In this document: positions 1 through 64,000 of the stretch, piece after piece | Numbering within the stretch: the first letter of the stretch is position 1 | How the letters are laid out: each line of letters begins with the position of its first letter | From: Secundilactobacillus kimchicus JCM 15530 | GTDB lineage: Bacteria > Bacillota > Bacilli > Lactobacillales > Lactobacillaceae | Length of the DNA: 64,000 nucleotides | Assembly: GCF_001433995.1 (NCBI RefSeq) | Contig: NZ_AZCX01000002.1 | Location: forward strand, 124,001-188,000 | Reading direction: 5' to 3' | Made by a program: the position numbers and the translations under genes | Notes under the pieces: generated by a model | What the model was told of the DNA's origin: nothing | The model's input: the letters and a program-made list of their open reading frames with translations, nothing else | Databases searched by the model: none

Positions 1-2
1 AG

Positions 3-656
3 GATTATTTGGGTGAAATAGCTGAGTCTAGTGTTAGTCCCAGTGAAAAAATTGCGGGGATTGTGATGAATGCTAACCCGTTCACTAATGGTCACCGCGC
101 ACTTGTTGAAAAAGCGGCTAGTGAAAACGATTTTGTTTACGTTTTTGTTGTTCAGACAGAAGCCTCTCTATTTCGATTTGATGAGCGACTGAGATTGGTT
201 CAGGAGGGAACTCAGGATTTAACCAACGTGAAGGTTGTTAGTGGCGGTAATTATATGGTCAGTTACCTCACTTTCCCAGCGTACTTTTTACCATCTTCTG
301 AAGATACCATCCGATATCAGACGACATTAGACGCCCGAATTTTCAGAAATAAAATTGCACCAAGGCTAGGGATCAACAAACGGTATGTCGGAACCGAGCC
401 CTTTTCAAGGACGACAGGTGTGTATAATCAGGTTCTAGCCGAAGAATTACCACCCAATGTTGAATTAAGCGTCGTCGATCGAGTTCAGGCTGAAGACAAG
501 CCGGTGACGGCGACCGCTGTCAGGCAAGCAATAAAGGCGGACAAGCTGAGCGCAATTAAAGCATTAGTCCCAACGTCAACCTATGATTTCATCAATAACA
601 ATAAAAATGAACTGATTGCTCGTATTCAGAAAGGAATGAACATTAATGGAAATTAA
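3..656 (+). CDS. citC: [citrate (pro-3S)-lyase] ligase CitC, N-terminally truncated by the window edge
   Basis: CitC acetylates the prosthetic-group thiol of the citrate lyase acyl carrier protein using acetate and ATP, which activates the lyase. The frame is open from the first bases, so the 217 residues seen are the C-terminal part of a protein usually about 340 aa long; the N-terminal part lies outside the window. Near the visible start is a nucleotidyltransferase-type motif, NPFTNGHRALVEKA, corresponding to the HxGH-like ATP site, followed by a Rossmann-type core (VYVFVVQ). The 3' end overlaps citD by 11 bp, so the two are translationally coupled. Identification rests on the motif and on the citDEFXG genes that follow. 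A TTG at position 9 is an internal codon, not a start. Confidence 0.93.
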   Translation, partial: DYLGEIAESSVSPSEKIAGIVMNANPFTNGHRALVEKAASENDFVYVFVVQTEASLFRFDERLRLVQEGTQDLTNVKVVSGGNYMVSYLTFPAYFLPSSEDTIRYQTTLDARIFRNKIAPRLGINKRYVGTEPFSRTTGVYNQVLAEELPPNVELSVVDRVQAEDKPVTATAVRQAIKADKLSAIKALVPTSTYDFINNNKNELIARIQKGMNINGN

Positions 657-939
657 AGAAACAGCAATTGCAGGCACCCTTGAATCATCAGATATTCAAA
701 TCATGTTAGCGAAAGGGGCTAACGGAATTGAAATTGACTTAGAATCAGATGTTAAAAAGCAATTCGGACAACAAATTGAATCAGTAATAACAACGACACT
801 CAATCAATTGGGGATTGAGTCAGCCAGTGTTAAAGCAGTTGATAAGGGTGCGTTGGACTGTGTTATTAAGGCCAGAACTATTGCCGCGGCTCAGCGGGCA
901 GGTCAAACGACTGATGAACCAGCATGGGAGGTATTGTAA
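646..939 (+). CDS. citD: citrate lyase acyl carrier protein (gamma subunit) CitD
   Basis: This 97-residue protein is the acyl carrier subunit of citrate lyase, which carries the 2'-(5''-triphosphoribosyl)-3'-dephospho-CoA arm that holds the acetyl and citryl thioesters. The N-terminal GTLESSDIQI motif contains Ser14, the position known in the family to receive the prosthetic group. Length is normal. The start ATG lies inside the last codons of citC (11-bp overlap) and the stop is one base before the citE start, so the order C-D-E is a tightly coupled operon. CitX and CitG, further downstream, make and attach the cofactor. Confidence 0.95.
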   Translation: MEIKETAIAGTLESSDIQIMLAKGANGIEIDLESDVKKQFGQQIESVITTTLNQLGIESASVKAVDKGALDCVIKARTIAAAQRAGQTTDEPAWEVL

Positions 940-940
940 G

Positions 941-1858
941 ATGGCACAAAAGAACGAAGAACGATTACGCCGAACAATGATGTTTGTTCCCGGCAACAAT
1001 CCAGCGATGGTTAAAGATGCAGGAATTTATGGGGCAGATTCAATCATGTTTGATCTTGAAGACGCTGTTTCAATGGCAGAAAAAGACGCTGCCCGCGATC
1101 TTGTTTACGAGGCAATTCAGTCTCAAGACTATGGGAATGCAGAATTGGTCGTTCGAGTTAACGGTCAAGATACGCCTTATTATAATAATGACGTTAAGGC
1201 TATGGTTAAAGCGGGCATTGACGTTGTCCGATTACCGAAAGTTGAAGATGCTCAAATGATTCAAACGCTGGAAAAAGATGTCTTAGCAGCCGAAAAACAG
1301 TTTGGTCGTGAAGAAGGTTCGACGCATGTGATGGCAGCGATTGAAAGTGCCAAAGGCGTGTTGAACGTCGCTGAGATTGCAGCAGCTTCGGATCGGATGA
1401 TTGGTGTCGCTCTTTCTGCCGAAGACTATACGACAGATATGAAGACCCATCGTTATCCTGATGGTGCTGAACTTGAATTTGCTCGGAATATGGTTCTGCA
1501 TGCAGCGCGGGCGGCTGGAATTGCAGCCTTTGATACGGTCTTTACTAACATGGATGATACGGAAGGCTTTTACCGTGAAACGCGCTATATTCATCAACTT
1601 GGTTTTGACGGCAAGTCTTTGGTTAACCCCCGTCAGATTTCGATGGTTAATAGCGTTTATGAACCCACCCAAAAAGAAATTAAAAATGCCCAAAATGTCA
1701 TTACCGCAATTGAAGAAGCTCGTATTAAAGGTTCAGGGGTTATTTCAATGAATGGTCAAATGGTTGACCGTCCGGTGGTATTACGAGCTCAACGCGTTAT
1801 GCGACTAGCTAAAGCATCAAACCTAGTTGATGAGGAGGGAAATTACATTGAAAAATAG
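941..1858 (+). CDS. citE: citrate lyase beta subunit (citryl-ACP lyase) CitE
   Basis: CitE cleaves (3S)-citryl-ACP to acetyl-ACP and oxaloacetate. The 305-aa protein belongs to the HpcH/HpaI aldolase-type TIM-barrel family: [15 protein letters not shown] near the N-terminus is the typical opening, [11 protein letters not shown] holds the conserved acidic metal region, and ELVVRVNG carries the substrate-binding Arg. I chose ATG 941 because GGGAGGT at 926-932 is well placed and because 305 aa matches the family; the frame stays open upstream to 815, but that extension overlaps citD without similarity. The 3' end overlaps citF by 11 bp. Confidence 0.95.
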
Positions 1859-3386
1859 TGTAAATCGCGAACTACCAGAAGATATTATGAATGAGTTGGA
1901 CTACAAGGGATTCGAGTCAACCGAAATTGGTAACCCTGAAATTCAACGGGTAGCCCCAAAGGTCCATGTTTCCACTGGAGACAACAAAGTTGTTAGTTCT
2001 ATTGAAGATGTTGTTAAAAAGACGGTTAAAGATGGGATGACAATTTCGTTTCACCATCATTTTCGGAATGGAGACTTTGTTTTTAATAAAGTGATGCGGG
2101 TCATTATAGATGCTGGAATTCAAGATTTGACCTTAGCACCGTCCTCATTAACGGGCGTGATGAATGACATGGTGATTGAAGCGATTAAAAAAGGTACGAT
2201 TACCAACATTACGAGTTCTGGGATGCGTGGTTCACTGGGAGACTTTGTTTCTCATGGGGGCTTAAAAAATCCTGTCATTTTCCGTTCTCATGGTAACCGG
2301 GCAAGAGCGATTGAACATGGTGATATCAAGATTGATGTCGCTTTTCTAGGGGTACCAAATGCTGATCGATTAGGAAATGCAAATGGTATGAACGGGAATG
2401 CGGTATTTGGTTCACTGGGCTATGCATTGATGGATGCACAATACGCAAATTCTGTGGTGTTATTAACCGATAACATTGTCCCATACCCTAATACGCCAGC
2501 GTCAATTAAACAAACCCAGGTCGATTACGTAGTTGAAGTCGATAAGGTTGGCGATCCCGAAAAAATTGGATCTGGTGCGACTCGATTCACTAAGGATCCT
2601 AAAGAACTAAAGATCGCAGAGACGGTTAACAAAGTGATTACGAATTCACCATACTTCAAAAATGGATTTTCGTTCCAAACTGGGACGGGTGGTGCGGCGT
2701 TAGCTGTGACCCGTTATCTTAGACAAGAAATGATTGATAATAAAATTAAAGCATCCTTTGCCCTAGGCGGTATTACTAAACCAACAACCGATTTACTTGA
2801 AGAGGGGTTGGTTGAAAAAGTCATGGACGTTCAAGACTTTGATAAAGGTGCGGCCGATTTCATGCATACTAATCCAAAGCAGCAAGAAATTGATGCTTCG
2901 TGGTATGCTGATCCTGATAATAAAGGTGCGATGGTGGATCAACTGGATGTTGTTATTTTAAGTGCTTTGGAAATTGACACTAAGTTCAATGTGAATGTGA
3001 TGTCCGGTTCTGATGGTGTCATTCGAGGGGCGATCGGGGGGCACCAAGACGCTTCGACCGCTAATCTCACCATTATTTCTGCACCATTGATTCGGGGGCG
3101 GATTGCAACCGTTGTTCCCGACGTTACAACGGTTGTAACGCCAGGGGATTCGGTTGACGTGCTAGTGACGGAGTATGGAATTGCGATTAATCCTAAACGA
3201 GACGATTTGAAAAAGGCTTTGAGCAATATTCCGGGAGTTCCGATTTACGATATTAGTGAACTTCAGCAAATGGCTGAAAAACGGGTTGGCAAACCAACAC
3301 CGTTACAGTTTACCGATAGAACAGTTGCTATGATCGAGTATCGCGACGGTTCAATTATTGATACAATTAAGCAGGTTAAGGATTAA
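1848..3386 (+). CDS. citF: citrate lyase alpha subunit (citrate:acetyl-ACP transferase) CitF
   Basis: CitF exchanges the acetyl group on the acyl carrier protein for citrate, forming citryl-ACP. The protein is 512 aa, normal for the family, with the alternating Gly-rich CoA-transferase-type segments ([47 protein letters not shown]). The start is taken as TTG 1848 because GAGGAGG at 1832-1838 sits at ideal distance; it begins [13 protein letters not shown] and overlaps the end of citE by 11 bp. The upstream in-frame TTG/ATG at 1827-1832 would lie within the ribosome binding site. It is followed by a hairpin with a U-run before citX. Confidence 0.95.
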
Positions 3387-3387
3387 T

Positions 3388-3424
3388 TTAAAAGCACCGT
3401 AATTCAATTTGCGGTGCTTTTTAG
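3388..3424 (+). terminator. intrinsic-terminator-like hairpin between citF and citX
   Basis: The arm AAAAGCACCG and its complement CGGTGCTTTT flank a short AT-rich loop, followed by TTTT. It lies two bases after the citF stop and 20 bases before the citX ribosome binding site, inside what is otherwise one operon. It could reduce transcription of citX and citG relative to the structural subunits, or act as a 3' processing/stability element. Confidence 0.7.
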
Positions 3425-3445
3425 TTAACCTGGAAAGGCGTAAAA

Positions 3446-3976
3446 ATGTTTTCAGAAGGTCAAAAACAAACAATTGAAGCGGTATTGGCAAACCGAGACG
3501 CCCGCGTGGTTAAACAAACGCAACTTATGGATGAGTATCCGAGGCGGACAATCGTCGCAGTAAAATTAAATATCCCTGGACCGATTAAAAACAACCCTAG
3601 CATTAAACGGCTGTTTGATACTGGCATGACGCGAATGCTCCATTTATTTGCCAATCGGAATATTCCGGTTAAAGTGATTGAGACATGGGATAAACCGACT
3701 GGAAACGAACTTTTTTTGGTAGCCAATGCCACCCCTGAAATGACGAAACAGGCCACCGTTTATTTTGAAGATGAGGATGGATTGGGTCGACTATTTGATG
3801 CAGATGTTCTGGATTCAAGTGACCAGATGCCAATCTCTAGAACAAAATTTGGGTTTCCCGTTCGACGATGTTTCATTTGTAACCGGATTGCGAAGGATTG
3901 TGCTAGGTCACGTCGTCATTCCGTTTTAGAACTTCAGGCAAAAGTTGCCCAAATCGCTGAAAGTGAGATTAATTGA
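3446..3976 (+). CDS. citX: apo-citrate lyase phosphoribosyl-dephospho-CoA transferase CitX
   Basis: CitX transfers the triphosphoribosyl-dephospho-CoA arm to Ser14 of CitD, converting apo- to holo-lyase. The 176-aa protein shows family features: an N-terminal R-x-x-x-Q-x-x-L-M-D-x-Y segment (ARVVKQTQLMDEYPR), V-x-L-x-x-N-I-P-G-P-x-K (VAVKLNIPGPIK), and the C-terminal RRCFICNRIAKDCARSRRH. The start ATG 3446 has GGAAAGG upstream. It is separated from citF by a hairpin but is only one base away from the citG start chosen here. Confidence 0.9.
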   Translation: MFSEGQKQTIEAVLANRDARVVKQTQLMDEYPRRTIVAVKLNIPGPIKNNPSIKRLFDTGMTRMLHLFANRNIPVKVIETWDKPTGNELFLVANATPEMTKQATVYFEDEDGLGRLFDADVLDSSDQMPISRTKFGFPVRRCFICNRIAKDCARSRRHSVLELQAKVAQIAESEIN

Positions 3977-3977
3977 A

Positions 3978-4853
3978 ATGATTAAACGACCCCAGTCCGA
4001 AGAAATGAAAGCCAAACAAAACAAAATTGTGACTAATGCGGTGAGGGCGCTTCTATATGAAGTGAGCGTACAACCTAAGCCAGGGCTAGTTGATCCGGTT
4101 TCAAGTGGTCCGCATCCTGATATGGACGTGTTCACGTTTTTAGATAGCTCAGTCAGTTTAACCGCTTATTTTAAAGCGTGTGTTCAGACGGCTTGGTCGT
4201 TTAATGATGAGGCCACACTTCCGACTTTATTTGAACAAATTCGGCCGTTAGGTATTCAGGCGGAGGCAACGATGTTTGATGCAACTAGTGGGATTAACAC
4301 TCATAAAGGAGCCGTTTTCTCTCTGGGAATTGTCGTGACCGCTACCGCCTATGCTGAGAGTCATGACCGACAGGACGTTTTTAAAATTGTGAAAGAGATG
4401 CTCGTTGGCCTAGTGGAACGTGATTTTTCAAAAGTGACCGAAAAGGCAGAAAATGAGATGACGGCTGGCGAACGAGAATACGTGCATTTTGGCATTACTG
4501 GAATCCGAGGCGAAGCTGAGCATGGTTATCTGACGGTTACTCAAGTGGCGCTTCCTCAACTCTCAACAGCACGGGGAACACTTAATGAACGGCTGCTTGA
4601 CACACTGATGGCCATTGTCGGCCATTCTGTTGATACAAATTTGGTTAAGCGGGCGGGTAGTATCGATATTATACCGTGGGCTAATGACCAAGTTAGCCGT
4701 TACTTTTTGGCTGGGGGTAGCCGAACCGAGGCGGGAATGGCTTATCTTAAACAGCTAAACCAGGTTTTTCTGGAAAAAAATTTGAGTTTAGGCGGGTCTG
4801 CTGACCTCTTAATTGTGACTATTTTTGTGGCTTTAAGCCAAGGAATAATCTAA
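3978..4853 (+). CDS. citG: triphosphoribosyl-dephospho-CoA synthase CitG
   Basis: CitG joins ATP and dephospho-CoA into the citrate lyase prosthetic-group precursor. The 291-aa protein carries family motifs KPGLVDPVSSGPHPDMD (residues about 32-48), GINTHKGAVFSLG (about 110) and RGEAEHGY (about 178). ATG 3978 is used because it lies directly after the citX stop; a longer reading from 3945 would overlap the end of citX and adds no recognisable sequence, and an ATG at 4008 is possible. CitG is the last gene of the operon. A strong hairpin follows immediately. Confidence 0.9.
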   Translation: MIKRPQSEEMKAKQNKIVTNAVRALLYEVSVQPKPGLVDPVSSGPHPDMDVFTFLDSSVSLTAYFKACVQTAWSFNDEATLPTLFEQIRPLGIQAEATMFDATSGINTHKGAVFSLGIVVTATAYAESHDRQDVFKIVKEMLVGLVERDFSKVTEKAENEMTAGEREYVHFGITGIRGEAEHGYLTVTQVALPQLSTARGTLNERLLDTLMAIVGHSVDTNLVKRAGSIDIIPWANDQVSRYFLAGGSRTEAGMAYLKQLNQVFLEKNLSLGGSADLLIVTIFVALSQGII

Positions 4854-4915
4854 AAAAGTCTGTGAAACTTATGGGAAAAAATGGTTACCCAACTAAGTTT
4901 CGCAGACTTTTTAAT
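4853..4915 (+). terminator. bidirectional terminator between citG and the LysR gene
   Basis: AAAAAGTCTGTGAAACTTA on the left and TAAGTTTCGCAGACTTTTT on the right form a long stem with one mismatch, with A-runs on the left and T-runs on the right. It spans the gap between the convergent stops of citG and the regulator and can stop transcription from both sides. Confidence 0.85.
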
Positions 4916-5801
4916 TGACAAAGATTGAGACGATTTTTTTCTCTATTGGACTAAGAATATGGGAGGACCGGTAGGCCAGGTACACGTTAAATGATAATGG
5001 CGCATCAAATAAGATTGAGTGTTGAATAAGCGGATCGTCGTTATCAATCGCCAAATCGGTTAATAATCCAATTCCCGCGCCAGCTTCCACCATTTTTTTA
5101 AGTGATTGAATTTCACTAGTCCGGAAAATGATTTTTTTATTAAAGTCACCCTGTTCAAATAAGTAATTCATTACGGTGGCATGAATAAAATTGTCGTCAA
5201 GGGCAATGAGAGGAAGATTCAGGAATTCCTCAGGCAGAAGAGGACCCGTCTTGGAGATAAGAGGCTGTTGAACGTTATCAATAATAGAAAATGAGTGTTT
5301 AGCTAGTAAAATTTTTTGGCCAATTTCGCCCCAGCGATTACTTTGGGTAATAGCGGGCGCGTGGGCAATTAACGCAATGTTAATTGTGCCAGAGACTAGT
5401 TCATCCAGCAATTTATCTGATCCAATAGTAACTGGGTTAATTTGTCCCAGCAAATTCTTCTGAATGAGTTTTGGGACGTATTTTGGAAAGAAATATGTCG
5501 CAATGATTGGTGGTAATCCGAGGGGAATCACTTCTTTTTTTAAGTTGTCAATTTCTCTTTGGGCTTCTGCAATGTCTTGTTTGATTCGGTTGGCATGGAC
5601 GAGTAACTGGCTTCCAGCAGTTGAAAGCTGAATTGAGTTTTGTTTCTTATCTCGAAGAAATAAAGGTGTGTCAAATTGTGATTCTAGTCGTTTAATAGCT
5701 AAAGTAATCGTTGGTTGAGTGACTTGAAACTGCTTTGCGGCGCCAGTAAAGCTTAGGTTTTTAGCAACTGCGATGAAGTAATCTAAATCTCGAGTTTGCA
5801 T
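4911..5801 (-). CDS. mleR: LysR-type regulator, MleR-like
   Basis: This 296-aa LysR-family regulator has an N-terminal winged helix-turn-helix (DLDYFIAVAKNLSFTGAAKQ, then TQPTITLAIKRLE) and a C-terminal effector-binding domain with the GAGIGLLTDLAI stretch near residue 235. The start has an inverted ACCTCC (GGAGGT in gene sense) at 5809-5814. It is divergent from the malolactic enzyme gene, the arrangement of mleR with mleS in lactococci and oenococci, so malate-responsive activation of that gene is the most likely role. Since it also converges on the citrate lyase operon, a role in citrate metabolism (CitR-like) cannot be excluded. The family is certain; the symbol is inferred. Confidence 0.75.
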   Translation of the reverse strand: MQTRDLDYFIAVAKNLSFTGAAKQFQVTQPTITLAIKRLESQFDTPLFLRDKKQNSIQLSTAGSQLLVHANRIKQDIAEAQREIDNLKKEVIPLGLPPIIATYFFPKYVPKLIQKNLLGQINPVTIGSDKLLDELVSGTINIALIAHAPAITQSNRWGEIGQKILLAKHSFSIIDNVQQPLISKTGPLLPEEFLNLPLIALDDNFIHATVMNYLFEQGDFNKKIIFRTSEIQSLKKMVEAGAGIGLLTDLAIDNDDPLIQHSILFDAPLSFNVYLAYRSSHILSPIEKKIVSIFVN

Positions 5802-5912
5802 CCAACCACCTCCATTCCTTATAAAGTTATTTTATCACATTGGCCACATTTGACTATCAATATTTATAGGGGGTAGGCTGACGATGATGAATAAATGGGA
5901 AGGGTGATTGAG
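5802..5912 (+). promoter_or_regulatory. divergent promoter/operator region of mleR and mleS
   Basis: This AT-rich gap should hold both promoters and the LysR binding sites. A palindromic block, CTATCAATATTTATAG at 5854-5869, is a candidate operator half in LysR style, and TATAAAGTTATTTTATCA nearer the regulator offers -10-like sequence. The exact promoter elements are not resolved by eye. Confidence 0.4.
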
Positions 5913-7538
5913 ATGCAAGCACAAGAGCGATTAAATAATCCATTTTTGAACAAAGGGACCGGATTTACGGCGAAAGAAAGGCAACAGTATGGACTCGAAG
6001 GCTTATTACCACCCGTTGTTAGAACAATTGAGCAGCAGGCTGAGGAGGTTTATCGCAGTTACCAAAATGAAGCAACGGCGTTAGGAAAACGGGAATTTTT
6101 GATGCATATTTTTGATACGAATCGGCGTCTTTTTTTCTATGTTTTTTCGCAACATGTTGCGGAATTGTTGCCCATTGTTTACGACCCAACCATTGCGGAA
6201 AGCATTAAAAAGTATAGTCATATCTATCAAAAACCTCAGGGAGCAGTTTTCTTATCGATGGATGAAGCACCTGATAAGATTCAGACGAGTCTTCTAGCAG
6301 GTGCGGCTGGTCGTGATATTCGTTTGATTGTTGTGACAGATGCAGAAGGCATCCTTGGCATTGGTGACTGGGGCGTCCAAGGGGTTGATATTGCGGTTGG
6401 CAAGTTAATGGTGTACACGGCTGCCGCCGGTATTGATCCTACTCAGGTGCTACCCGTTATTATTGATGCCGGAACGAATAACCAAAGCCTGTTAGACGAT
6501 CCATTGTATCTAGGAAACCGACACCCGCGGATTACGGGAGCAGCCTATGACGGCTATATCGATGCCTTTGTGGCAGCTGTTAAAACGGCCTTTCCCCAAG
6601 TCTACCTACACTGGGAGGACCTCGGTCGGGACCACGCAGCCCAGATTTTGCAGCGGTATCAAGACCAACTGACCACCTTCAACGATGATATTCAAGGGAC
6701 TGGTATTATCACGTTGGCGGGCGTCTTAGGGGCTTTAAAAATATCGGGGCAAAAGCTGGCAGACCAACGTTACATTCAATTTGGCGCTGGGACCGCAGGC
6801 GCTGGGATTGTTAAGCGAATGTATGATGAAATGCGCGAACAAGGGCTTGATGACAAGACGGCTAAGGCTCACTTTTACCTGGTGGATAAGCAGGGCTTGT
6901 TGTTTGAGGATACCCCGGGATTAACACCGGAGCAACGACCGTTTGCGCGGCGGCGCAGTGAATTTGATCAGCCCGATGACTTGGTTGATTTGCTGTCGGT
7001 GGTCAAAGCCGTGCATCCGACCATCTTAGTCGGGACATCAACGGTGGCTGGCGCCTTCACAGAACAAGTCGTTCGTGAGATGGCTACCCACACAGATCGG
7101 CCCATTATTTTTCCAATTTCGAATCCTACTGAAAAAATGGAGGCCAAAGCGGCCGATTTAATTCGGTGGACTAATGGTCGCGCGCTTGTTGCCACGGGAA
7201 TTCCGAGTGAGCCGGTAACCTATGATGGCGTTACTTACAACATCGGCCAAGCGAACAACGCACTTGTTTATCCAGGACTCGCATTGGGCACCATTGCTAG
7301 CACCGCCAGCCGGCTAAGCGATGAAATGATTAGCGCGGCTGCCCATTCTTTAGGTGGGATCGTCGACGCGGCCCAGCGTGGGGCAGCTGTATTGCCACCA
7401 GTTGAAAAATTAACCGAGTTCTCCCAGGCAGTTGCGATTGCGACAGCCCGTGCCGCAGTTAAGCAAGGGGTGAATATGAAGCCAATCAGCGATGTACCAG
7501 CGGCTGTGACCGCAATGAAGTGGACGCCACAGTACTAG
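5913..7538 (+). CDS. mleS: malolactic enzyme (malic enzyme family)
   Basis: The enzyme converts L-malate to L-lactate and CO2 with NAD+ and Mn2+, sparing acid stress. The 541-aa protein is collinear with known malolactic enzymes: [13 protein letters not shown] at the N-terminus, the catalytic Tyr in LLPIVYDPT (about residue 90), the [14 protein letters not shown] block, the Lys in [12 protein letters not shown], metal ligands in HWEDLGRD and FNDDIQGTG, and an NAD site [12 protein letters not shown] 5913 (MQAQERL) is preferred because GGGAAGGG precedes it by about 8 bases; an in-frame ATG at 5895 lacks a site. NAD-malic enzyme is the alternative, as the families are close. No malate permease follows. 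Base composition is AT-rich at the 5' end and GC-richer afterwards. Confidence 0.85.
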
Positions 7539-7561
7539 CTTCATGAGTGATGAATCGTATC

Positions 7562-7598
7562 AAGAAGCGACCCGATGAATATCTAAGGGTCGTTTTTG
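7562..7598 (+). terminator. terminator after mleS
   Basis: CGACCC and GGGTCG form a short stem around an AT-rich loop, followed by TTTTT. It lies about 25 bases after the mleS stop. Confidence 0.65.
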
Positions 7599-7972
7599 AC
7601 TACTTAGGGTTGAGTAGCTGTTTGTTTGGAACGGTTTTTAGGAAGAGTTACCAAGAATAGCTTGATTAACCACTATAACATTGACGTGGCGGCACTTTCA
7701 TGTAGTTCGTCCAGTGCGCAGTAAGGGTGGCGGTTAAAAACCTAAACTAGGGCAATCAATATCAAAAAAGCCAGCTTGCAAACGGCAAGACTGGCTAGTC
7801 ACTGTAAAAATTGGTCTTATCTTGAACCCGGTAATAATGGCAAACCATAGAAGATCTAATAGTTGAAACCGTTTACAAGATAATGATTTAAGGTTACACC
7901 ATTGATGACTATTTGTGAAGAATAGCGTCTCGGAAAAAAGCGTTATTCGGGTAAGGTCAGGTGCCGATTCCG
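7599..7972. other. gene-poor stretch with a minus-strand terminator and a cre site
   Basis: No convincing protein gene is present. On the minus strand, a good intrinsic terminator (AGCCAG...CTGGCT stem, then TTTTTT) occupies about 7761-7796. About 70 bp upstream of it in that direction is a perfect match to the CcpA operator consensus. Between them a short minus-strand reading frame of 17 codons starts with ATG and ends at the terminator stem. The stretch may encode a small RNA, or it may be the remnant of a decayed gene. The plus strand shows nothing recognisable until the T-box promoter at 7973. Confidence 0.4.
7864..7877. promoter_or_regulatory. candidate cre site (CcpA operator)
   Basis: TGAAACCGTTTACA matches the catabolite-responsive element pattern TGNAANCGNTNNCA at every fixed position. 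No intact gene lies next to it; its most plausible client is a minus-strand transcript ending at the terminator near 7761. Confidence 0.5.
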
Positions 7973-8001
7973 TTGACATTACAAGGGTTGCGCGGTAAAA
8001 T
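7973..8001 (+). promoter_or_regulatory. promoter of the T-box/ABC transporter operon
   Basis: TTGACA at 7973-7978 and TAAAAT at 7996-8001 are separated by exactly 17 bases, a near-consensus sigma-A promoter. Transcription would start near 8008 and run into the T-box leader. Confidence 0.8.
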
Positions 8002-8019
8002 TGTAGACAATTAATTCTA

Positions 8020-8262
8020 ACCGAAATTCATAGAGTTGGCAGTGATGAGAAGAGTAGAAAACAGGTCTGTGACAAGCGACCGCCGAGGGTGAAAGGGCGG
8101 CACAGATCAATTTTTGAAGATGAACTCGGAGCCTTTACGTCGAGTGAGAGCTCAACGTACGCGGCATCGCGATATCAACCTTGAGGCAGCCAGTGTTGCA
8201 AATTTGGGTGGTACCGCGGAGCTCCCGTCCCTGTGCGTGTTTGCACGGGGATTTTTTTGGCT
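8020..8262 (+). promoter_or_regulatory. T-box leader, probably methionine-specific
   Basis: A tRNA-sensing T-box leader lies between the promoter and the ABC transporter genes. Stem I contains the AGTA motif (near 8053), an apical segment with GGGTGAAAG, and a specifier segment GAAGATGAACTC with AUG as likely specifier codon. The hallmark T-box sequence GGGTGGTACCGCGG is at 8206-8219. A terminator hairpin (TCCCTGTGC / GCACGGGGA plus T-run) ends at about 8258. Uncharged tRNA pairing with the T-box would favour the antiterminator. The bulge sequence TGGT fits a tRNA with A73, as in tRNA-Met. The T-box call is firm; the amino acid is inferred from the specifier and from an identical specifier context in front of metA. 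Confidence 0.9.
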
Positions 8263-8282
8263 AGAAGAGGGGGGAACAAGAT

Positions 8283-8981
8283 ATGTGGCACATCATCGTC
8301 ACATCAACGCCTCAGCTGATTGAAGCTGGGCTAAAATACACAATTCCAATTTCAGTTATTTCATTTATTTTAGGATTGGTTCTAGCATTGGTCACAGCGT
8401 TAATCCGAATTTCGACAAAGAAGGGTGCCTTCTGGATTTTAAAAGGCATTGCGCGGTTTTATGTCTGGCTATTTCGGAGCACGCCCCTACTGGTGCAATT
8501 ATTTATTGTTTACTTTGGGCTGCCCTATTTAAAAATTGCGGGGCTGTTTCCTAACGGGATTCAGATGAGTCCCGTCACCGCCGGAATTTTGACCTTTTCG
8601 CTGAACACTGGGGCCTACTGTGCGGAGACGATTAGGGGCGCCATTTTATCCATTCCCAACGGGCAGTGGGAAGCTGCTTATTCTATCGGCATGACGCGGA
8701 CAACGGTCCTACGGCGCATTATTCTGCCACAGGCCGTCCGGGTGTCGCTGCCACCGCTGGCGAACAGTTTTATTGGCCTTGTCAAAGACACTTCGTTGGC
8801 CGCTTCAATCACCATTGTCGAAATGTTTGAAGTCAGTCAGCAGATTGCGGCCCAAAATTACCAACCTCTGGTTATGTACTGCTTGGTTGCGGCCCTTTAC
8901 GCCGTTGTCTGCACGGCCTTATCCTGGTTACAAGGGTATCTTGAAAAAGTGACGTCACGGTACGTCACAACGTCGAATTAG
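8283..8981 (+). CDS. amino acid ABC transporter permease (polar amino acid type)
   Basis: This 232-aa membrane protein is a HisM/GlnP-type permease with about five transmembrane segments. It carries the conserved cytoplasmic loop GAILSIPNGQWEAAYSIGMTR, with EAA...G followed by the RRIILPQAVR coupling sequence. It is the first gene of a three-gene operon (permease, ATPase, binding protein) behind the T-box. Because of the methionine-type specifier, the likely substrate is methionine or another sulfur amino acid. The start ATG has AGAGGGGGG upstream. Confidence 0.9.
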   Translation: MWHIIVTSTPQLIEAGLKYTIPISVISFILGLVLALVTALIRISTKKGAFWILKGIARFYVWLFRSTPLLVQLFIVYFGLPYLKIAGLFPNGIQMSPVTAGILTFSLNTGAYCAETIRGAILSIPNGQWEAAYSIGMTRTTVLRRIILPQAVRVSLPPLANSFIGLVKDTSLAASITIVEMFEVSQQIAAQNYQPLVMYCLVAALYAVVCTALSWLQGYLEKVTSRYVTTSN

Positions 8982-8990
8982 GAGGGCGCC

Positions 8991-9734
8991 ATGATTGAAG
9001 TAAAGCACTTAAATAAGACGTTTGATGGTCATAACGCGTTAACCGATATTTCGGTTCAGTTTCCGAAGGACCAGACCACGGTGATTGTGGGCCCCTCGGG
9101 TTCCGGCAAGTCCACTTTGTTGCGATCACTGAACTTTTTGGAACGGCCAGAATCCGGCATTTATCAATTTGATTCAGACGAGATTGATTTAAGTCAACCC
9201 ATCTCGAATAAAACCATTTTAAGTATTCGGCGCCGCACGGAAATGGTCTTTCAAGGTTACAATCTATTTCCCCATCTTTCCGTCTTGCAAAACGTGATGG
9301 AAGGCCCTATCCAGGTTCAAAAGGTCAAAAAAGCGGCCGCCCAACAAGCGGCTATTGACCTTTTGGGGAAGGTCGGGTTGGCCGAAAAAGCATCGGTCTA
9401 TCCGAGTCAACTATCTGGTGGGCAGGCCCAACGAGTTGCCATTGCCCGCTCATTAGCGATGCATCCTGAATATATTTTTCTAGATGAACCGACCAGTGCC
9501 TTGGATCCGGAGTTGGAACTTGAAGTGTTGAAGGTGTTACTGCAAATTGCAAGTGAAAAGCAGTCAATGATTATTGTGACGCACAACATGGCCTTTGCTC
9601 AGCAAGTGGCGAACAAAATTGTGTTTATTGAAGATGGTCATGTGTTGTATGATGGCGGGTCAGACGCCTTCTTTGAGACAGATAACCAACGAATTAAGGA
9701 TTTTATCTCAGCAATGACATTTTCGAATATATAA
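8991..9734 (+). CDS. amino acid ABC transporter ATP-binding protein
   Basis: The 247-aa ATPase energises the transporter encoded by its neighbours. It shows Walker A GPSGSGKST (about residues 33-41), the Q-loop in MVFQGYNLFPHL, the signature LSGGQAQRVAIARSLA, Walker B FLDEPTSALDPE and the switch His in VTHNMAFA. This is the layout of polar amino acid importers (GlnQ/HisP group). The start follows GGAGGGCGCC; the gap to the permease is 9 bases. Confidence 0.92.
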   Translation: MIEVKHLNKTFDGHNALTDISVQFPKDQTTVIVGPSGSGKSTLLRSLNFLERPESGIYQFDSDEIDLSQPISNKTILSIRRRTEMVFQGYNLFPHLSVLQNVMEGPIQVQKVKKAAAQQAAIDLLGKVGLAEKASVYPSQLSGGQAQRVAIARSLAMHPEYIFLDEPTSALDPELELEVLKVLLQIASEKQSMIIVTHNMAFAQQVANKIVFIEDGHVLYDGGSDAFFETDNQRIKDFISAMTFSNI

Positions 9735-9753
9735 ATTGAGGAGTGTTTTCAAA

Positions 9754-10566
9754 GTGGTATTTTCAAGAATCGTTAAAAGAGTAGCCTTGTTGGCAGGGGT
9801 CGTTTTGGTTGGGGTAACCTTAGCGGCTTGTGGGAGTCAGTCGTCTCAATCAGGAAATTATAAAGATAATTTGGCCCAGTCTGGGAAACTGACCATTGGT
9901 CTTGAGGGCACTTATCCGCCATACTCTTACCGTCAAAATGGTAAGCTGACGGGATTTGAAGTGGAGCTAGGGAAGGCAATTGCGCAACAGCTTGATTTAA
10001 AAGCCAACTTTGTCCCGACTAAGTGGGATGGATTAGTTGCCGGGCTGGGCAGTGGTAAGTACGACATTATTTTAAACAACATGTCACAGACCCCAGACCG
10101 AAAAAAGGCGTACCTTTTCTCAACACCGTACATTTATTCAAAATACGCCATGATTACCCGTTCAGATAATAAGGACATTAAGACGGCTAAAGATATTAAA
10201 GGTCGTAATTTCGTGGCGTCTACTGGTTCAGATAACGGCGTTGTGATCAAGAAGTTTGGTGGCAACCTGCGACCAATCGAACAGTTCCAAACCGAACTCG
10301 ACCAGATTCGTGAAGGACGTGCAGACGGTGCAATGAATGCGGAATCTGCCATCACCACCTATGCTAAGGATCATTCCCTTAAGGGGCTCAAGTACCATGT
10401 GCTGACTGAAAACGAACAGCCAGCTGCAAAAATTTCGGCGCTGTTTAACAAGCAGGACGGAAAGTTGCGGGACAAGGTTAATGACGCTTTGAAGCAATTA
10501 AAAGAAAATGGCACGTTGAAGAAGCTGTCTGTGAAGTACTTCGGGACGGATATTACTACAAAGTAA
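9754..10566 (+). CDS. amino acid ABC transporter substrate-binding lipoprotein
   Basis: This 270-aa extracellular lipoprotein delivers substrate to the permease. A basic N-terminus and hydrophobic stretch end in the lipobox LAAC near residue 25. A family 3 solute-binding domain follows: LTIGLEGTYPPYSYRQNGKLTG, GFEVELGKAIA, KWDGLVAGLGSGKYDIIL and FSTPYIYSK. GTG 9754 is chosen as start because GAGGAG at 9738-9743 lies 10 bases before it; a TTG at 9736 would fall inside that site. It is the last gene of the T-box operon. Substrate is inferred as methionine or a relative. Confidence 0.9.
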   Translation: MVFSRIVKRVALLAGVVLVGVTLAACGSQSSQSGNYKDNLAQSGKLTIGLEGTYPPYSYRQNGKLTGFEVELGKAIAQQLDLKANFVPTKWDGLVAGLGSGKYDIILNNMSQTPDRKKAYLFSTPYIYSKYAMITRSDNKDIKTAKDIKGRNFVASTGSDNGVVIKKFGGNLRPIEQFQTELDQIREGRADGAMNAESAITTYAKDHSLKGLKYHVLTENEQPAAKISALFNKQDGKLRDKVNDALKQLKENGTLKKLSVKYFGTDITTK

Positions 10567-10577
10567 ACTAGCTTGGA

Positions 10578-10613
10578 CTAATAAAACCACCCCGATTGGG
10601 GTGGTTTTATTAG
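10578..10613 (+). terminator. strong bidirectional terminator
   Basis: A perfect 16-bp stem (CTAATAAAACCACCCC and its complement) around the loop GATT, rich in A on the left and T on the right. It closes the ABC operon and can also serve the convergent hypothetical gene. Confidence 0.9.
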
Positions 10614-10630
10614 TTGTTGATCGTTAATCA

Positions 10631-11002
10631 TTAACCATGGTGGGTCGAACGATGACCACCAGAGCGCCGACCTTTCAACACCTTACGCTTGAATTTTGGC
10701 CGTGCATCGTCTGCGACAAATTGAAAGTGACGAACCTTACCGGCGTACGGTTGGCCGTTCATGCGAATCCGTAGCCAATCATGCATGGTATCAACGAGCT
10801 GGTTGGCATTGGCCACTTGGGCGGGTTGGCCAGCTTTTTGAGCTGTGGGTAAGACGTCTTCTTGGATTTGTTTGATAAGTTTTTGGTGGTAGCTCACCAA
10901 TTCCATGGTTAGCGGGGCCTGAAGGTACTGGTTAAAGAGTCCTTCGATATAGCGGAGCGCATCCTTTGCGTCCTTAGGCTGATAATATCGATTTTCGTTC
11001 AT
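10631..11002 (-). CDS. conserved hypothetical protein, basic C-terminal tail
   Basis: The 123-aa protein is not recognised. It is predicted soluble, mainly alpha-helical in the first 80 residues (DAKDALRYIEGLFNQYLQ, ELVSYHQKLIKQIQEDVL), and ends with a strongly basic tail rich in Lys, Arg, Gly and His (KFKRKVLKGRRSGGHRS). That tail suggests nucleic acid or polyphosphate contact, but this is a guess. The start has GAGGTG upstream. It is transcribed alone, convergent to the ABC operon and divergent from the LysR gene at 11096. Confidence 0.75.
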   Translation of the reverse strand: MNENRYYQPKDAKDALRYIEGLFNQYLQAPLTMELVSYHQKLIKQIQEDVLPTAQKAGQPAQVANANQLVDTMHDWLRIRMNGQPYAGKVRHFQFVADDARPKFKRKVLKGRRSGGHRSTHHG

Positions 11003-11095
11003 ACATTCACCTCAAAAGTTATCATAGGCACGATTGGGATGTTTGTCAAAAGCTTCTTGGGGTAAAATATCATTAGATGGGAAGGGGGAATTAGT

Positions 11096-11980
11096 GTGGA
11101 ACTGCGATTGCTACGATATTTTTACACGATTGCTGAGGAGTTAAATATTTCGCGTGCTGCGGAGATATTGCATATTACGCAACCAACGCTGAGTCGGCAA
11201 CTGCGAGAATTAGAAATAGAGTTAGACACTCAGCTGGTTGATCGCACCGGCCGCACGTTAGCCTTAACGGAGGCGGGCCATTTTTTAAAGAGTCGGGCGG
11301 CTGAGATACTGACCCTTACAGACGCGACCACTGAGGAGTTTATGGACCGCAAAAAGAACCTGTTTAGCGGTCATGTGGTCATTGGCTGCGTAGAAGCAGA
11401 TAATTCTGACACGTTAGCCATGTTACTGGAGGATTTTGTGAATGACTATCCGCGAGTCACGTTTGAGATTTTTAGCGCAACCTCAGACTTAATTATCGAA
11501 CGTTTAGATCGAGGGCTGTTAGATATGGCCATCTTGCTAGAGCCTGTAAATACGGCTAAGTATAAGACGCTAGCTTTACCTCGAACTGAAACTTGGGGAT
11601 TATTGGTGGGCAGCGACAGCTATCAGGCTAGCCAAGAAGTCATTACACCAGAGATGCTGCCGGGATTACCACTGATGCTTTCAGCCCGCCCAGAGGTCTG
11701 TCAAATGTTACTTGACTGGGCCGCTGTCCCGGCGGAAAAGTTGAATGTTGTTGGCAATTTCAACCTGAGTTTCAATGTTATTCCCCTCGTAGCTCACGAC
11801 GTCGCAGCCGCCTTAATGATTGAAGGCGCTGTGACAGGTCGAACCGGTGATGAGACCGTTTTTGTCCCATTGGCGCCTAAAATGGCTACCGAGTGCGTGC
11901 TTGCCTGGCGTCGCGAACGACCATTATCGCCCGTCGCGGCCGAATTAATTCAATACTTCAAAGATGCTTTTGGACATTAA
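11096..11980 (+). CDS. LysR-type transcriptional regulator
   Basis: The 294-aa protein has a typical LysR N-terminus (ELRLLRYFYTIAEELNISRA, then ITQPTLSRQLRELE) with the winged helix-turn-helix in residues 1-65, and an effector-binding domain after about residue 90. The GTG start has GAAGGGGGA in front. The strong similarity of this type of N-terminus is with the group that controls small oxidoreductase operons; here a flavodoxin-cupin-CMD operon follows in the same direction after a terminator, so it is the probable target. The inducer is unknown. Confidence 0.88.
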   Translation: MELRLLRYFYTIAEELNISRAAEILHITQPTLSRQLRELEIELDTQLVDRTGRTLALTEAGHFLKSRAAEILTLTDATTEEFMDRKKNLFSGHVVIGCVEADNSDTLAMLLEDFVNDYPRVTFEIFSATSDLIIERLDRGLLDMAILLEPVNTAKYKTLALPRTETWGLLVGSDSYQASQEVITPEMLPGLPLMLSARPEVCQMLLDWAAVPAEKLNVVGNFNLSFNVIPLVAHDVAAALMIEGAVTGRTGDETVFVPLAPKMATECVLAWRRERPLSPVAAELIQYFKDAFGH

Positions 11981-11981
11981 T

Positions 11982-12023
11982 GCGTTTCTTTCCCTTGGAG
12001 CCAAGGGGAGGAGGCGTTTTTTT
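11982..12023 (+). terminator. terminator after the LysR gene
   Basis: TCCCTTGG, loop AG, CCAAGGGGA form the core of a stem extended by CGT/GCG at the base and followed by TTTTTTT. It separates the regulator from the flavodoxin operon, so that operon needs its own promoter. Confidence 0.8.
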
Positions 12024-12131
12024 GATTGTTGTATTCATGACAGGCATGATTTGGTAGCAATTAGGCATTGGATGGCAGTCAGTTTAAGTCCTAAGATAGA
12101 CCTAATCTGGCGAAGATAGGAGGCTAAGGTG

Positions 12132-12650
12132 GTGCCCATCTATTATTTTTCGGCTCAGCAAATTGGTAGCGTGACTGAGCAAGTTGCTCACAAAATCGGT
12201 CAGGCGACAGCATCGGTTCCAATTCGGATCCAAGTTACGCCAAAGTACCCCAATGACTGGCACCAGCTGCTGGATCGCGTTCAAGCCGAGAGAGCTGGGG
12301 AGCAACCGTTGACGGTTCATCCTATTCTAGTGTTGAGTCAAGCAGAGCCATTGTTGATTTGCTATCCCAATTGGCAAAATCACCTCCCCCCAGCCGTTAC
12401 CTGGTGGCTGCGACGACTAGAAATAAAGGGGCCGACAATCTACCCAGTCTGCGTGCATGAGGGGAGTGGGATGGGTGATAGTGAAGCCGACATTAAGCAG
12501 TGTATTCCCGCGGCCAAGTTGCAGCTAGGACTGCCCATCCGAGCCTCCCGGGTCGAGCTGGCAGGAAAGGCGATTGAACACTGGTTAGTTGAAACTCATT
12601 TTGTGGGGGCCAACATATCCACGACTGATTTGAAGAAAAGGAGTATCTAG
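12132..12650 (+). CDS. flavodoxin-family protein
   Basis: The 172-aa protein belongs to the flavodoxin-like group found beside cupin and carboxymuconolactone decarboxylase genes. The N-terminal PIYYFSAQQIGSVTEQVAHK occupies the FMN-phosphate loop position but with Gln-Gln where the usual T/S-x-T-G-x-T pattern is expected, so FMN binding may be weak or altered. Later segments fit the family well: LICYPNWQNHLPPAV and PVCVHEGSGMGDSEADIKQC. Two GTG codons stand in tandem (12129, 12132); the second is preferred because AGGAGG at 12118-12123 lies 8 bases before it. First gene of a three-gene operon. Confidence 0.8.
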   Translation: MPIYYFSAQQIGSVTEQVAHKIGQATASVPIRIQVTPKYPNDWHQLLDRVQAERAGEQPLTVHPILVLSQAEPLLICYPNWQNHLPPAVTWWLRRLEIKGPTIYPVCVHEGSGMGDSEADIKQCIPAAKLQLGLPIRASRVELAGKAIEHWLVETHFVGANISTTDLKKRSI

Positions 12651-12653
12651 AAA

Positions 12654-13085
12654 ATGACAAAAAACGAAGCTGTTAAACAAGGTGTGATATTTCCAAGGGG
12701 TCCGGAGAATACGGACTATGCCCAATACTTTACGGGTCAGAGCTATCTTCAAGGGTTAGTCAGTGACCCGGAAGTGACCGTTGGTGTTGGTAATGTGACT
12801 TTTGAACCAGGATGCCGCAATAACTGGCACATCCACCATGACGGGTTTCAGATTCTGTTGGTAACGGGTGGAGAAGGCCTTTATCAAGAAGCTGGGAAAC
12901 CGGCTCAATTACTGAAACCAGGCGACGTCGTGGTGACCCATGACGGGGTGAAACACTGGCATGGCGCAACGGCATCAAGTTGGTTTTCACACGTGGCCAT
13001 TACGGCAGGAACACCAGAATGGTTAGAAGCTGTTGATGATGACGACTACCGGAGCGCCAACAATACAACTAAGGGGGCTGAGTAA
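12654..13085 (+). CDS. cupin-domain protein
   Basis: A 143-aa single-domain cupin. The metal-binding motif 1 is visible as NNWHIHHDGFQILLVTGGEG (His, His, Gln instead of the common Glu) and motif 2 as PGDVVVTHDGVKHWHGA with His ligands. Such proteins often accompany CMD-family oxidoreductases. It starts three bases after the flavodoxin stop and is followed within two bases by the CMD gene, so the three are co-translated. The reaction is unknown. Confidence 0.88.
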   Translation: MTKNEAVKQGVIFPRGPENTDYAQYFTGQSYLQGLVSDPEVTVGVGNVTFEPGCRNNWHIHHDGFQILLVTGGEGLYQEAGKPAQLLKPGDVVVTHDGVKHWHGATASSWFSHVAITAGTPEWLEAVDDDDYRSANNTTKGAE

Positions 13086-13086
13086 A

Positions 13087-13416
13087 ATGACTAAAAAACA
13101 GACAGCTGGTCGTGAGAACCTGGGCGAATTTGCCCCTCAGTTTGCAGCTTTAAACGACGATGTTTTATTTGGCCAGGTTTGGGCCCGTGAGACCGTATTA
13201 TCCGCACACGACCGCAGCCTCATTACGGTAGCGAGCTTACTGACTCAGGGTGTTCCGCAATTGGAAGCCCACATCAGACTGGCGAAACAAAATGGGGTGA
13301 CAGAAAGCGAAATGGTCGCGTTAATTACCCACTTGAGTTTCTATGCCGGTTGGCCTAAAGCATGGTCAGCATTTAGCCTAGCTAAGGCAGTCTATGCGAC
13401 GACTGATGATCTTTAA
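13087..13416 (+). CDS. carboxymuconolactone decarboxylase (CMD) family protein
   Basis: This 109-aa all-helical protein is of the CMD family: RSLITVASLLTQGVPQLEAH and EMVALITHLSFYAGWPKAWSA are the diagnostic segments. The AhpD-type Cys-x-x-Cys is absent, so it is more like the lactone decarboxylase branch than a peroxidase partner. I place the start at ATG 13087, just after the cupin stop; the frame is open upstream but overlaps the cupin. It is the last gene of the operon, followed by a strong terminator. Confidence 0.87.
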   Translation: MTKKQTAGRENLGEFAPQFAALNDDVLFGQVWARETVLSAHDRSLITVASLLTQGVPQLEAHIRLAKQNGVTESEMVALITHLSFYAGWPKAWSAFSLAKAVYATTDDL

Positions 13417-13434
13417 GCCCAATTGACGAATTTC

Positions 13435-13483
13435 AAAAACGCTGACCTAACCGGACATGTCTACGGGTTAGGTCAGCGTTTTT
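13435..13483 (+). terminator. bidirectional terminator
   Basis: AAAAACGCTGACCTAACC and GGTTAGGTCAGCGTTTTT form a perfect 18-bp stem around a short loop. It ends the flavodoxin operon and can also end the minus-strand small gene. Confidence 0.92.
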
Positions 13484-13489
13484 AACTCA

Positions 13490-13639
13490 TTATTGAGGCC
13501 GTTTTAAGAGTTTCTTGAAACTTGTCAGCAACCAGTCCCAGGCGGGTCCCCAGTTCATTAGACCACCAGAACTTGGTGGTGTTTTGACATCTACTTTAAT
13601 CTCAGGTAAGCCATTTTTTTCGGATTTCTTTTGGGTCAA
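13490..13639 (-). CDS. small basic protein of 49 aa, unknown function
   Basis: A small gene not of any family I know. In the minus-strand sense a perfect TATAAT (13664-13669) with a -35-like TTTCGA 17 bases upstream is followed by GGAGG (13647-13651) and, 7 bases later, a TTG start. The protein has a charged N-terminal half (TQKKSEKNGLPEIKVDVK), a Pro/Ser/Gly hinge and a Trp-rich amphipathic C-terminus (MNWGPAWDWLLTSFKKLLK), which suggests membrane-surface association. It ends just before a strong terminator. Promoter, ribosome site, start and terminator together make it a credible gene. An ATG further upstream at 13699 lies above the promoter and is not used. Confidence 0.65.
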   Translation of the reverse strand: MTQKKSEKNGLPEIKVDVKTPPSSGGLMNWGPAWDWLLTSFKKLLKRPQ

Positions 13640-13663
13640 CTTCCCACCTCCGATACGACCCTC

Positions 13664-13692
13664 ATTATACCCCATCCGGCCCGTCATCGAAA
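13664..13692 (-). promoter_or_regulatory. promoter of the 49-aa gene
   Basis: In gene sense: TTTCGA, 17 bases, TATAAT. The transcript would start a few bases before the ribosome binding site, giving a very short leader. Confidence 0.55.
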
Positions 13693-13781
13693 TGTGCAAA
13701 GCGACCCGCGACGGTCATTAGGTAGTGGTTTTGGGGGCAATGTGTTAAACTTAGACATCAGTTATGAAAGTGGGTGAACCG

Positions 13782-14948
13782 ATGAATTCTAAAGTGAATG
13801 ACCTTCAGTATGCGTTACGAACAGGAGCATTAGTCAATGTGTACCAAGTTGATGATGATATTGTGTACACGGGATTTGTGCTAAACATGGACGAACAAGG
13901 CATTATCGTGGCCACATATGACGATGGTGGCGAAGAAGACGGTGCGGTTTACCTATCTTATTCAACCGTCGAAAGCGTCGAATTTAGTAGTAGAGACTTA
14001 GATAACATTGAATTTCGAATTAACTATGCCGAGGATCATCAATCGCTGGGCTTAGGGCAGATTGCCACTGATTTTAATGATGAGGAACCGTTATTGAACC
14101 AGGTTGTTGAATCCGTCATGCAAAACGAAGCGTTCGCCATGGTCACCCTTAAAAATACAGATACCTATCTCGAAGGTAAGATTACCCGGGTGTTTGACAG
14201 CGACTTGGAGTTTTCGCTATTTGACAAGTTTGATTTAGGGCACCATGAGCGGTTAACTATCGCATTTGAATCGGTGGGACTCATTGAATTCAACGGAAAG
14301 GAACTCAGCATCCAGGACCTGGCCATGGCAGGGATTGAGAAGTTGAAACCGGTTGAGGAAAGTAGTGTTGAGAGTGCATCGGCCATCGGCCAAGTGTTAG
14401 AAATGGCGCAGGCTGAAGACCAATTCCTGTCCTTTGTCCCGAAGTCGGATCCGGAGATGTTTTTTGTGGGCCAAATCAACACGCTGACTGCCGATACTGT
14501 CATTGTGAACCTGGTCGACATGGCCGGGCAGTTTGGTGGGTACTGGTTAACCAAGCGGTCAGCAATCGACCGAGTCACGTTTGAGTCGGATTATTTGCAG
14601 GTGATCAGTCAGTTTGTCATGCTGAATAAGGCATTGGCGGGACTGATACCAACGGCCTTAAACGATGAACGGTTATTTGATCCGACAACCGATTTGTTTC
14701 AATCCGTATTGGGCCAAGCTGCACAATTCAAACGGGTGCTCAGAATCCGACTGCATAGCGGTGAGGTGATGGTCGGTTATCTCAGTCAAATTGGCGCCGC
14801 CCAGTTTATTTTTCATGAAGTGGATGAGGGTGAGGTCCAAAACCCGGTTGGTCAACTGATTGCCACCAAGGATGTTGAAGAGATTGCCTTTGATTATTTA
14901 GAGGCGATTCTAATTGAAAAACAGTTAAAAGTGCAGGGTGACCTGTAA
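13782..14948 (+). CDS. hypothetical protein with four Sm-like beta modules
   Basis: A 388-aa acidic cytoplasmic protein of unknown function. Reading it through, I see four copies of a module of about 60 residues at roughly 16-76, 117-178, 214-274 and 317-376. Each has a first strand, a Gly at the start of a second strand (YTGFVL, LEGKIT, FVGQIN, MVGYLS), an acidic loop, and an ending of the type V-x-x-V/I-x-F (VESVEF, VGLIEF, IDRVTF, VEEIAF). Spacing is about 100 residues with helical linkers. This resembles a tandem Sm/LSm-like fold, but no known family is assigned. ATG 13782 is preferred over 13764, which lacks a ribosome site. A small membrane protein gene follows. Confidence 0.75.
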   Translation: MNSKVNDLQYALRTGALVNVYQVDDDIVYTGFVLNMDEQGIIVATYDDGGEEDGAVYLSYSTVESVEFSSRDLDNIEFRINYAEDHQSLGLGQIATDFNDEEPLLNQVVESVMQNEAFAMVTLKNTDTYLEGKITRVFDSDLEFSLFDKFDLGHHERLTIAFESVGLIEFNGKELSIQDLAMAGIEKLKPVEESSVESASAIGQVLEMAQAEDQFLSFVPKSDPEMFFVGQINTLTADTVIVNLVDMAGQFGGYWLTKRSAIDRVTFESDYLQVISQFVMLNKALAGLIPTALNDERLFDPTTDLFQSVLGQAAQFKRVLRIRLHSGEVMVGYLSQIGAAQFIFHEVDEGEVQNPVGQLIATKDVEEIAFDYLEAILIEKQLKVQGDL

Positions 14949-14965
14949 GTTTGGAGGATGTTGAG

Positions 14966-15322
14966 GTGTTTGATTTTTGGAATAAATTACCCCGTTGGTT
15001 ACGGGATTCGGTTTCGGTAACGGTGCTCATGGCCATTTTATTGATTGCCTACGATTTGCTGATGCCGTTGCTGACGCATCAACCGTATTCCATCACAGCG
15101 GTGATGTCTTTTCCATTTCAAGTAATCGTTGCTTTTGTGGTCGTTGCGTTATACAACCGGCATAAGACGCAGTCGCAAGAAAAGGAACGTCGCGCCAAGC
15201 AGGCCAAGCTAGAAGAGGAAGCGCGACGGGCAGAACTAAAAAAACAACAGCAGGCGCACCAACATCAGGTCAATGAGAAACGAAACCAGGTTGCCGCTCA
15301 AAAGCAGCACCGGACGAAATAA
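14966..15322 (+). CDS. small membrane protein with charged coiled-coil tail
   Basis: The 118-aa protein has two predicted membrane spans (about residues 14-35 and 48-67) and then a long, highly charged helix rich in Gln, Lys, Glu and Arg (KERRAKQAKLEEEARRAELK), a likely coiled coil in the cytoplasm. The GTG start at 14966 follows GGAGG by 8 bases; a TTG at 14951 would overlap that site. It lies 17 bases after the four-module protein and probably shares its transcript, so the two may act together. Function unknown. Confidence 0.75.
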   Translation: MFDFWNKLPRWLRDSVSVTVLMAILLIAYDLLMPLLTHQPYSITAVMSFPFQVIVAFVVVALYNRHKTQSQEKERRAKQAKLEEEARRAELKKQQQAHQHQVNEKRNQVAAQKQHRTK

Positions 15323-15332
15323 CAAATTAATT

Positions 15333-15382
15333 AAAAAAGCGTTCCAGCAAGCAATATGAAATGCTTGCCGGGACGCTTTTGT
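15333..15382 (+). terminator. bidirectional terminator
   Basis: AAAAGCGTTCC-AGCAAGCA and TGCTTGCC-GGGACGCTTTT form a long stem with small internal mismatches between the convergent genes at 15322 and 15387. Confidence 0.85.
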
Positions 15383-15386
15383 CATC

Positions 15387-16226
15387 TTAATCAGTATAAT
15401 ATTCGATAGCTAATGCCCCAATACCAGTGTAGGTACTGATGACGGGACCCGCCTCATGAATCGTGACGAGGGTCTCTGGAAGGGCCGCTTTTATTCGTTG
15501 AGAGATTTCGCTAACGGTGGTGAGGTTGTCCACGTGGGTCAGACCGACCTTTGCTGGGGAAACAGCCTTAATGTCATCAATGACCGCGTCAATTTGTTTA
15601 TTCAGAAACTTCTTGCCGCGGCCTTTGGCTGCAACTTGTAGTTCACCATCGACAACTTCTCCCATGACCTTAATGTTCAACAGACTTGCGATACCGCCAG
15701 CTGCTTTACTCAGCCGACCACCCTTGATTAGGTTTTCCAACGTGTTTAAAAAGACATAGATTTTGGTGTGGCTACGGTGAAGGTCAACGGCTGCGATAAT
15801 GGCTTCTAAAGGTGCGCCATTTTTAGCCAGTTTAGCTGCCGTGATGACTTGAAAGGCCAATCCCCTATCGATGGACAGGGAATCAATAACCGTCACGTCG
15901 GTTGCCGACATATCGGCTGCTTGGCGGGCCGCATTGACGGTCCCGCTTAAAAAGTGAGTTAGCGATAAGCATAGAACGCTGTCGCCATTCTGGCCAAGGC
16001 GGTCAAAAACTTCTAAGAATTGACCGATTGAGGGTTGACTCGTTTTAGGCAGCTCGGTGTCGTTGATTAAATGAGTCAGAATCTCGGTATTTGTAATATC
16101 TTGACCGTCGTTAAAATATTCTTGATTACCAATTCGAACGATTAGCGGAACGACTGTTATTGGTAATGTTGCAAGTTCTTCCGCAGTTAATTGGACGGTT
16201 GAATCTGTTACGATTTGAATTGCCAT
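15387..16226 (-). CDS. DegV family fatty-acid-binding protein
   Basis: The 279-aa protein is a DegV/EDD-fold protein, a group that binds fatty acids and in staphylococci and streptococci acts as FakB for the fatty acid kinase. Diagnostic features are IVTDSTVQL at the N-terminus, TSQPSIGQFLEVF (about residue 80), the lipid-contact segment SGTVNAARQAA, and RGLAFQV. I start it at MAIQIVTD (16226), which has AAGGAG upstream; the frame runs 18 codons further without a site. No FakA gene is in the window. Confidence 0.9.
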   Translation of the reverse strand: MAIQIVTDSTVQLTAEELATLPITVVPLIVRIGNQEYFNDGQDITNTEILTHLINDTELPKTSQPSIGQFLEVFDRLGQNGDSVLCLSLTHFLSGTVNAARQAADMSATDVTVIDSLSIDRGLAFQVITAAKLAKNGAPLEAIIAAVDLHRSHTKIYVFLNTLENLIKGGRLSKAAGGIASLLNIKVMGEVVDGELQVAAKGRGKKFLNKQIDAVIDDIKAVSPAKVGLTHVDNLTTVSEISQRIKAALPETLVTIHEAGPVISTYTGIGALAIEYYTD

Positions 16227-16302
16227 TAAAAGCACTCCTTTTGTCAATGCCGTTAACCAATTGAACCACATATTTTGCAAAATGTAAAATTGCGGGCGTT
16301 TT

Positions 16303-16332
16303 TTCGCACTGCGGCGAAATTGCCGGTATAAT
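16303..16332 (+). promoter_or_regulatory. promoter with inverted repeat before the zinc-ribbon gene
   Basis: A perfect TATAAT stands at 16327-16332. Immediately upstream TTCGC-N6-GCGAA (16303-16318) forms an inverted repeat covering the -35 region, where a regulator could bind. The -35 itself (TTCGCA with an 18-base spacer) is poor. Confidence 0.5.
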
Positions 16333-16361
16333 GGTTTTAATTAGAAACGGAGGTGGCCTTC

Positions 16362-16604
16362 ATGAGCCAACAACAAAATTTTTGTGCAAACTGTGGTGCT
16401 CCGGTGACGAGTGACATGACCACCTGTCCAAACTGTGGGGCCACGTTAAAGCCAGTGGTGGTTTCAACGGATGACCGGCCACCACTAAGCCTCAATGCGT
16501 TAGCCGGAAATCCGATGAAGGTGGGGATGGCCCGGATGAAAAAGAACGCACCGTCAAAGCAGGGACGTTCGTGGTGGCAATTTTGGAAATGGGGGAAGCA
16601 GTGA
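16362..16604 (+). CDS. small zinc-ribbon protein
   Basis: An 80-aa protein whose N-terminus is a zinc ribbon: CANCG near residue 9 and CPNCG near residue 26 supply four Cys ligands. The middle is Pro-rich and the C-terminus is basic and Trp-rich (SWWQFWKWGKQ). ATG 16362 is chosen because GGAGGTGG precedes it; a GTG at 16353 lies within that site. The stop codon overlaps the start of the macrodomain gene (TGATG), so the two proteins are translationally coupled. Such ribbons often act as adaptor or nucleic-acid-binding modules; the role here is unknown. Confidence 0.82.
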   Translation: MSQQQNFCANCGAPVTSDMTTCPNCGATLKPVVVSTDDRPPLSLNALAGNPMKVGMARMKKNAPSKQGRSWWQFWKWGKQ

Positions 16605-17095
16605 TGGCTAATCTTCGGATTGTTCGGGGTGACATTACTCAAATCCCGGCCGATGCCATTGTGAATGCTGCCAACCCAGGTTTATTGGGAGGTGGTGGTG
16701 TTGATGGGGCGATTCACCGGGCGGCTGGGCCAGAGCTGGATGTTGCATGCCGTCGACTAAATGGTTGCCCGACGGGGGAAGCCAAGGTAACGCCAGCATT
16801 TCGACTGCCAGCAACCATCATCATTCACACGCCAGGACCAATTTGGCGTGATGGGTCCTTTGAAGAACCTAAGTTACTGCAATCCTGCTACGTCAATAGC
16901 TTGAAGCGGGCGGTTGAGAACGGCTGTCAAACGGTGTTATTTCCGTCTATCAGCACGGGGGTCTATGGCTATCCACTGGCCCTAGCCGCACCCATTGCGG
17001 TTCAGGCGATTCAAACTTTTCCGGCTAACTTAGACGTCAGGATGGTCTGTTTTGACGACGTCACTTATCAGGCGTACCAGGCTCAAATGGATTAA
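16604..17095 (+). CDS. macrodomain protein, probable O-acetyl-ADP-ribose deacetylase
   Basis: The 163-aa protein is a single MacroD/YmdB-like macrodomain that hydrolyses O-acetyl-ADP-ribose or mono-ADP-ribose on proteins. Visible motifs are GDITQIPADAIVNAANPGL (adenine pocket and catalytic Asn), LGGGGVDGAIHRAAG (diphosphate loop) and SISTGVYGYPL (distal ribose loop). It starts at ATG 16604 inside the stop codon of the zinc-ribbon gene. No sirtuin or ADP-ribosyltransferase lies next to it. Confidence 0.92.
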   Translation: MANLRIVRGDITQIPADAIVNAANPGLLGGGGVDGAIHRAAGPELDVACRRLNGCPTGEAKVTPAFRLPATIIIHTPGPIWRDGSFEEPKLLQSCYVNSLKRAVENGCQTVLFPSISTGVYGYPLALAAPIAVQAIQTFPANLDVRMVCFDDVTYQAYQAQMD

Positions 17096-17186
17096 AAAAG
17101 AAGCGGGTTCATTTGAAGGACCCCCAAATTAAAGAGATTTCACTTTAACTTGGGGGAGACCTCAATTAGCGAGCCTGCTTCTTTTG
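17096..17186 (+). terminator. nested double-hairpin terminator after the macrodomain gene
   Basis: An outer stem (AAAAGAAGCGGGTTC with GAGCCTGCTTCTTTT) encloses an inner long stem (CCCCCAAATTAAAG with CTTTAACTTGGGGG). Both ends carry A/T runs, so it can terminate in either direction. A nested structure of this size is more than simple termination requires. Confidence 0.75.
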
Positions 17187-17213
17187 ACGTTCTGATTGAC
17201 GTTTAGATAATCA

Positions 17214-17396
17214 CTAACCAATAAACTTCCGAAGTTGAGCGACTTCTTCGGGGGTTGGTTGGTACTCCATTGACTTGATGTCATGGAGTTTTTCAATTGT
17301 GGTGTGAATATTAAGGGCCAGGTCCCCGTCTGTCATTTCGTGTTTCTTCTGGTATTGAATAATTTCTTCAGCAATGCCGCTTACTTCTTCTTCCAT
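17214..17396 (-). CDS. small acidic conserved protein
   Basis: The 60-aa protein is helical and acidic. It reads like a minimal helix-turn-helix-like domain (IIQYQKKHEMTDGDLALNIH, then a Pro-Thr-Pro-Glu-Glu helix start) and resembles short lactobacillar proteins of unknown role, possibly the group named LBP_cg2779; that match is from memory and uncertain. The start ATG follows GGAGGG. A promoter TTGCCC-18-TATAAT is visible upstream in gene sense (about 17433-17462). It is a single-gene unit. Confidence 0.72.
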   Translation of the reverse strand: MEEEVSGIAEEIIQYQKKHEMTDGDLALNIHTTIEKLHDIKSMEYQPTPEEVAQLRKFIG

Positions 17397-17512
17397 GTTA
17401 TCCCTCCGTCTTGAACTACCTTAATCCACTTTATTATAGCCGATTTTTCAAAAAAAGGGCAATTCAGCGACCTGATTCCATTTAAAAGCAATGGTTCAAG
17501 GGCTGGTTGATG

Positions 17513-17565
17513 TGATATGATAAGAGTTGCGTAGTTCAGCGTGTAAACGATCCCTTATTAGGGAT
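17513..17565 (+). promoter_or_regulatory. extended -10 promoter, cre-like site and leader hairpin of the NlpC/P60 gene
   Basis: TGATATGAT at 17513-17521 is an extended -10. TGTAAACGATCCCT at 17542-17555 matches the cre pattern except for the final base and lies downstream of the promoter, where CcpA could block elongation. ATCCCTTATTAGGGAT (17550-17565) is a perfect short hairpin overlapping it. Confidence 0.4.
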
Positions 17566-17588
17566 TGAATTCAATGAGGTGAATTTTT

Positions 17589-18179
17589 TTGAAGTTAAAA
17601 CAGATGGCATTAGTCGCTATTGCGGGGCTCGGTTTTTTAGGCGGCGCAGTGGTGAATGCTAATGCAGCAACCATTCAAGCGTTACCTAATCAAACTGCAG
17701 CAGATCAGGCCTATAAGGCAGTCACGGGTCGCAATTACGTTTACCCCGCAACGACGGCGACCACAACCGTTTCAGCTGCAACGACTAGTCAGGACGTGAC
17801 CGAAAATGCAACGCAGGCCCAAAAGGTCGTGGCGATGGCGAAGGACTTGGCCGGTGACGGGATTCCATACGTCTGGGGTGGCGAATCCATGAGTGGGATG
17901 GACTGTTCAGGGTTGACGGACTGGGTCTATCAACACGCGGCTGGCATTTCACTAGGACACTACACAGTGACCCAAGAAAGTCATGTGGCAAAAAAGTCGG
18001 TAGCGGATGCGAAACCTGGTGACCTGCTCTTTTGGGGGGACCAAGGGGCTTCTTACCATGTCGCGATTTACATCGGCGACAACCAATTCGTTGCGGCACC
18101 ACAACCCGGCCAAAATGTTGACATTGAAACAATCAGTACGTTCTTCATGCCAAGTTTTGCGGGAACAGTGACTCATTAA
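17589..18179 (+). CDS. secreted NlpC/P60 peptidoglycan hydrolase
   Basis: The 196-aa protein has a signal peptide (cleavage after ANA, about residue 26), a Thr/Ala/Val-rich linker to about residue 78, and a C-terminal NlpC/P60 domain. The catalytic Cys is in MDCSGLTDWVY (about residue 106), the His in SYHVAIYIGDN. Such enzymes cut gamma-D-Glu-diaminoacid bonds in wall peptides. The start is TTG 17589 with GAGGTG upstream. There is no binding module such as LysM. Confidence 0.9.
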   Translation: MKLKQMALVAIAGLGFLGGAVVNANAATIQALPNQTAADQAYKAVTGRNYVYPATTATTTVSAATTSQDVTENATQAQKVVAMAKDLAGDGIPYVWGGESMSGMDCSGLTDWVYQHAAGISLGHYTVTQESHVAKKSVADAKPGDLLFWGDQGASYHVAIYIGDNQFVAAPQPGQNVDIETISTFFMPSFAGTVTH

Positions 18180-18183
18180 CAGC

Positions 18184-18212
18184 GAAAAGTAGGCCTTAGC
18201 CTACTTTTTTAT
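18184..18212 (+). terminator. terminator after the NlpC/P60 gene
   Basis: AAAAGTAGGC and GCCTACTTTT form a compact stem with a CTTA loop, followed by a T-run. Confidence 0.85.
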
Positions 18213-18305
18213 TTTTCCGAAAAAGCGCCAATCCGACGACATTTAGGTTGACGGTCTGCGCTGGGTTTGTCATCATGGACTTAGCTTACTAACGGAGGAA
18301 CGACG

Positions 18306-19130
18306 ATGTATAAAATGATTGTGAGTGACCTAGATGAAACGTTACTGCGCGCGGATGGTAGCATTTCTGACAGCAACATTGCTGCGATTAAGGCGGCAAC
18401 GGCACGTGGCATCAAGTTTGTTCCCAACACGGGTCGGAATTACTTAACCGTTCAGCCACTCTTAGAAACGTTAGGACTGGTTAATCAGCCAGACGAGTAT
18501 GTGATTTCCTATAACGGTGGCGCAATTGTTGAAAATGCTGGTAATCAGGTTTTGGCAACAAATGGGATGCCGCAATCGGAAGCCCAAAAGGTTTTCGATG
18601 TGATGCGAGCATTTCCTGAGACAGACGTTCACGTGTATACCCTAACCAATCTGTACATTTACCGATTACGCGCCGATGATCAGGCGTATTTGAAAACCCG
18701 TGGTGTGCCGTTCAGTGCTCTTGAAACGATGGATTTAGGGTCGCTAGCTGGAGAGACCATCATTAAGGTCATTGCCATGAACCCAAGTGCTAACGTTCAA
18801 ACGGCGCTATTTCAAGCAGTTAACGCGGCCTTTGACGGTCAGATAAATTGTACGTATTCGTCTGGCATCTACGTTGAAGCCAACCACTATGGTGTCGACA
18901 AAGGAACCGCTACGATTGAGCTGGGGGATCGACTGGGAATTTCACCAGCAGAAATTATTGCAATCGGGGATAACGCCAATGACTTGCCGATGTTACGACG
19001 AGTGGGCATGCCGGTGGCCGTTGCTAACGGGATTCCTGAAGTTCAAGCTGTCGCTAAGTTGATCACGACAGCCGATTATGAATCAGGGGTCGCTGAAGCA
19101 ATTGAAAAGTTAGTTTTGAGCGATAACTAA
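18306..19130 (+). CDS. HAD-superfamily Cof-type phosphatase
   Basis: The 274-aa protein is a cytoplasmic HAD IIB (Cof/YidA-type) sugar- or cofactor-phosphatase. Motif I is IVSDLDETLL (nucleophile Asp8), motif II is in the VPNTGRN segment, motif III is the Lys in VDKGTA, and motif IV is IAIGDNANDLPML. The ATG start follows GGAGGAACG. It stands alone in its transcription unit. The substrate cannot be told from sequence. Confidence 0.92.
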   Translation: MYKMIVSDLDETLLRADGSISDSNIAAIKAATARGIKFVPNTGRNYLTVQPLLETLGLVNQPDEYVISYNGGAIVENAGNQVLATNGMPQSEAQKVFDVMRAFPETDVHVYTLTNLYIYRLRADDQAYLKTRGVPFSALETMDLGSLAGETIIKVIAMNPSANVQTALFQAVNAAFDGQINCTYSSGIYVEANHYGVDKGTATIELGDRLGISPAEIIAIGDNANDLPMLRRVGMPVAVANGIPEVQAVAKLITTADYESGVAEAIEKLVLSDN

Positions 19131-19150
19131 ATGGTCTCAATTGGCAATGA

Positions 19151-19159
19151 TGATATAAT
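19151..19159 (+). promoter_or_regulatory. extended -10 promoter of the Ser-rich lipoprotein gene
   Basis: TGATATAAT gives a TGn extended -10 with perfect TATAAT, about 37 bases before the GTG start. No clear -35 is seen, which is usual for extended -10 promoters. Confidence 0.6.
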
Positions 19160-19195
19160 GAACTTAGAACAACAAAGGGGGGAGGGTGTGGCCAA

Positions 19196-19777
19196 GTGGC
19201 CATCACCAAAACAATGAAAAAAAAGGTTATTGGATTGTTAATACCTGTGTTACTCGCTGGCGTTTTAGTGGGGTGTGGCGGTCAGCATCAGAAGTCCGAA
19301 GCCACCTCTTCAACGGTTTCTTCAAGCTCTAAGCCTAGTGAATCAAGTTCAAGCGTGGCGTCGCAGTCAAGCGATTCATCATCAACAGCGACGAGTTCGC
19401 AAAGTGCCACGGTCGCTTCGTCTAGTTCGCAAGCTTCGCAGCAGTCTTCAGCGGCTGATCAATCAACGAGTGCCAGTTGGAACTCACCAACGCATAAACG
19501 AAAGAACCGGGTTTCCAAAACGGCCGTTCTAAATGCTGTAGCCAACCAGATGAGCAGTCAGTACAAACGGCAGGATCTGCTTATGGCTGCAACCCAGTTC
19601 AACGGTATTTACACCGTTCAGGTCCAGGAAAATCACCAATCAAAGAACATGCAAAATCAAGGGGTTGACCCCTCAGTTAATCCGACCGTTGCTTGGTTTC
19701 AAACCAACACAAGCGGTCAACTATTACGGTCCGATAATGGTGGCGCCAGCTACTACGTTGTCGGTCGCGTGAAATAA
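19196..19777 (+). CDS. lipoprotein with Ser-rich linker
   Basis: The 193-aa protein begins with a basic, hydrophobic signal and the lipobox LVGC (about residue 24), so it is membrane-anchored outside the cell. A low-complexity Ser/Thr/Gln stretch of about 70 residues follows, then a folded C-terminal domain (about 105-193; AVANQMSSQYKRQDLLMAAT, YYVVGRVK) that I cannot assign. The GTG start at 19196 is about 10 bases from GGGGGGAGGG. Function unknown; the layout is that of a surface-displayed small domain. Confidence 0.82.
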   Translation: MAITKTMKKKVIGLLIPVLLAGVLVGCGGQHQKSEATSSTVSSSSKPSESSSSVASQSSDSSSTATSSQSATVASSSSQASQQSSAADQSTSASWNSPTHKRKNRVSKTAVLNAVANQMSSQYKRQDLLMAATQFNGIYTVQVQENHQSKNMQNQGVDPSVNPTVAWFQTNTSGQLLRSDNGGASYYVVGRVK

Positions 19778-19787
19778 TAAGCGCAAT

Positions 19788-19828
19788 CAAAAACGACACG
19801 TGTGATGAGTTCACACGTGTCGTTTTTT
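19788..19828 (+). terminator. bidirectional terminator
   Basis: AAAAACGACACGTGTGA and TCACACGTGTCGTTTTT form a perfect stem between the convergent genes at 19777 and 19842. Confidence 0.92.
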
Positions 19829-19841
19829 GGTTGTTCATTGA

Positions 19842-20201
19842 TTAATCTTGCCAAGTATTATGGTTGATGCGAACCGTTTCTCGGAGTTTAAGCAGCGAAA
19901 TCATAAAGGCTACAAATGCGATAACCGCAACGATAAACCATAGCCAATTAAAGTGAGTGGAGACGAAGACAAAGTAACCAACGCCCAGTGACCCGAGAAC
20001 AGAAAGTGTCAGCGATAATTTGAGAGAATGCGAAATCATAAACGCATTACCCACGCTCAAGGCTATTGCACCGGTAAAGACGGCCTCAGCACTATCCCGT
20101 GAGCCGATATGGTAAAACAGGGCTCCAATTTCAAGGATTAAGCCAATGGCAATCATAGCAATGCCAAAAACGGTGGTAAATTTTAGCGGCTGTTTTGTCA
20201 T
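19842..20201 (-). CDS. four-span membrane protein, unknown
   Basis: A 119-aa hydrophobic protein with four predicted transmembrane helices (about residues 8-30, 39-58, 62-80, 84-106) and short loops; the last loop is basic (LLKLRETVR). No family is recognised. It lies downstream of the ECF transporter genes in the same direction with a 55-base gap lacking a clear terminator, so co-transcription is possible, but its size and shape do not match an ECF component. Confidence 0.75.
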   Translation of the reverse strand: MTKQPLKFTTVFGIAMIAIGLILEIGALFYHIGSRDSAEAVFTGAIALSVGNAFMISHSLKLSLTLSVLGSLGVGYFVFVSTHFNWLWFIVAVIAFVAFMISLLKLRETVRINHNTWQD

Positions 20202-20256
20202 TTCGAATCACCTTCTTTAAAAACATTATAAAACTTTTTAATGGGATTGGGTATCC

Positions 20257-20919
20257 CTAAGCTAAATGCAGGCCAAATAATAGGCCTTGAAGAAGGATCA
20301 AACTCCCAATGGCGATTATCCAGTCGCGAGACCGAATCCGAACTGTCACGCGATGGGTGCGCGGCGCATCCTCAACAAACCCGTGGGATGTCATGGCCTC
20401 TGCCAGATTTTCAGACCAGCGTAACGCTGCAATAATGGCCTTAAAGTACAGTTGCGGTGACCAAAAGTGGAGGGTCTCGCCGCGCATTAAAGCGGCAACG
20501 CGAATCGTTTTAACCTCGGTAACAATTTTTGGCATCAGGTTAAAGCCCCCTAAAAAACCATAAGCGAACTTTGTTGGAACGTGGGCGTTTTGTTCTAGAG
20601 ACATGACGAGTTCATAGATTGGCGTCGTCAAAGTGGCCGCCGATCCAATAAACACGTAGGCGTAAATTCTTGTAAACAGAACTATTGCGAATTGTGTGTT
20701 TCCTGTCGAACGAGATTGCATGAGAATGGCAACGGCAAGGGCAACAGCGGGGATTAACGGCCAGAAGATAAGGCTCAATAATCGTTTCCAGCCGGGCCGG
20801 GCGGCCAAAATGATCACCAGTCCGATGACCGCTAAAATAACGTTAACAGTCCAGCTACTGGTAAATGAAATTTCTAGGGCAATTAACACGGCTAAAACGA
20901 ATTTTAGTGTCGGGTTCAT
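20257..20919 (-). CDS. ykoC: ECF transporter transmembrane component (EcfT), thiamine-precursor type
   Basis: The 220-aa integral membrane protein couples the two ATPase domains to the substrate-binding S component. The conserved cytoplasmic motif is present as SENLAEAMTSHGF (A-x-x-x-R/G type coupling helix) near residue 173, with a first coupling region around IRVAALMRGETL. The start overlaps the stop of the ATPase gene by 4 bp. Together with the fused ATPase, the S component and the TPP riboswitch this is the YkoEDC-type uptake system for a thiamine precursor, likely hydroxymethylpyrimidine. Confidence 0.85.
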   Translation of the reverse strand: MNPTLKFVLAVLIALEISFTSSWTVNVILAVIGLVIILAARPGWKRLLSLIFWPLIPAVALAVAILMQSRSTGNTQFAIVLFTRIYAYVFIGSAATLTTPIYELVMSLEQNAHVPTKFAYGFLGGFNLMPKIVTEVKTIRVAALMRGETLHFWSPQLYFKAIIAALRWSENLAEAMTSHGFVEDAPRTHRVTVRIRSRDWIIAIGSLILLQGLLFGLHLA

Positions 20920-22337
20920 CGAATCGCCTCCACATACGTTAGCGTTTGATTAGCTAAAACAGCATGGTAGTCAATCAGTGGGGCTAGGCCCTGTAACTGG
21001 TGGCTGATCATGATTAACGTCAGCTTAAACGCCTGTTGCACGTCTTTGACCAAGGCAACCACGGTGTTCAGTGATTGTAAATCCAGCCCAGTAAAAGGTT
21101 CATCCAGCAGTAAAATCGGGGTGGCCATGATTAACATGATAAGAATTTGGAGCTTCTTTTTTTGCCCACCGCTCAAACTATAAACGACATGTTCCCGCAG
21201 GTCAGCTAACCCCAGGTTGTTCAAATCATCATCTAAGCGTGCTTGAAAGTATTCAGGATGGCGACTATGTTTGAGAGATAGCGCCAGTTCCTCGGCTACC
21301 GTAACGTTTAAAAACTGGTCATCAGCCTCTTGGAACACCAGGCCAACTTGTTGATAACGTTGGTTTTTATGAAAACGCGAAGTCGATACCCCAGCTACCG
21401 TAATGTCGCCAATGTAGTTGGAAAGGTTAGTTATAGCTCGTAGTAGGGTGGACTTGCCGCTTCCGTTGATTCCGGTCAATAGAATCACGCGGTGTTCGGG
21501 AAAAGTAAAAGATGTCGGTTTTAAAAGGGTTCGGTCGCCGGCAATTAGACTCGTCTGATTCAATGTCACCGCAGTTGGTTCATTCGGTTGCGGCAGTGTT
21601 ACGGAAATATCCAGTTGAGCTGAGTTTTTAAAGGCCTCAAAAACATCGTGTGCTGCGTCGCGATCAAAAAATCGTAGTTGGTGACCATCATCACTTAAGC
21701 GGACAAGGCCGTCAACATAGGGCTCGTAGTTCAGCAAATCATGATCGGCGATAATCACAGTTTTATGCGCCTCTTGGTTTAGTTGACGTAACTTGATAAG
21801 CAGCGTCTGGCGAGCGGCAGGGTCAATACTAGCAAACGGCTCGTCCAGCAAAATAACCTCACTATCCATAGCCACGATAATGGCTAGAGCGACCTTCTGC
21901 TTCTCCCCACCCGACAAGTTATTGAGTTGTCGGTGACGAAGATTGGAAATGCCAACGTAATCGAGCGCGGCTTGAACCTGGTCGTCAATTTTATCCGCCT
22001 CAACTTGGAGATTTTCTAAAGCAAACCGTAACTCACGTTCGACGGTGTCCATGGCAAACTGTTGGTTGGGATCTTGAAACATCATGGCAACTCGTGGTTG
22101 GGTGGATGACGTCTCAATCGTGACTGATCCACTCACACTGGCTTCCCCAAACTTAGGATACAAGCCAGCAATGGTTTTAAGTAGGGTGGACTTTCCCGAC
22201 CCCGACGGCCCCGTTAACAGGGTGAGCGTCCCTGATTCAAACGTTGCCGACAGATGGTCAATCGTGGGCGGCCACGCCACCTTAGAATCGTAACTTTGAT
22301 ATTGAATCGTTAAATCTGAAAGTTTCACAAATGCCAT
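20916..22337 (-). CDS. ykoD: ECF transporter ATPase with two fused ABC domains (YkoD type)
   Basis: The 473-aa protein holds two complete ABC domains in one chain, replacing the usual EcfA/EcfA' pair. Domain 1 has GPSGSGKST, LSGGEKQKVA and LLDEPFASIDP; domain 2 (from about residue 265) has GINGSGKST, LSGGQKKKLQ and LLDEPFTGLD. Each also has a Q-loop (MMFQDPNQQF, LVFQEADDQF). Start ATG 22337 follows GAGGCGCC. The gene lies between ykoE and ykoC in one riboswitch-controlled operon. Confidence 0.9.
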   Translation of the reverse strand: MAFVKLSDLTIQYQSYDSKVAWPPTIDHLSATFESGTLTLLTGPSGSGKSTLLKTIAGLYPKFGEASVSGSVTIETSSTQPRVAMMFQDPNQQFAMDTVERELRFALENLQVEADKIDDQVQAALDYVGISNLRHRQLNNLSGGEKQKVALAIIVAMDSEVILLDEPFASIDPAARQTLLIKLRQLNQEAHKTVIIADHDLLNYEPYVDGLVRLSDDGHQLRFFDRDAAHDVFEAFKNSAQLDISVTLPQPNEPTAVTLNQTSLIAGDRTLLKPTSFTFPEHRVILLTGINGSGKSTLLRAITNLSNYIGDITVAGVSTSRFHKNQRYQQVGLVFQEADDQFLNVTVAEELALSLKHSRHPEYFQARLDDDLNNLGLADLREHVVYSLSGGQKKKLQILIMLIMATPILLLDEPFTGLDLQSLNTVVALVKDVQQAFKLTLIMISHQLQGLAPLIDYHAVLANQTLTYVEAIR

Positions 22338-22359
22338 GGTGGCGCCTCATTTCAACAGT

Positions 22360-22932
22360 TTAAGCACTTCGACGACTCAGTAAGTGAGTCCGGTCAAGCA
22401 GGTTGGTGATGGCCCGCGTCAAAACGCCCGCAAAAATGAACGTAGAGGCCAAACGAATAACAAACAGCGCCACCAGCAAGCCGATATGGTAAGCAGCATA
22501 GCCGTTTCTAAAGAGGTCCCAGCCGAACGTCACAATGGTGGTGGTCACCACACTTAAGCCGAGGCTGGTCCAGTCGTATCGCTTGTACCCTGTTAGGGCG
22601 AACCCTAATTCAGATCCAAGACCTTGAACGACACCTGAAATCATCGTGCTAGCACCCCATTGACCGCCGAAAAACATTTCAACGACCGCACCCAAGAATT
22701 CGCCAAGGGTGGCGGCGCCGACCTTCCGAAAGACGTAGCCCGCTAGTGGCCCGGCCATAACCCAGACCCCCATCAAAATATCGTTGGCCGCTGGCCCTAA
22801 TCCAACTGGTGTTAGCGCAACAGTTAGTAGGTTATAAAGCGGTCCAATCACCCAATAAATGACGCCAAAGAAAATCGCAATCAATGTCAGTAAAATAATG
22901 TCACGTAAATGCCAAGCGTTTGTTTTTGACAT
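22360..22932 (-). CDS. ykoE: ECF transporter substrate-binding component (YkoE type)
   Basis: The 190-aa membrane protein is the S component that binds the vitamin precursor. It has about five or six transmembrane segments and family signatures such as FFGGQWGASTMISGVVQGLGSE, cited here in part as GGQWGASTMISG and QGLGSELGFA. I begin it at ATG 22932 (MSKTNAWHLRD), which follows AGGAGG by about 8 bases; the frame extends through the riboswitch terminator upstream, which is not coding. Substrate is inferred as hydroxymethylpyrimidine or thiamine because of the TPP riboswitch. Confidence 0.88.
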   Translation of the reverse strand: MSKTNAWHLRDIILLTLIAIFFGVIYWVIGPLYNLLTVALTPVGLGPAANDILMGVWVMAGPLAGYVFRKVGAATLGEFLGAVVEMFFGGQWGASTMISGVVQGLGSELGFALTGYKRYDWTSLGLSVVTTTIVTFGWDLFRNGYAAYHIGLLVALFVIRLASTFIFAGVLTRAITNLLDRTHLLSRRSA

Positions 22933-22975
22933 CTCATAGCCTCCTAAAAAAATTTTGAGACTAAACGCATCGAAA

Positions 22976-23020
22976 TGAAAAAAAGGACCACTCCCAGAAA
23001 AATGGGAATCGTCCTTTTGG
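22976..23020 (-). terminator. riboswitch-controlled terminator in the ykoEDC leader
   Basis: In gene sense AAAAGGAC(g)ATTCCCA pairs with TGGGAGTGGTCCTTTT, followed by a T-run. It lies between the TPP aptamer and ykoE, so it is the expression platform: with TPP bound, transcription would stop here. Confidence 0.8.
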
Positions 23021-23037
23021 CATTTGGATTCAGTCAT

Positions 23038-23112
23038 GTTCCATTATGCTCCCTTCGCTGGTACTAACCAGATCAGGTTCAATGGGTGTATCTCAGCCAA
23101 AAGGCACCCCAG
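23038..23112 (-). promoter_or_regulatory. TPP riboswitch (THI element)
   Basis: In gene sense the conserved THI-box segments occur in order: GGGGTGCC, GGCTGAGATACACCC, AACCTGATCTGG, then TACCAGCGAAGGGA. These form the pyrimidine- and pyrophosphate-sensor helices of the TPP aptamer. It controls the downstream ECF operon through the terminator at 22976-23020. Confidence 0.96.
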
Positions 23113-23132
23113 ATAACGTTTAGTTCAGTAGT

Positions 23133-23161
23133 AGTGTACCTGCTTCTCTGGTGAAATGCAA
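23133..23161 (-). promoter_or_regulatory. promoter of the TPP riboswitch operon
   Basis: In gene sense TTGCAT and TACACT are separated by exactly 17 bases. Transcription would start about 20 bases before the aptamer. Confidence 0.7.
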
Positions 23162-23208
23162 CTAGGAGTTGTTTTTTTGAGTGCGTTCCGGGAGCTAAAC
23201 GCTTTGTG

Positions 23209-24447
23209 TCACCCTTCTTGTTCATTCACCACGCCCAGGTGCTTGAGCGCCGGGATTGTGAGCATTGTTGCGAAACTGATGACGTATAAGCTGGCCAAAA
23301 ATCCCATGACAATCAAGAGCGAGTAGTGGTCCATCAAAAGGCCAATGACGACGGATGAGAAACCACCAATAGCTCGACCCACGTTGACGATGACGTTATT
23401 GGCCGTCGAGCGGATTTCTGTTGGGTATAAGCGGCTAATAACGGCGCCATACCCGCCAAACATGCCGTTAGAGAAGAATCCGAGCACGGCGCCCGCGATA
23501 AGTAGGGTCACCTGATTGTAGGCGAATGTCATGCCGAAAACGGCGAAGGCTGAAGCCAAGAGGAAGAACCCGAATGCGCGCCGCGGTCCAAAGTAATCCA
23601 GAATGCTACCAAACGTCATCATACCAACGCTCATTCCAGCAATGGTGGCAATCATCCAAATGGAAGAACCAGAGACACTCAAGCCAAGTTTTTGTTGCAT
23701 AATTGAGGGTAACCAGTTCATTAGGCCAAAGTAACCAGCAATTTGGACGACGACCATGACCATTAAAGCCAGGGTCTGGTAGGCAAGACGGGGGGTCTTG
23801 AAAAGCTCGCGCATCCGGACGCGTTTCTTGGAATCAGATTGCGCTCGTTTAGCCGCGATAAATTCGTCGCTTTCATGCAAGTGGCGTCGAATGAAGTAAG
23901 TCAGTGCAACAGGGACCAAACCAAAAACAAAAAGGGCTCGCCAACCTAGCATTGGAATGATAACCGATGCCCCGATAGCTGCCAATACAGCCCCAATTTG
24001 ACCGCCAATTGCTGCAACTGACGTCATTTTGCCAATCTTGTTATGGGCAAAATTCTCGGCAATCAACGTGATACCGACGCCGTATTCCCCACCGGCACCG
24101 ATACCAGCTATGAACCGGAACAAATAGACGAGGGTGATGTTATTGGCAAAGTACATTGCGGCCGTGGCGAAGGCGAAAATAAAAACGGTGTGGGAAAACG
24201 TTTTGACCCGGCCAAATCGATCAGCAAGAAGGCCAAATAAAATACCACCCGCTAACATCCCCAGGTTGGTAATCGACGAGATGAGTCCCGCCTGAGCACC
24301 ATTAATGTGGAGATCGCTAATGATCGACGACAGGGCAAATGAGAGGAACATGACGTCCATATTCTCAAGGGCAAACCCTGCTGAAGTCGATGCAATTGTC
24401 CACTTCTGGTTGGTTGTTAACGTGTGGTCGCGTAAGGTAGATTCCAT
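23209..24447 (-). CDS. MFS transporter (aromatic-acid/sugar-acid symporter-like)
   Basis: A 412-aa 12-span major facilitator protein. The loop 2-3 motif GLLADRFGRVKTF and its repeat-like partner in the second half (GSILDYFGPRRAF) are clear, as is FIAGIGAGGEYGVGITLIAE in helix 4-5, a pattern typical of the AAHS and sialate/4-hydroxybenzoate type symporters rather than of drug exporters. The ATG start follows GGAGGAATTG. It is a single gene. Substrate not assigned. Confidence 0.85.
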   Translation of the reverse strand: MESTLRDHTLTTNQKWTIASTSAGFALENMDVMFLSFALSSIISDLHINGAQAGLISSITNLGMLAGGILFGLLADRFGRVKTFSHTVFIFAFATAAMYFANNITLVYLFRFIAGIGAGGEYGVGITLIAENFAHNKIGKMTSVAAIGGQIGAVLAAIGASVIIPMLGWRALFVFGLVPVALTYFIRRHLHESDEFIAAKRAQSDSKKRVRMRELFKTPRLAYQTLALMVMVVVQIAGYFGLMNWLPSIMQQKLGLSVSGSSIWMIATIAGMSVGMMTFGSILDYFGPRRAFGFFLLASAFAVFGMTFAYNQVTLLIAGAVLGFFSNGMFGGYGAVISRLYPTEIRSTANNVIVNVGRAIGGFSSVVIGLLMDHYSLLIVMGFLASLYVISFATMLTIPALKHLGVVNEQEG

Positions 24448-24624
24448 TATTCAATTCCTCCAAAATGAATGCTCACGGGCATTCGTTATTTCTGACGGGT
24501 AGCCGTCGTTGTTGCCTGTATAATGCCACAGACTTTTTAAAATAGCAACACTTACCCAAAAATAAGAATTATAATTCGGAGTTGACGGCAGGCCTTGAAT
24601 TGCAGTAAGCTAATAAAAATAACT

Positions 24625-24720
24625 TTAACTTAGCCCTGTGAGACTAAAAAGGTGATCGGACAAACTACTAGTGGGTAGTCTTTTGATGAACCGTTTAGCC
24701 GGGTGCTGAACGGTTTTTTT
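24625..24720 (+). promoter_or_regulatory. PyrR-type attenuator of pyrFE
   Basis: AGCCCTGTGAGACT at 24632-24645 matches the PyrR-binding loop consensus (ARUCCNGNGAGGYU) except at two positions. Downstream, AACCGTTTAGC (24689-24699) and GCTGAACGGTT (24705-24715) form a terminator followed by T7. With UMP high, PyrR would hold the anti-antiterminator and cause termination before pyrF. Confidence 0.8.
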
Positions 24721-24740
24721 GTGCAGAAAGGATAGACGTT

Positions 24741-25457
24741 ATGGGACCCGTTATTATTGCGTTAGATTTTCGCGACGCCAATGAAACGCTGACGTTTCTA
24801 GACCAGTTTAAGCAGCAATCTGATTTATTTGTGAAAGTTGGCATGGAACTTTTCTATTTCGAAGGACCCGCTATTTTACGGGAATTAAAGCGACGTGGCA
24901 TTCGCGTTTTTCTAGATCTTAAGCTCTATGATATTCCGAACACGGTTGAACAGGCGATGTTTCAACTGGGCCAGCAGGGCGTGGATATGGTGACGGTCCA
25001 CGCTGCGGGAGGCGCTGAAATGATGCGTCGGGCGCGGATCGGCTTGGATCAGGGTAGCCAAATTGCTGGCGTAAGTGCCGCTAAGTTGCTGGCGATCACC
25101 CAGTTAACTTCAACATCCGAACAGCAAATGCAAAGCGAGCAACTCGTTAGCGTGCCACTGGCCAAAGCGGTGACCCACCTAGCTCAGCTAGCAGATGCAA
25201 GTGGGGCGGATGGGGTGGTTAGTTCCGCACTAGAGGACCGCCAGATTCATGCGGCAACGCGCGACGAATTTTTGTGTATCAATCCAGGCATTCGCTTAGC
25301 AACCGATGTGGCGGATGATCAAAAACGGGTCGTGACACCGAGTGATGCGCGCCGCCTTGGGAGTAACGGCCTAGTCGTGGGTCGAACAATTACTCAGGCA
25401 CCAGATCCAATAGCAGCCTATCAAACAGTGTTACAGGAATGGAGGATGACCAAATGA
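24741..25457 (+). CDS. pyrF: orotidine-5'-phosphate decarboxylase
   Basis: PyrF converts OMP to UMP, the last step of de novo pyrimidine synthesis. The 238-aa protein has the catalytic charged network in RVFLDLKLYDIPNTV (Lys and Asp residues about 58-66), preceded by IALDFRD at the N-terminus and followed by the phosphate-binding VGRTITQAPDP near residue 213. It is behind a PyrR-type attenuator and overlaps pyrE by 4 bp. The other pyr genes are not adjacent. Confidence 0.96.
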   Translation: MGPVIIALDFRDANETLTFLDQFKQQSDLFVKVGMELFYFEGPAILRELKRRGIRVFLDLKLYDIPNTVEQAMFQLGQQGVDMVTVHAAGGAEMMRRARIGLDQGSQIAGVSAAKLLAITQLTSTSEQQMQSEQLVSVPLAKAVTHLAQLADASGADGVVSSALEDRQIHAATRDEFLCINPGIRLATDVADDQKRVVTPSDARRLGSNGLVVGRTITQAPDPIAAYQTVLQEWRMTK

Positions 25458-26089
25458 CAGAAATGGCGACTCAGATTGCAAGCGACTTATTGGACATTGA
25501 AGCGGTGACTTTTAGCCCGAGCCAACCTTATCAGTGGGCAAGTGGTATTTTAGCCCCAATTTACACGGATAATCGCAAAACAATTGGCTTTCCGACGGTT
25601 CGGTCTCACATTGCCGATGGTCTTGCAACTTTAATTGACCATGAGTATCCTGAAGCAACGGTTATCGCAGGCGTAGCGACAGCTGGCATTCCCCATGCCG
25701 CTTTAGTTGCAGATCGATTACAACTGCCGATGAGCTACGTTCGGTCTAAGCCGAAGGACCACGGAACGGGCCGGCAGATTGAAGGCCAGTTAACGGTATC
25801 CGATCGCGTGGTATTAATTGATGATCTTATTTCAACCGGCGGCAGTGTTCTTCAAGCCGCCGAAGCGGTGCGTCAAGCTGGTGCTACCGTGCTTGGCGTT
25901 GCAGCCATTTTTAGCTATGAGCTGCCCGATAGTACCCAAAATTTTGCCAATGCGAAAACAATTTTGCACACCCTAACCACTTATTCGACGCTGGTCGAGC
26001 AAGCTCAAAAAGCGGGGAATATGACGCTTGAAGAAGTCCAGTCTCTGTCAAAGTGGCGCGAGGATCCCTGGCATTGGCAATCTAATTAA
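25454..26089 (+). CDS. pyrE: orotate phosphoribosyltransferase
   Basis: PyrE makes OMP from orotate and PRPP. The 211-aa protein carries the PRPP motif VVLIDDLISTGGSVLQA (about residues 119-135), a flexible loop SKPKDHGTGRQIEG, and the N-terminal orotate-binding segment QWASGILAPIYTDNR. The ATG at 25454 overlaps the pyrF stop (ATGA) and has GGAGG 8 bases upstream; an ATG at 25439 would cover that site. PyrE and PyrF together can use preformed orotate. Confidence 0.95.
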   Translation: MTEMATQIASDLLDIEAVTFSPSQPYQWASGILAPIYTDNRKTIGFPTVRSHIADGLATLIDHEYPEATVIAGVATAGIPHAALVADRLQLPMSYVRSKPKDHGTGRQIEGQLTVSDRVVLIDDLISTGGSVLQAAEAVRQAGATVLGVAAIFSYELPDSTQNFANAKTILHTLTTYSTLVEQAQKAGNMTLEEVQSLSKWREDPWHWQSN

Positions 26090-26095
26090 TCGGGG

Positions 26096-26125
26096 CTGAC
26101 AGCCCCCACTTCCTTCTTGTATAAT
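26096..26125 (+). promoter_or_regulatory. promoter of the HAD phosphatase pair
   Basis: CTGACA at 26096-26101 and TATAAT at 26120-26125 with an 18-base spacer. It lies just after the pyrE stop, so the two HAD genes can be transcribed separately from pyrFE. Confidence 0.6.
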
Positions 26126-26150
26126 GAACATACATTGGAGGTGGCGAGAC

Positions 26151-26969
26151 TTGACAATTAAATTGATTGCAACTGATATGGATGGGACTTTTTTGGACGA
26201 TGATGGACACTATAATCACCTTCGATTTCAGCAATTAATGACGCAAATGACACAACGTGGGATTCGCTTTGTGGTTGCTAGTGGCAATCATTATCCACAC
26301 TTACCACCATACTTTCAAGATATTAAAGGTGATATCACTTACGTTGCCGAAAACGGCGCGTATATTGTGGACGAAGAGATTGTCCTCAGCGAAGATGTGA
26401 TCGCGCCTGACTTAGTCAAAAAAGTGTTAAGCTGGCGGGAAAATGATGCCATGTTCAAGCCAGCCTGGCTGATTTTGTCTGGCCGCCAGGGGGCTTACAC
26501 CGAAATGCCAGCTAGTAGTCAACGGTTTGCTCGCTCTCAGTATTTTTATAACAACCTCACTTCGGTGCTTGATTTGAACGACGTCAAAGACGATATTTTT
26601 AAACTCGATTTTACGTGGTTAAACGCCGATGTCAGTGCCCAGGAACAACGATTTAATACCGCATTTGCGGGACAACTAAGGGCCACGTCAAGTGGTTTGG
26701 GCGGTCTCGACGTTATTTTACCCCACGTTAATAAAGCCTATGGCCTAAAAAAACTCCAGCAAAAATGGGGGATTTCAGCGGCTGAGACAATGGCATTTGG
26801 CGACAATGCCAACGATATCGAAATGTTGCACTTAGCGAAGTTCGGTTATGCGATGGCCAATGCAACGCAGCGTACGCAAACGGCAGCCGCAAATGTGACC
26901 AAATTGGATAATAATCATGACGGCGTCTTGGACGTCATCGCTGACCACTTAAACCGTGAGGCAAATTAG
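26151..26969 (+). CDS. HAD-superfamily Cof-type phosphatase
   Basis: A 272-aa HAD IIB hydrolase: motif I KLIATDMDGTFLDDDG, motif II VVASGN, motif III Lys in VNKAYGLKKL, motif IV MAFGDNANDIEML. I use TTG 26151 as start because GGAGGT at 26137-26142 is 8 bases upstream; an ATG-like codon at 26124 lies at the -10 box. It is followed directly by a second HAD gene in the same operon. Substrate unknown. Confidence 0.9.
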   Translation: MTIKLIATDMDGTFLDDDGHYNHLRFQQLMTQMTQRGIRFVVASGNHYPHLPPYFQDIKGDITYVAENGAYIVDEEIVLSEDVIAPDLVKKVLSWRENDAMFKPAWLILSGRQGAYTEMPASSQRFARSQYFYNNLTSVLDLNDVKDDIFKLDFTWLNADVSAQEQRFNTAFAGQLRATSSGLGGLDVILPHVNKAYGLKKLQQKWGISAAETMAFGDNANDIEMLHLAKFGYAMANATQRTQTAAANVTKLDNNHDGVLDVIADHLNREAN

Positions 26970-26990
26970 ATGAGAAATGGAGTAAATTCG

Positions 26991-27824
26991 ATGATAAAAA
27001 TGATTGCGTTAGACCTTGATAACACGCTGTTAAAGGACGATAAAACAATTAGTGTTGTGAATGAAACGGTCTTGAAACAGGTGAGAAAACAGGGGATCTA
27101 CGTGGTATTATGCACGGGTCGGCCAATCAATGCTATTTGGCACTTGATTGAACAGCTCGGATTAACAAACCCAGCAGATTTTACTATCACGTTTAACGGG
27201 GCGTTGGTGATTAATAATACAAGTCGCGAACCGATTGCAAAACAGGGGATCACCAAAGCAGAGTTAGACCCGCTGTACCACTTTTTAAAAGACAATCATT
27301 TTGTGATGGATGTCTTGGATTTTGATCAGGTCTACCCGATTACCGATATGAAAAAATCAATTTATGAGGACGGTCTTGGTGGCTTGATTCCGTTCTCAGC
27401 ATTGACTTTTTCTGAGTTACCAGATAAAACGTACGCAAAGGTTGTCGTTGCGGCCAAACCGGCAGAGGTTGATACGGTTATTGCCGCCATTCCTGATGAA
27501 TTGCGCCAACAGTATCACATTGTTCGGTCACAACCTCACATTTTAGAATTTCTAAGTCCAACCACGGATAAGGCGGCTGGATTAAAAGCTTTACTTCACC
27601 ATTTTGACCTTGACTTTAGTCATCTCATGGCTTTTGGTGACGCAGAAAATGATGCGGGAATGCTGAAGGCAGCATCAGTGGGCGTGGCCATGGCCAATTC
27701 TATTCCCGAAATTTTGGCGTTAACGCCTTACCATACGGATACGAATGAAAACGATGGTGTTGCGAAATTTGTGACGAATTATTTTGAGGATAAAGGTGCG
27801 AAACCCAATCCAATCGGTCGCTAG
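26991..27824 (+). CDS. HAD-superfamily Cof-type phosphatase
   Basis: A 277-aa HAD IIB hydrolase similar in design to its neighbour but not a recent copy: motif I MIALDLDNTLLKDD, motif II VLCTGRP, motif III in TTDKAAGLKAL, motif IV MAFGDAENDAGML. ATG 26991 is preferred (GGAG 8 bases upstream) over ATG 26970, which abuts the previous stop codon without a site. A strong terminator follows. Confidence 0.9.
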   Translation: MIKMIALDLDNTLLKDDKTISVVNETVLKQVRKQGIYVVLCTGRPINAIWHLIEQLGLTNPADFTITFNGALVINNTSREPIAKQGITKAELDPLYHFLKDNHFVMDVLDFDQVYPITDMKKSIYEDGLGGLIPFSALTFSELPDKTYAKVVVAAKPAEVDTVIAAIPDELRQQYHIVRSQPHILEFLSPTTDKAAGLKALLHHFDLDFSHLMAFGDAENDAGMLKAASVGVAMANSIPEILALTPYHTDTNENDGVAKFVTNYFEDKGAKPNPIGR

Positions 27825-27867
27825 AAACTGATTGAAAACGGCCTAAACGCCGATTTGAATGGTACGC

Positions 27868-27910
27868 AAAAGGCGATGAGCTTGCTGGTTACGAGCTCAT
27901 CGCCTTTTAA
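27868..27910 (+). terminator. bidirectional terminator
   Basis: AAAAGGCGATGAGCT and AGCTCATCGCCTTTT form a perfect 15-bp stem between the convergent HAD and nucleoside hydrolase genes. Confidence 0.92.
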
Positions 27911-27935
27911 TTGGCCTATTTAGTGGGTCGTTATT

Positions 27936-28895
27936 TTAATGTTGCTTAAACAGCCCGGTTAAGTGGTCCATAAAGGCCGTTAAGTAACGTTGTCGATCGA
28001 CGGTCAACCCAACTTTGACGTTGGTTTCGGGATCGTTAATTCGTGCCTGATCGCCAATTGTCCGGCCGTAGTGATCAGGGTCCGTCGCCACGAACATATT
28101 GAGGTCTAACGTCGTGATAAAGCTTGGATCAATGGCCACTCCGACGGCCAAGGGGTCGTGCAGTGCGCAACCGTCAAGCTGGGAGTTGGTATCGGCGTAT
28201 GCGTCGATGTAGTAATCCACAATGTCGGCGAACGCAGTGCCGGCAGCTGTGTTTAATTCACGCCACTGAGCCGTTTCCTTGCGGGTCAAAAGGGTCCGCA
28301 ACGTGACGTCTAAACCGACCATGGTTAACTTGAGGGGACTCGTTAATACGACGTTTGCCGCCTCGGCGTCCTGGTTAATGTTAGCTTCGGCGTAGGCGTT
28401 GACGTTACCCTCAACGGTTAAAGCGCCGCCCATAAACGTGACGTTACCAATACTCAAAATAGCGTCACGGTCCTTTTCAAGGGCCTTGGCCAAGTTGGTC
28501 ATGGGACCGGTTGGGACAAAAATCAAGTTTTGGCCATACTTTTTAGCTGACTCAATTAAGAAGTCGACACCAGAACCAGCCTCTAATTGGCGTTTTGGTT
28601 CAGGTAAGTTGACTTGACCAATCCCATTTTCACCGTGTATTTGAGCACTAATTGGCATCCGGTCAAAGTGGTCGGTCGTTAGAGAGTGGCTCTCACCAAG
28701 GTAAACGGGAACGTCGGTTGCCCCGAGGAGTTCCAAAATCTTGAGTGAGTTGATGCCGCCTTCTTTGACGTAGACGTTACCGTACGACCCAACGATACCG
28801 ATTAAATCGACTTCTGGATCAGCGACAGCGTAAGCAATTGCCATTGCGTCGTCGATCCCGGTATCTAAGTCTAAGATCATTTTTTTAGTAGCCAT
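27936..28895 (-). CDS. ribonucleoside hydrolase (inosine-uridine preferring type)
   Basis: The 319-aa enzyme releases bases from nucleosides for salvage. The calcium-binding N-terminal motif is LDLDTGIDDAMAIAYA, with further ligand region FVPTGPMTNLAKAL and the catalytic-site His and Asp in CALHDPLAVGVAID (about residue 243). The ATG start has GGAGGG upstream. The promoter region contains a cre-like site, consistent with sugar-repressed nucleoside scavenging. Confidence 0.92.
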   Translation of the reverse strand: MATKKMILDLDTGIDDAMAIAYAVADPEVDLIGIVGSYGNVYVKEGGINSLKILELLGATDVPVYLGESHSLTTDHFDRMPISAQIHGENGIGQVNLPEPKRQLEAGSGVDFLIESAKKYGQNLIFVPTGPMTNLAKALEKDRDAILSIGNVTFMGGALTVEGNVNAYAEANINQDAEAANVVLTSPLKLTMVGLDVTLRTLLTRKETAQWRELNTAAGTAFADIVDYYIDAYADTNSQLDGCALHDPLAVGVAIDPSFITTLDLNMFVATDPDHYGRTIGDQARINDPETNVKVGLTVDRQRYLTAFMDHLTGLFKQH

Positions 28896-28938
28896 GATGT
28901 CCCTCCAGGTTGTTAATAATAAACTAGGTCACTCATCA

Positions 28939-28966
28939 ATCATAATGTAAGCGTTCCCCGAAAACA
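28939..28966 (-). promoter_or_regulatory. promoter with cre-like site for the nucleoside hydrolase gene
   Basis: In gene sense TTGTTT-16-TATGAT. The spacer contains GGGGAACGCTTACA (28946-28959 on the plus strand as TGTAAGCGTTCCCC), which matches the cre pattern with two mismatches. A CcpA complex there would block the promoter. Confidence 0.45.
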
Positions 28967-29062
28967 AGGGGAACAACAGGGTTAAATGAGGATCACCACC
29001 TGCAAAAACACCTATTTTGGGTTAGAATGGAAGAATCGAATTAAAGGAAAGTTGGTGAAGCG

Positions 29063-30085
29063 ATGGCGGAGAAGTCAGATAACGAGACGTTCAACCAAAA
29101 ACACCGTGAAAATCGGTTATTAGCGGACGCTACAAAGGAGCTTAACGAATGGACAGGTGAAGATGAGGCCGTTGAAATTCACATGTTTCGGATGTTTTCT
29201 GAGGTGTTCAAACCCCATAATAAGGACGAAGCAGATGCATTGTTTATTGTGGGAACCAAAACAACAACCCCGCCGTTAACCACTGTTTCATCGGCCCCAG
29301 TGAAGCCGTGGTTATTTTCCCGGGTATTAGCCTTACTGGGGATTAGTTTTGGATTACTGACCATGTTATTTATGGTCTTCCATAGCAATAAGGCCGTTCC
29401 GGGAATGATTTTTATTGGCTCGCTAGCGGTTCCTTTTTCGCTAACAATTATGTTCTTTGAAATTAACGTGTATAAAAATATTTCGGTTTTCCAGGCCATG
29501 CAGGTCTTCTTGATTGGCGGCATTGCGTCACTAGTGGCAACCATGATCTTTTACGAAATCATTCCGTCTGGAAACGGGGTAGGGCTCGGTTCAGCACTGG
29601 CCATCGGGTTTATTGAAGAAACGGCTAAAATGTTGATTATTGGGTACTTTATCAATTCATTTAAGGTCAATTACATCTTCAACGGGCTGTTGATTGGGGC
29701 TTGTGTGGGCGCTGGCTTTGCGGTTTTTGAAACCTCAGGCTACACGGATCAATTCGGGTTAGCTACGCTATTTGTTAGAAGCTGGCAGACCATTGGGACC
29801 CATACAATTTGGTCAGCCATTATTGGGGCGGCTATCATTTTAGCTAAGGAGCGGCGTCAGCCAGTTCAGGGGAAGATTATGGTTCGGCCGAAGTTTCTCC
29901 GATTTTATGTTTTAGCCGTGCTCCTTCACGCGGTTTGGGATTGGCAGATTCCCTTGCCATTTAACGACCCGTTCGACATTCAAACGTGGATTCTCATTGC
30001 CATTGCCTGGATTGCAATTTTTGTGTTGATTAATGCGGGTTTACGTGAAGTCCGAACCCTTCAGGGTCAACGAATTATTAATTAA
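29063..30085 (+). CDS. PrsW-family glutamic-type intramembrane protease
   Basis: A 340-aa membrane protein with a soluble N-terminal region of about 80 residues and eight or so transmembrane helices. The protease motifs of the PrsW family are present: FIEETAKMLIIG (the EE-x-x-K motif, about residue 190), GACVGAGFAVFET, THTIWSAIIGA and LLHAVWDW. PrsW cleaves anti-sigma factors in bacilli; the substrate here is unknown and no sigma/anti-sigma pair is adjacent. The start follows AAGGAAAG. Confidence 0.85.
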   Translation: MAEKSDNETFNQKHRENRLLADATKELNEWTGEDEAVEIHMFRMFSEVFKPHNKDEADALFIVGTKTTTPPLTTVSSAPVKPWLFSRVLALLGISFGLLTMLFMVFHSNKAVPGMIFIGSLAVPFSLTIMFFEINVYKNISVFQAMQVFLIGGIASLVATMIFYEIIPSGNGVGLGSALAIGFIEETAKMLIIGYFINSFKVNYIFNGLLIGACVGAGFAVFETSGYTDQFGLATLFVRSWQTIGTHTIWSAIIGAAIILAKERRQPVQGKIMVRPKFLRFYVLAVLLHAVWDWQIPLPFNDPFDIQTWILIAIAWIAIFVLINAGLREVRTLQGQRIIN

Positions 30086-30143
30086 AAGAGAGTGTGGAAC
30101 AAGGCGATTGGCCTTGGGAAGCCGAATTAAAGGAATGACAAAT

Positions 30144-31133
30144 ATGGAAACGACTTACGATATCACAATTATTGGTGGCGGACCGGCTGGGATTTTTGCG
30201 GGCTTTTATGCGGGGCTCCGTGAAGCTAAGGCCCAACTAATTGAAAGTCTCCCGGATCTGGGTGGCCAGGTTCAAGCGTTGTATCCGGAAAAGAAGATTT
30301 TAGACGTTGCCGGCTTCCCAGCCATTCGGGGTCAACAATTGATTCAACAGCAAATCACGCAGCTCAATGATTTTCCAATTGAGATTAAAACCAATCAAGC
30401 GGTGACCGACATTGTTCGGACGGCAACCGGCTTTGATGTGGTCACACCAGTTGAAACAACCCACACGAAAACCGTTATTATTGCGGTGGGAAACGGGTCG
30501 TTTTCACCCCGCCGCTTAGCAATTGAGAACGCAGCTGACTTGGAAAATAAGCACCTTTTCTATTCTGTGAGTGACCTTTCCCACTTTGCTAACAAGCGAG
30601 TCATCATTGCTGGTGGTGGGGACGCTGCTCTTGATCAGGCGATGATGCTTGAGGAGGTTGCCACCTCAGTCACCCTAGTTCATCGACGAGACACTTTCCG
30701 AGCGTTAGAGCATTCGGTATCTAGGCTTGAAGCTTCTGATGTAAACGTCATGACACCTTACCTGATTAAGGCTGTGACGGAAAAAAACGGTGAGTTAAAA
30801 GTTGGCCTGAAAAAGATGCGCACCGATGACCCGCTGGTCGTGCAGACGGTTGACGACGTGGTGGTCAGTTATGGCTTCACGTCGGATCACAAAGTAGTCG
30901 ATGGTTGGCATCTTGATCTCGACGCGGAGCATCACCTCTTTAAGGTTGACTCAACAATGTTAACCAGTGAACCGGGGATCTATGCGATTGGCGATGGGGT
31001 CACATACGCCGGCAAACAAGCCTTGATTGCAAGTGGTTACGGTGAAGCACCAATTGCGGTGAACGCAGCGATGAATCAACTATACCCGGATCGGCGTGGG
31101 CCGGTTCACAGTACCTCTTTGTCTAAGGAATAA
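30144..31133 (+). CDS. ferredoxin/flavodoxin-NADP+ reductase, thioredoxin-reductase-like type
   Basis: The 329-aa flavoprotein belongs to the TrxR-like FNR group (YumC type). It has an FAD site DITIIGGGPAGIFAGFYAG at the N-terminus, an NADPH site IIAGGGDAALDQAM (about residue 153), and a C-terminal FAD motif GIYAIGDGV. The Cys-x-x-Cys of true thioredoxin reductases is absent, which is why I call it FNR. ATG 30144 (METTYDIT) is chosen; an ATG at 30135 lies too close to the AAAGGA site. It may supply electrons to flavodoxins, but is not next to the flavodoxin gene at 12132. Confidence 0.88.
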   Translation: METTYDITIIGGGPAGIFAGFYAGLREAKAQLIESLPDLGGQVQALYPEKKILDVAGFPAIRGQQLIQQQITQLNDFPIEIKTNQAVTDIVRTATGFDVVTPVETTHTKTVIIAVGNGSFSPRRLAIENAADLENKHLFYSVSDLSHFANKRVIIAGGGDAALDQAMMLEEVATSVTLVHRRDTFRALEHSVSRLEASDVNVMTPYLIKAVTEKNGELKVGLKKMRTDDPLVVQTVDDVVVSYGFTSDHKVVDGWHLDLDAEHHLFKVDSTMLTSEPGIYAIGDGVTYAGKQALIASGYGEAPIAVNAAMNQLYPDRRGPVHSTSLSKE

Positions 31134-31179
31134 AAAAAGCCTGAAACGACGACTCATTGTCATCGTTTCAGGCTTTTTA
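31134..31179 (+). terminator. bidirectional terminator
   Basis: AAAAAGCCTGAAACGA(c) pairs with TCGTTTCAGGCTTTTT across the gap between convergent genes. Confidence 0.9.
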
Positions 31180-31190
31180 ATTAGCATGGG

Positions 31191-33329
31191 TTACTGACCA
31201 CTTGGATCATCCGGATTCGTAATCTTAATGCGGTTAGAGTCGGTTGATTTGTGGTGAATTTCAGGTGCGTCGGTTGCGAAGAGACTTTGCGTACTCTTAT
31301 TACCGTTTTGACTAAATAGACTGGTTGATTTGTTACCGAGTTTCTTTTCAATTTCCAGTTCTTTTCGGTACTCATTAGCGTAGTTATAGTCCTTGGAGTT
31401 AACGGCCTTGAATCCCTTGGGATGATAGAATCGTAGCAGGTCCTTCTCATTCAGCGAATCAGAGAGTGAGAGTGCGTTGTCCACATGATCAGAGACTTTG
31501 TCAGCATAGTCTTGTAACTTCTTATCGGGCTCTTCGATACGCAGTCCTGTGTGATTATTGTACAGTTTCCCGGACAAGTCAGTGTATTTTGGCGAGACCC
31601 AGTCTTGATTTCTAAAAATAACGATTTGATCATGATCTTTAGAGAACAAGTCCGTCCCAAATTGCACGAATTGTTTCGTGTTGATTCCCATCAGGTGAAG
31701 AAGGGTCGGTAAGACGTCAATTTCGCCGCCGTACTGGTGCTCAATGTGACCGCCGGTAGTGCCCGGCATGTTAAACATGAGCGGGACTCGCTGCAATTGA
31801 GCGTTGTCGAAGTCGGTCCAATTGTCTGAATTCTTCCCTAAGACTTTTGCGAGGTTCGGGTTTTCAGAATCGGAAATCCCGTAGTGGTCACCGTACAACA
31901 TGATAATCGACTTTTTGTCGAGCCCGGTCCGGTGAAGGTAGGCGTAGAATTCACGGATAGATTGATCCAGATAGTGGGCCGTTTTAAAATAGTTATCAAC
32001 CGCTTTATCGCCCGTATCCGGGGTTTTAAAGCTCGAGTCCTCGGCGTCAAGATCAAACGGGAAATGATTGCTGACGGTCAGATATTTGACGTAGAAGGGC
32101 TGTTGTAAATGTTGCAAGTACTTCACTGAATCGTTGAATAGGAGTTTATCCTTAAGACCAAAGCCCAGCGATTTATCGCCGGAAGTATCGTAATAACTGG
32201 CATCAAAGAAGTATTGATACCCCAGGTTTTTGTACGTGTTATTTCGATTCCAGAAGCTGGCCACGTTACCGTGGAAAACAGCGGAGGTGTAATCACCATT
32301 TTGTTTTAGAATGGCCGGTGCCCCTTGGAAGGTGTTATCGTTGCCAAGTTGGGCGAATAACGATCCTTGTGGGAGCCCAAACGTACTGGTTTCCAGCATG
32401 TTTTCTGCGTCACTAGTTTTTCCCTGGCCAACTTCATGGAAGAAGTTATCGAACGCATAGGTGGACCGGCTATGATAGAGTTTATTCAAAAACGGTGTGA
32501 CAGCCCGACCGTTGATCTTTTTGTCAATCAAAAACTGTTGGAAACTTTCAAGGTGAATCACAATGATGTTTTTACCCTTGGCCTTGCCAAAGTATTTCGG
32601 ATTAGGCTTTGCATAGTGGTTTTTAGTGTACTTCAAAATCCCTGTTAACTCGGACTTTTTGGCTGTTGCGCGGACATCATTAGTGTGTTGGGTGCGGATG
32701 CCATCATAGATGGTAAACGCATCTAGCCCAAGGTATTTAACGATGTAATTGCGGTCAAATCCGCGGGTCAAGAGTTGCGGCCGGTTAGCCTCGGCCAAGG
32801 CTAAATTAACGCCAAAAAGTAAGAAGCCTAACGATGTCGTAGCCGCCCCAGTCTTCCAATTGAGTGGGCGGTTGTCAGGCTTTATTTTCCGAAAGATTAA
32901 TAGCGCTAAAATGACGATAAAATCGAGCCAGTAAAAAATATCATGCCAGGTGAAAAGGGCGATGGAGCTACCACTTAGCCCCTGACTGACTTTGGAATAG
33001 CCCAGCATCGTGGCAACCGTCATAAAATCGGTGAATTCTCGGTAATAAACGACGTTCAGGAAGAGTAAAACGGTCCCTAACACGTCGAGAATGATTAAAA
33101 CGGTATAAAACAGTGACGTTCGCCTGATATAGAAGGCCAAGCTGAAAAAGATGACCGTGACGGCAATTGGATTGACAATGTATAAGAAAAATTGTAACGG
33201 ATCGTTGAGCTCAATGTGGAAGTCCACAAAGTAAGCAATTAACGTCTTAAGCCAAAAGCAGACAAGTAATAGCGCCGCAAAGCCAAGACGGGTATTGGTT
33301 TTTCCCCATAAACGTTTTACAAACTCCAA
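31191..33329 (-). CDS. LTA synthase family protein
   Basis: This 712-aa membrane enzyme polymerises or transfers glycerol-phosphate from phosphatidylglycerol to build lipoteichoic acid. Five transmembrane helices occupy about residues 13-185, followed by an extracellular sulfatase-fold domain. Metal and catalytic residues are visible: Glu in NIIVIHLESFQQFL (about 261), the nucleophile Thr in GQGKTSDAENML (about 305), and MLYGDHYGISD. TTG 33329 is chosen because AAAGGAG stands 8 bases upstream; the longer frame to 33401 has no site. The C-terminal 80 residues are polar and low in conservation. Whether it is the main LtaS or a primase-like paralogue is not known. Confidence 0.9.
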   Translation of the reverse strand: MEFVKRLWGKTNTRLGFAALLLVCFWLKTLIAYFVDFHIELNDPLQFFLYIVNPIAVTVIFFSLAFYIRRTSLFYTVLIILDVLGTVLLFLNVVYYREFTDFMTVATMLGYSKVSQGLSGSSIALFTWHDIFYWLDFIVILALLIFRKIKPDNRPLNWKTGAATTSLGFLLFGVNLALAEANRPQLLTRGFDRNYIVKYLGLDAFTIYDGIRTQHTNDVRATAKKSELTGILKYTKNHYAKPNPKYFGKAKGKNIIVIHLESFQQFLIDKKINGRAVTPFLNKLYHSRSTYAFDNFFHEVGQGKTSDAENMLETSTFGLPQGSLFAQLGNDNTFQGAPAILKQNGDYTSAVFHGNVASFWNRNNTYKNLGYQYFFDASYYDTSGDKSLGFGLKDKLLFNDSVKYLQHLQQPFYVKYLTVSNHFPFDLDAEDSSFKTPDTGDKAVDNYFKTAHYLDQSIREFYAYLHRTGLDKKSIIMLYGDHYGISDSENPNLAKVLGKNSDNWTDFDNAQLQRVPLMFNMPGTTGGHIEHQYGGEIDVLPTLLHLMGINTKQFVQFGTDLFSKDHDQIVIFRNQDWVSPKYTDLSGKLYNNHTGLRIEEPDKKLQDYADKVSDHVDNALSLSDSLNEKDLLRFYHPKGFKAVNSKDYNYANEYRKELEIEKKLGNKSTSLFSQNGNKSTQSLFATDAPEIHHKSTDSNRIKITNPDDPSGQ

Positions 33330-33464
33330 AATGATGGCTCCTTTAGATGATGCATTAATGGTAACCAGTTTATCAGATATTAGCGTCCCTTGCAGGTTCA
33401 TCCTGACAATTTAAGCAAATTGTTAATTGCGTCTGATGACCGGTGGAAATCAATTGAAAGGTGC

Positions 33465-33470
33465 TATACT
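33465..33470 (+). promoter_or_regulatory. extended -10 of the phosphoglycerate mutase-like gene
   Basis: TGCTATACT (33462-33470) is a TGn-extended -10, followed 36 bases later by the ATG at 33506 with GGGAGGT in between. Confidence 0.5.
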
Positions 33471-33505
33471 AAAGTCGAAACGACCAAATTTAGGGAGGTA
33501 AAATC

Positions 33506-34162
33506 ATGACACGCTTAAACTTATACGTTGTTCGGCACGGGCAGACCTACTTCAATATTTATAACAAGTTACAGGGATGGAGTAATTCGCCACTGACTCA
33601 AAAGGGGATTGACGGGGCAGTAGCGACTGGCGAGCGTCTTAAAACCACCAAATTTGCGGCCGCTTATTGTTCAGACACCACTCGGGCAATGGAGACGGCC
33701 AAGTTGATTTTGCAGGCTAATTTAGTCTCAGACGTCAAAGAACCCCTCACAGCAATGAATTTCCGTGAGGAGTTCTACGGGTACTTTGAAGGGACTGATA
33801 TGAATCAAGCGTGGTACTTGGCAGGGGCACCACATGGCCTACCAACGTTCAAAGCAATTCAGGCCAAGTATTCAATCGGAAAAGCCAAGGACTACTTAAA
33901 GGCGGCTGACCCTTTTCACCAGGCCGAAGATAACGATGAATACTGGAAACGGGTTGACCGTGGCTTTGATCTCATTCGGGCTAATCCAGACTTAAAAGAC
34001 GGCAATAATGTCTTGTTGATCAGTCACGGCAATACGCTGTTGAGCTTGATGGAACGGTATGCAGCAGGGCGCTATGATCTTAGTGAGCGACCTGCAAATG
34101 GTAGCCTGACGCGGTTGACGCTAACTGATCATGATATTGTTGTTGAAAGCTATAATCAGTAG
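33506..34162 (+). CDS. histidine phosphatase family protein (phosphoglycerate mutase-like)
   Basis: A 218-aa cytoplasmic enzyme with the RHG phosphohistidine motif YVVRHGQTYFNIYNKLQG at the N-terminus, SDTTRAMETA (phosphate-pocket Arg), the acid residue region FREEFYGYFEG, and the second His in VLLISHGNTLLSLM. Such proteins are phosphatases for sugar phosphates or nucleotides more often than glycolytic mutases. It stands alone, ending back to back with the VOC gene on the other strand. Confidence 0.9.
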   Translation: MTRLNLYVVRHGQTYFNIYNKLQGWSNSPLTQKGIDGAVATGERLKTTKFAAAYCSDTTRAMETAKLILQANLVSDVKEPLTAMNFREEFYGYFEGTDMNQAWYLAGAPHGLPTFKAIQAKYSIGKAKDYLKAADPFHQAEDNDEYWKRVDRGFDLIRANPDLKDGNNVLLISHGNTLLSLMERYAAGRYDLSERPANGSLTRLTLTDHDIVVESYNQ

Positions 34163-35080
34163 TTAATCGAGCGTTTCAGCTTCGTGAAAGTCCACGTTTT
34201 GGGTTGCGTAATAATCAAGAATTTCTTGCCGGTGGGACTCAAACTTTGGGGTAAGGCCAAGGTCGTGTCCCATGGTTAGAATGGGCTCATCAAGTGAGAA
34301 TCCCGGCGTCGGAGTGGCAAGTTCAATCCGGTTATCGCCGGGTTCTCTGATATAGAGACTCTTAAACCAACCGCGATCACGGTACATTTCAATGTCCCAT
34401 CCCTGTTCTTGGGCTTTTTGATAATAGTCGAGTAACGTTTGTTCATCGGCAACACGCAGGGCAACATGGTCGATACTACCACGGCCGAATCTGGTGACCT
34501 GCTCGAAGTTTGTGGTCGGCGTCAAGGTCAGCTCAGCTTGTTGATCGAGCTGGACAGTCTGATTCGCCACGGTGAGGTTTAAGAACCGTTCAAAGAATGT
34601 TGCGGTTGCCTCAACGTCTGGGACGGCTAATTCGGTACCCAGAAAGCGGGTAATTTGGTTCTTGGCCTCAATGCCGTTATTCGGGACGACTTGCCAGTCG
34701 GTTAGGGTTTCTGGCGTTTCAACTAAGGCGATTGGAATCTGATCAGGATCGTCAAACGTGAGGCCGGTCGTCGTTTGGGTTGGGACCACGTGATTGTTGG
34801 TGAGCCGAGTCATCCAAAAATCACTACTCCCCTGGGGGATTGCGAGTCGGATACCGTTGATAAAGTGGTTGCCATCCGTTCGGCGGCCCAGCAGTGGTAG
34901 GACAAAAAAGGTCACGACTGAACCGGGTGTTCCCAAGTTATCGCCGTAAAACAGATGACGAATGTGGATGTTTTCTTGATTGACAGTATTTTTGACGAGG
35001 CGTAACCCTAAGATGTGGGTGTAAAACCGGATGTTTTGATTAGCATCCTTTGTGAGTAGCGAAATGTGGTGAGTTTGCAT
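34163..35080 (-). CDS. VOC-family ring-cleaving dioxygenase-like protein (MhqO/CatE type)
   Basis: The 305-aa protein consists of two vicinal-oxygen-chelate domains. Metal ligands are in HHISLLTKDANQNIRFYTHI (His near residue 4) and in the second half FGRGSIDHVALRV with Glu in NRIELATPTPGF. In bacilli such proteins detoxify quinones and are named MhqA/MhqO. The promoter in gene sense has an extended -10 (TGCTATACT) and a cre-like site between the -35 and -10. Confidence 0.87.
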   Translation of the reverse strand: MQTHHISLLTKDANQNIRFYTHILGLRLVKNTVNQENIHIRHLFYGDNLGTPGSVVTFFVLPLLGRRTDGNHFINGIRLAIPQGSSDFWMTRLTNNHVVPTQTTTGLTFDDPDQIPIALVETPETLTDWQVVPNNGIEAKNQITRFLGTELAVPDVEATATFFERFLNLTVANQTVQLDQQAELTLTPTTNFEQVTRFGRGSIDHVALRVADEQTLLDYYQKAQEQGWDIEMYRDRGWFKSLYIREPGDNRIELATPTPGFSLDEPILTMGHDLGLTPKFESHRQEILDYYATQNVDFHEAETLD

Positions 35081-35114
35081 AACTGCCGCCTACTTTCATT
35101 GATTGTTTGGCCCC

Positions 35115-35143
35115 AGTATAGCATAAGCGCTTACATTTGATGA
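35115..35143 (-). promoter_or_regulatory. promoter with cre-like site upstream of the VOC dioxygenase gene
   Basis: In gene sense TCATCA-17-TATACT with an extended TGC. The spacer carries TGTAAGCGCTTATG (35122-35135; CATAAGCGCTTACA on the plus strand), whose first ten bases match the cre consensus fully. It also lies upstream of the GNAT gene on the plus strand. Confidence 0.5.
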
Positions 35144-35166
35144 GATTGAAGATGTGGAGCAAAAAA

Positions 35167-35595
35167 ATGATTGTTAAACACGAACTTGGCAACACTGGTA
35201 CCATCTATCAAGCGGCTAAAATGATTCGCTTAGCGGTTTTTGTTGATGAACAGGGAATTGACCCAAAACTTGAATTTGATCCGTTAGACGCAACGTTGGT
35301 GCATTATGTGGGCTATGTGGCGGACGAACCGGTAACGACGGCCCGTTTAGCGCCCAGTGGCAGTACTGTGAAGGTGCAACGGGTGGCGACGCTTCCCGAG
35401 TATCGTGGTCAACATTTGGCCAGTGAGTTGCTCAGGACAATATTGGCAGCTCAACCAGCGGGCACCGAGGTGACCTTAAATGCGCAGCAGACAGCCATCG
35501 GTCTTTATGAGCGGCTAGGATTCAAGCCAGTGGGAGCACCATTTGAAGAAGTGGGCATCTTACATCAGGCGATGGTGCTCACCATTGAGGCATAA
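35167..35595 (+). CDS. GNAT-family N-acetyltransferase
   Basis: The 142-aa protein has the GNAT fold of the ElaA/YjcF-type: AVFVDEQGIDPKLEFDPLDA near the N-terminus and the acetyl-CoA loop VATLPEYRGQHLASELLR (R-G-x-x-L-A type, about residues 79-96), ending with LYERLGFKPVG. The start ATG 35167 has TGGAG 8 bases upstream; the frame extends to 35137 without a better site. Substrate unknown. Confidence 0.88.
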   Translation: MIVKHELGNTGTIYQAAKMIRLAVFVDEQGIDPKLEFDPLDATLVHYVGYVADEPVTTARLAPSGSTVKVQRVATLPEYRGQHLASELLRTILAAQPAGTEVTLNAQQTAIGLYERLGFKPVGAPFEEVGILHQAMVLTIEA

Positions 35596-35596
35596 T

Positions 35597-35630
35597 AAAA
35601 GCGCGACCCATTGCTGAGTCGCGCTTTTTA
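35597..35630 (+). terminator. terminator after the GNAT gene
   Basis: AAAAGCGCGAC and GTCGCGCTTTT form a GC-rich stem, followed by a T-run. Confidence 0.9.
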
Positions 35631-35669
35631 TGTGATAGGGTGTTACCTGAAACAATGATATGTCAAAAA

Positions 35670-36128
35670 TTAATCTAAATCAGTAACGTGGGCATAGCCA
35701 ACAGCGTTCCACCAAGGGGCGTTGATCTTTTCGATGACGACCCCACGGTTTTGGGCGTCAATCATCTTACCGTTACCGATGTACATTCCAACGTGACTGA
35801 TGCTAAGCTTGCTAGCACCGAAAAAGACGAGGTCGCCCTTTTCGGCAGTCTTGGCTGACACGTGGTCGTACTTGTTATATTGAGCTTGAGCCGTCCGAGG
35901 TAAAGTGACCTTAGCCGCTTTCTTGTAGACATAACTCGTGAAGCCTGAGCAATCAAATGAGGTAGGACCTGTGGCGCCGTAAACGTATGGCGTACCAAGG
36001 TAGTTCTTAGCCGTTTGATAAACGCTTGTAAAGCTGGCAGCGTGAGCGTCTGTTTCGTGGAAACTCACAACTGAGAAACTGATAATGGCAACGAAGGCCA
36101 ACAAAACTTTAGTGAAAAACTTCTTCAT
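35670..36128 (-). CDS. secreted NlpC/P60 peptidoglycan hydrolase
   Basis: A 152-aa exported protein with signal peptide (cleavage after AHA, about residue 30) followed directly by an NlpC/P60 domain: YLGTPYVYGATGP, catalytic Cys in SFDCSGFTSYVY (about residue 59), His in SISHVGMYIGNG, and a third catalytic polar residue near MIDAQNRG. It lacks the long linker of the homologue at 17589. The start ATG has a weak GGGGAG upstream. It is a minimal endopeptidase. Confidence 0.92.
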   Translation of the reverse strand: MKKFFTKVLLAFVAIISFSVVSFHETDAHAASFTSVYQTAKNYLGTPYVYGATGPTSFDCSGFTSYVYKKAAKVTLPRTAQAQYNKYDHVSAKTAEKGDLVFFGASKLSISHVGMYIGNGKMIDAQNRGVVIEKINAPWWNAVGYAHVTDLD

Positions 36129-36293
36129 GATTAAGTAACACTCCCCTATTTATGTACGCTCCCAATACTACTAATGGAATGTGACAGTCGTGTAACAATC
36201 AAGTGTCAATGTGGTTAAATAAATTCGTAATAATTGTAACTTAATTGGTCTTCATGAAATAATAGGGTCAGGTTTAAAAAAGGGGACATTGAA

Positions 36294-36725
36294 ATGGCCA
36301 TACCGTTTGAAGAACTCACAACCGTATTTTCGTTCGACGACTTCGTATTTAGAATTGGTGAACTTAGTAAGATGACCGGCGTCTCACCGCGTCAACTCCG
36401 TTATTGGGAGCAGCGTGGCTACATTAAATCCCTTGATCGCACTGATGACAAGCGGGCGCGGTCGTATAATTACGCTGCTTACGTCTCGGTTAAAATCATC
36501 AAGCACTACCTTGATGATGGGTATACGTTGGAAGGTGCAGTTTCGCAAATGCGCAGCGCCATTAAATACCTGACGGCAGTTCGTCAGTTTATTCGGCACA
36601 GCGTCACCAGCGTTGATTTTGAAGATGGCGGGGCCGTCATCGACCTTGGTGTGTTTGATGGGGACCAACAAAAGCACTTATATGCCCACACTCGGGGGAC
36701 CGACATTAACTATGAGATTCGTTGA
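36294..36725 (+). CDS. MerR-family transcriptional regulator
   Basis: The 143-aa protein has a 17-residue N-terminal extension, then a MerR-type winged helix FRIGELSKMTGVSPRQLRYW with EQRGYIKSLDR (wing), a dimerisation helix around 55-90, and a short C-terminal effector or sensing part without paired Cys residues. It is convergent with the MMPL gene and divergent from the NlpC/P60 gene; either could be a target. The inducer is unknown. Confidence 0.88.
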   Translation: MAIPFEELTTVFSFDDFVFRIGELSKMTGVSPRQLRYWEQRGYIKSLDRTDDKRARSYNYAAYVSVKIIKHYLDDGYTLEGAVSQMRSAIKYLTAVRQFIRHSVTSVDFEDGGAVIDLGVFDGDQQKHLYAHTRGTDINYEIR

Positions 36726-36729
36726 GAAC

Positions 36730-36768
36730 AAAAAAGGCTATCGGATTTAATCCGATAGCCTTTTTTTA
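36730..36768 (+). terminator. bidirectional terminator
   Basis: AAAAAGGCTATCGGAT, loop TTA, ATCCGATAGCCTTTTT form a perfect stem between the MerR and MMPL genes. Confidence 0.92.
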
Positions 36769-36771
36769 TTG

Positions 36772-39483
36772 TTAAGCACGGTGCTTAGACTTAGGTTTAT
36801 GTTGTGGTAATGTGACCGTTAGCTTGCCAAACGCTGCGATTAAAATTGGCAAGATGACGTTGAAAATGAGAACGGTGAAAATCATGATCCAACCAACCGT
36901 TACGATTGGGGCGTACCCAGTAAAGAGAAGGCCCAAACTGAAGGCGACAACCGCAAATAGGCGGTGACGAAGCGTCTGGCCCATCTCAGTGAGACTTGGG
37001 AGTAGCCAGTCAATGAACGGTAGGTCGTTGTACCGGTAGTTAATGGCAACTTGCATCAGTTGCGTCACACCAAGAATGAGGATTGGAACCATCGCAATGA
37101 GCGGCACTTGCCAATTGAAGGTTGTCTCGCCGCTTAAAAAGGCGGTCATCATCTGAGCGAGTTGCGTTGCCGCTGCGGCTGCCAAGCCAAAGGTGAGTAA
37201 CCAATAGAAAGCTTGGAGGACAGAGCGGCTCACGATCGCTAGAACAATGAAGAAGACGCCGACAATCAAGAGGGCAATCCAACCAATTTGACTCAGCAGC
37301 GCAGATTGAACGGTGCTTTGCACAACCGGTTGACCAGCATAAGCCACGTCTGCGTTCTTTAAGGAAGTTCCTTGAAGTTGGGTTGAGACTTCGTCTTGAA
37401 GGCGTTGAACGGTGGCAGCGGTATTCTTTGCGTTAGCCGCGTCTTTCAACGTCACCTGCAAGGTCGTGGTTTTATAGTTTTCGCTGGTGTTGGTCATTAG
37501 GGATTGTTGGAACTGAGAACTTGTCAGTTGCTCTGGCGTCAGATAATAGATTTTAGCAGCGTCAGAAGCCTGTAGTGCTGACAAGTAATTGTAAATGTCA
37601 TTGTAAGACTTAACGAGTCCTGATAGGCTCTTTGTGGTCTTTTTCAAATCATTTTGCACATCTTTGATCTGCGTGGTGTAACTCGAAACATTTGAGCTGA
37701 CATCGCTAGCATCCGTTTGGTTCTGTGATAATTCGTCGCTTAAGGCGCGCATGTTGCTGGATACGGTTTGAAGTTGCGTGTTGATCAAGTTCAAAAGGCG
37801 TTGGTACCGACGAACAAGCTTGGAAGCGCTCCGACGTTGGCTAACGTTTGCCCGACCGGCGATTTCATCAACCTGGGAGTGAACTGTCGTTGTGTCACTG
37901 ACCAGGCGCGATGAACGGGAAGCCAACGAATCGATTTTGTCAGCGTCGGATGATAGCTTGACCTGATTTAAGTTAGTTCGGTCATCCTTCAGGCTGTCCG
38001 TCAAATCATCAAGTTGGTCTGTTGCCCCCTTAAGCTCAGTTGTGAAGTCATTAAGCTGGCTATTGACGTAGTTTTCAGCAATGGGCTGACCATTTGGTTG
38101 GGTGAGTGAAGTGACACCTGAGACGCCGGGCATTGATTGTAACTTAGTGGTTAAATTATCCAGTTGGAGCAGGGATTTTTCGTTGTCTAAGCGGTCACTT
38201 GACTTAACGTAAATGGTAACTGGCGTTGCCTTTCCCTGAGTGAAGTGGGCGTTTAGAACCCGCATTCCGGTCAGGGATTGTTGTGAGGATTCGAGGGTAT
38301 TAGAAGCATTAAAATTCAGATTATTTCGGTAGCTATAAGCAAACGGACCCACGAAGTACAAAACAGCGATAATGGCCACAATGGGTTGCCAGAGGCCAAA
38401 ACGGGTCATTCGGTTCCAGAAACCGTGTTGGTGCGGTTCGCTAGCAACAGCTGGCCAGAAGAAGCGTTCACCAAGGAGGTTCATAAAGATTGGTGAGACG
38501 GTTAACGTTGCGAGAATCGTTAGGATAACGGGAACTACAAGAGTCGCAACCGCCCGTAGCGTTGAGAACTTGAAGAGTGCGAAACCAGCAAAGGTGAGGC
38601 CTAACGTGATGCCAGTGACAAGTAAGAAGTAGCGAACGTAACGAATGCTGTCCTTAATGGCCGCATTGGCGGGTTTGCCGTCCTCAAGCTGTTGGCGAAA
38701 CTGTCGAAGTAAAACGAAGTGACTCATTAAGCCGAGTAAAATGGTGGTTAACATCACCATAAGTGGCGTATATTCAGAATAAGCAAAGTTCAAGTGAACC
38801 GCTAAGTTGTTAACAATGCTTAAAGACACGACGTAAGCCATTAAAATGGCCAGCGTACTGATAATTGGTGCAACGAGGGATTTGAACAAAATCCCCATAA
38901 TGATGAGTGCTAAAATAAAGAGAATGACCGTTGCGACCGTCGTCACTTGACTGATTTTTTGGTTTGCAACATCGTTAACGATTTCGGGACTCGTCACATA
39001 GCTATCCAGCCCGGTGGTGCTCAGTTGGCCTTGAAGTTGGTTAGCAATGACCCGAATTTCTCCCTGATTTCGATCAATTGAAAGTTGGACAATCTCAGTT
39101 GATTTGTCAGCTGACAAAAATTGGTCTTGGGCAGTTGGGTTGGTTGCAAGTGTTTGGATGGCTTTAATGCCATAGAATTTTTGGTGACTTTGAAGCTTGC
39201 TGATGGTGCTGTCAATTGCAGCCTGCTCGGTTGACCCAATTTGACCAGAGGCCTTATTGAAGACCGCAGTCACGTTATAGGTATTACCAACGTCACGTCC
39301 CCAATCACGTTGGATACTTTGAGCGACAACCGGCTGGCTATCATTTGCCAGTTGTGGTTGTCCCTTTTGTTGAATCAGGCTGGTAGTGTTTTGCATCAGC
39401 ACAATAGCCGCAAAGATCGCGATTAACCAGATAATTAACGCGAAAATTCGGTTCTCGTGCAAACTTCGAATTCGCTCTTTCAT
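36772..39483 (-). CDS. MMPL-family RND-type transporter
   Basis: The 903-aa membrane protein has the two-half RND layout: one N-terminal helix (about 12-32), an extracellular domain to about 175, a block of five or six helices (about 180-385), a second extracellular domain with a long coiled coil (about 440-640; for example LKGATDQLDDLTDSLKDDR), and another helix block to the end. This is the YdgH-type MMPL exporter of Gram-positive bacteria, implicated in lipid or hydrophobic compound export. The start ATG follows GGGAGATAC. Substrate unknown. Confidence 0.88.
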   Translation of the reverse strand: MKERIRSLHENRIFALIIWLIAIFAAIVLMQNTTSLIQQKGQPQLANDSQPVVAQSIQRDWGRDVGNTYNVTAVFNKASGQIGSTEQAAIDSTISKLQSHQKFYGIKAIQTLATNPTAQDQFLSADKSTEIVQLSIDRNQGEIRVIANQLQGQLSTTGLDSYVTSPEIVNDVANQKISQVTTVATVILFILALIIMGILFKSLVAPIISTLAILMAYVVSLSIVNNLAVHLNFAYSEYTPLMVMLTTILLGLMSHFVLLRQFRQQLEDGKPANAAIKDSIRYVRYFLLVTGITLGLTFAGFALFKFSTLRAVATLVVPVILTILATLTVSPIFMNLLGERFFWPAVASEPHQHGFWNRMTRFGLWQPIVAIIAVLYFVGPFAYSYRNNLNFNASNTLESSQQSLTGMRVLNAHFTQGKATPVTIYVKSSDRLDNEKSLLQLDNLTTKLQSMPGVSGVTSLTQPNGQPIAENYVNSQLNDFTTELKGATDQLDDLTDSLKDDRTNLNQVKLSSDADKIDSLASRSSRLVSDTTTVHSQVDEIAGRANVSQRRSASKLVRRYQRLLNLINTQLQTVSSNMRALSDELSQNQTDASDVSSNVSSYTTQIKDVQNDLKKTTKSLSGLVKSYNDIYNYLSALQASDAAKIYYLTPEQLTSSQFQQSLMTNTSENYKTTTLQVTLKDAANAKNTAATVQRLQDEVSTQLQGTSLKNADVAYAGQPVVQSTVQSALLSQIGWIALLIVGVFFIVLAIVSRSVLQAFYWLLTFGLAAAAATQLAQMMTAFLSGETTFNWQVPLIAMVPILILGVTQLMQVAINYRYNDLPFIDWLLPSLTEMGQTLRHRLFAVVAFSLGLLFTGYAPIVTVGWIMIFTVLIFNVILPILIAAFGKLTVTLPQHKPKSKHRA

Positions 39484-39671
39484 TCGTATGTATCTCCCTT
39501 AATTGTTGCAGTTCTTTTTCAAATTGTACCATTTATTCTAACATAGCTTTTTGTCTGATGGCAGGGTTAGTCGCTTTTTTTAAGGTATGTGCCATTTTCA
39601 GGTGGTTTTTCTGTTCTTTCTAGGTGGCCTTGACTACAATGAAATTTCCAACAATCAGAGGAGGAGTTCTA

Positions 39672-39917
39672 ATGAACCAACACGATGAATTTCAATCATT
39701 CGCAGCGTTAAATGGCGACAATCGATATGCGGTCGCCAATCAATTGGCAAAACAGTACGGAATGGATGCGAGCCAAATTCTATTTGCCTATCTCAAAGTG
39801 GCTGCCCCAATTTTAAACCAGCAAAAAAGTCAGCAATTGACTGAACGGCAACAACGGCAAATTGACCAAGTCTTTACCGCTTTCTTAACGGGTACTCAGA
39901 CAGGAGATGAACCATAA
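39672..39917 (+). CDS. small helical protein upstream of the choloylglycine-hydrolase-family gene
   Basis: An 81-aa soluble protein, Gln-rich and helical (NRYAVANQLAKQYGMDASQI, ERQQRQIDQVFTAFL). Not recognised. ATG 39672 is preceded by GAGGAGG; the frame extends upstream to 39624 without function. Its stop overlaps the next start (TAATG), so it is translationally coupled to the amidohydrolase and may assist it or share regulation. Confidence 0.75.
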   Translation: MNQHDEFQSFAALNGDNRYAVANQLAKQYGMDASQILFAYLKVAAPILNQQKSQQLTERQQRQIDQVFTAFLTGTQTGDEP

Positions 39918-40894
39918 TGTGTACGAGCATTTACCAGGTGGCCTTGGATGGGACTCACATCCTAGGCCGGACAATGGACTGGCATACGTTGGGAGCAGCG
40001 CCCCTGTTTATTCCGCGGCAGTATCGGTGGCACTCTGTTTACGATAACGCGGCCTACACGAACAAGTACGCCATTGTCGGCGGCGGTGGGCCCCATGATG
40101 ATGAAATTGACGTGTCAGATGGGATTAACGAGCACGGCCTGAGTGTTCAGAAATTAACGTTTACGAACGGTTCGGTGTTTGCTCGATATGCCGACGATGA
40201 TAAGATTTCGCTAGCTCCGTTTGAATTTCCCTTATACTTACTGGGCCATTTTAAGTCGATTGCCGAGATTGAAGCTCACATTGCTGAATTTGAAATGATG
40301 GACGGCGAATCAGCTCGGCAGAATTTTGGTCGGCCAGAGTTGCACTTTGTTGCCAGCGATGCCACGGGACGGGTGGTGGCAATTGAGACGTCACATCAGC
40401 CCATGCGCATCGTTGATAACCCGTTGGGAATTCTAACAAACGCCTATAATTTTGAACGTCAGCTGGAACAGTTAAACGATTACGTGACGTTTACGCCCGC
40501 CTTCTTGGCTGGAAAGGTTGCTCCTAATACGCCACGTGTGACGACCGGAAACTTTTCGGGGAAAAAAGTGCCAAGTGGTTCCTACACGCCAAGTGCCCGG
40601 TTTATCCGAGCCGCTTATTATAAGGAAAAGGCGGACCAGCCCAGAGACGAAGCGGACGCCGTTATTAGTGAGTGGCATTTATTGAATAGCGTGACGGTGC
40701 CCAAATTGACTGAGTACCAACGTAACTATTCAATTTACCGAGCCGCCACGGTCACGGAGTCACTCACGTACTATTTTGAACCCTATAACCGACTGGGCTT
40801 GGTTAAATTGCAACTGACTGAAGCGATGCTGACGTGGCAAGAACCCCGGTTTTACGGGGCCTTTGACGAACTGCTAACAAATTCCTTAAACTAG
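39917..40894 (+). CDS. choloylglycine hydrolase family protein (bile salt hydrolase / penicillin V acylase type)
   Basis: The 325-aa Ntn hydrolase has the catalytic Cys2 exposed after Met removal (MCTSIYQVALDG), Arg and Asp in ILGRTMDWH, and the later Asn and Arg region LGILTNAYNFERQLEQL (about residue 175). These are the catalytic residues of bile salt hydrolases and penicillin V acylases. The substrate-side loops do not allow a choice: RTMDWH and the long gap before GGGGP differ from typical intestinal Bsh. It is coupled to the 81-aa gene before it. Confidence 0.88.
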   Translation: MCTSIYQVALDGTHILGRTMDWHTLGAAPLFIPRQYRWHSVYDNAAYTNKYAIVGGGGPHDDEIDVSDGINEHGLSVQKLTFTNGSVFARYADDDKISLAPFEFPLYLLGHFKSIAEIEAHIAEFEMMDGESARQNFGRPELHFVASDATGRVVAIETSHQPMRIVDNPLGILTNAYNFERQLEQLNDYVTFTPAFLAGKVAPNTPRVTTGNFSGKKVPSGSYTPSARFIRAAYYKEKADQPRDEADAVISEWHLLNSVTVPKLTEYQRNYSIYRAATVTESLTYYFEPYNRLGLVKLQLTEAMLTWQEPRFYGAFDELLTNSLN

Positions 40895-40980
40895 CTGCTC
40901 AATGCTTCGCGTCGGTTAACCGAACATGGTAAACTATAAGTAATCTCATAATAAATGTTTGAATTTGGAGGAATGATTAA

Positions 40981-43683
40981 ATGGAAGATGGCCCTAAGCA
41001 GCAGCCACGCACGGATTCGGTTTTTACGATGCCCGAAGAAACGGTTTTACGGACACTCCAAACTGATACGGCGGATGGTTTGTCGCAAGCGGAAGCTGAT
41101 AAGCGACTGGCCGAAAATGGCCCCAACGCCCTTACCGCACACGTGACCCCTAAATGGGTGATTTTTCTGCGCCAGTTTAAGAATGTGATTATTTATATTT
41201 TGTTACTGGCCGCTGTGTTAACGCTAATCATGCGACATTGGTCAGATGCAACCGTTATTTTGTTGGTTGTCATCATTAATGCTTTCATCGGGTACTATCA
41301 AGAGGTGAGCGCCGCCAACGCTCTAGATAAAATCCGAAATCTGTTGAGTAAGGAAGCGACGGTGATTCGGGATGGTAAGCGCCAAGACATCGACGCAGAA
41401 CAGTTGGTGGTCGGCGACATCGTCTATCTTGAAGCGGGCGATAACGTACCTGCAGATCTGCGAATCGTGGACGCCGATAACTTACGAATTCAAGAGTCGA
41501 TGCTCACGGGGGAACCCGATTCTGTCGAAAAGAATTTCGCCCCGCTGGCGGATGCCAAGACACCCCTTGCGGAACGTCAGAATATGGCCTATGCCTCGAC
41601 TGCTGTGACGAACGGATCAGGAACGGCAGTTGTCACTGCTGTGGCCGAAGCAACTGAAATTGGTCAGATTTCAAAGAGTGTCGGTTCAGTTAAGGAAGTC
41701 AAGACGCCGTTAATGCGCGAACTGGATGGTTTAGGAAAATGGATTTCCTACGTCATTGTCGGGATTGCGGTTGCCCTGTTTATTTACGGTTGGATCATTC
41801 ATTTATACGCCTTGCCAACGCTGGCATTGGCTGTTGTGACTATGATTGTTGGGTCGTTACCAGAAGGGTTACCGGCTTCAACGGCGGTCATTTTATCCCT
41901 TGGAGTTGGGAATCTCACGAAGCACCAAGCAATCGTGAAGACGTTGCCTGCGGTTGAAACGCTGGGTGCAGTTGACATTATTGCAACGGACAAGACCGGA
42001 ACGCTAACTAAAAATGAAATGACGGCCCAAGACGTGTACACTAAAACTCACCACTATACAGTGACGGGAACCGGATATGCGCCTGATGGGACCATCTTGT
42101 TAGATGGTCAACCAGCTGATTTGTCGGCGGACCCCGATTTAACGCAATTGTTAATTTCTGGCTTCGAAGCCAATGACACCTTTTTAAACGAAGAAAACGG
42201 TCAGTGGACGATCAACGGGGAACCAACTGATGGGGCGTTTTTGACGCTCTACCGGAAGCAGTTTGATCAAGAGCCCGAAAACGTTGAACTGGATCGCATT
42301 CCGTTTGACTCGGATTATCGCTACATTGCAAAACTGGTCGTGGACAAAACGAGTGGGCAACACGTCATCATGATCAAAGGCTCACCAGATAAGCTCTTCT
42401 CAATGGCAAGTTCTGCCGGTGGATTCGATGCCGCCGAGTGGCAACCAATCATTGATAGCCTGACTCAACAGGGGAAGCGGGTGGTGGCCGTCGGCGTGAA
42501 ACCAGTCAGTGATCAGATTACTGAAGTTGACCATGATGCACTGACTTCAGGCGTGACCATGCTGGGGGTCGTTGGCATTATTGATCCGCCGCGTGAAGAA
42601 GTCATTGACGCGTTGAAGCAAATGCGTCGGGCTGGGGTTAAAGTGAAGATGATTACTGGGGACCATCCAGTGACAGCCACGGCTATTGGTGAAAAGCTCG
42701 GTTTGTCAGATAATATTAAAGCCATCACAGGACCTGAAATCGATGCATTGTCGTTTGACGAGCTCAAAGCCGTTATTACCCGATATGACGTGTTTGCTAG
42801 GGCAACCCCGCAAAACAAGTTAGACATCGTGCGCGCTTACCAAGCGAACGGGTTAGTGACTGCGATGACTGGAGACGGCGTCAATGACGCGCCCGCTTTA
42901 AAACAAGCTGATATTGGTGTGGCGATGGGAATTAAAGGGACCGACGTTGCTAAGGACTCAGCAGACATGGTGCTGGCAGATGATAATTTTAGTACGATGG
43001 ACTTTGCGATTCGGGAAGGTCGGCGGCTTTACGACAACATTAAAAAGTCGATTCTCTTCTTGCTACCAACAAGTTTTGCCGAAGGTTTGATTGTTGCAAT
43101 TTCCATTATGTTCCAACAAGCGTTACCGTTAGTACCAACTCAGTTGTTGTGGATTAACATGGTTTCGGCAATCACGATTCAGTTCGCCTTTATTGCCGAG
43201 CCTGCTGAACCGGGCATTATGGATCGACCGCCACGTCAAACCGGCCGGTCGTTGATGAATAAGCACGACGTCTTCCAGATGACGTATGTCTCCATCATCA
43301 TTGCCGTTATGGGATTAGTGGCTTTTGATGTGCTAACGGGACAAGGCGTCAGCGAAATGGTGGCTAGTACGGTTGCCGTTAACATTATTGTGTTGGGGAA
43401 GGTCTTTTACCTCTTCAACATTCGGACACCCCTGCTGGCCATCTCCAAGACCTTGTTTGAAAACAAACTTGCGTTTATTGTCATTGGCATCTTGATGGTG
43501 CTACAACTCGGCTTGACGTACTTGCCGTTTATGCAGACTATTTTCAAGACAGCCCCAATGACTTGGCAACAATGGGCGATTTCAGCCGCCTGCGGACTTG
43601 TCGTTCTTGTGGTCGCTGAAGTTGATAAAATGATTCGGATCCAACTAAATCGTCGGCGGGGTGGTAAGCCCTTAAACAACTAG
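40981..43683 (+). CDS. cation-transporting P-type ATPase (P2 type, probably calcium)
   Basis: A 900-aa ion pump with N-terminal cation-ATPase domain, ten helices, and clear motifs: actuator LTGEPDSVEKN (TGEP in place of the common TGES), PEGLPAS in helix 4 (about residue 300), phosphorylation site DKTGTLTKNEM (about 339), KGSPDKLF nucleotide site and TGDGVNDAPALKQADIGVAMG. It lacks heavy-metal binding domains. The PEGLP and the layout fit P2A/P2B calcium or related pumps; substrate is inferred. The ATG start follows GGAGG. The GH73 gene follows after 11 bases. Confidence 0.88.
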   Translation: MEDGPKQQPRTDSVFTMPEETVLRTLQTDTADGLSQAEADKRLAENGPNALTAHVTPKWVIFLRQFKNVIIYILLLAAVLTLIMRHWSDATVILLVVIINAFIGYYQEVSAANALDKIRNLLSKEATVIRDGKRQDIDAEQLVVGDIVYLEAGDNVPADLRIVDADNLRIQESMLTGEPDSVEKNFAPLADAKTPLAERQNMAYASTAVTNGSGTAVVTAVAEATEIGQISKSVGSVKEVKTPLMRELDGLGKWISYVIVGIAVALFIYGWIIHLYALPTLALAVVTMIVGSLPEGLPASTAVILSLGVGNLTKHQAIVKTLPAVETLGAVDIIATDKTGTLTKNEMTAQDVYTKTHHYTVTGTGYAPDGTILLDGQPADLSADPDLTQLLISGFEANDTFLNEENGQWTINGEPTDGAFLTLYRKQFDQEPENVELDRIPFDSDYRYIAKLVVDKTSGQHVIMIKGSPDKLFSMASSAGGFDAAEWQPIIDSLTQQGKRVVAVGVKPVSDQITEVDHDALTSGVTMLGVVGIIDPPREEVIDALKQMRRAGVKVKMITGDHPVTATAIGEKLGLSDNIKAITGPEIDALSFDELKAVITRYDVFARATPQNKLDIVRAYQANGLVTAMTGDGVNDAPALKQADIGVAMGIKGTDVAKDSADMVLADDNFSTMDFAIREGRRLYDNIKKSILFLLPTSFAEGLIVAISIMFQQALPLVPTQLLWINMVSAITIQFAFIAEPAEPGIMDRPPRQTGRSLMNKHDVFQMTYVSIIIAVMGLVAFDVLTGQGVSEMVASTVAVNIIVLGKVFYLFNIRTPLLAISKTLFENKLAFIVIGILMVLQLGLTYLPFMQTIFKTAPMTWQQWAISAACGLVVLVVAEVDKMIRIQLNRRRGGKPLNN

Positions 43684-43694
43684 GAGGCAACGGG

Positions 43695-44318
43695 GTGGCT
43701 AACAAGAAACGCCAAATTAAAAAATTCCAACAAAGTGCCGCACCAATTATTTTTGTGATTGCGTTGATCGTGATTGGTGGTGGCTTTTGGGTCCGGGGGT
43801 TACTGGATCACGTCAGTCGGACCGCTGATCAGCCGACGACCCAGTCGTCTCAGCTGTCTGCAACCCAGTTGAAACAACGTCGATTCATTCGGAAGCTAGC
43901 AACACCAGCGGTTCGGGTTTACCATGCGAATCGTCAAGTGCTTCCAAGCATTGTCATTGCGCAGGCAATCATCGAGTCCAGCTGGGGAGATTCGCAACTT
44001 TTCAAGGAAGCAAATAACCCGTTTGGGATGAAGGGGAGTTATAACGGTCAAACTAAGTTGTACCCAACGGCTGAGGTTTATAATGGCAAACGGGTGATGA
44101 TCAATGATTACTTCCGGGTTTATCCCAACCTTCAGGCGGCGATTGTGGATCATGACACGGTGGTGGCAGACAAATTCGTGCCAGCGGGAACGACCGATTA
44201 TGCCGTGGCGGCTCGAGCGCTTCAAAATAACGGTTATGCCACTGATCCCAACTACGCGGCTAAGGTCATTCACGTTATTGATGCGTACCGGTTAACCCGG
44301 TTTGATACGACGCAATAA
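43695..44318 (+). CDS. membrane-anchored GH73 N-acetylglucosaminidase
   Basis: The 207-aa protein has a basic N-terminus, one transmembrane anchor (about residues 17-38), a short Ser/Thr/Gln linker and a glucosaminidase (FlgJ-like) domain. The catalytic Glu is in IVIAQAIIESSWGDSQL (about residue 95), followed by NNPFGMKGSYNG and the Tyr-rich FRVYPNLQAAI segment. It hydrolyses peptidoglycan glycan strands. The GTG start has GGAGG 7 bases upstream. It is probably co-transcribed with the P-type ATPase. Confidence 0.92.
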   Translation: MANKKRQIKKFQQSAAPIIFVIALIVIGGGFWVRGLLDHVSRTADQPTTQSSQLSATQLKQRRFIRKLATPAVRVYHANRQVLPSIVIAQAIIESSWGDSQLFKEANNPFGMKGSYNGQTKLYPTAEVYNGKRVMINDYFRVYPNLQAAIVDHDTVVADKFVPAGTTDYAVAARALQNNGYATDPNYAAKVIHVIDAYRLTRFDTTQ

Positions 44319-44357
44319 GCGACTGACTACACTCAAAATTTAGATGGACGACTATCG

Positions 44358-44402
44358 GATGCGGTAGGCTTGATGACGTTCAGGCTTACCGTATCTTTTT
44401 GT
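44358..44402 (+). terminator. terminator after the GH73 gene
   Basis: GATGCGGTAGGCTT and AGGCTTACCGTATC form an imperfect stem followed by TTTTT. Confidence 0.6.
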
Positions 44403-44533
44403 GCTGTTGATGGTTAACAACTTTGTATCGTTTTTGTAAACATTACATCATTTTAATCACAAGCCAGGTAAATTGGTTGTTCATTCAAACGATAACTTGT
44501 ATGATATGGCTAGGCAAATAAAAGGAGAGATTC

Positions 44534-45313
44534 ATGCAATTGTTCGATTTAATTGGCAAACTTTATGGGCCGTTTTTCGATCTTCATAACTGGGAAACGG
44601 TTATTTCATCAGGTAGTGACTGGCTTATCATTTTTTCATTAGTTTTGATTGAATGTTTGTTGTCGGTGGATAACGCGGTTGTGCTAGCAGCTCAGACGCA
44701 AGCATTGCCCACGAAGGAACAACGAGAAAAGTCTCTGTTCTATGGGATTTGGGGCGCTTATATTTTCCGGTTTATCGTTATCGGGATTGGCGTTTACCTG
44801 ATTCATTTCTGGGAAATAAAAGTGATTGGCGCCGGCTACTTAATCTGGCTGGTCTTCCAGTACTTTTCAAAGTCGCGCGTTAAGCATACCCGTAAGCTCG
44901 TGAACGAGAAAAAGCGCCGAATTCCACTTTTCTGGTCGGTTGTGATCCAAATTGAAATGATGGATATCATTTTTTCAATTGATTCGGTTTTGGCATCCTT
45001 GGCTGTTTCACCGAACCCAGTAATTGTGCTGATTGGTGGAATGATTGGGATTTTGGCCATGCGTGGAATCGCAGAGTTTATCATGCGGCTGATGCGGAAA
45101 ATCCCCGAATTGGAGCCCATGGCCTACGTGTTGATTGGTTTGATTGCGATTAAGTTGTTTATCAGTATCCCAGCAATTGACATTGAATTTCCAGCCGCGT
45201 TGTTTGGTCTTATCGTGTTGGCCGCGGTGGTCATTACGTTGATCATTCATGCGGTTAACAAACGTCAAAAAGGAGGCAATCAGGCGAATGGCAACGACAC
45301 TCACGAAGGATAA
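44534..45313 (+). CDS. TerC-family integral membrane protein (probable Mn2+ exporter)
   Basis: The 259-aa protein has about seven helices and the two acid-rich TerC motifs IECLLSVDNAVVLA (about residue 36) and IEMMDIIFSIDSVLAS (about residue 142). Members export manganese and support metalation of exoenzymes in bacilli. The end of the gene overlaps the thioredoxin start by 26 bases. No yybP-ykoY manganese riboswitch is apparent upstream. Confidence 0.88.
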   Translation: MQLFDLIGKLYGPFFDLHNWETVISSGSDWLIIFSLVLIECLLSVDNAVVLAAQTQALPTKEQREKSLFYGIWGAYIFRFIVIGIGVYLIHFWEIKVIGAGYLIWLVFQYFSKSRVKHTRKLVNEKKRRIPLFWSVVIQIEMMDIIFSIDSVLASLAVSPNPVIVLIGGMIGILAMRGIAEFIMRLMRKIPELEPMAYVLIGLIAIKLFISIPAIDIEFPAALFGLIVLAAVVITLIIHAVNKRQKGGNQANGNDTHEG

Positions 45314-45608
45314 CCTCGCAGATGAAACGGCTGATGGGTTGGTATGGGTCGACTTTTGGGCGCCGTGGTGCGGCCCTTGTAAGATGATGGATCCCGTCTT
45401 GGCTCAGTTGGAGGAAACCTATGGGAGCCAAATTAAGTTTGCTAAGCTAAACGTCGACAATAACCAGGAATTAGCCATGACCTATAAGGTGATGAGTATT
45501 CCGAGCTTAGTGCTTTTTAAGGATGGCAAAGCGATCGAAAAAGTGACTGGATTATACCCGAAAGATAAATTAGCGACTTATTTAGATAAGAAGTTGGCGT
45601 CACAGTAG
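45288..45608 (+). CDS. trxA: thioredoxin
   Basis: A 106-aa thioredoxin with the active site FWAPWCGPCKMM (Cys about 31 and 34), the buried Asp region, cis-Pro in VMSIPSLVLFK (about residue 74) and the Gly-containing C-terminal strand. ATG 45288 is chosen because AAAGGAGG precedes it; this puts the start inside the last codons of terC. Genomes of this family usually carry several thioredoxins, so the symbol denotes type and not uniqueness. Confidence 0.93.
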   Translation: MATTLTKDNLADETADGLVWVDFWAPWCGPCKMMDPVLAQLEETYGSQIKFAKLNVDNNQELAMTYKVMSIPSLVLFKDGKAIEKVTGLYPKDKLATYLDKKLASQ

Positions 45609-45626
45609 CGGAAAGAAGGGCCTTTC

Positions 45627-46496
45627 ATGAAGTTGGGATTTATTGGAACCGGCGTTATGGGTGCTGCAATGGCCAGTCATCTATTGGCTGCCGGTCACGA
45701 GGTCGTCGTCTATAACCGGACAAAACAACGGGCGACGGGGTTAATCGAGCAGGGTGCCAAATGGCGAGAGACGCCCGCGGCAGTTGCTGCTGATAGTGAC
45801 GTGGTCTTTTCAATTGTGGGCTACCCCAAAGACGTACGTGAAGTGTACTTTGGGACCGCCGGAATTTTTGCTGGGATTCATGAAGGGGCCGTCGTTGTAG
45901 ACATGACGACGAGCTCGCCTGCTTTGGCTCAAGAAATTGCGACTCAAGCAACAGCGCAAAAGGTGGCAGCGTTAGATGCTCCCGTCTCCGGTGGCGACGT
46001 TGGGGCCAAAAATGCCACGCTGACCATCATGGTTGGCGGTGACGACGCAGCCTACCAGCGGGTTTTGCCGCTGTTTGAATTAATGGGAACGCACGTTAAC
46101 CGTTTTGGCACAGCCGGAATGGGCCAACACACCAAAATGGCGAATCAAATCATGATTGCGGGCACCATGACCGGGATGGTTGAGATGATGGTCTATGCTA
46201 AAAGTGCTGGACTACCAGTTGACCAGGTATTGACCACGCTTAATGGCGGTGGTGCCGCTAACTGGAGTATGGCAAATTACGCCCCGCGCATTATGGCCGG
46301 TGACTATAATCCGGGGTTTTATGCGAAGCATTTCTTAAAAGATCTCCGGATTGCGTTAGAAGAAGCTGACAAGATGCAAATTGAGCTTCCAGCAACGCAG
46401 TTGGCGCACGATCTTTATGCTAAAATGGTCGATGAAAAACAGTTAGGAAATTTGGGCACCCAGGCGCTTATTAAGCTCTACGCCGGGTGGGTGTAG
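45627..46496 (+). CDS. beta-hydroxyacid dehydrogenase (3-hydroxyisobutyrate/tartronate-semialdehyde reductase type)
   Basis: The 289-aa NAD(P)-dependent enzyme has the Rossmann start LGFIGTGVMGAAMASHL, the substrate-binding motif DAPVSGGDVGAKNATL (about residue 117), and the catalytic Lys in GMGQHTKMANQIM (about residue 171). Arg in VYNRTKQR after strand 2 suggests NADP preference. It follows thioredoxin by 18 bases and ends at a terminator, so terC-trx-this gene form one unit. Substrate undefined. Confidence 0.9.
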   Translation: MKLGFIGTGVMGAAMASHLLAAGHEVVVYNRTKQRATGLIEQGAKWRETPAAVAADSDVVFSIVGYPKDVREVYFGTAGIFAGIHEGAVVVDMTTSSPALAQEIATQATAQKVAALDAPVSGGDVGAKNATLTIMVGGDDAAYQRVLPLFELMGTHVNRFGTAGMGQHTKMANQIMIAGTMTGMVEMMVYAKSAGLPVDQVLTTLNGGGAANWSMANYAPRIMAGDYNPGFYAKHFLKDLRIALEEADKMQIELPATQLAHDLYAKMVDEKQLGNLGTQALIKLYAGWV

Positions 46497-46503
46497 CAGC
46501 GTT

Positions 46504-46546
46504 AAAAAAAGCCACCGTACTTTTTAAAAGGACGGTGGCTTTTTGG
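46504..46546 (+). terminator. bidirectional terminator
   Basis: AAAAAGCCACCGT and ACGGTGGCTTTTT form a perfect stem between the convergent dehydrogenase and ABC ATPase genes. Confidence 0.92.
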
Positions 46547-46548
46547 TG

Positions 46549-47322
46549 CTAGCCTTCGAAATCGTTAAAGAATTCGAGTAACTTATCTTGCGTCAGCGCT
46601 TTTTTAGCATCGCCTGAAACGTCAAAGGTAATCTGACCATCGTTGACAACAATCAGTCGGTTACCATACGTCAAGGCATCGTCCAAGTGATGTGTGATCA
46701 TCAAACAAGTCAGATGTTGGTCAGTGATGCGCTCATTGGTCGTTCGCATTAATTGTTGCGAGGTTTTGGGATCTAAGGCGGCTGTGTGTTCATCCAATAA
46801 TAAGATGTCTGGCCGTTTTAACGTTGCCATCAAGAAACTCAGCGCTTGTCGTTGACCACCGGATAAGTTGCCAGTGGGGGTGTTTAACCGCTGCTCCAAG
46901 CCGTTGTTCATGGTTGAAGTGATTTCTTTAAAATGTGGCATCGCCTGCTTTAAATGCCGAGGCACCAGCCCACGACGCTGGCCACGCTTTTCAGCCAAAA
47001 GGAGGTTTTCAGCGACAGTCATTCGTGGTGCCGTTCCGAGCTTAGGGTCTTGGAAAACCCGACTCAAGAAGCGTGTCCGCTGTTCCTCAGATTCGTGGCC
47101 GACCGGTTTACCGTGGAGTAAAATATCTCCGGAATCAATGGGGAGGTTTCCGCCAATTGCATTAAATAAGGTTGACTTTCCGGCGCCGTTTGACCCGAGA
47201 ACGGTAATAAAGTCGCCATCGTTAATTGTTAGGTTCAGGTGTTTTAAAATCATAATTTGCTCGGCCGTGTTCTGGTTTACGTTGACCACAACATCGCGCA
47301 ATTCAAGAATCGGGTTACTCAT
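46549..47322 (-). CDS. ABC transporter ATP-binding protein (TrpZ-like)
   Basis: A 257-aa ATPase with Walker A GSNGAGKST, Q-loop RVFQDPKLGTAP, signature LSGGQRQALSFLMA, Walker B LLLDEHTAALDP (His in place of the usual Pro in DEP) and switch His in MITHHLDDAL. The DEH variant is typical of the TrpXYZ/YcjV-like group of importers. It overlaps the permease gene by 8 bp and is the last gene of the operon. Confidence 0.85.
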   Translation of the reverse strand: MSNPILELRDVVVNVNQNTAEQIMILKHLNLTINDGDFITVLGSNGAGKSTLFNAIGGNLPIDSGDILLHGKPVGHESEEQRTRFLSRVFQDPKLGTAPRMTVAENLLLAEKRGQRRGLVPRHLKQAMPHFKEITSTMNNGLEQRLNTPTGNLSGGQRQALSFLMATLKRPDILLLDEHTAALDPKTSQQLMRTTNERITDQHLTCLMITHHLDDALTYGNRLIVVNDGQITFDVSGDAKKALTQDKLLEFFNDFEG

Positions 47323-48217
47323 GAGCAGTCACCCCCCGTTTGATCACTTTTTTAATGTTAAATAACCGTTGAAAGACCGGTAGCATCATGCATAAGGCCA
47401 AGACGACTGAGGAGAGTAGCTTTAAGTCGTTGGTTGAAAAACCGAGTTTCAACACAAGAAGTAAAACGAAACGGTATAGAATTGATCCAAGGGTCACGGC
47501 GATGAGTCGCTGATTCAAAGTCAACTCGCCAAAAACCACTTCACCGATGATGATGGACGCTAGTGCAATGACGATGACGCCGATTCCCATGCTGACATCT
47601 GCGTAACCGTCGTTTTGGGCGACCAACGCACCACCTAAGCCGATGATGCCGTTGGAGACCATCAGGCCCATGATTTTCATGTTATCGGTACGGATACCCA
47701 GCGAGCGAGCCATTTTTTCGTTATCACCGGTTGCGATGAAGGCCTGTCCTAAATCGGTCTGTAAAAAGTAGACCAAAAGAAGGGTCAAGACGACAATAAT
47801 GATCATTCCAAGGGTCACACTGTCAAAGTACATTGGCATGCTTTTTAAGAAAGGCAGCTTCAACAGAGTCGGTTTGTTAAGGAGGGTCAAGTTCGCCCGG
47901 CCCATAATTCGAAGGTTGATCGAGTAAGCAGCGGTCATGACCAAAATCCCAGCTAAGAGAATGGGAATCTTGCCTTTGGTATAAAGTAAACCGGTGGCGA
48001 GGCCGCAAAGCATTCCGACACCAAAGGCCAAAAGAGAGGCCAAAAGTGGGTCAACGCCCTGATTAATCGCCGCAACACAGGCGGCTGCCCCCATTGGAAA
48101 GGTCCCTTCAACGGTCATATCAGGAAAATCAAGAATTCGAAATGTTAAAAATAAACCGAGGCCAAGCGTGGCCCAGAGCAGTCCTTGGCCGACTGCGGAT
48201 ACGCCTAATCCAATCAT
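47315..48217 (-). CDS. ABC transporter permease (TrpY-like, BPD_transp_2 type)
   Basis: A 300-aa permease with about eight or nine transmembrane segments, related to the branched-chain amino acid/ribose permease group. Features: LGLGLFLTFRILDFPDMTVEG at the N-terminus, TGDNEKMARSLGIRTDNMKI, which is the ATPase-coupling loop, and GLGGALVAQNDGYADVSMG. It overlaps the binding-protein gene by 4 bp and the ATPase gene by 8 bp. Tryptophan as substrate is inferred from the family. Confidence 0.85.
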   Translation of the reverse strand: MIGLGVSAVGQGLLWATLGLGLFLTFRILDFPDMTVEGTFPMGAAACVAAINQGVDPLLASLLAFGVGMLCGLATGLLYTKGKIPILLAGILVMTAAYSINLRIMGRANLTLLNKPTLLKLPFLKSMPMYFDSVTLGMIIIVVLTLLLVYFLQTDLGQAFIATGDNEKMARSLGIRTDNMKIMGLMVSNGIIGLGGALVAQNDGYADVSMGIGVIVIALASIIIGEVVFGELTLNQRLIAVTLGSILYRFVLLLVLKLGFSTNDLKLLSSVVLALCMMLPVFQRLFNIKKVIKRGVTAHE

Positions 48218-49212
48218 TTAAAGATCTCTCCTTTCGCTTGTGCTTCTTTAATGAGGGCTGCTGGGAATGTAATACCCAATTTTTTGGCTGCCGTCATGTT
48301 GAGAGTCAGATCGCCGTGCTTGAAGTAGTTGATTGGCATATCGCCAGGCTTTTCACCCTTCAAGATGCGGGCGACCATTTTTCCCGTTTCGATCCCGAGT
48401 TTGTATTGGTTAATACTGTATGTTGCAAGGCCACCGTCTTTAACCATAGTATCAACGGCTGGGAAGACTGGTACTTTAGCGGCCGTGGCATTATTGGCCA
48501 GCGTCTGCATCGCACTGGCCACTGTGTTGTCGGTTGGGACATAAACGGCGTCCACGTTTTGAACCATTTGTTGAGAGACTTGTTGGACGTCATTAGTGTT
48601 TGAGATTGAGTAGGCTTTCAAAGCCACGTGTTCCCGATCGCACAGGGCTTTAAATTCCTTGTACTGGGTCACAGCAGAATCGTCACTTGACGTGTACATG
48701 ATGCCGAGCGTCTTCATATGTGGCATCAAGCGTTTGATTAAGCCTAGTTGTTGGGCGAGGGGGGCTTGGTCCGACACCCCAGTAATATTAGCGCCGGGAT
48801 GTTGGTTATTTTTGACCAAGCCAGCCCCCTTGGGATCCGTTACCGCGCCCAACACGATTGGCATCTTGGAAGAGGCGTTAGCTAGTGCCTGAGCCGACGG
48901 TGTCGCAATACCGACAGCCACGTTGGCCCCCTCCGTCACGAACCGGTTACTCATGGTCTGAAGGTTACTCTGATCATTTTGAGCGTTTTGAAAGTCAATT
49001 TTGACATCTCGATCGGCTTTAAAACCATCGTCAGCCAATCCCTTGATGATTCCGTGGTGAATGGCATCCAAAGCGGGATGTGACATGAGTTGAAGAATGC
49101 CGACCGTGGGTTTTCCGGCACTGGGTCGCCCGGTTGAGGAAGTTTGTTCCTGAACGAAAGCAAACCCTAGAAAGACGAGAATAATAGCAATTAATCCGTA
49201 CAGTCGTTTCAT
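48214..49212 (-). CDS. ABC transporter substrate-binding protein (TrpX-like)
   Basis: A 332-aa binding protein of the ABC_sub_bind type: VGILQLMSHPALDAIHHGI, VAVGIATPSAQALAN, LGAVTDPKGAGLV and NITGVSDQAPLAQQL are typical. The N-terminus has a signal-like hydrophobic stretch (residues 5-20) but no lipobox Cys, so the protein is probably held by an uncleaved anchor or secreted. It is the first gene of the operon, preceded by a long structured leader. In lactic acid bacteria this family is annotated as tryptophan importer; the Trp codon in the leader peptide fits this. Confidence 0.82.
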   Translation of the reverse strand: MKRLYGLIAIILVFLGFAFVQEQTSSTGRPSAGKPTVGILQLMSHPALDAIHHGIIKGLADDGFKADRDVKIDFQNAQNDQSNLQTMSNRFVTEGANVAVGIATPSAQALANASSKMPIVLGAVTDPKGAGLVKNNQHPGANITGVSDQAPLAQQLGLIKRLMPHMKTLGIMYTSSDDSAVTQYKEFKALCDREHVALKAYSISNTNDVQQVSQQMVQNVDAVYVPTDNTVASAMQTLANNATAAKVPVFPAVDTMVKDGGLATYSINQYKLGIETGKMVARILKGEKPGDMPINYFKHGDLTLNMTAAKKLGITFPAALIKEAQAKGEIFK

Positions 49213-49241
49213 AGTTAACCACCTAACATAGTATTTTTTAA

Positions 49242-49311
49242 AACAAAAAAGACGACTCCCTGCACAGAAAGTCGTCGTAAGCGACGTGCAAGGTTGGTCT
49301 CATGCAGCGTC
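49242..49311 (-). promoter_or_regulatory. attenuator of the trpX operon: terminator, antiterminator and anti-antiterminator
   Basis: Three overlapping hairpins are readable in gene sense. C (49251-49276): GACGACT...GAGTCGTC followed by TTTTTT, an intrinsic terminator. B (49259-49292): CTTGCAC-GTCG, loop CTTA, CGAC...GTGCAGG, which uses the left arm of C and would prevent it. A (49283-49311): GACG-c-TGCA...TGCACGTC, which uses the left arm of B and would prevent it. This is the logic of a transcription attenuator. No T-box sequence is present. Confidence 0.65.
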
Positions 49312-49384
49312 ACTCGCATTACAAAGTAACCGGCATGGATGCGTGTTTCACATTCCTCAAACCGCACCCGAAGTAGCAGTTTGA

Positions 49385-49432
49385 TTACCGGCTTTGCCAA
49401 TAGGTATTCAGTTGTTGACAAGAAGTTGTCAT
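49385..49432 (-). CDS. candidate leader peptide (15 aa, contains Tyr-Trp)
   Basis: A short reading frame ATG...TAA at the 5' end of the trpX leader RNA encodes MTTSCQQLNTYWQSR. GGGGGAA stands about 6 bases before the ATG, and a strong promoter lies just upstream, so it is probably translated. Its single Trp follows Tyr near the end. Ribosome position on this peptide could set which of the downstream hairpins forms. Only one Trp codon is present, so classical Trp starvation sensing is not certain. Confidence 0.45.
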   Translation of the reverse strand: MTTSCQQLNTYWQSR

Positions 49433-49459
49433 GCGAATTCCCCCATATAAAGTACTCTC

Positions 49460-49489
49460 ATTATAATCAAATCACCTAAAAGGCGTCAA
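49460..49489 (-). promoter_or_regulatory. promoter of the trpX-like operon
   Basis: In gene sense TTGACG-18-TATAAT. The transcript would begin near 49453, giving a leader of about 240 bases before the first gene. Confidence 0.75.
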
Positions 49490-49506
49490 GATGCAAAATA
49501 TCTTGC

Positions 49507-49535
49507 TTGACCAGAAGAACATGGCGTGATAAATT
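49507..49535 (+). promoter_or_regulatory. promoter of metA
   Basis: TTGACC at 49507-49512 and TAAATT at 49530-49535 with a 17-base spacer, divergent from the trpX promoter 18 bases away. It is followed by the T-box leader. Confidence 0.7.
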
Positions 49536-49555
49536 AACAGTCAATGAGAATAGAA

Positions 49556-49812
49556 TGAGTCTAAGAAGAGAAGAGTAGTGAGTTATCGGTTTAAAGAGAG
49601 CGCTGGGATGGTGTGACAGGGTAGCCGATTGTCATGAAGATGAACTTGGAGACTGGTGCGGTCGGATTACCGGCTAGGGCCACGGTCGGCGTCCGATACA
49701 GTGCCGAAGTCAATTGACTTCATGCGATTTATTTTGTGAGAAATAAATGAATTTGGGTGGTATCACGCGAAAACGTCCCTGGTTAAGGAATTAATCAGGG
49801 ACGTTTTTTTGA
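49556..49812 (+). promoter_or_regulatory. T-box leader of metA, methionine-specific type
   Basis: Stem I is closed by AGTCT/AGACT and contains AGAGTAGTGAG (AGTA motif), AGAGAG, GGTGTGA and the specifier segment GAAGATGAACTT with AUG. The T-box sequence GGGTGGTATCACGCG lies at 49755-49769. The terminator AACGTCCCTG / CAGGGACGTT with T-run ends at about 49812. Uncharged tRNA-Met would favour antitermination. The same GAAGATGAAC segment occurs in the T-box at 8020-8262. Confidence 0.92.
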
Positions 49813-49832
49813 TGTTATAAGGAGGGCTTGCG

Positions 49833-50675
49833 ATGACCGTCACGTTAGAGAATGGATTTTTAAAACAGCAGTTAGCTGCGCAGAGTAGTACGACCGCTTC
49901 GGCGGTAAAATTGGTGATTGTTAATTTGATGCCGAATAAGCTGGAGACAGAACGGCAATTTGTTAATTTACTAGCGGCACTCAGCCAAGATGTTAGGGTT
50001 ACGTTTGCTAGAATGGCCACCCATCAAAGTCGACATACGGATGAAGCTGCGCTGCAAGCCCATTACGTGACACTTGATGACATTTTTTATCAAGATTTCG
50101 ACGGTCTGATTGTCACTGGAGCACCGGTTGAGACCTTGGCATTCGCTCACGTCGATTACTGGGCGGAATTTCAGGCTTGGTTAGACTGGCGTGACCAGCA
50201 CGTTGATCAGACCATCTTTGAATGCTGGGCAGCTCAGGCGGCGTTATTCGTGGATGCGGGGATTGAAAAGCAAGTGACTGCTCAGAAGGTCTTTGGGGTC
50301 TATCGTTCTCAGGTAGTCGCCAACACGCCGTTGACAACCGGCTTAGCCACCGTTTCGATGCCTCAGTCCCGGCATGCGACGTTGCCCGAGCCCGATACCT
50401 CCAGCATCACCACCTTAGTTGAAGATGGTCAGGCTGGCCCAATCGTGTTATCTAACCCCGCAAAGCGCAGCTTGTACATCAGTGGGCACCCAGAATACGA
50501 AACAGAGACGCTCATCAATGAATTTCGCCGGGATCAAAAAAAGGGCCAAGCCATTCAGTTGCCGAAAAATTACTTTGCGGCGGCTTGTCCCGTGAATACG
50601 TGGCACCAAGATAGCGTCAAGTTATATAACAACTGGTTGTCTCAAGTTCGAACCCATACCCTAGCTAACCTATAG
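49833..50675 (+). CDS. metA: homoserine O-acyltransferase MetA
   Basis: The 280-aa enzyme acylates homoserine (acetyl- or succinyl-CoA), the first committed step to methionine. It belongs to the glutamine-amidotransferase-like HTS family: VNLMPNKLETERQFVNLL, GLIVTGAPVETL, catalytic Cys in ECWAAQAALF (about residue 131), and SGHPEYETETLINEF with the catalytic His and Glu. It is slightly shorter than E. coli MetA. The ATG follows AAGGAGG. Methionine T-box control supports the call. Acetyl versus succinyl donor cannot be decided reliably by eye. Confidence 0.9.
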   Translation: MTVTLENGFLKQQLAAQSSTTASAVKLVIVNLMPNKLETERQFVNLLAALSQDVRVTFARMATHQSRHTDEAALQAHYVTLDDIFYQDFDGLIVTGAPVETLAFAHVDYWAEFQAWLDWRDQHVDQTIFECWAAQAALFVDAGIEKQVTAQKVFGVYRSQVVANTPLTTGLATVSMPQSRHATLPEPDTSSITTLVEDGQAGPIVLSNPAKRSLYISGHPEYETETLINEFRRDQKKGQAIQLPKNYFAAACPVNTWHQDSVKLYNNWLSQVRTHTLANL

Positions 50676-51347
50676 GATCGCCCATAGGTTATTGAGAAAA
50701 TGAAGGGCGATGCTGTACCGGATGTCTTTAAAGTGTAGGTACGTCCACGCCATCAGACAGCCTAGGGCTGAATAGAACAGCATCGTTGGGGACAAGCTTA
50801 GGGTGTGCATGTAACCAAAAACCAAACCGCTCATGAGAATGCCTAACCAGGTGTCTCGTGGGCGATTTTTAACAAAGAAAAAGTTAAAAAAGAACCCACG
50901 GAAAATAAATTCTTCAAATATCGGTGCTAGGAAAACGTCGTAAGCGTTGTTCCAAAAGGGCAGTTGATTGGTCGCTGCCTCCACTGCCGCTTGATTATCG
51001 GGCGTCGGCAAAATGTGATTGACAATGAGGAGCATCCAGAGAAATTGGACGGCTAAAAGTGCAATAAAAGTGGTCATGACAATTAAAATCGAGTTAAAGC
51101 GGACGGGCGTCTTGCCAAAGTTTCTTGGGTTTTCAGCCTGAAGTTGACGCCGGTAGTACCAAGTGAATAGGGCAAGGAGTCCCGCGGCACTCATCAGGGT
51201 CAGACCAATGAAACGCATGGCCAAGCTAGGAGCTGAATGGGCCGTGGCGGTGGCAACCTCTAGGAGAAACGAATTAGTTAAGTAAGCGGCCAGTAATAAA
51301 ATCAGCAAAACCACGTGCTTTAGCCAATGAAGGACTTTATGGGTCAT
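50670..51347 (-). CDS. CPBP-family intramembrane metalloprotease
   Basis: A 225-aa membrane protein with about six helices and the CPBP (Abi/CAAX-like) motifs EEFIFRGFFFNFFF (EE-x-x-x-R, about residue 141), FGYMHTLSL (His) and FLNNLWAI (C-terminal H/N region; here LHFLNNL holds the second His). In lactobacilli related proteins act in bacteriocin self-immunity or protein prenyl-type processing, but no bacteriocin gene is near. It overlaps the end of metA by 6 bp on the opposite strand. Confidence 0.87.
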   Translation of the reverse strand: MTHKVLHWLKHVVLLILLLAAYLTNSFLLEVATATAHSAPSLAMRFIGLTLMSAAGLLALFTWYYRRQLQAENPRNFGKTPVRFNSILIVMTTFIALLAVQFLWMLLIVNHILPTPDNQAAVEAATNQLPFWNNAYDVFLAPIFEEFIFRGFFFNFFFVKNRPRDTWLGILMSGLVFGYMHTLSLSPTMLFYSALGCLMAWTYLHFKDIRYSIALHFLNNLWAIL

Positions 51348-51360
51348 CTGGTACCTCCCA

Positions 51361-51729
51361 CTAATAGCAGACGAGTTTAATTAGGTTGTGATCAGGATCG
51401 CGCAGCCAAAGGGCAGTTGCTGGTCCCGTAGCGCCTTGATAGGCGACTGGACCATCGTCAATTTCAACGGCGTAGTTCGTCAAGTGGGCGAGGGTCTTGG
51501 CCAGCGGATCTTTAGTGGCGAGGGCCAATTCGCTGTTGCCCGGCGCTCCATGACTGTGGAGCCCTGCCGTGTCAGGGGTGACGAATTGAAGTTGTTGCTT
51601 CCCCCCCACTTGGAGGGTGGTCTTACTCCCATTAACCATGGGGAGGTCAAAGACTTCGTGGTAAAACCGTATGGCCCGCGCAATGTCGGTCACGACAATG
51701 GTGATACTATCAATTGATTTAATATTCAC
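51361..51729 (-). CDS. VOC-family protein (glyoxalase/fosfomycin-resistance fold)
   Basis: A 122-aa single-domain VOC protein: SITIVVTDIARAIRFYHEVF at the N-terminus and WLRDPDHNLIKLVCY at the end, with the middle His/Glu positions partly conserved. I place the start at GTG 51729 because AAGGA is 8 bases upstream; an ATG at 51738 lies too close to it. In gene sense an extended -10 (TGCTATAAT) is at 51768-51776. The substrate is not known. It is 13 bases before the CPBP gene and may be co-transcribed with it. Confidence 0.82.
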   Translation of the reverse strand: MNIKSIDSITIVVTDIARAIRFYHEVFDLPMVNGSKTTLQVGGKQQLQFVTPDTAGLHSHGAPGNSELALATKDPLAKTLAHLTNYAVEIDDGPVAYQGATGPATALWLRDPDHNLIKLVCY

Positions 51730-51780
51730 AGTTCTCATCCTTACTATAATATGTGGTGTTGGGAACAATTATAGCACGAG

Positions 51781-51872
51781 AAAGCGGCAAACCAGTTGCC
51801 CAATCCGCCACTTTCATGTTACCTTTTAAAAGACGCATTTTTTGGCGACCTCTTTTGGTCGCTTGTCTATTT
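51781..51872 (+). promoter_or_regulatory. structured leader of the ABC-F gene
   Basis: GAAAGCGGCAA...TTGCC...CCGC...CTTTC forms nested pairing (51780-51817), and GCGACC-TCTTTT-GGTCGC (51845-51862) is a perfect hairpin followed by a weak T-rich tract just before the ribosome binding site. It may be a ribosome-sensing attenuator as known for some ABC-F genes. The promoter is not clear. Confidence 0.35.
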
Positions 51873-51887
51873 TAAGGAGGCCATGAC

Positions 51888-53438
51888 ATGGCGTTATTAG
51901 ATGTTGAAGACCTGAGCATGAGTTTTGCTGATAAAAAGCTTTACGACGATGCCAGTTTTCAACTTAACAAAGGTGAACATATGGGAATTGTCGGCCAAAA
52001 CGGCGTCGGCAAATCGACCCTAATCAAAATCTTGATTGGCGATGAACTGCCACTGACAGGGGCTATCAAGTGGCAACCACGCATCCACGTGGGCTACTTA
52101 GACCAGTATGCCGATATTCCAGAAGGGATGACCCTGATTGATTTCTTGCATACGGCGTTTGATGAACTGTATCAGTTAAATGATCAGATGAACCGCTATT
52201 ACGCAGATTATGCAGAAACAGCGGATGATAAGCTACTGGAGCGGGCCGGGACGATCCAAGAGCGGTTAGAGGCTGCCAATTTTTATGATCTTGATACGGA
52301 GATTGAGCGAATCATCACTGGTTTGGGGCTAGACGATATTGGTCGGGCTCATGAAGTTGCTGAAATGTCGGGTGGTCAACGGTCAAAAGTTATTTTGGCG
52401 AAGCTACTGCTACAACACCCGGATGTGATTTTATTAGATGAGCCGACGAACTATTTGGACACTGCTCACATCAATTGGTTGATTGACTATCTGAACGAAT
52501 TTGATGGTGCGGCCATGATCATTTCCCATGATTATGACTTCTTGGACCAAGTGACAAATTGTATTATTAACGTGGCTTTTGGTAAAATAACAAAGTACCG
52601 TGGTAGTTTTAAGTCGGCCATGCGCCAACGGCAAGAGCGTGAAGAAGCGCAACGTCGCGAGTACGAAAAGCAGCAAATTGAAATTGAGAAAAACGAGCGT
52701 TTCATTCGGAAATTTAAGGCCGGAACACGATCAGCCCAAGCAAAATCTCGCGAAAAGAAACTAGCGCGGATGGAGCGGGTTGATCCGCCGTCAACGAATG
52801 TGCAGGCCCAGTTTAATTTTCCATATGCCGATACTGGGTCGCAAAATGCCTTAGTCGTGGATCAGTTATCCGTGGGATACAACCGGCCACTATTGAAACC
52901 GGTGACGTTCTCGGTCAATACGAATCAAAAAGTTGGTTTCGAAGGGTTTAACGGGGTTGGTAAATCAACCTTGATTAAGACTATTTTGGGTTTGATTGAC
53001 TCAAAGGGCGGTTCCGCCCAGTTTTCGCCGTCGGCTCGCGTGAGTTATTTCAGCCAAGATCTGGTTTGGGATGATGAATCGAAGACGCCGTTGCAGATTA
53101 TTCAAGAAAAATACGATAAGCTGCCACAGAAAGCCATTCGCACGAAATTGTCTAAGTGTGGGTTGGATTCGGCTAATGCGATGAAGCCAATCGGCCAGCT
53201 CTCTGGTGGGGAACAGACGAAAGTGAAGCTCGCCATGATGGAATTTGAGCCAAGCAACTTTTTGATTCTGGACGAACCGACGAACCACTTGGACGACGAA
53301 ACCAAGCAGGCGCTAAAGGATGCCATCAATGCCTTTCCGGGTAACGCAATTATCGTGAGTCATGAAGTGAGCTTTTATGATGGGCTCGCCGATAAGGTGC
53401 TAAACGTTGAAAAACTGAGTTTAAAAGCAGCCAAGTAG
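51888..53438 (+). CDS. ABC-F family ATPase (YbiT/EttA-like)
   Basis: A 516-aa soluble protein with two ABC domains and no membrane part, a translation factor-type ABC-F. Domain 1: GQNGVGKST, MSGGQRSKVILAKLLL, LLDEPTNYLDT, ISHDYDFLD. A charged helical interdomain linker lies at about 235-305 (RQEREEAQRREYEKQQIEIE). Domain 2: GFNGVGKST, LSGGEQTKVKLAMM, LDEPTNHLDDE, VSHEVSFYD. The arm insertion in domain 1 (about 85-130) is present. These act at the ribosomal E site; antibiotic protection is not implied. The ATG has AAGGAGG 7 bases upstream. Confidence 0.9.
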   Translation: MALLDVEDLSMSFADKKLYDDASFQLNKGEHMGIVGQNGVGKSTLIKILIGDELPLTGAIKWQPRIHVGYLDQYADIPEGMTLIDFLHTAFDELYQLNDQMNRYYADYAETADDKLLERAGTIQERLEAANFYDLDTEIERIITGLGLDDIGRAHEVAEMSGGQRSKVILAKLLLQHPDVILLDEPTNYLDTAHINWLIDYLNEFDGAAMIISHDYDFLDQVTNCIINVAFGKITKYRGSFKSAMRQRQEREEAQRREYEKQQIEIEKNERFIRKFKAGTRSAQAKSREKKLARMERVDPPSTNVQAQFNFPYADTGSQNALVVDQLSVGYNRPLLKPVTFSVNTNQKVGFEGFNGVGKSTLIKTILGLIDSKGGSAQFSPSARVSYFSQDLVWDDESKTPLQIIQEKYDKLPQKAIRTKLSKCGLDSANAMKPIGQLSGGEQTKVKLAMMEFEPSNFLILDEPTNHLDDETKQALKDAINAFPGNAIIVSHEVSFYDGLADKVLNVEKLSLKAAK

Positions 53439-53460
53439 TCGAGATTTAGGGGGTCTTCAG

Positions 53461-54060
53461 ATGAAAAAAGAAACCGGAATGATCGCTTTAGCGATATTCG
53501 TTGCTGTGGTGTGTGTGCTGGGCATTGGGACCATTGTTCACACGCAGGTAGAGGGCATGCAAACGCAGACAGCCAAGCATGCGACGAAGTCAAAGACGAC
53601 CAAGAAGCCAACTAAGACGGTCAACATTAACTGGCGTAAGCCTTCGCAAAATAAGCCATACCCGAAGTGGCAAGCGCTGAAAAAGCCATCGCTGTTGGTT
53701 TCGACGAAAAACCAGCGGGTAGCCGTTCGTGACGGTCATAAGACGGTGTACATGATGTACGCTTCGACCGGTAAGAACAACACGACGCCCAAGGGTCACT
53801 TTCGTATTCAACCCGAGCGGGGAACTTTTTTCTACAACCAAGGGTCACGAGAGGGCGCACGGTACTGGGTATCCTTTAAGGATCACGGCATTTACCTGTT
53901 CCATACGGTACCGACCAACGCCAGTGGTCAGTACAATCGTCAGGAGGCCGCTTATCTAGGGAAGAAATCCAACTCTCATGGCTGCGTCCGGTTGAGTGTT
54001 CCGGATGCAAAGTGGCTGTATCAAACAGTGCCGGTTGGAACGCCGGTTAATATTTATTAG
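53461..54060 (+). CDS. L,D-transpeptidase (YkuD domain)
   Basis: A 199-aa exported or membrane-anchored enzyme: one N-terminal hydrophobic segment (about residues 7-27), a basic Lys/Thr linker to about 60, and a YkuD domain with the catalytic motif SHGCVRLSVPDA (His, Cys, Arg about 173-177) and the preceding His in DHGIYLFHTV. It cross-links or anchors peptidoglycan stems. It lies 22 bases after the ABC-F gene. The start follows GGGGG. Confidence 0.92.
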   Translation: MKKETGMIALAIFVAVVCVLGIGTIVHTQVEGMQTQTAKHATKSKTTKKPTKTVNINWRKPSQNKPYPKWQALKKPSLLVSTKNQRVAVRDGHKTVYMMYASTGKNNTTPKGHFRIQPERGTFFYNQGSREGARYWVSFKDHGIYLFHTVPTNASGQYNRQEAAYLGKKSNSHGCVRLSVPDAKWLYQTVPVGTPVNIY

Positions 54061-54083
54061 TGACCCCACAAAAGCGTGTCACG

Positions 54084-54129
54084 CAACAAAACCCGATTCC
54101 GGCGAACTTGTTGGAATCGGGTTTTGTTG
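54084..54129 (+). terminator. terminator after the L,D-transpeptidase gene
   Basis: CAACAAAACCCGATTCC and GGAATCGGGTTTTGTTG form a perfect 17-bp stem, with an internal T-run. Confidence 0.9.
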
Positions 54130-54186
54130 TATGATATGGCTGGTTAAGGTAATCCTTGTCGACGGTAACCTGTGGTCTAACGCTCT

Positions 54187-54247
54187 CTTAAAATCCCCCA
54201 GTCATTACCGATTCTTTGAAAACCGGTAATGGCTGGGAGATTTTGGG
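54187..54247 (-). terminator. second long hairpin, probable terminator of the proline iminopeptidase gene
   Basis: AAAATC-CCCCAGTCATTACCG and CGGTAATGGCTGGG-AGATTTT form a long stem with few mismatches, ending 8 bases before the pip stop codon. On the minus strand it is followed by TTTTAAG. Confidence 0.7.
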
Positions 54248-54254
54248 TTAAGTG

Positions 54255-55166
54255 CTATTTATTAAACGTACCGTCTTCGACTTGGCGGATGAATGTTGCT
54301 AAATGATCATAGTAAACAGGTGCATTATCGATCATATGATGGTGGCCACCTTCAGGCGTCGTCACCAACTTAGCGTTTGGAATTTCGGTAGCCATGCGTT
54401 TTGCGGTTGCTAGCGGCATCGTCTCGTGCTCGCCAAAGGTCAACAGAGTTGGCACCTTGATGTCCTTTAAATGGTCTTCGAAGTGCCATTCTTTCAACTT
54501 TCCGGTGATAACAAATTCGTTGTCACCCTGGAAGGCATTATAAACAGGAGTGGCCATGGTGCTAATCAGGTGGGAAATGGCAGCAGGCTTTTTGCGGTCG
54601 ACGTAGTTGTCGTTTAAGACATCCACGTATTCCTGATACTTAGCGTCGTCCCATTCACCGGCTGCTTCACGTTCCTTCATGTAGGCAACGGCATCTGCAG
54701 GCAGCAAGTCTTCGCGCACTTGGTTAACATGTTCAACGTATTCTTCGATGTTATCGACCATGCTGGAAATAATGGCCCCTTTCAAGTGGTCACCGTATTT
54801 GGCCGCATACATTTGGACCAAAGCGCCACCCCATGACTGACCAATCAGGTAGAAGTTGTCAATACCAAGCTTTTGACGGACTTCTTCTACTTCATCTAAG
54901 AAGTAATCATAAGTTAAGTATTTGTCGGCAACGGCCTTATCGCTGTAATCAGGTTGGTCGGAATACCATGAGCCAAGTTGGTCGTACATGTGAACTTGGA
55001 CGTTTAAGCCTTGCTTTTTAAGTTGTTGGGCCGTGTCTTCCCAGTATTCGTGATTGCCACCGGGGCCACCGTGAAGGGCAAGAAGGTGGATGTCACCTTC
55101 GCCTTGAGTGTTAGTCCAGAGGTGATAACCGTTATCAAGCGTTAAAATGGTTGTGCCTTGTTTCAT
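54255..55166 (-). CDS. pip: proline iminopeptidase (alpha/beta hydrolase, S33)
   Basis: The 303-aa enzyme releases N-terminal proline from peptides. Motifs: the oxyanion HGGPGGNHEYW near residue 34, the nucleophile elbow LIGQSWGGALVQMY (Ser about 106), a cap domain around 140-220, catalytic Asp in the LLTFGEHETM region (family Asp/Glu position) and His in PEGGHHHMID. The ATG at 55166 has GAGGG upstream. The presence of pepX next to it on the same strand points to casein or prolyl-peptide use. Confidence 0.9.
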   Translation of the reverse strand: MKQGTTILTLDNGYHLWTNTQGEGDIHLLALHGGPGGNHEYWEDTAQQLKKQGLNVQVHMYDQLGSWYSDQPDYSDKAVADKYLTYDYFLDEVEEVRQKLGIDNFYLIGQSWGGALVQMYAAKYGDHLKGAIISSMVDNIEEYVEHVNQVREDLLPADAVAYMKEREAAGEWDDAKYQEYVDVLNDNYVDRKKPAAISHLISTMATPVYNAFQGDNEFVITGKLKEWHFEDHLKDIKVPTLLTFGEHETMPLATAKRMATEIPNAKLVTTPEGGHHHMIDNAPVYYDHLATFIRQVEDGTFNK

Positions 55167-55240
55167 CAAGAATCCCTCATTTCTCTTAAAAATAATTCCT
55201 TACTAGTTTATCACTGAATGCCGTCTGTGACCGTAAAAGT

Positions 55241-57655
55241 TCATTTGGTTAGGATTGGGAGGTCAAGCCGGGTTGTCGCCATATCGATCGTATAGGTAAT
55301 GGGCTGGTTACCACGGATAGTCATTTCAAAATCCGTCGCGTAAAGGATCAGTCCCAACTGGTGGCCAGCCGGTAAGACGTAATGGGTCGGTTGCAGTGCC
55401 AGTTGAACGGTCATTTTTTGCCCCGGAACGATGGGTTGGACCACGTCGGGAGCCTGCCGGTTTTGAAGGTTTAGATGGCCCAACGAAATCAACTGGTAGG
55501 GACTTGCGGTTGGTGCAAGTTGGTAGTCGCGTAGCACTTCCTTGCGGTAGTGAAATCCGAGATCCATAGCCTGGCCCGCCAGTGTTGCTGGTAATCGGCC
55601 CAGTCGTTTGAAAAGCCCGTAATCAACCAATCGAGCACTCAACAGACCAATTGGTTGAGTGCTGGCCACCGTGACCGTTAACTGAGGCACGCCATCCATG
55701 GTAATGGCAGCATTCAGCGGCGCACTTTGAAGCAAGAGTCGGTGCCCCGTTAACGGGGTAATTGTGGGTGTCATCAGGTCGTGCGCCCACTGCGACAGGT
55801 TGTGGATGTAGTGGGCGAAGGTCTGGGTCGAAAGCTGATCGTTAAAACGACTTTCGGTTGCGTGAGTTGGCGCTTGCTGGGTTAAAAGGCCATTTTGCCC
55901 GTACCAGGTTTGAAGCGGGGTTTCCGGCGCCGCCCAGTCGGTCTGTGGATGCCAAGTCTCAGGTTTGGCATTATCCTGAATCAAAACTGGTGGGAGCAGT
56001 TGATCGGCATCATTATCAACGTCGTACAGTTTATAGCTCAGCCAGAGGTTCATCATATCTGTGAAGTCTAATGATCGAAAGTTGTTAATGTAGATGTGAG
56101 GGCCCTGGTGTAAAATCAGCTTTTTAGTGACGGGAACGTCACGCAGCGCTTGCCACAAACGTTCGACTTGTCGGGGCTTCACGTTCCAGTCGTTTAGGCC
56201 GTGAACCAACACGATATCAGCTTTGATGTGGGCGACGTTTTGGCGGTAGTTCCGGGCATCCCAAAAGGCGTTATAGTTGCCAGTTTCTCGGTCTTGATCG
56301 TGGGTTAACCGGTTAAGCTGCGTTCGCCACTTTTCCTGGATTTTGTGGGCTTCACCAGCACGTTGCTGCCGAGAGAACGTTTCAAGGGCCAAAACGTCAG
56401 TGTCTTCACCAGGAAAGCCGCCAGGTGCAACGACCAGACCATTTTCACGGTAGTAATCGTACCAGCTGGAGATTGCGGCTTCTGAGATGATGGTTTTAAG
56501 GCCGTCGATGCCAGTCGTTGCCGCTGCAGTTGCCAATGTTCCCAGGTAAGAGCGGCCAGTCATTGCAACGTTTCCGGTACTCCAAAAAGCCCGTGTTGGA
56601 TGGTTGGCTTGCCGGTCGGTAAAGGCTGGGAGGGTCCCGGTGAGCCATTGAATGACCGCGACCGTGGAGATGGTTTCTTGCGGATCCCCGGTGGTTCTTA
56701 ATCCATCTGAGTCTTTGGTTCCAATCCCTGCGGCGTAGACGACCGCAAAGCCTCGAGCCAAAAAGTAGTCATTTAGGCTGTATTCAAAGCCATTCCCGAG
56801 GGTTTCGTTAGCTGGTTCTTCTGGTGCCGTGATGGTCCGAGCGGCAGGCAGTGGGGTTGTTGACGATGACGTCTCAGATATCCCACTGGTGGGCCGCTTT
56901 TCGGTGAGCGGCACGTTAACATCGTGCATGAGTCGATCACCTGCCGCGTCATTGGTCCCTTGATTGTAAGGGGATGCGGTGTAGAGAACAGGTACTTTGA
57001 TGCCGGCTGCAGTCTCACCAGGTCGGGTAATTTCAACTTTTAAGAGGTCACGCTGGCCGTCGCTATCACTGTCTTGAGGGGATTCGACATATACGGCTTC
57101 GCGAATAAGGGTCGTCACATCATAGACCGGTTGGGCCTTACCGTTGAAGAACAGCGGTCTTGGGGTGGTTGGATCGTGAACGAGGGGTTCAAAATAACCG
57201 CGCGAGGTCAGGTCGTCAAGGTAGGTCTGTCCCATGACGGTATGGGTCACGAGCAATTGGTACCAACCGTGGATGAGGTCAATCGTGGTCAGGTCGTGCG
57301 TGAAGCGCGGCAAGTTGACTAAATGATTGATGGCATAAGGATCAGCCAGGTCAAATTGCTCGCCGGGCTCGAAACCAAGTAGTTGTAAATACAAATTAGC
57401 GAAAATCGTCGGTGTGATTGTTGCTGGCGCCTCAAGGTCGGCCACGGTCAGTGTTGTCGTTGCCATGAGTCCAGCTCGCCGATTCCGCTTGGTTGCTGCC
57501 GATTGGGCTTCTGGAAAGCTCTGGTCAAGTAAGACGATTAAAGCTGCTAACGGCGGTAGCTGGCTAGTTTGGTCATCGATAAAGTGAATCCGTTTAAGCT
57601 CCCTCACTTCTGTTTCCAGAGTGGTGGGGGTGATTGCAAATTGATTAAGTCGCAT
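55241..57655 (-). CDS. pepX: Xaa-Pro dipeptidyl-peptidase PepX
   Basis: The 804-aa cytoplasmic serine peptidase (S15) removes X-Pro dipeptides. It has the N-terminal PepX oligomerisation domain (about 1-150), the alpha/beta catalytic domain with Ser in MTGRSYLGTLA (about 365), Asp in LVHGLNDWNVKPRQVERLW (about 485) and His in LHQGPHIYINN (about 515), and a C-terminal jelly-roll. ATG 57655 (MRLNQFAIT) is chosen with GGAGG in front; the frame extends 17 codons more without a site. Length is as expected for lactobacillar PepX. Confidence 0.94.
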   Translation of the reverse strand: MRLNQFAITPTTLETEVRELKRIHFIDDQTSQLPPLAALIVLLDQSFPEAQSAATKRNRRAGLMATTTLTVADLEAPATITPTIFANLYLQLLGFEPGEQFDLADPYAINHLVNLPRFTHDLTTIDLIHGWYQLLVTHTVMGQTYLDDLTSRGYFEPLVHDPTTPRPLFFNGKAQPVYDVTTLIREAVYVESPQDSDSDGQRDLLKVEITRPGETAAGIKVPVLYTASPYNQGTNDAAGDRLMHDVNVPLTEKRPTSGISETSSSTTPLPAARTITAPEEPANETLGNGFEYSLNDYFLARGFAVVYAAGIGTKDSDGLRTTGDPQETISTVAVIQWLTGTLPAFTDRQANHPTRAFWSTGNVAMTGRSYLGTLATAAATTGIDGLKTIISEAAISSWYDYYRENGLVVAPGGFPGEDTDVLALETFSRQQRAGEAHKIQEKWRTQLNRLTHDQDRETGNYNAFWDARNYRQNVAHIKADIVLVHGLNDWNVKPRQVERLWQALRDVPVTKKLILHQGPHIYINNFRSLDFTDMMNLWLSYKLYDVDNDADQLLPPVLIQDNAKPETWHPQTDWAAPETPLQTWYGQNGLLTQQAPTHATESRFNDQLSTQTFAHYIHNLSQWAHDLMTPTITPLTGHRLLLQSAPLNAAITMDGVPQLTVTVASTQPIGLLSARLVDYGLFKRLGRLPATLAGQAMDLGFHYRKEVLRDYQLAPTASPYQLISLGHLNLQNRQAPDVVQPIVPGQKMTVQLALQPTHYVLPAGHQLGLILYATDFEMTIRGNQPITYTIDMATTRLDLPILTK

Positions 57656-57706
57656 GAGAAACCTCCAATTTTGCGGGTTAAACGTATTATACAACGAGGA
57701 TTCCAA

Positions 57707-57736
57707 TTGGGTACGGGAAAAGTGGCATGTTATACT
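57707..57736 (+). promoter_or_regulatory. promoter of the antiporter gene
   Basis: TTGGGT-18-TATACT with an upstream TG (TGTTATACT), about 30 bases before the ATG at 57767. Confidence 0.55.
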
Positions 57737-57766
57737 AAAAGCGATAAGTTAAAAGGAGGGCCATAG

Positions 57767-58948
57767 ATGGGCTATATTGGTGAAATTGCACTGATTTTAT
57801 TTGCGACAACGATTGCTGGGGCCCTAAGTCAGCGGGCGTCCATGCCAATTGTGATCGGCCAACTGCTAGTTGGCATTCTGCTTGGACCAGCGGTATTAGG
57901 TTGGGTTCGACCCGATAGTTTGCTGCACGCTGGCGCTGAAATTGGCGTCATTATCTTGATGTTTATCGCAGGACTCGAAAGCGACTTGCAGTTACTGAAA
58001 AAATATTTCCGACCTGCAATCAGTGTGGCAACGCTAGGTGTCATTTTGCCAATGGTAGTCTTTTACATCTATGGCGAAGTGATGCACCAAGGGTTTGAAC
58101 GCTCGCTATTCTGGGGCGTCGTCTTTTCAGCGACCTCCGTTTCAATTAGCGTCGAGGTGTTGCGAGAATTTGGCCGGCTCAATTCCAAGGAGGGCGCTAC
58201 CGTTCTAGGAGCGGCTGTCGTTGATGATATTTTGGCCGTGCTGATTTTGAGTGTGTTTGTTAGCATGTTTGGAAATGTCACTGGTGGGCAAGATTCTTCG
58301 ATGCCGTTATGGCAAAGTCTCCTGCTGCAAGTGGCCTACTTTGTCATGGTCTACCTGATTATTCGCTGGTTAGCACCGCACTTTATTCGCCTATTTGAAC
58401 GGCTTCCAGTGCCGCAAGCGACGTCAATTATGTCACTCGTGCTGTGTATGGGAATGGCTTATTTGGCCGATTTAACAGGATTAAGTGCCGTTATCGGGGC
58501 CTTTTTTGCCGGTATTGCGATTGCCCAAACGCCAGCGCATAAGGAAGTGACGTCGACAATCAGCCCGATTGGGTATGCTTTCTTTGTGCCAATTTTCTTC
58601 GTCAGCGTTGGGCTTGATATGCGCTTAGATCACCTGTTAACGAACCTCTTACTCATTATTGGACTGACCATTGCGGCCCTCCTGACTAAGTTGATTGGTG
58701 GCGGTCTTGGTGCGAGATTCCTCGGGTTTAATCTGAAGAGTTCTTACGTGGTCGGGGCGGGGATGATTTCCCGCGGAGAGATGGCGCTAATTATTGCTCA
58801 GATTGGCTATGAGGCGCACTTATTAGCACCTGAGTTATATTCAGAAATTATCATCGTTATTGTGTTATCAACGGTATTAGCACCATTAATGCTGAAGCAC
58901 GCAATTTCATTATTACCTAGTCCAAAAGCGGCTCGCAACGATGACTAG
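57767..58948 (+). CDS. cation:proton antiporter (CPA2, NapA/Kef type)
   Basis: A 393-aa membrane protein with about 12 helices. Family signatures: PIVIGQLLVGILLGPAVLGW in the first helices, the unwound-helix region SATSVSISVEVLREFG, and the ion-binding pair region AAVVDDILAVLILS (Asp-Asp about residue 150), then ALIGAFFAG-like GLSAVIGAFFAGIAIA. There is no C-terminal regulatory (TrkA-N) domain, as in NapA-type Na+/H+ antiporters. Single gene. Confidence 0.9.
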   Translation: MGYIGEIALILFATTIAGALSQRASMPIVIGQLLVGILLGPAVLGWVRPDSLLHAGAEIGVIILMFIAGLESDLQLLKKYFRPAISVATLGVILPMVVFYIYGEVMHQGFERSLFWGVVFSATSVSISVEVLREFGRLNSKEGATVLGAAVVDDILAVLILSVFVSMFGNVTGGQDSSMPLWQSLLLQVAYFVMVYLIIRWLAPHFIRLFERLPVPQATSIMSLVLCMGMAYLADLTGLSAVIGAFFAGIAIAQTPAHKEVTSTISPIGYAFFVPIFFVSVGLDMRLDHLLTNLLLIIGLTIAALLTKLIGGGLGARFLGFNLKSSYVVGAGMISRGEMALIIAQIGYEAHLLAPELYSEIIIVIVLSTVLAPLMLKHAISLLPSPKAARNDD

Positions 58949-58987
58949 TCACTAGTTAGGATGAATGTTTCCTAGTTGGCCACGACA

Positions 58988-59036
58988 TCAAAAAAACGGG
59001 AACCCGGTTCATTCACCGGATTCCTGTTTTTTTGCG
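58988..59036 (+). terminator. bidirectional terminator
   Basis: AAAAAACGGGAACCCGGT pairs with ACCGGATTCCTGTTTTTT with one small mismatch region, between convergent genes. Confidence 0.9.
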
Positions 59037-59049
59037 TTAGGTAAAAAGC

Positions 59050-60453
59050 TCAGGCTTTGTTAGATGTGAACAACGCTTTAAAAAGCAAGCCAAAGGCAAT
59101 TATTGAGCCTATTAAGAGAACGATAAACGCGTGTTGCGTTCCGGTAGCTGTTGCAATAACGGTACCCGAGGCTTTTAAAGAGGTTTGGCTGAGGGCCACA
59201 AGCGTCGAAACAATCGCAGTCCCGGTTGCCCCGGCAAACTGTTGAATGGTGTTCATAACGGCATTTCCATCGGCTTGAGCAGCAGGCGAAAGTTGTTTTA
59301 AACCATTTGTCATCGTATTGCCAAAACCCAGACCAGCGCCGAACATCAAAACGGCGTACAGACCGGCAATGGCAAATACGGACAGATTCTGAGCGAAGAT
59401 GGCAAATCCAGAAAGGGCAACCATGTACAGGATAGTTGAGGCCATAATCGGGCGTTTTGCGCCGAATCGGTCTAAGAGTCGGCCGCCGAAGGGTGCCATA
59501 ACGGCCCCGAGTGCAGGACCAGGCAAGACAGTAAGCCCTGCTTGGAAAGCACTTTGATGGTTGACCAGCTGGATATAATTAGGCAGTAAAAAGGACATCC
59601 CAATCGTGATGAATTGAAGTAGGAAAAACGCAACGAGGTGCAATAAGAATGTCGAATTATTGAGACTTTCCATGTGAATAATGGGGTTTTCAATGTGGAG
59701 TGAGCGGAAAACGAGAAAGACCAAAGCGGCCAGACCAACCACGATTGGCCCTAGGACGCGAGGACTTAGCCAGCCGGCTTCACTTAGTTGGTTAAATCCT
59801 AAGATGAGGCCGGTAAAACCGGCTGCTACGCTCAGTAGACTGAGCCAGTCTAAAGCTGACCGTTGTACTGTGCTGACCTGTTTAATCGTGGTAATTCCCA
59901 TAATGAGCGAAATTAAAATGAGGGGAATGAGTGTGACGAAAATGTAACGCCAGCCGACGCTAGCCACAACAAGGCCACCAAAGGTTGGTCCAATGGCAGG
60001 GGCAACCGCCGTAATCAACGTCCCAATTCCCATCATTTGACCGATTTTAGAAAGGGGGACCTGTTCCAAAATGATGTTAAACATGAGTGGCAACGCAATA
60101 CCGGTCCCAAATCCCTGAATTAACCGACCAGCTAACAGAATCGGAAATGTGGGGGCAAAGACATCGATGATGAGGCCTGCCAAGAACAGTAGATTAGCGA
60201 TAATAAACAGCGTTTTCGTGCGGAAGTTGCGCTTCAAGGTCGCTGATATTGGCACGATGATTGCGACAACTAGCAGGTAACTAGTTGTCATCCACTGAAC
60301 GGTACTAGTTGTAACATGCATATCGGTCATTAGCGTTGGAAACGTGATGTTCATAGCCGTTTCTACAATGACGCCACTGAAGGACATCAGACCAGCAGCC
60401 AAAATAGCTAAGATCAAATTAAGTGAGATTTTTGTGCTTCGAGTTGTTGTCAT
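59050..60453 (-). CDS. DHA2-family multidrug MFS exporter
   Basis: A 467-aa protein with about 14 helices, typical of the DHA2 drug:H+ antiporters (LmrB/EmrB-like). Seen: VETAMNITFPTLMTDMHVTTSTVQW-type first loop (cited in part), LAGRLIQGFGTGIALPLMFN (motif in helix 4), and motif C-like GIGTLITAVAPAIGPTFGG. A palindrome of 18 bp overlaps the expected transcription start, suggesting a repressor, but none is encoded nearby. The ATG follows GGAGG. Confidence 0.9.
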   Translation of the reverse strand: MTTTRSTKISLNLILAILAAGLMSFSGVIVETAMNITFPTLMTDMHVTTSTVQWMTTSYLLVVAIIVPISATLKRNFRTKTLFIIANLLFLAGLIIDVFAPTFPILLAGRLIQGFGTGIALPLMFNIILEQVPLSKIGQMMGIGTLITAVAPAIGPTFGGLVVASVGWRYIFVTLIPLILISLIMGITTIKQVSTVQRSALDWLSLLSVAAGFTGLILGFNQLSEAGWLSPRVLGPIVVGLAALVFLVFRSLHIENPIIHMESLNNSTFLLHLVAFFLLQFITIGMSFLLPNYIQLVNHQSAFQAGLTVLPGPALGAVMAPFGGRLLDRFGAKRPIMASTILYMVALSGFAIFAQNLSVFAIAGLYAVLMFGAGLGFGNTMTNGLKQLSPAAQADGNAVMNTIQQFAGATGTAIVSTLVALSQTSLKASGTVIATATGTQHAFIVLLIGSIIAFGLLFKALFTSNKA

Positions 60454-60467
60454 AATACCTCCTGAAT

Positions 60468-60512
60468 ATGTTAGCTAACTAACATAATTATCTTACGCTG
60501 ATTAGCGGTCAA
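60468..60512 (-). promoter_or_regulatory. promoter and palindromic operator of the DHA2 exporter
   Basis: In gene sense TTGACC-16-TAATTA (60485-60512). Immediately downstream ATGTTAG-CTAA-CTAACAT (60468-60485) is a perfect 7-bp inverted repeat with a 4-bp centre, fit for a TetR- or MarR-type repressor. Confidence 0.6.
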
Positions 60513-60516
60513 TGGC

Positions 60517-60549
60517 AAAAAAAACTGCGGAATTTTTTCCGCAGTTTTT
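60517..60549 (-). terminator. terminator of the amino acid permease gene
   Basis: AAAAACTGCGG and CCGCAGTTTTT form a stem; on the minus strand it is followed by a run of T residues, 12 bases after the permease stop. Confidence 0.88.
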
Positions 60550-60560
60550 CACGAGTATAA

Positions 60561-61964
60561 TTAGTCAACGTTGTTTGGGTCATTCAATCGGCTGTGACGC
60601 ATCCCATAACCGAAGTAGAGGATTAGGCCGAAGCCAAACCAGATAATTGAAGCAATCCAGGTTTCAGCCGGTAATTGGGTCAACATAGCAAGACACAAAA
60701 TGGCTGAAATAATCGGTAGTACCGGGTAAAAAGGCACTTCAAAGCCTTGGTTATTTTCAATCTCCTTATTGTGACGGAGGGGAATAATCCCAACTGAAAC
60801 AGCTAAAAAGGCAATCAGAGTCCCAATATTAACCAAGTTGGTCAGTTGATCGAGCGGGACAAATCCCCCTAAAATCGCAATAACAATGGTAATGGTCACC
60901 AGGCTGTGAATGGGGTTACCATTTTTATCTAATTTACCAAGAAACTTTGGTAATAAACCGTCACGACCAATGGAATAGATGAGTCGCGAGGAACTGTAGA
61001 TCATGGTGACCATCATGGTGAACATACCTGCCAGTGCGCCGAGGGCGATGATGCCAGCTGCCCAGTTTTGGTGCACAACTTGAAGGGCAAATGAAACCGG
61101 GTCAGCCACGTTTAAGTTGGTGTAACGAATCATCCCAGTCAAAACAATTGAAACGCCGACGTAGAGAATCGTTGCGATGATCAAGGTCCCAATAATCCCA
61201 ATTGGCATGTTGCGCTTGGGGTTTTTGACCTCAGCTGCGGAACTGGAGACGGCGTCAAAACCTAAGTAAGCGAAAAAGACGGCGGCAGATCCAGCAAACA
61301 CGCCTTTCATCCCGAACGGCATGAAAGGGTGCCAGTTCGTTGGTTTGACGTAAAAAGCACCAACGATGATGAATAAAATAATGATGGCAATTTTAACGAC
61401 CACGATAATGTTGTTCAAACGAACAGATGCTTTCATGCCACGACTTAACATGAAGGAAATAAATAATACGATGATAATGGCAATCCAGTTTCCATATGAG
61501 CCGTGAGCCGGGTCTAACGGACCGACAATTGAGGCGGGAATGTTGACATGAAAGCCGGTCATAAAGGACTTAAAGTAGGCCCCCCAGGCGGTTGAAACGG
61601 CCGCCACAGCTAACACGTATTCCAAAATCAGTGCCCAACCTAAAATCCAGCCGATGATTTCACCAAACACTAAGTTACCATAGGAATAGGCACTTCCGGC
61701 AACCGGAATCGCTGAGGCAAATTCGGCGTAACACATCGCGGCAAATGAACAGACGACGGCCGCAAAAACAAAGGATAAAATAGTACCGGGGCCGGCTTTA
61801 GTTGCCGCGACAGTTCCGGGTAAAATGAAGATCCCAGTTCCAATGACGGCTCCAATCCCAAGTGCAATCAAATCAAACGCTGACATGGTTTTGGCAAACT
61901 TTTTGTCAGTTTCCAAGTAGCGGTCAATCTTCTCACGACGAAAAATACGTGATCCAAGTGACAT
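60561..61964 (-). CDS. APC-family amino acid permease (cationic amino acid transporter type)
   Basis: A 467-aa permease with 12 helices. The first helix carries LIALGIGAVIGTGIFILPG, the unwound substrate site, and helix 3 region MCYAEFASAIPVAGSAYSYG with GWALILEYVLA is typical of the CAT/YfnA group. An FAYLGFDAVSSSAAEVKNP segment (about residue 233) marks helix 6. The ATG follows GGAGG. Substrate (basic or branched amino acids) not certain. Single gene. Confidence 0.9.
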   Translation of the reverse strand: MSLGSRIFRREKIDRYLETDKKFAKTMSAFDLIALGIGAVIGTGIFILPGTVAATKAGPGTILSFVFAAVVCSFAAMCYAEFASAIPVAGSAYSYGNLVFGEIIGWILGWALILEYVLAVAAVSTAWGAYFKSFMTGFHVNIPASIVGPLDPAHGSYGNWIAIIIVLFISFMLSRGMKASVRLNNIIVVVKIAIIILFIIVGAFYVKPTNWHPFMPFGMKGVFAGSAAVFFAYLGFDAVSSSAAEVKNPKRNMPIGIIGTLIIATILYVGVSIVLTGMIRYTNLNVADPVSFALQVVHQNWAAGIIALGALAGMFTMMVTMIYSSSRLIYSIGRDGLLPKFLGKLDKNGNPIHSLVTITIVIAILGGFVPLDQLTNLVNIGTLIAFLAVSVGIIPLRHNKEIENNQGFEVPFYPVLPIISAILCLAMLTQLPAETWIASIIWFGFGLILYFGYGMRHSRLNDPNNVD

Positions 61965-62139
61965 AGTAGTTCCTCCAAAATATGAGATAATGAATAGAAT
62001 GTTAGATTAATTTTAACTGTATTAAGGGCGTAAATCAATCATAATTCGTTTTGTGACCGCTTTCTTGATGATATTTGACGTGCACATTAGTGTGAGAATG
62101 TTAAAATATGTAGAAACACAAGTTGTAGGAGGCAGTTAA

Positions 62140-62568
62140 ATGGTAACTGAAGTAGCGAGTGGCGCTGTTGTTTACCGAGTTGTGGCAGATCAGCCCGAGT
62201 ATTTACTATTAAAAAGTGCAACCAGTGATTTCTGGGGATTTCCGAAGGGCCACGTTGAGGGAACGGAGACGTTAGTAGCAACCGCCGAACGTGAGATTCG
62301 GGAGGAAACTAAGCTGACGGTCACCATAGATGAACAGTACCACGATGAACTGAACTACGATATGGCAAACGGTCACCATAAAACCGTGCATCTGTTTGTG
62401 AGTCAAGTACCAGCCACCGTCAACATTGATAAGCAAGATGAAGAAATTGCAAACTTTGGGTGGTTTAAGACTGCTGAGGCCGTCGATCGGTTAACTTACG
62501 ACAATTTGAAAGCAGCATTGGCGCGAGCTGATCTGTACATTCGGCGGCAAATCAACAATCATGACTAA
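62140..62568 (+). CDS. Nudix hydrolase (Ap4A hydrolase-like)
   Basis: A 142-aa protein with the Nudix box GHVEGTETLVATAEREIREE, here matching G-x5-E-x7-R-E-U-x-E-E, preceded by FWGFPKGHVE. This WGFPKGH start is typical of diadenosine-tetraphosphate hydrolases of the MutT/NUDT2 type. The ATG follows AGGAGG. It is 16 bases upstream of the guanylate-kinase-like gene, with which it forms an operon. Confidence 0.9.
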   Translation: MVTEVASGAVVYRVVADQPEYLLLKSATSDFWGFPKGHVEGTETLVATAEREIREETKLTVTIDEQYHDELNYDMANGHHKTVHLFVSQVPATVNIDKQDEEIANFGWFKTAEAVDRLTYDNLKAALARADLYIRRQINNHD

Positions 62569-62584
62569 CCGAGGGGGAACCACG

Positions 62585-63151
62585 ATGCAGCGAGTGATTG
62601 TCATAACGGGCGCGACAGGGACTGGTAAGACAACCGTCAGTCAATATTTAAGGGACCGCTATCAGGTACCACGAATTATTACGCACACGACCCGACCAAA
62701 AAGACCGGGTGAGCGTGATCGCGTGGACTACTACTTTGAGACTAAGGAAAGCTTTTCCCACAACCATTTTTTGGAATCCGTGACCTATTCCGGCTATCAA
62801 TATGGATCGTCTTATGAAGGCTTGGAACGGGCGTTTCAAACGGCACCCATTGTTTCCATTGTTCTAGATACCAAAGGTGCCCTGACCTACGTCCGCGAAC
62901 TGGGGGATCAAGCGCTGGTCCTTTTCTTGACTGTGAGTCAGACCGGTGTCTTAAAGGATCGCATTGAGCGACGGGGGGACCAGCTTGCCATGATTGAAGC
63001 GCGGATTCAAAGTGATGAATACCGCCGTGATCTGCAGCTGCCGACTGAACTCGACGGTGCCGCAACAGTCATCCAAAATGATGATTGGGAGCAAACAAAA
63101 GGGCGCCTTGGCTCATTAATGGCTGATCTAACGCGGGTAAAAGAGGGCTAA
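62585..63151 (+). CDS. guanylate-kinase-like P-loop protein
   Basis: A 188-aa protein with P-loop GATGTGKTT, the GMP-binding-like segment THTTRPKRPGERDRVDYYF and a lid-like RIERRGDQLAMIEARIQSDE. It follows guanylate kinase architecture but deviates in the second part (VLDTKGA where Gmk has an E-x-x-x-x-G-A strand), so it is likely a paralogue and not the housekeeping Gmk. ATG 62585 is chosen after GAGGGGGAA. Together with the Nudix gene it suggests nucleotide housekeeping; the substrate is open. Confidence 0.8.
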   Translation: MQRVIVITGATGTGKTTVSQYLRDRYQVPRIITHTTRPKRPGERDRVDYYFETKESFSHNHFLESVTYSGYQYGSSYEGLERAFQTAPIVSIVLDTKGALTYVRELGDQALVLFLTVSQTGVLKDRIERRGDQLAMIEARIQSDEYRRDLQLPTELDGAATVIQNDDWEQTKGRLGSLMADLTRVKEG

Positions 63152-63160
63152 CCTCTCCGG

Positions 63161-63217
63161 TTGCGTTTGGGGTAGAATATGTTACACTTACTTAGATAGT
63201 AATTGTTATTATTTACT
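63161..63217 (+). promoter_or_regulatory. promoter and candidate operator of the Fur-family gene
   Basis: TTGCGT-16-TACACT with a TGT extension (63161-63188). Just downstream, AGTAA-N10-TTACT (63198-63217) is an inverted repeat within an AT-rich stretch, like operators of Fur-family proteins, and suggests autoregulation. Confidence 0.5.
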
Positions 63218-63236
63218 GAACTTAGAGGTGACAACA

Positions 63237-63674
63237 ATGCAACAAACATTAACCCAAGCACTAGATTTTTTAAAAAAGAATCATTTAAAAGTAACCAAAC
63301 AACGTAAGGCGCTTTTAACCTATCTGCTAGACCACCAAGACCAATACCACGACGTGACATTGGTCGACGAGTATATGCGTCAGGAATTTCCCGGTATGAG
63401 TCATAACACCATCTACCGTAATATTCGTGAGTTTGAAGAAGCCGGCATGGTGGAGCAACAAATGAATGGCGATCAGGCACGGGTGAAGTACCAGTGTGAT
63501 TTTGCTCATATGCACCATCATCATTTTATTTGTCAAAACTGTGGGCGAGTGACTGAATTAGAAGAATGTCCACTAGATGTGTTTCAAGAACAGTTACCAG
63601 GTTATCAAATCGATGGTCACCGCGTTGAACTATACGGTTTGTGCCCGGACTGTCAAAAAGCGGCAACCGCATAG
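63237..63674 (+). CDS. Fur-family metalloregulator
   Basis: The 145-aa protein has a winged helix (LKVTKQRKALLTYLLDH, SHNTIYRNIREFEEAGMV) and a dimerisation/metal domain with HMHHHHFICQNCG, the two structural zinc Cys pairs (CQNC about 96-99, CPDC about 136-139) and further His/Glu ligands. It may be Fur, Zur or PerR; the distinguishing Asp/His residues cannot be judged safely here. ATG 63237 is chosen (AGAGG upstream); a GTG at 63228 is within the site. A short dyad near the promoter suggests autoregulation. Confidence 0.88.
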   Translation: MQQTLTQALDFLKKNHLKVTKQRKALLTYLLDHQDQYHDVTLVDEYMRQEFPGMSHNTIYRNIREFEEAGMVEQQMNGDQARVKYQCDFAHMHHHHFICQNCGRVTELEECPLDVFQEQLPGYQIDGHRVELYGLCPDCQKAATA

Positions 63675-63683
63675 GGATTTGGG

Positions 63684-63717
63684 ACAAACCTTAGTGAAAT
63701 ATTAAGGTTTGTTTTAT
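63684..63717 (+). terminator. terminator after the Fur-family gene
   Basis: ACAAACCTTA and TAAGGTTTGT form a stem around an AT-rich loop, followed by TTTATT. Confidence 0.8.
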
Positions 63718-63776
63718 TGTTTCTTGACAAGTTTTTGAGATACTAGATTCACGACTTAGTGAGGGAGGATAACAAC

Positions 63777-64000
63777 ATGGCTTACCGGACACCACCATTT
63801 ATTACACCATTTGCAATCGTGTCGGTTGCGCTTGCACTAGGCGCCACCAACGTGGTGGTTAATACGGCGACACACTCAAATGAAGGGGCGCCGAAAACGG
63901 CTGTTTCGTCGAGTCTAGTTGAATCCGTTGATTCGACAGGCCTAAGCTCAAAGTTTAGTAAGTCCAGCGATGACGACAGTGAGTCGGATTCAAGTGACTC
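63777..64000 (+). CDS. Ser/Asp-rich exported protein, cut by the window end
   Basis: The reading frame is open to the edge of the window, so only 74 residues are visible. After a short polar start there is one hydrophobic stretch (FITPFAIVSVALALGATNVVV), then a Ser/Thr/Asp-rich low-complexity region (KSSDDDSESDSSD). This is the shape of a surface or secreted protein with a disordered linker; the functional domain lies beyond the edge. GAGGGAGG precedes the ATG by about 9 bases; TTGACA at 63724-63729 may be its -35. Confidence 0.6.
   Translation, partial: MAYRTPPFITPFAIVSVALALGATNVVVNTATHSNEGAPKTAVSSSLVESVDSTGLSSKFSKSSDDDSESDSSD

Follow-up and report, generated by a model that had tools for sequence, protein, structure and literature searches.

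A conserved leader ahead of trpX, a probable ribosome-mediated attenuator related to the RF04312 (trpB) motif

The leader ahead of trpX in the window (the whole stretch of 64,000 nucleotides that was analysed) is real, conserved and larger than the original prediction described. It is made up of a small ORF and seven RNA segments, and the hairpins A, B and C noticed earlier are the last three pairings of this array. The leader is very probably a ribosome-mediated transcription attenuator that senses the charging of tRNA-Trp, as judged from sequence comparison. The same switch most likely recurs in other bacteria, with the sensing codon altered to match the downstream gene. The main new point is that the trpB motif (RF04312), so far an orphan riboswitch candidate, most likely forms the downstream half of this attenuator, whose sensor would have been recoded many times. 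If true, this would provide a sensor and a mechanism for a candidate with more than 900 examples (as given in the available portion of PMC11109978), explain the probable control of tryptophan uptake in many lactic acid bacteria where no T-box is involved, and offer a natural series in which evolution exchanged the sensed amino acid and kept the RNA machine.

All parts of the leader lie on the minus strand (Table 1). The promoter, the 15-codon frame with its Tyr-Trp pair and ribosome site, and hairpins A, B and C were recovered where they had been placed, and C resembles an intrinsic terminator. In relatives, the position of the GGGGG ribosome site is mostly occupied by GGAGG or AGGAG. The pairwise competition claimed for the three hairpins holds for A with B and for B with C, which overlap, but not for A with C, which share no bases and coexist in the minimum-energy fold, so that not every pair of the three is mutually exclusive. 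The stem between the leader codons and a downstream arm (P1), adjacent to the single Trp codon of the ORF, had been overlooked, together with pairings 1:2, 2:3 and 3:4 upstream of A. The pairings form a relay: leader codons (segment 0) with the 3' arm of P1, then 1:2, 2:3, 3:4, 4:5, 5:6 and 6:7. The 237-nt leader is more stable than 200 of 200 dinucleotide shuffles (z -3.72), and the weakest of its pairings is 3:4 (-7.8 kcal/mol). On the opposite strand, a T-box-like leader (49554-49783 (+); RF00230 74.8 bits, under the 93-bit cut-off) precedes a MetA-family gene (49833-50675) that is divergent from the trpX leader. The window also contains a TPP riboswitch at 23032-23121 (-), scoring 70 bits.

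Table 1. Leader parts and operon genes in the window, with the basis of each assignment.
Feature	Position	Strand	Basis
Promoter TTGACG-18-TATAAT	49460..49489	-	11/12 consensus matches, predicted from sequence
Ribosome site GGGGG ahead of the small ORF	49440..49444	-	sequence
Leader peptide ORF MTTSCQQLNTYWQSR and stop, 15 codons	49385..49432	-	ATG 49432, stop ends 49385
Tyr-Trp pair of the leader ORF	49397..49402	-	
Sensor Trp codon UGG	49397..49399	-	conservation in relatives
Segment 0, leader codons AGCCGGUA, 5' arm of P1	49386..49393	-	swap test z -7.9 (0:3')
P1 3' arm UGCCGGUU, within segment 3	49328..49335	-	alignment A1 and swap test
Segment 1 UCAAACUGC, partner of segment 2	49376..49384	-	1:2 z -11.7
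Segment 2 GGGUGCGGUUUGA, partner of segment 1 or 3	49357..49369	-	swap test
Segment 3 CGCAUCCAUGCCGG, partner of segment 2 or 4	49330..49343	-	2:3 z -7.0; 3:4 z -6.2
Pairing 2:3	49369-49363:49343-49337	-	
Hairpin A, segments 4:5, T1 homologue without U run	49280..49313	-	swap test (z -17.3), sequence
Core of hairpin A, GACG.CUGCA:UGCA.CGUC	49311-49283	-	
Pairing B, segments 5:6, antiterminator of C	49258..49294	-	z -9.3; paired at 49293-49258
Hairpin C, segments 6:7 and U run, intrinsic terminator T2	49245..49276	-	sequence (hairpin 49276-49251, then T6); 6:7 z -23.6
trpX, substrate-binding protein	48214..49212	-	NCBIfam NF041285 481.6 bits, cut-off 390
Permease (trpY-like)	47315..48217	-	Pfam PF02653; name by position
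ATPase (trpZ-like)	46549..47322	-	Pfam PF00005; name by position

Since Rfam gave no match to the window leader, the comparison started from neighbours of trpX, a gene found by protein search in 54 of 60 related genomes. A covariance model of 27 leaders that covers P1 and 2:3 (R1) finds the leader upstream of 28 of the 30 trpX loci examined. R1 was made from 27 of the same loci, so the independent test is a second model, R2, built from 12 leaders of genera other than that of the window. Across the 64 kb, R2 has the window leader as its sole match (E 1.6e-7), and it recovers 15/15 loci of the window's genus. In the family, R1 has matches in 263 of 397 genomes, spread over 25 of 40 genera, and in the order in 126 of 395 genomes from 38 of 80 genera. 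A class-wide sample yielded matches in 5 of 299 genomes, every one in the same order; these census counts, like the genome searches with RF04312 below, were made with stricter filters that lose weak matches. The view that ribosome-mediated attenuation is rare in this family is contradicted by these figures, which make the leader common before trpX. The original prediction was to fall if homologues kept neither the peptide nor the stems, and the outcome is the opposite: both are kept. No description of this leader was found in open-licence PMC papers.

Nearly all Trp leaders examined have trpX or trpB downstream, and trpX lies within 1500 nt of 144 of the 151 distinct leaders. In L175 and L182 the gene behind is trpB, which also follows two Alloscardovia leaders whose ORF has four Trp codons. 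An inserted reverse-transcriptase ORF resembling that of a group II intron separates leader and trpX in L091, and L094 has an apparent remnant of the trpX end behind its leader. Two leaders with Trp, L045 and L104, stand ahead of oligopeptide-binding proteins that match no equivalog above cut-off.

An in-frame ORF crosses the site in all 151 distinct leaders and starts with ATG in 147. The sensor codon is TGG in 149 of the 151, a figure that leans towards Trp as the 27 source leaders of R1 were chosen for a Trp ORF. Owing to this bias of R1, a second search used the 2:3 hairpin pattern alone. It marked 92 places in named genomes, 81 with trpX within 2.2 kb, and every one of these 81 carries a small ORF with a ribosome site and Trp. 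The same criterion was satisfied in 16 of 273 windows taken further upstream and in 1 of 81 on the opposite strand. Among the 11 places without trpX within 2.2 kb, L268, L269, L280 and L290 have a Trp ORF, and L269 and L280 precede trpB; L263, L273, L303 and L311 have none and look like chance matches, and L290 minus, L324 and L326 are too close to the end of their sequence. The 142 distinct ORFs carry one Trp in 108 cases, two in 31, three in one and none in two. The stop codon follows 3 to 11 codons past the Trp, and from this variable distance we conclude that the RNA structure keeps a fixed position relative to the Trp codon and not to the stop. In the trpX leaders L020, L206, L207, L208, L210 and L211, which R1 scores weakly or misses, the small ORF has a tandem Trp-Trp (an ending like WWRR before the stop). 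A second small Trp ORF, MRQWTSQRWQSK and stop, stands directly ahead of trpX in L028 and L134 besides the leader peptide, and L154 has, by eye, a MKKKVTKRWRNK-like ORF in the same place.

The pairings were compared among relatives by a swap test, in which duplex energies with the leader's own partners are set against those with swapped partners, in 42 representatives of 135 leaders. These 135 are the leaders in which a script placed both terminal hairpins; it failed in 16 of the 151, which were left out, and it misplaces some others (L114, L118 and L063, for example). For each of the seven neighbour pairings, the own partner is better in the sense that 0 of 2000 permutations did as well; the leaders are kin by descent, and such counts should not be read as probabilities. 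The z scores range from -6.2 to -23.6 (Table 1). Of 16 control pairings between non-neighbours, 14 have |z|<2, the exceptions being 0:5 (z -3.4) and 4:7 (z -2.5). The placement model itself contained P1 and 2:3, and 4:5 and 6:7 were picked as hairpins with windows that share the loop. Independent weight is thus carried by 1:2, 3:4 and 5:6, which were unused in placement; with trimmed, non-overlapping windows, 5:6 retains z -8.0. In alignment A1, 89.4% of cells pair and 23 cells have double changes, compared with 5.5 in shuffles; pairs with double changes exceed the shuffles weakly (25/500), and further pair types are not in excess (299/500 shuffles at least as high). The leader pairings co-vary among relatives more than by chance. 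The co-varying pairings include mutually exclusive ones, 3:4 against 4:5 and 5:6 against 6:7. The homologue of A (T1) has its own U run in many relatives, which therefore have two tandem terminators.

We propose the following mechanism. If the leader is not translated, its codons would pair with segment 3 as P1, and 1:2 would form as well; segment 3, tied up in P1, could not reach segment 4, so that 4:5 would form and transcription end. With ample Trp, the ribosome would proceed to the stop and cover segment 1, allowing 2:3 to form, and transcription would again end. When charged tRNA-Trp is short, the ribosome would stall at UGG, where it occupies the 5' arm of P1 but not segment 1. In this stalled state, 1:2 would form, segment 3 would pair with 4, and the freed segment 5 would pair with 6 and block C. 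Through this chain, a single codon decision would be relayed past two hairpins. Without a U run in the window's genus, hairpin A seems to be a pure relay there. Counting against this scheme, most leaders have a single Trp codon, fewer than textbook attenuators.

The scheme was examined by a ribosome scan, with the ribosome edge 12 nt past the A site and the transcript ended just after segment 4. Four or more 3:4 pairs are expected in 21% of the 135 leaders with no ribosome, in 80% with the A site at Trp, in 81% one codon past Trp, in 43% at the stop, and in 52-54% four to six codons before Trp. In the window leader, the expected 3:4 pairs number 0.0 with no ribosome, 8.8 at Trp and 7.9 at the stop. 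The no-translation and stalled states are therefore separated in this leader, whereas the stalled and stop states (8.8 versus 7.9) are left unseparated by equilibrium folding, so we infer the mechanism from a well-supported anatomy.

The trpB motif RF04312 is the same as SRC-39-1, which was described as a strong riboswitch candidate of Firmicutes and Fusobacteria, where an uncharacterised ABC transporter mostly follows it (Narunsky et al. 2024, available portion of PMC11109978). Within open-licence PMC, the terms "trpB motif", "SRC-39-1" and "RF04312" were found in that paper only. Among 20 leader loci chosen for scanning, 18 have an RF04312 match (107 positions) that lies over the 2:3 hairpin and T1, nine above its gathering score and nine below. 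It also occurs in 7 of 20 further trpX upstream regions (four above the cut-off), two others of which have a T-box. On the window leader itself, RF04312 has no match at E<=5 (gathering cut-off 59 bits); the identity of the element is supported by overlap, in that the relatives matched by R1 overlap RF04312 and the genus-free R2 finds the window leader. The small ORF, part of a leader of the window type, lies upstream of the motif as published. In the form given in the available portion of PMC11109978, the motif is without the upstream ORF, P1, segment 1, T2 and the 5:6 relay, all present in the leader, and that portion mentions neither a small ORF for the motif nor trpX. Searches across the phylum gave RF04312 in 4 of 398 genomes. 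Two matches, L226 and L227, have no such leader and were taken as chance; the control genome, Lactococcus lactis, has a weak match below the cut-off.

In the order of genome G1335, which appears to be clostridial, RF04312 was found in 32 of 155 genomes, none above the cut-off, and 30 loci were examined of the 47 places listed. In all 30, a small ORF with a ribosome site ends shortly before RF04312. Seven ORFs with His runs precede HisS (six) or HisZ (one), three with Leu runs precede one type of SNF symporter, sixteen with Phe/Tyr precede another SNF type, and four more with Phe/Tyr precede a BrnQ protein. The sensor codons fit the downstream gene in 30/30 loci, His with hisS or hisZ (7) and Phe/Tyr or Leu with transporters (23). 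The BrnQ-linked leaders (L234, L238, L242 and L246) run counter to this match by name, as these proteins are named for branched-chain amino acids; their Phe/Tyr codons hint at a possible aromatic specificity of those carriers. Elsewhere, NSS/SNF transporters have Leu, Phe and Trp specificities, as supported by their T-boxes (PMC2494555, in part). In 27 distinct loci of this order, the swap test gave z -7.4 for P1 (sensor region with its shoulder) and z -7.1 for 1:2, both unused in placement, compared with control values of -2.6 (0:2), -1.1 and +0.6.

A further variant on the same RNA chassis, ahead of other transporters, is found in one genus, in six paralogues without Trp (L097, L099, L187, L196, L201 and L205) that end in RLRSR or RLRSQ before the stop, where CTG CGA replaces TGG CAA. 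Arg-Leu-Arg is a stalling motif of antibiotic leader peptides (PMC8632094, in part). L097 precedes a fusion of a polar amino-acid binding protein and a permease, and has no RF04312 match at E<=1; L099 precedes an OppA-like protein, and the other four resemble L097 by eye. These copies may carry an Arg or Leu sensor, an assignment we regard as uncertain. Overall, we consider it likely that RF04312 is no riboswitch and forms the downstream half of a codon-programmable attenuator. In this family, the antiterminator arm would pair directly with the sensor codons, the shared chassis would carry codons for Trp, Phe, Tyr, Leu or His, and probably for Arg (or Leu), ahead of matching genes in Bacillota, Alloscardovia and Fusobacterium, and one ribosome stall would be relayed past two tandem terminators.

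Other explanations of the leader were weighed against attenuation. In a nascent-peptide arrest of the TnaC type, free Trp in the ribosome tunnel would act with the leader peptide to stall termination and set the RNA fold. Such a constraint at the peptide level is hinted at by the hydrophobic residue and Asn shortly before the Trp in 117 of the 142 distinct ORFs, with many synonymous Leu codons, and the single Trp of most leaders also agrees with it. The TnaC arrest peptide has a fixed spacing of its key residues to the stop codon, whereas no fixed spacing is seen here, the Asn-to-Trp distance (1 to 4) varying as does that from Trp to stop. Ahead of other genes, the sensor gives way to runs of Phe, Tyr, Leu or His, which also speaks against arrest, an explanation we regard as unlikely. 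The original prediction offered either translation of the peptide or a small ligand as the switch of A, B and C. The first alternative is supported; the second meets sensor codons that change with the gene and, as these track the gene in 30 loci, a single small ligand cannot explain the family of His (hisS/hisZ), Leu and Phe/Tyr (transporters) and Trp (trpX/trpB) leaders. A small-molecule riboswitch, as proposed for the trpB motif, would account for the conserved hairpin and terminator and the position in the 5' UTR, and has the standing of a published candidate. As the motif begins after the small ORF, and as the available portion of PMC11109978 itself leaves a classic attenuator possible, we find this explanation very improbable.

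Direct reading of tRNA-Trp by a T-box has a precedent before trpX of Streptococcus suis (PMC9382623, in part). This control, previously thought usual before trpX, was found in just 2 of the 20 trpX upstream regions without an R1 match that were scanned (L213 and L221). The earlier statement that no T-box, S-box or other familiar riboswitch matches the leader agrees with our Rfam searches, in which none matched on the leader strand and RF00230 had no match on the minus strand of 49100-49900 at E<=5; the sole T-box nearby is the one on the opposite strand before metA. For this leader, we give a T-box practically no weight. An ordinary 5' UTR that has one or two terminators and does not switch would suit the one terminator with a good U run, but co-varying alternative pairings and a match between sensor and gene would be hard to reconcile with it, and this explanation is scarcely credible. 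Attenuation by a translating ribosome is thus the reading that we retain.

Attenuators of the trpL type combine a short ORF containing one or more Trp codons with competing hairpins and a terminator, with Trp genes behind. By description, the trpX leader shares all of these, the ORF with Trp, the competing hairpins, the terminator and the Trp genes; it differs in having mostly one Trp codon, codons that pair with the antiterminator arm, a longer relay and tandem hairpins. Leader-peptide attenuators for His are already in print for Gram-positive bacteria (PMC2965389 and PMC9413887, in part). Those of Firmicutes have a His-rich leader before hisS, hisZ or his genes, as in the His loci here, which may partly be the same; in the available portions of the two papers, His leaders are connected neither with RF04312 nor with leaders for Trp, Phe, Tyr or Leu. 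The T-box of Streptococcus suis serves the same operon and the same physiological signal, but its RNA reads the tRNA directly without a leader peptide, unlike the window leader (available portion of PMC9382623). A leucine-rich attenuator peptide of S. aureus is also a case of leader-peptide attenuation in Bacillota, with another gene and amino acid (PMC5794164, in part). The type of attenuator is already known; the variant described here is new and widespread.
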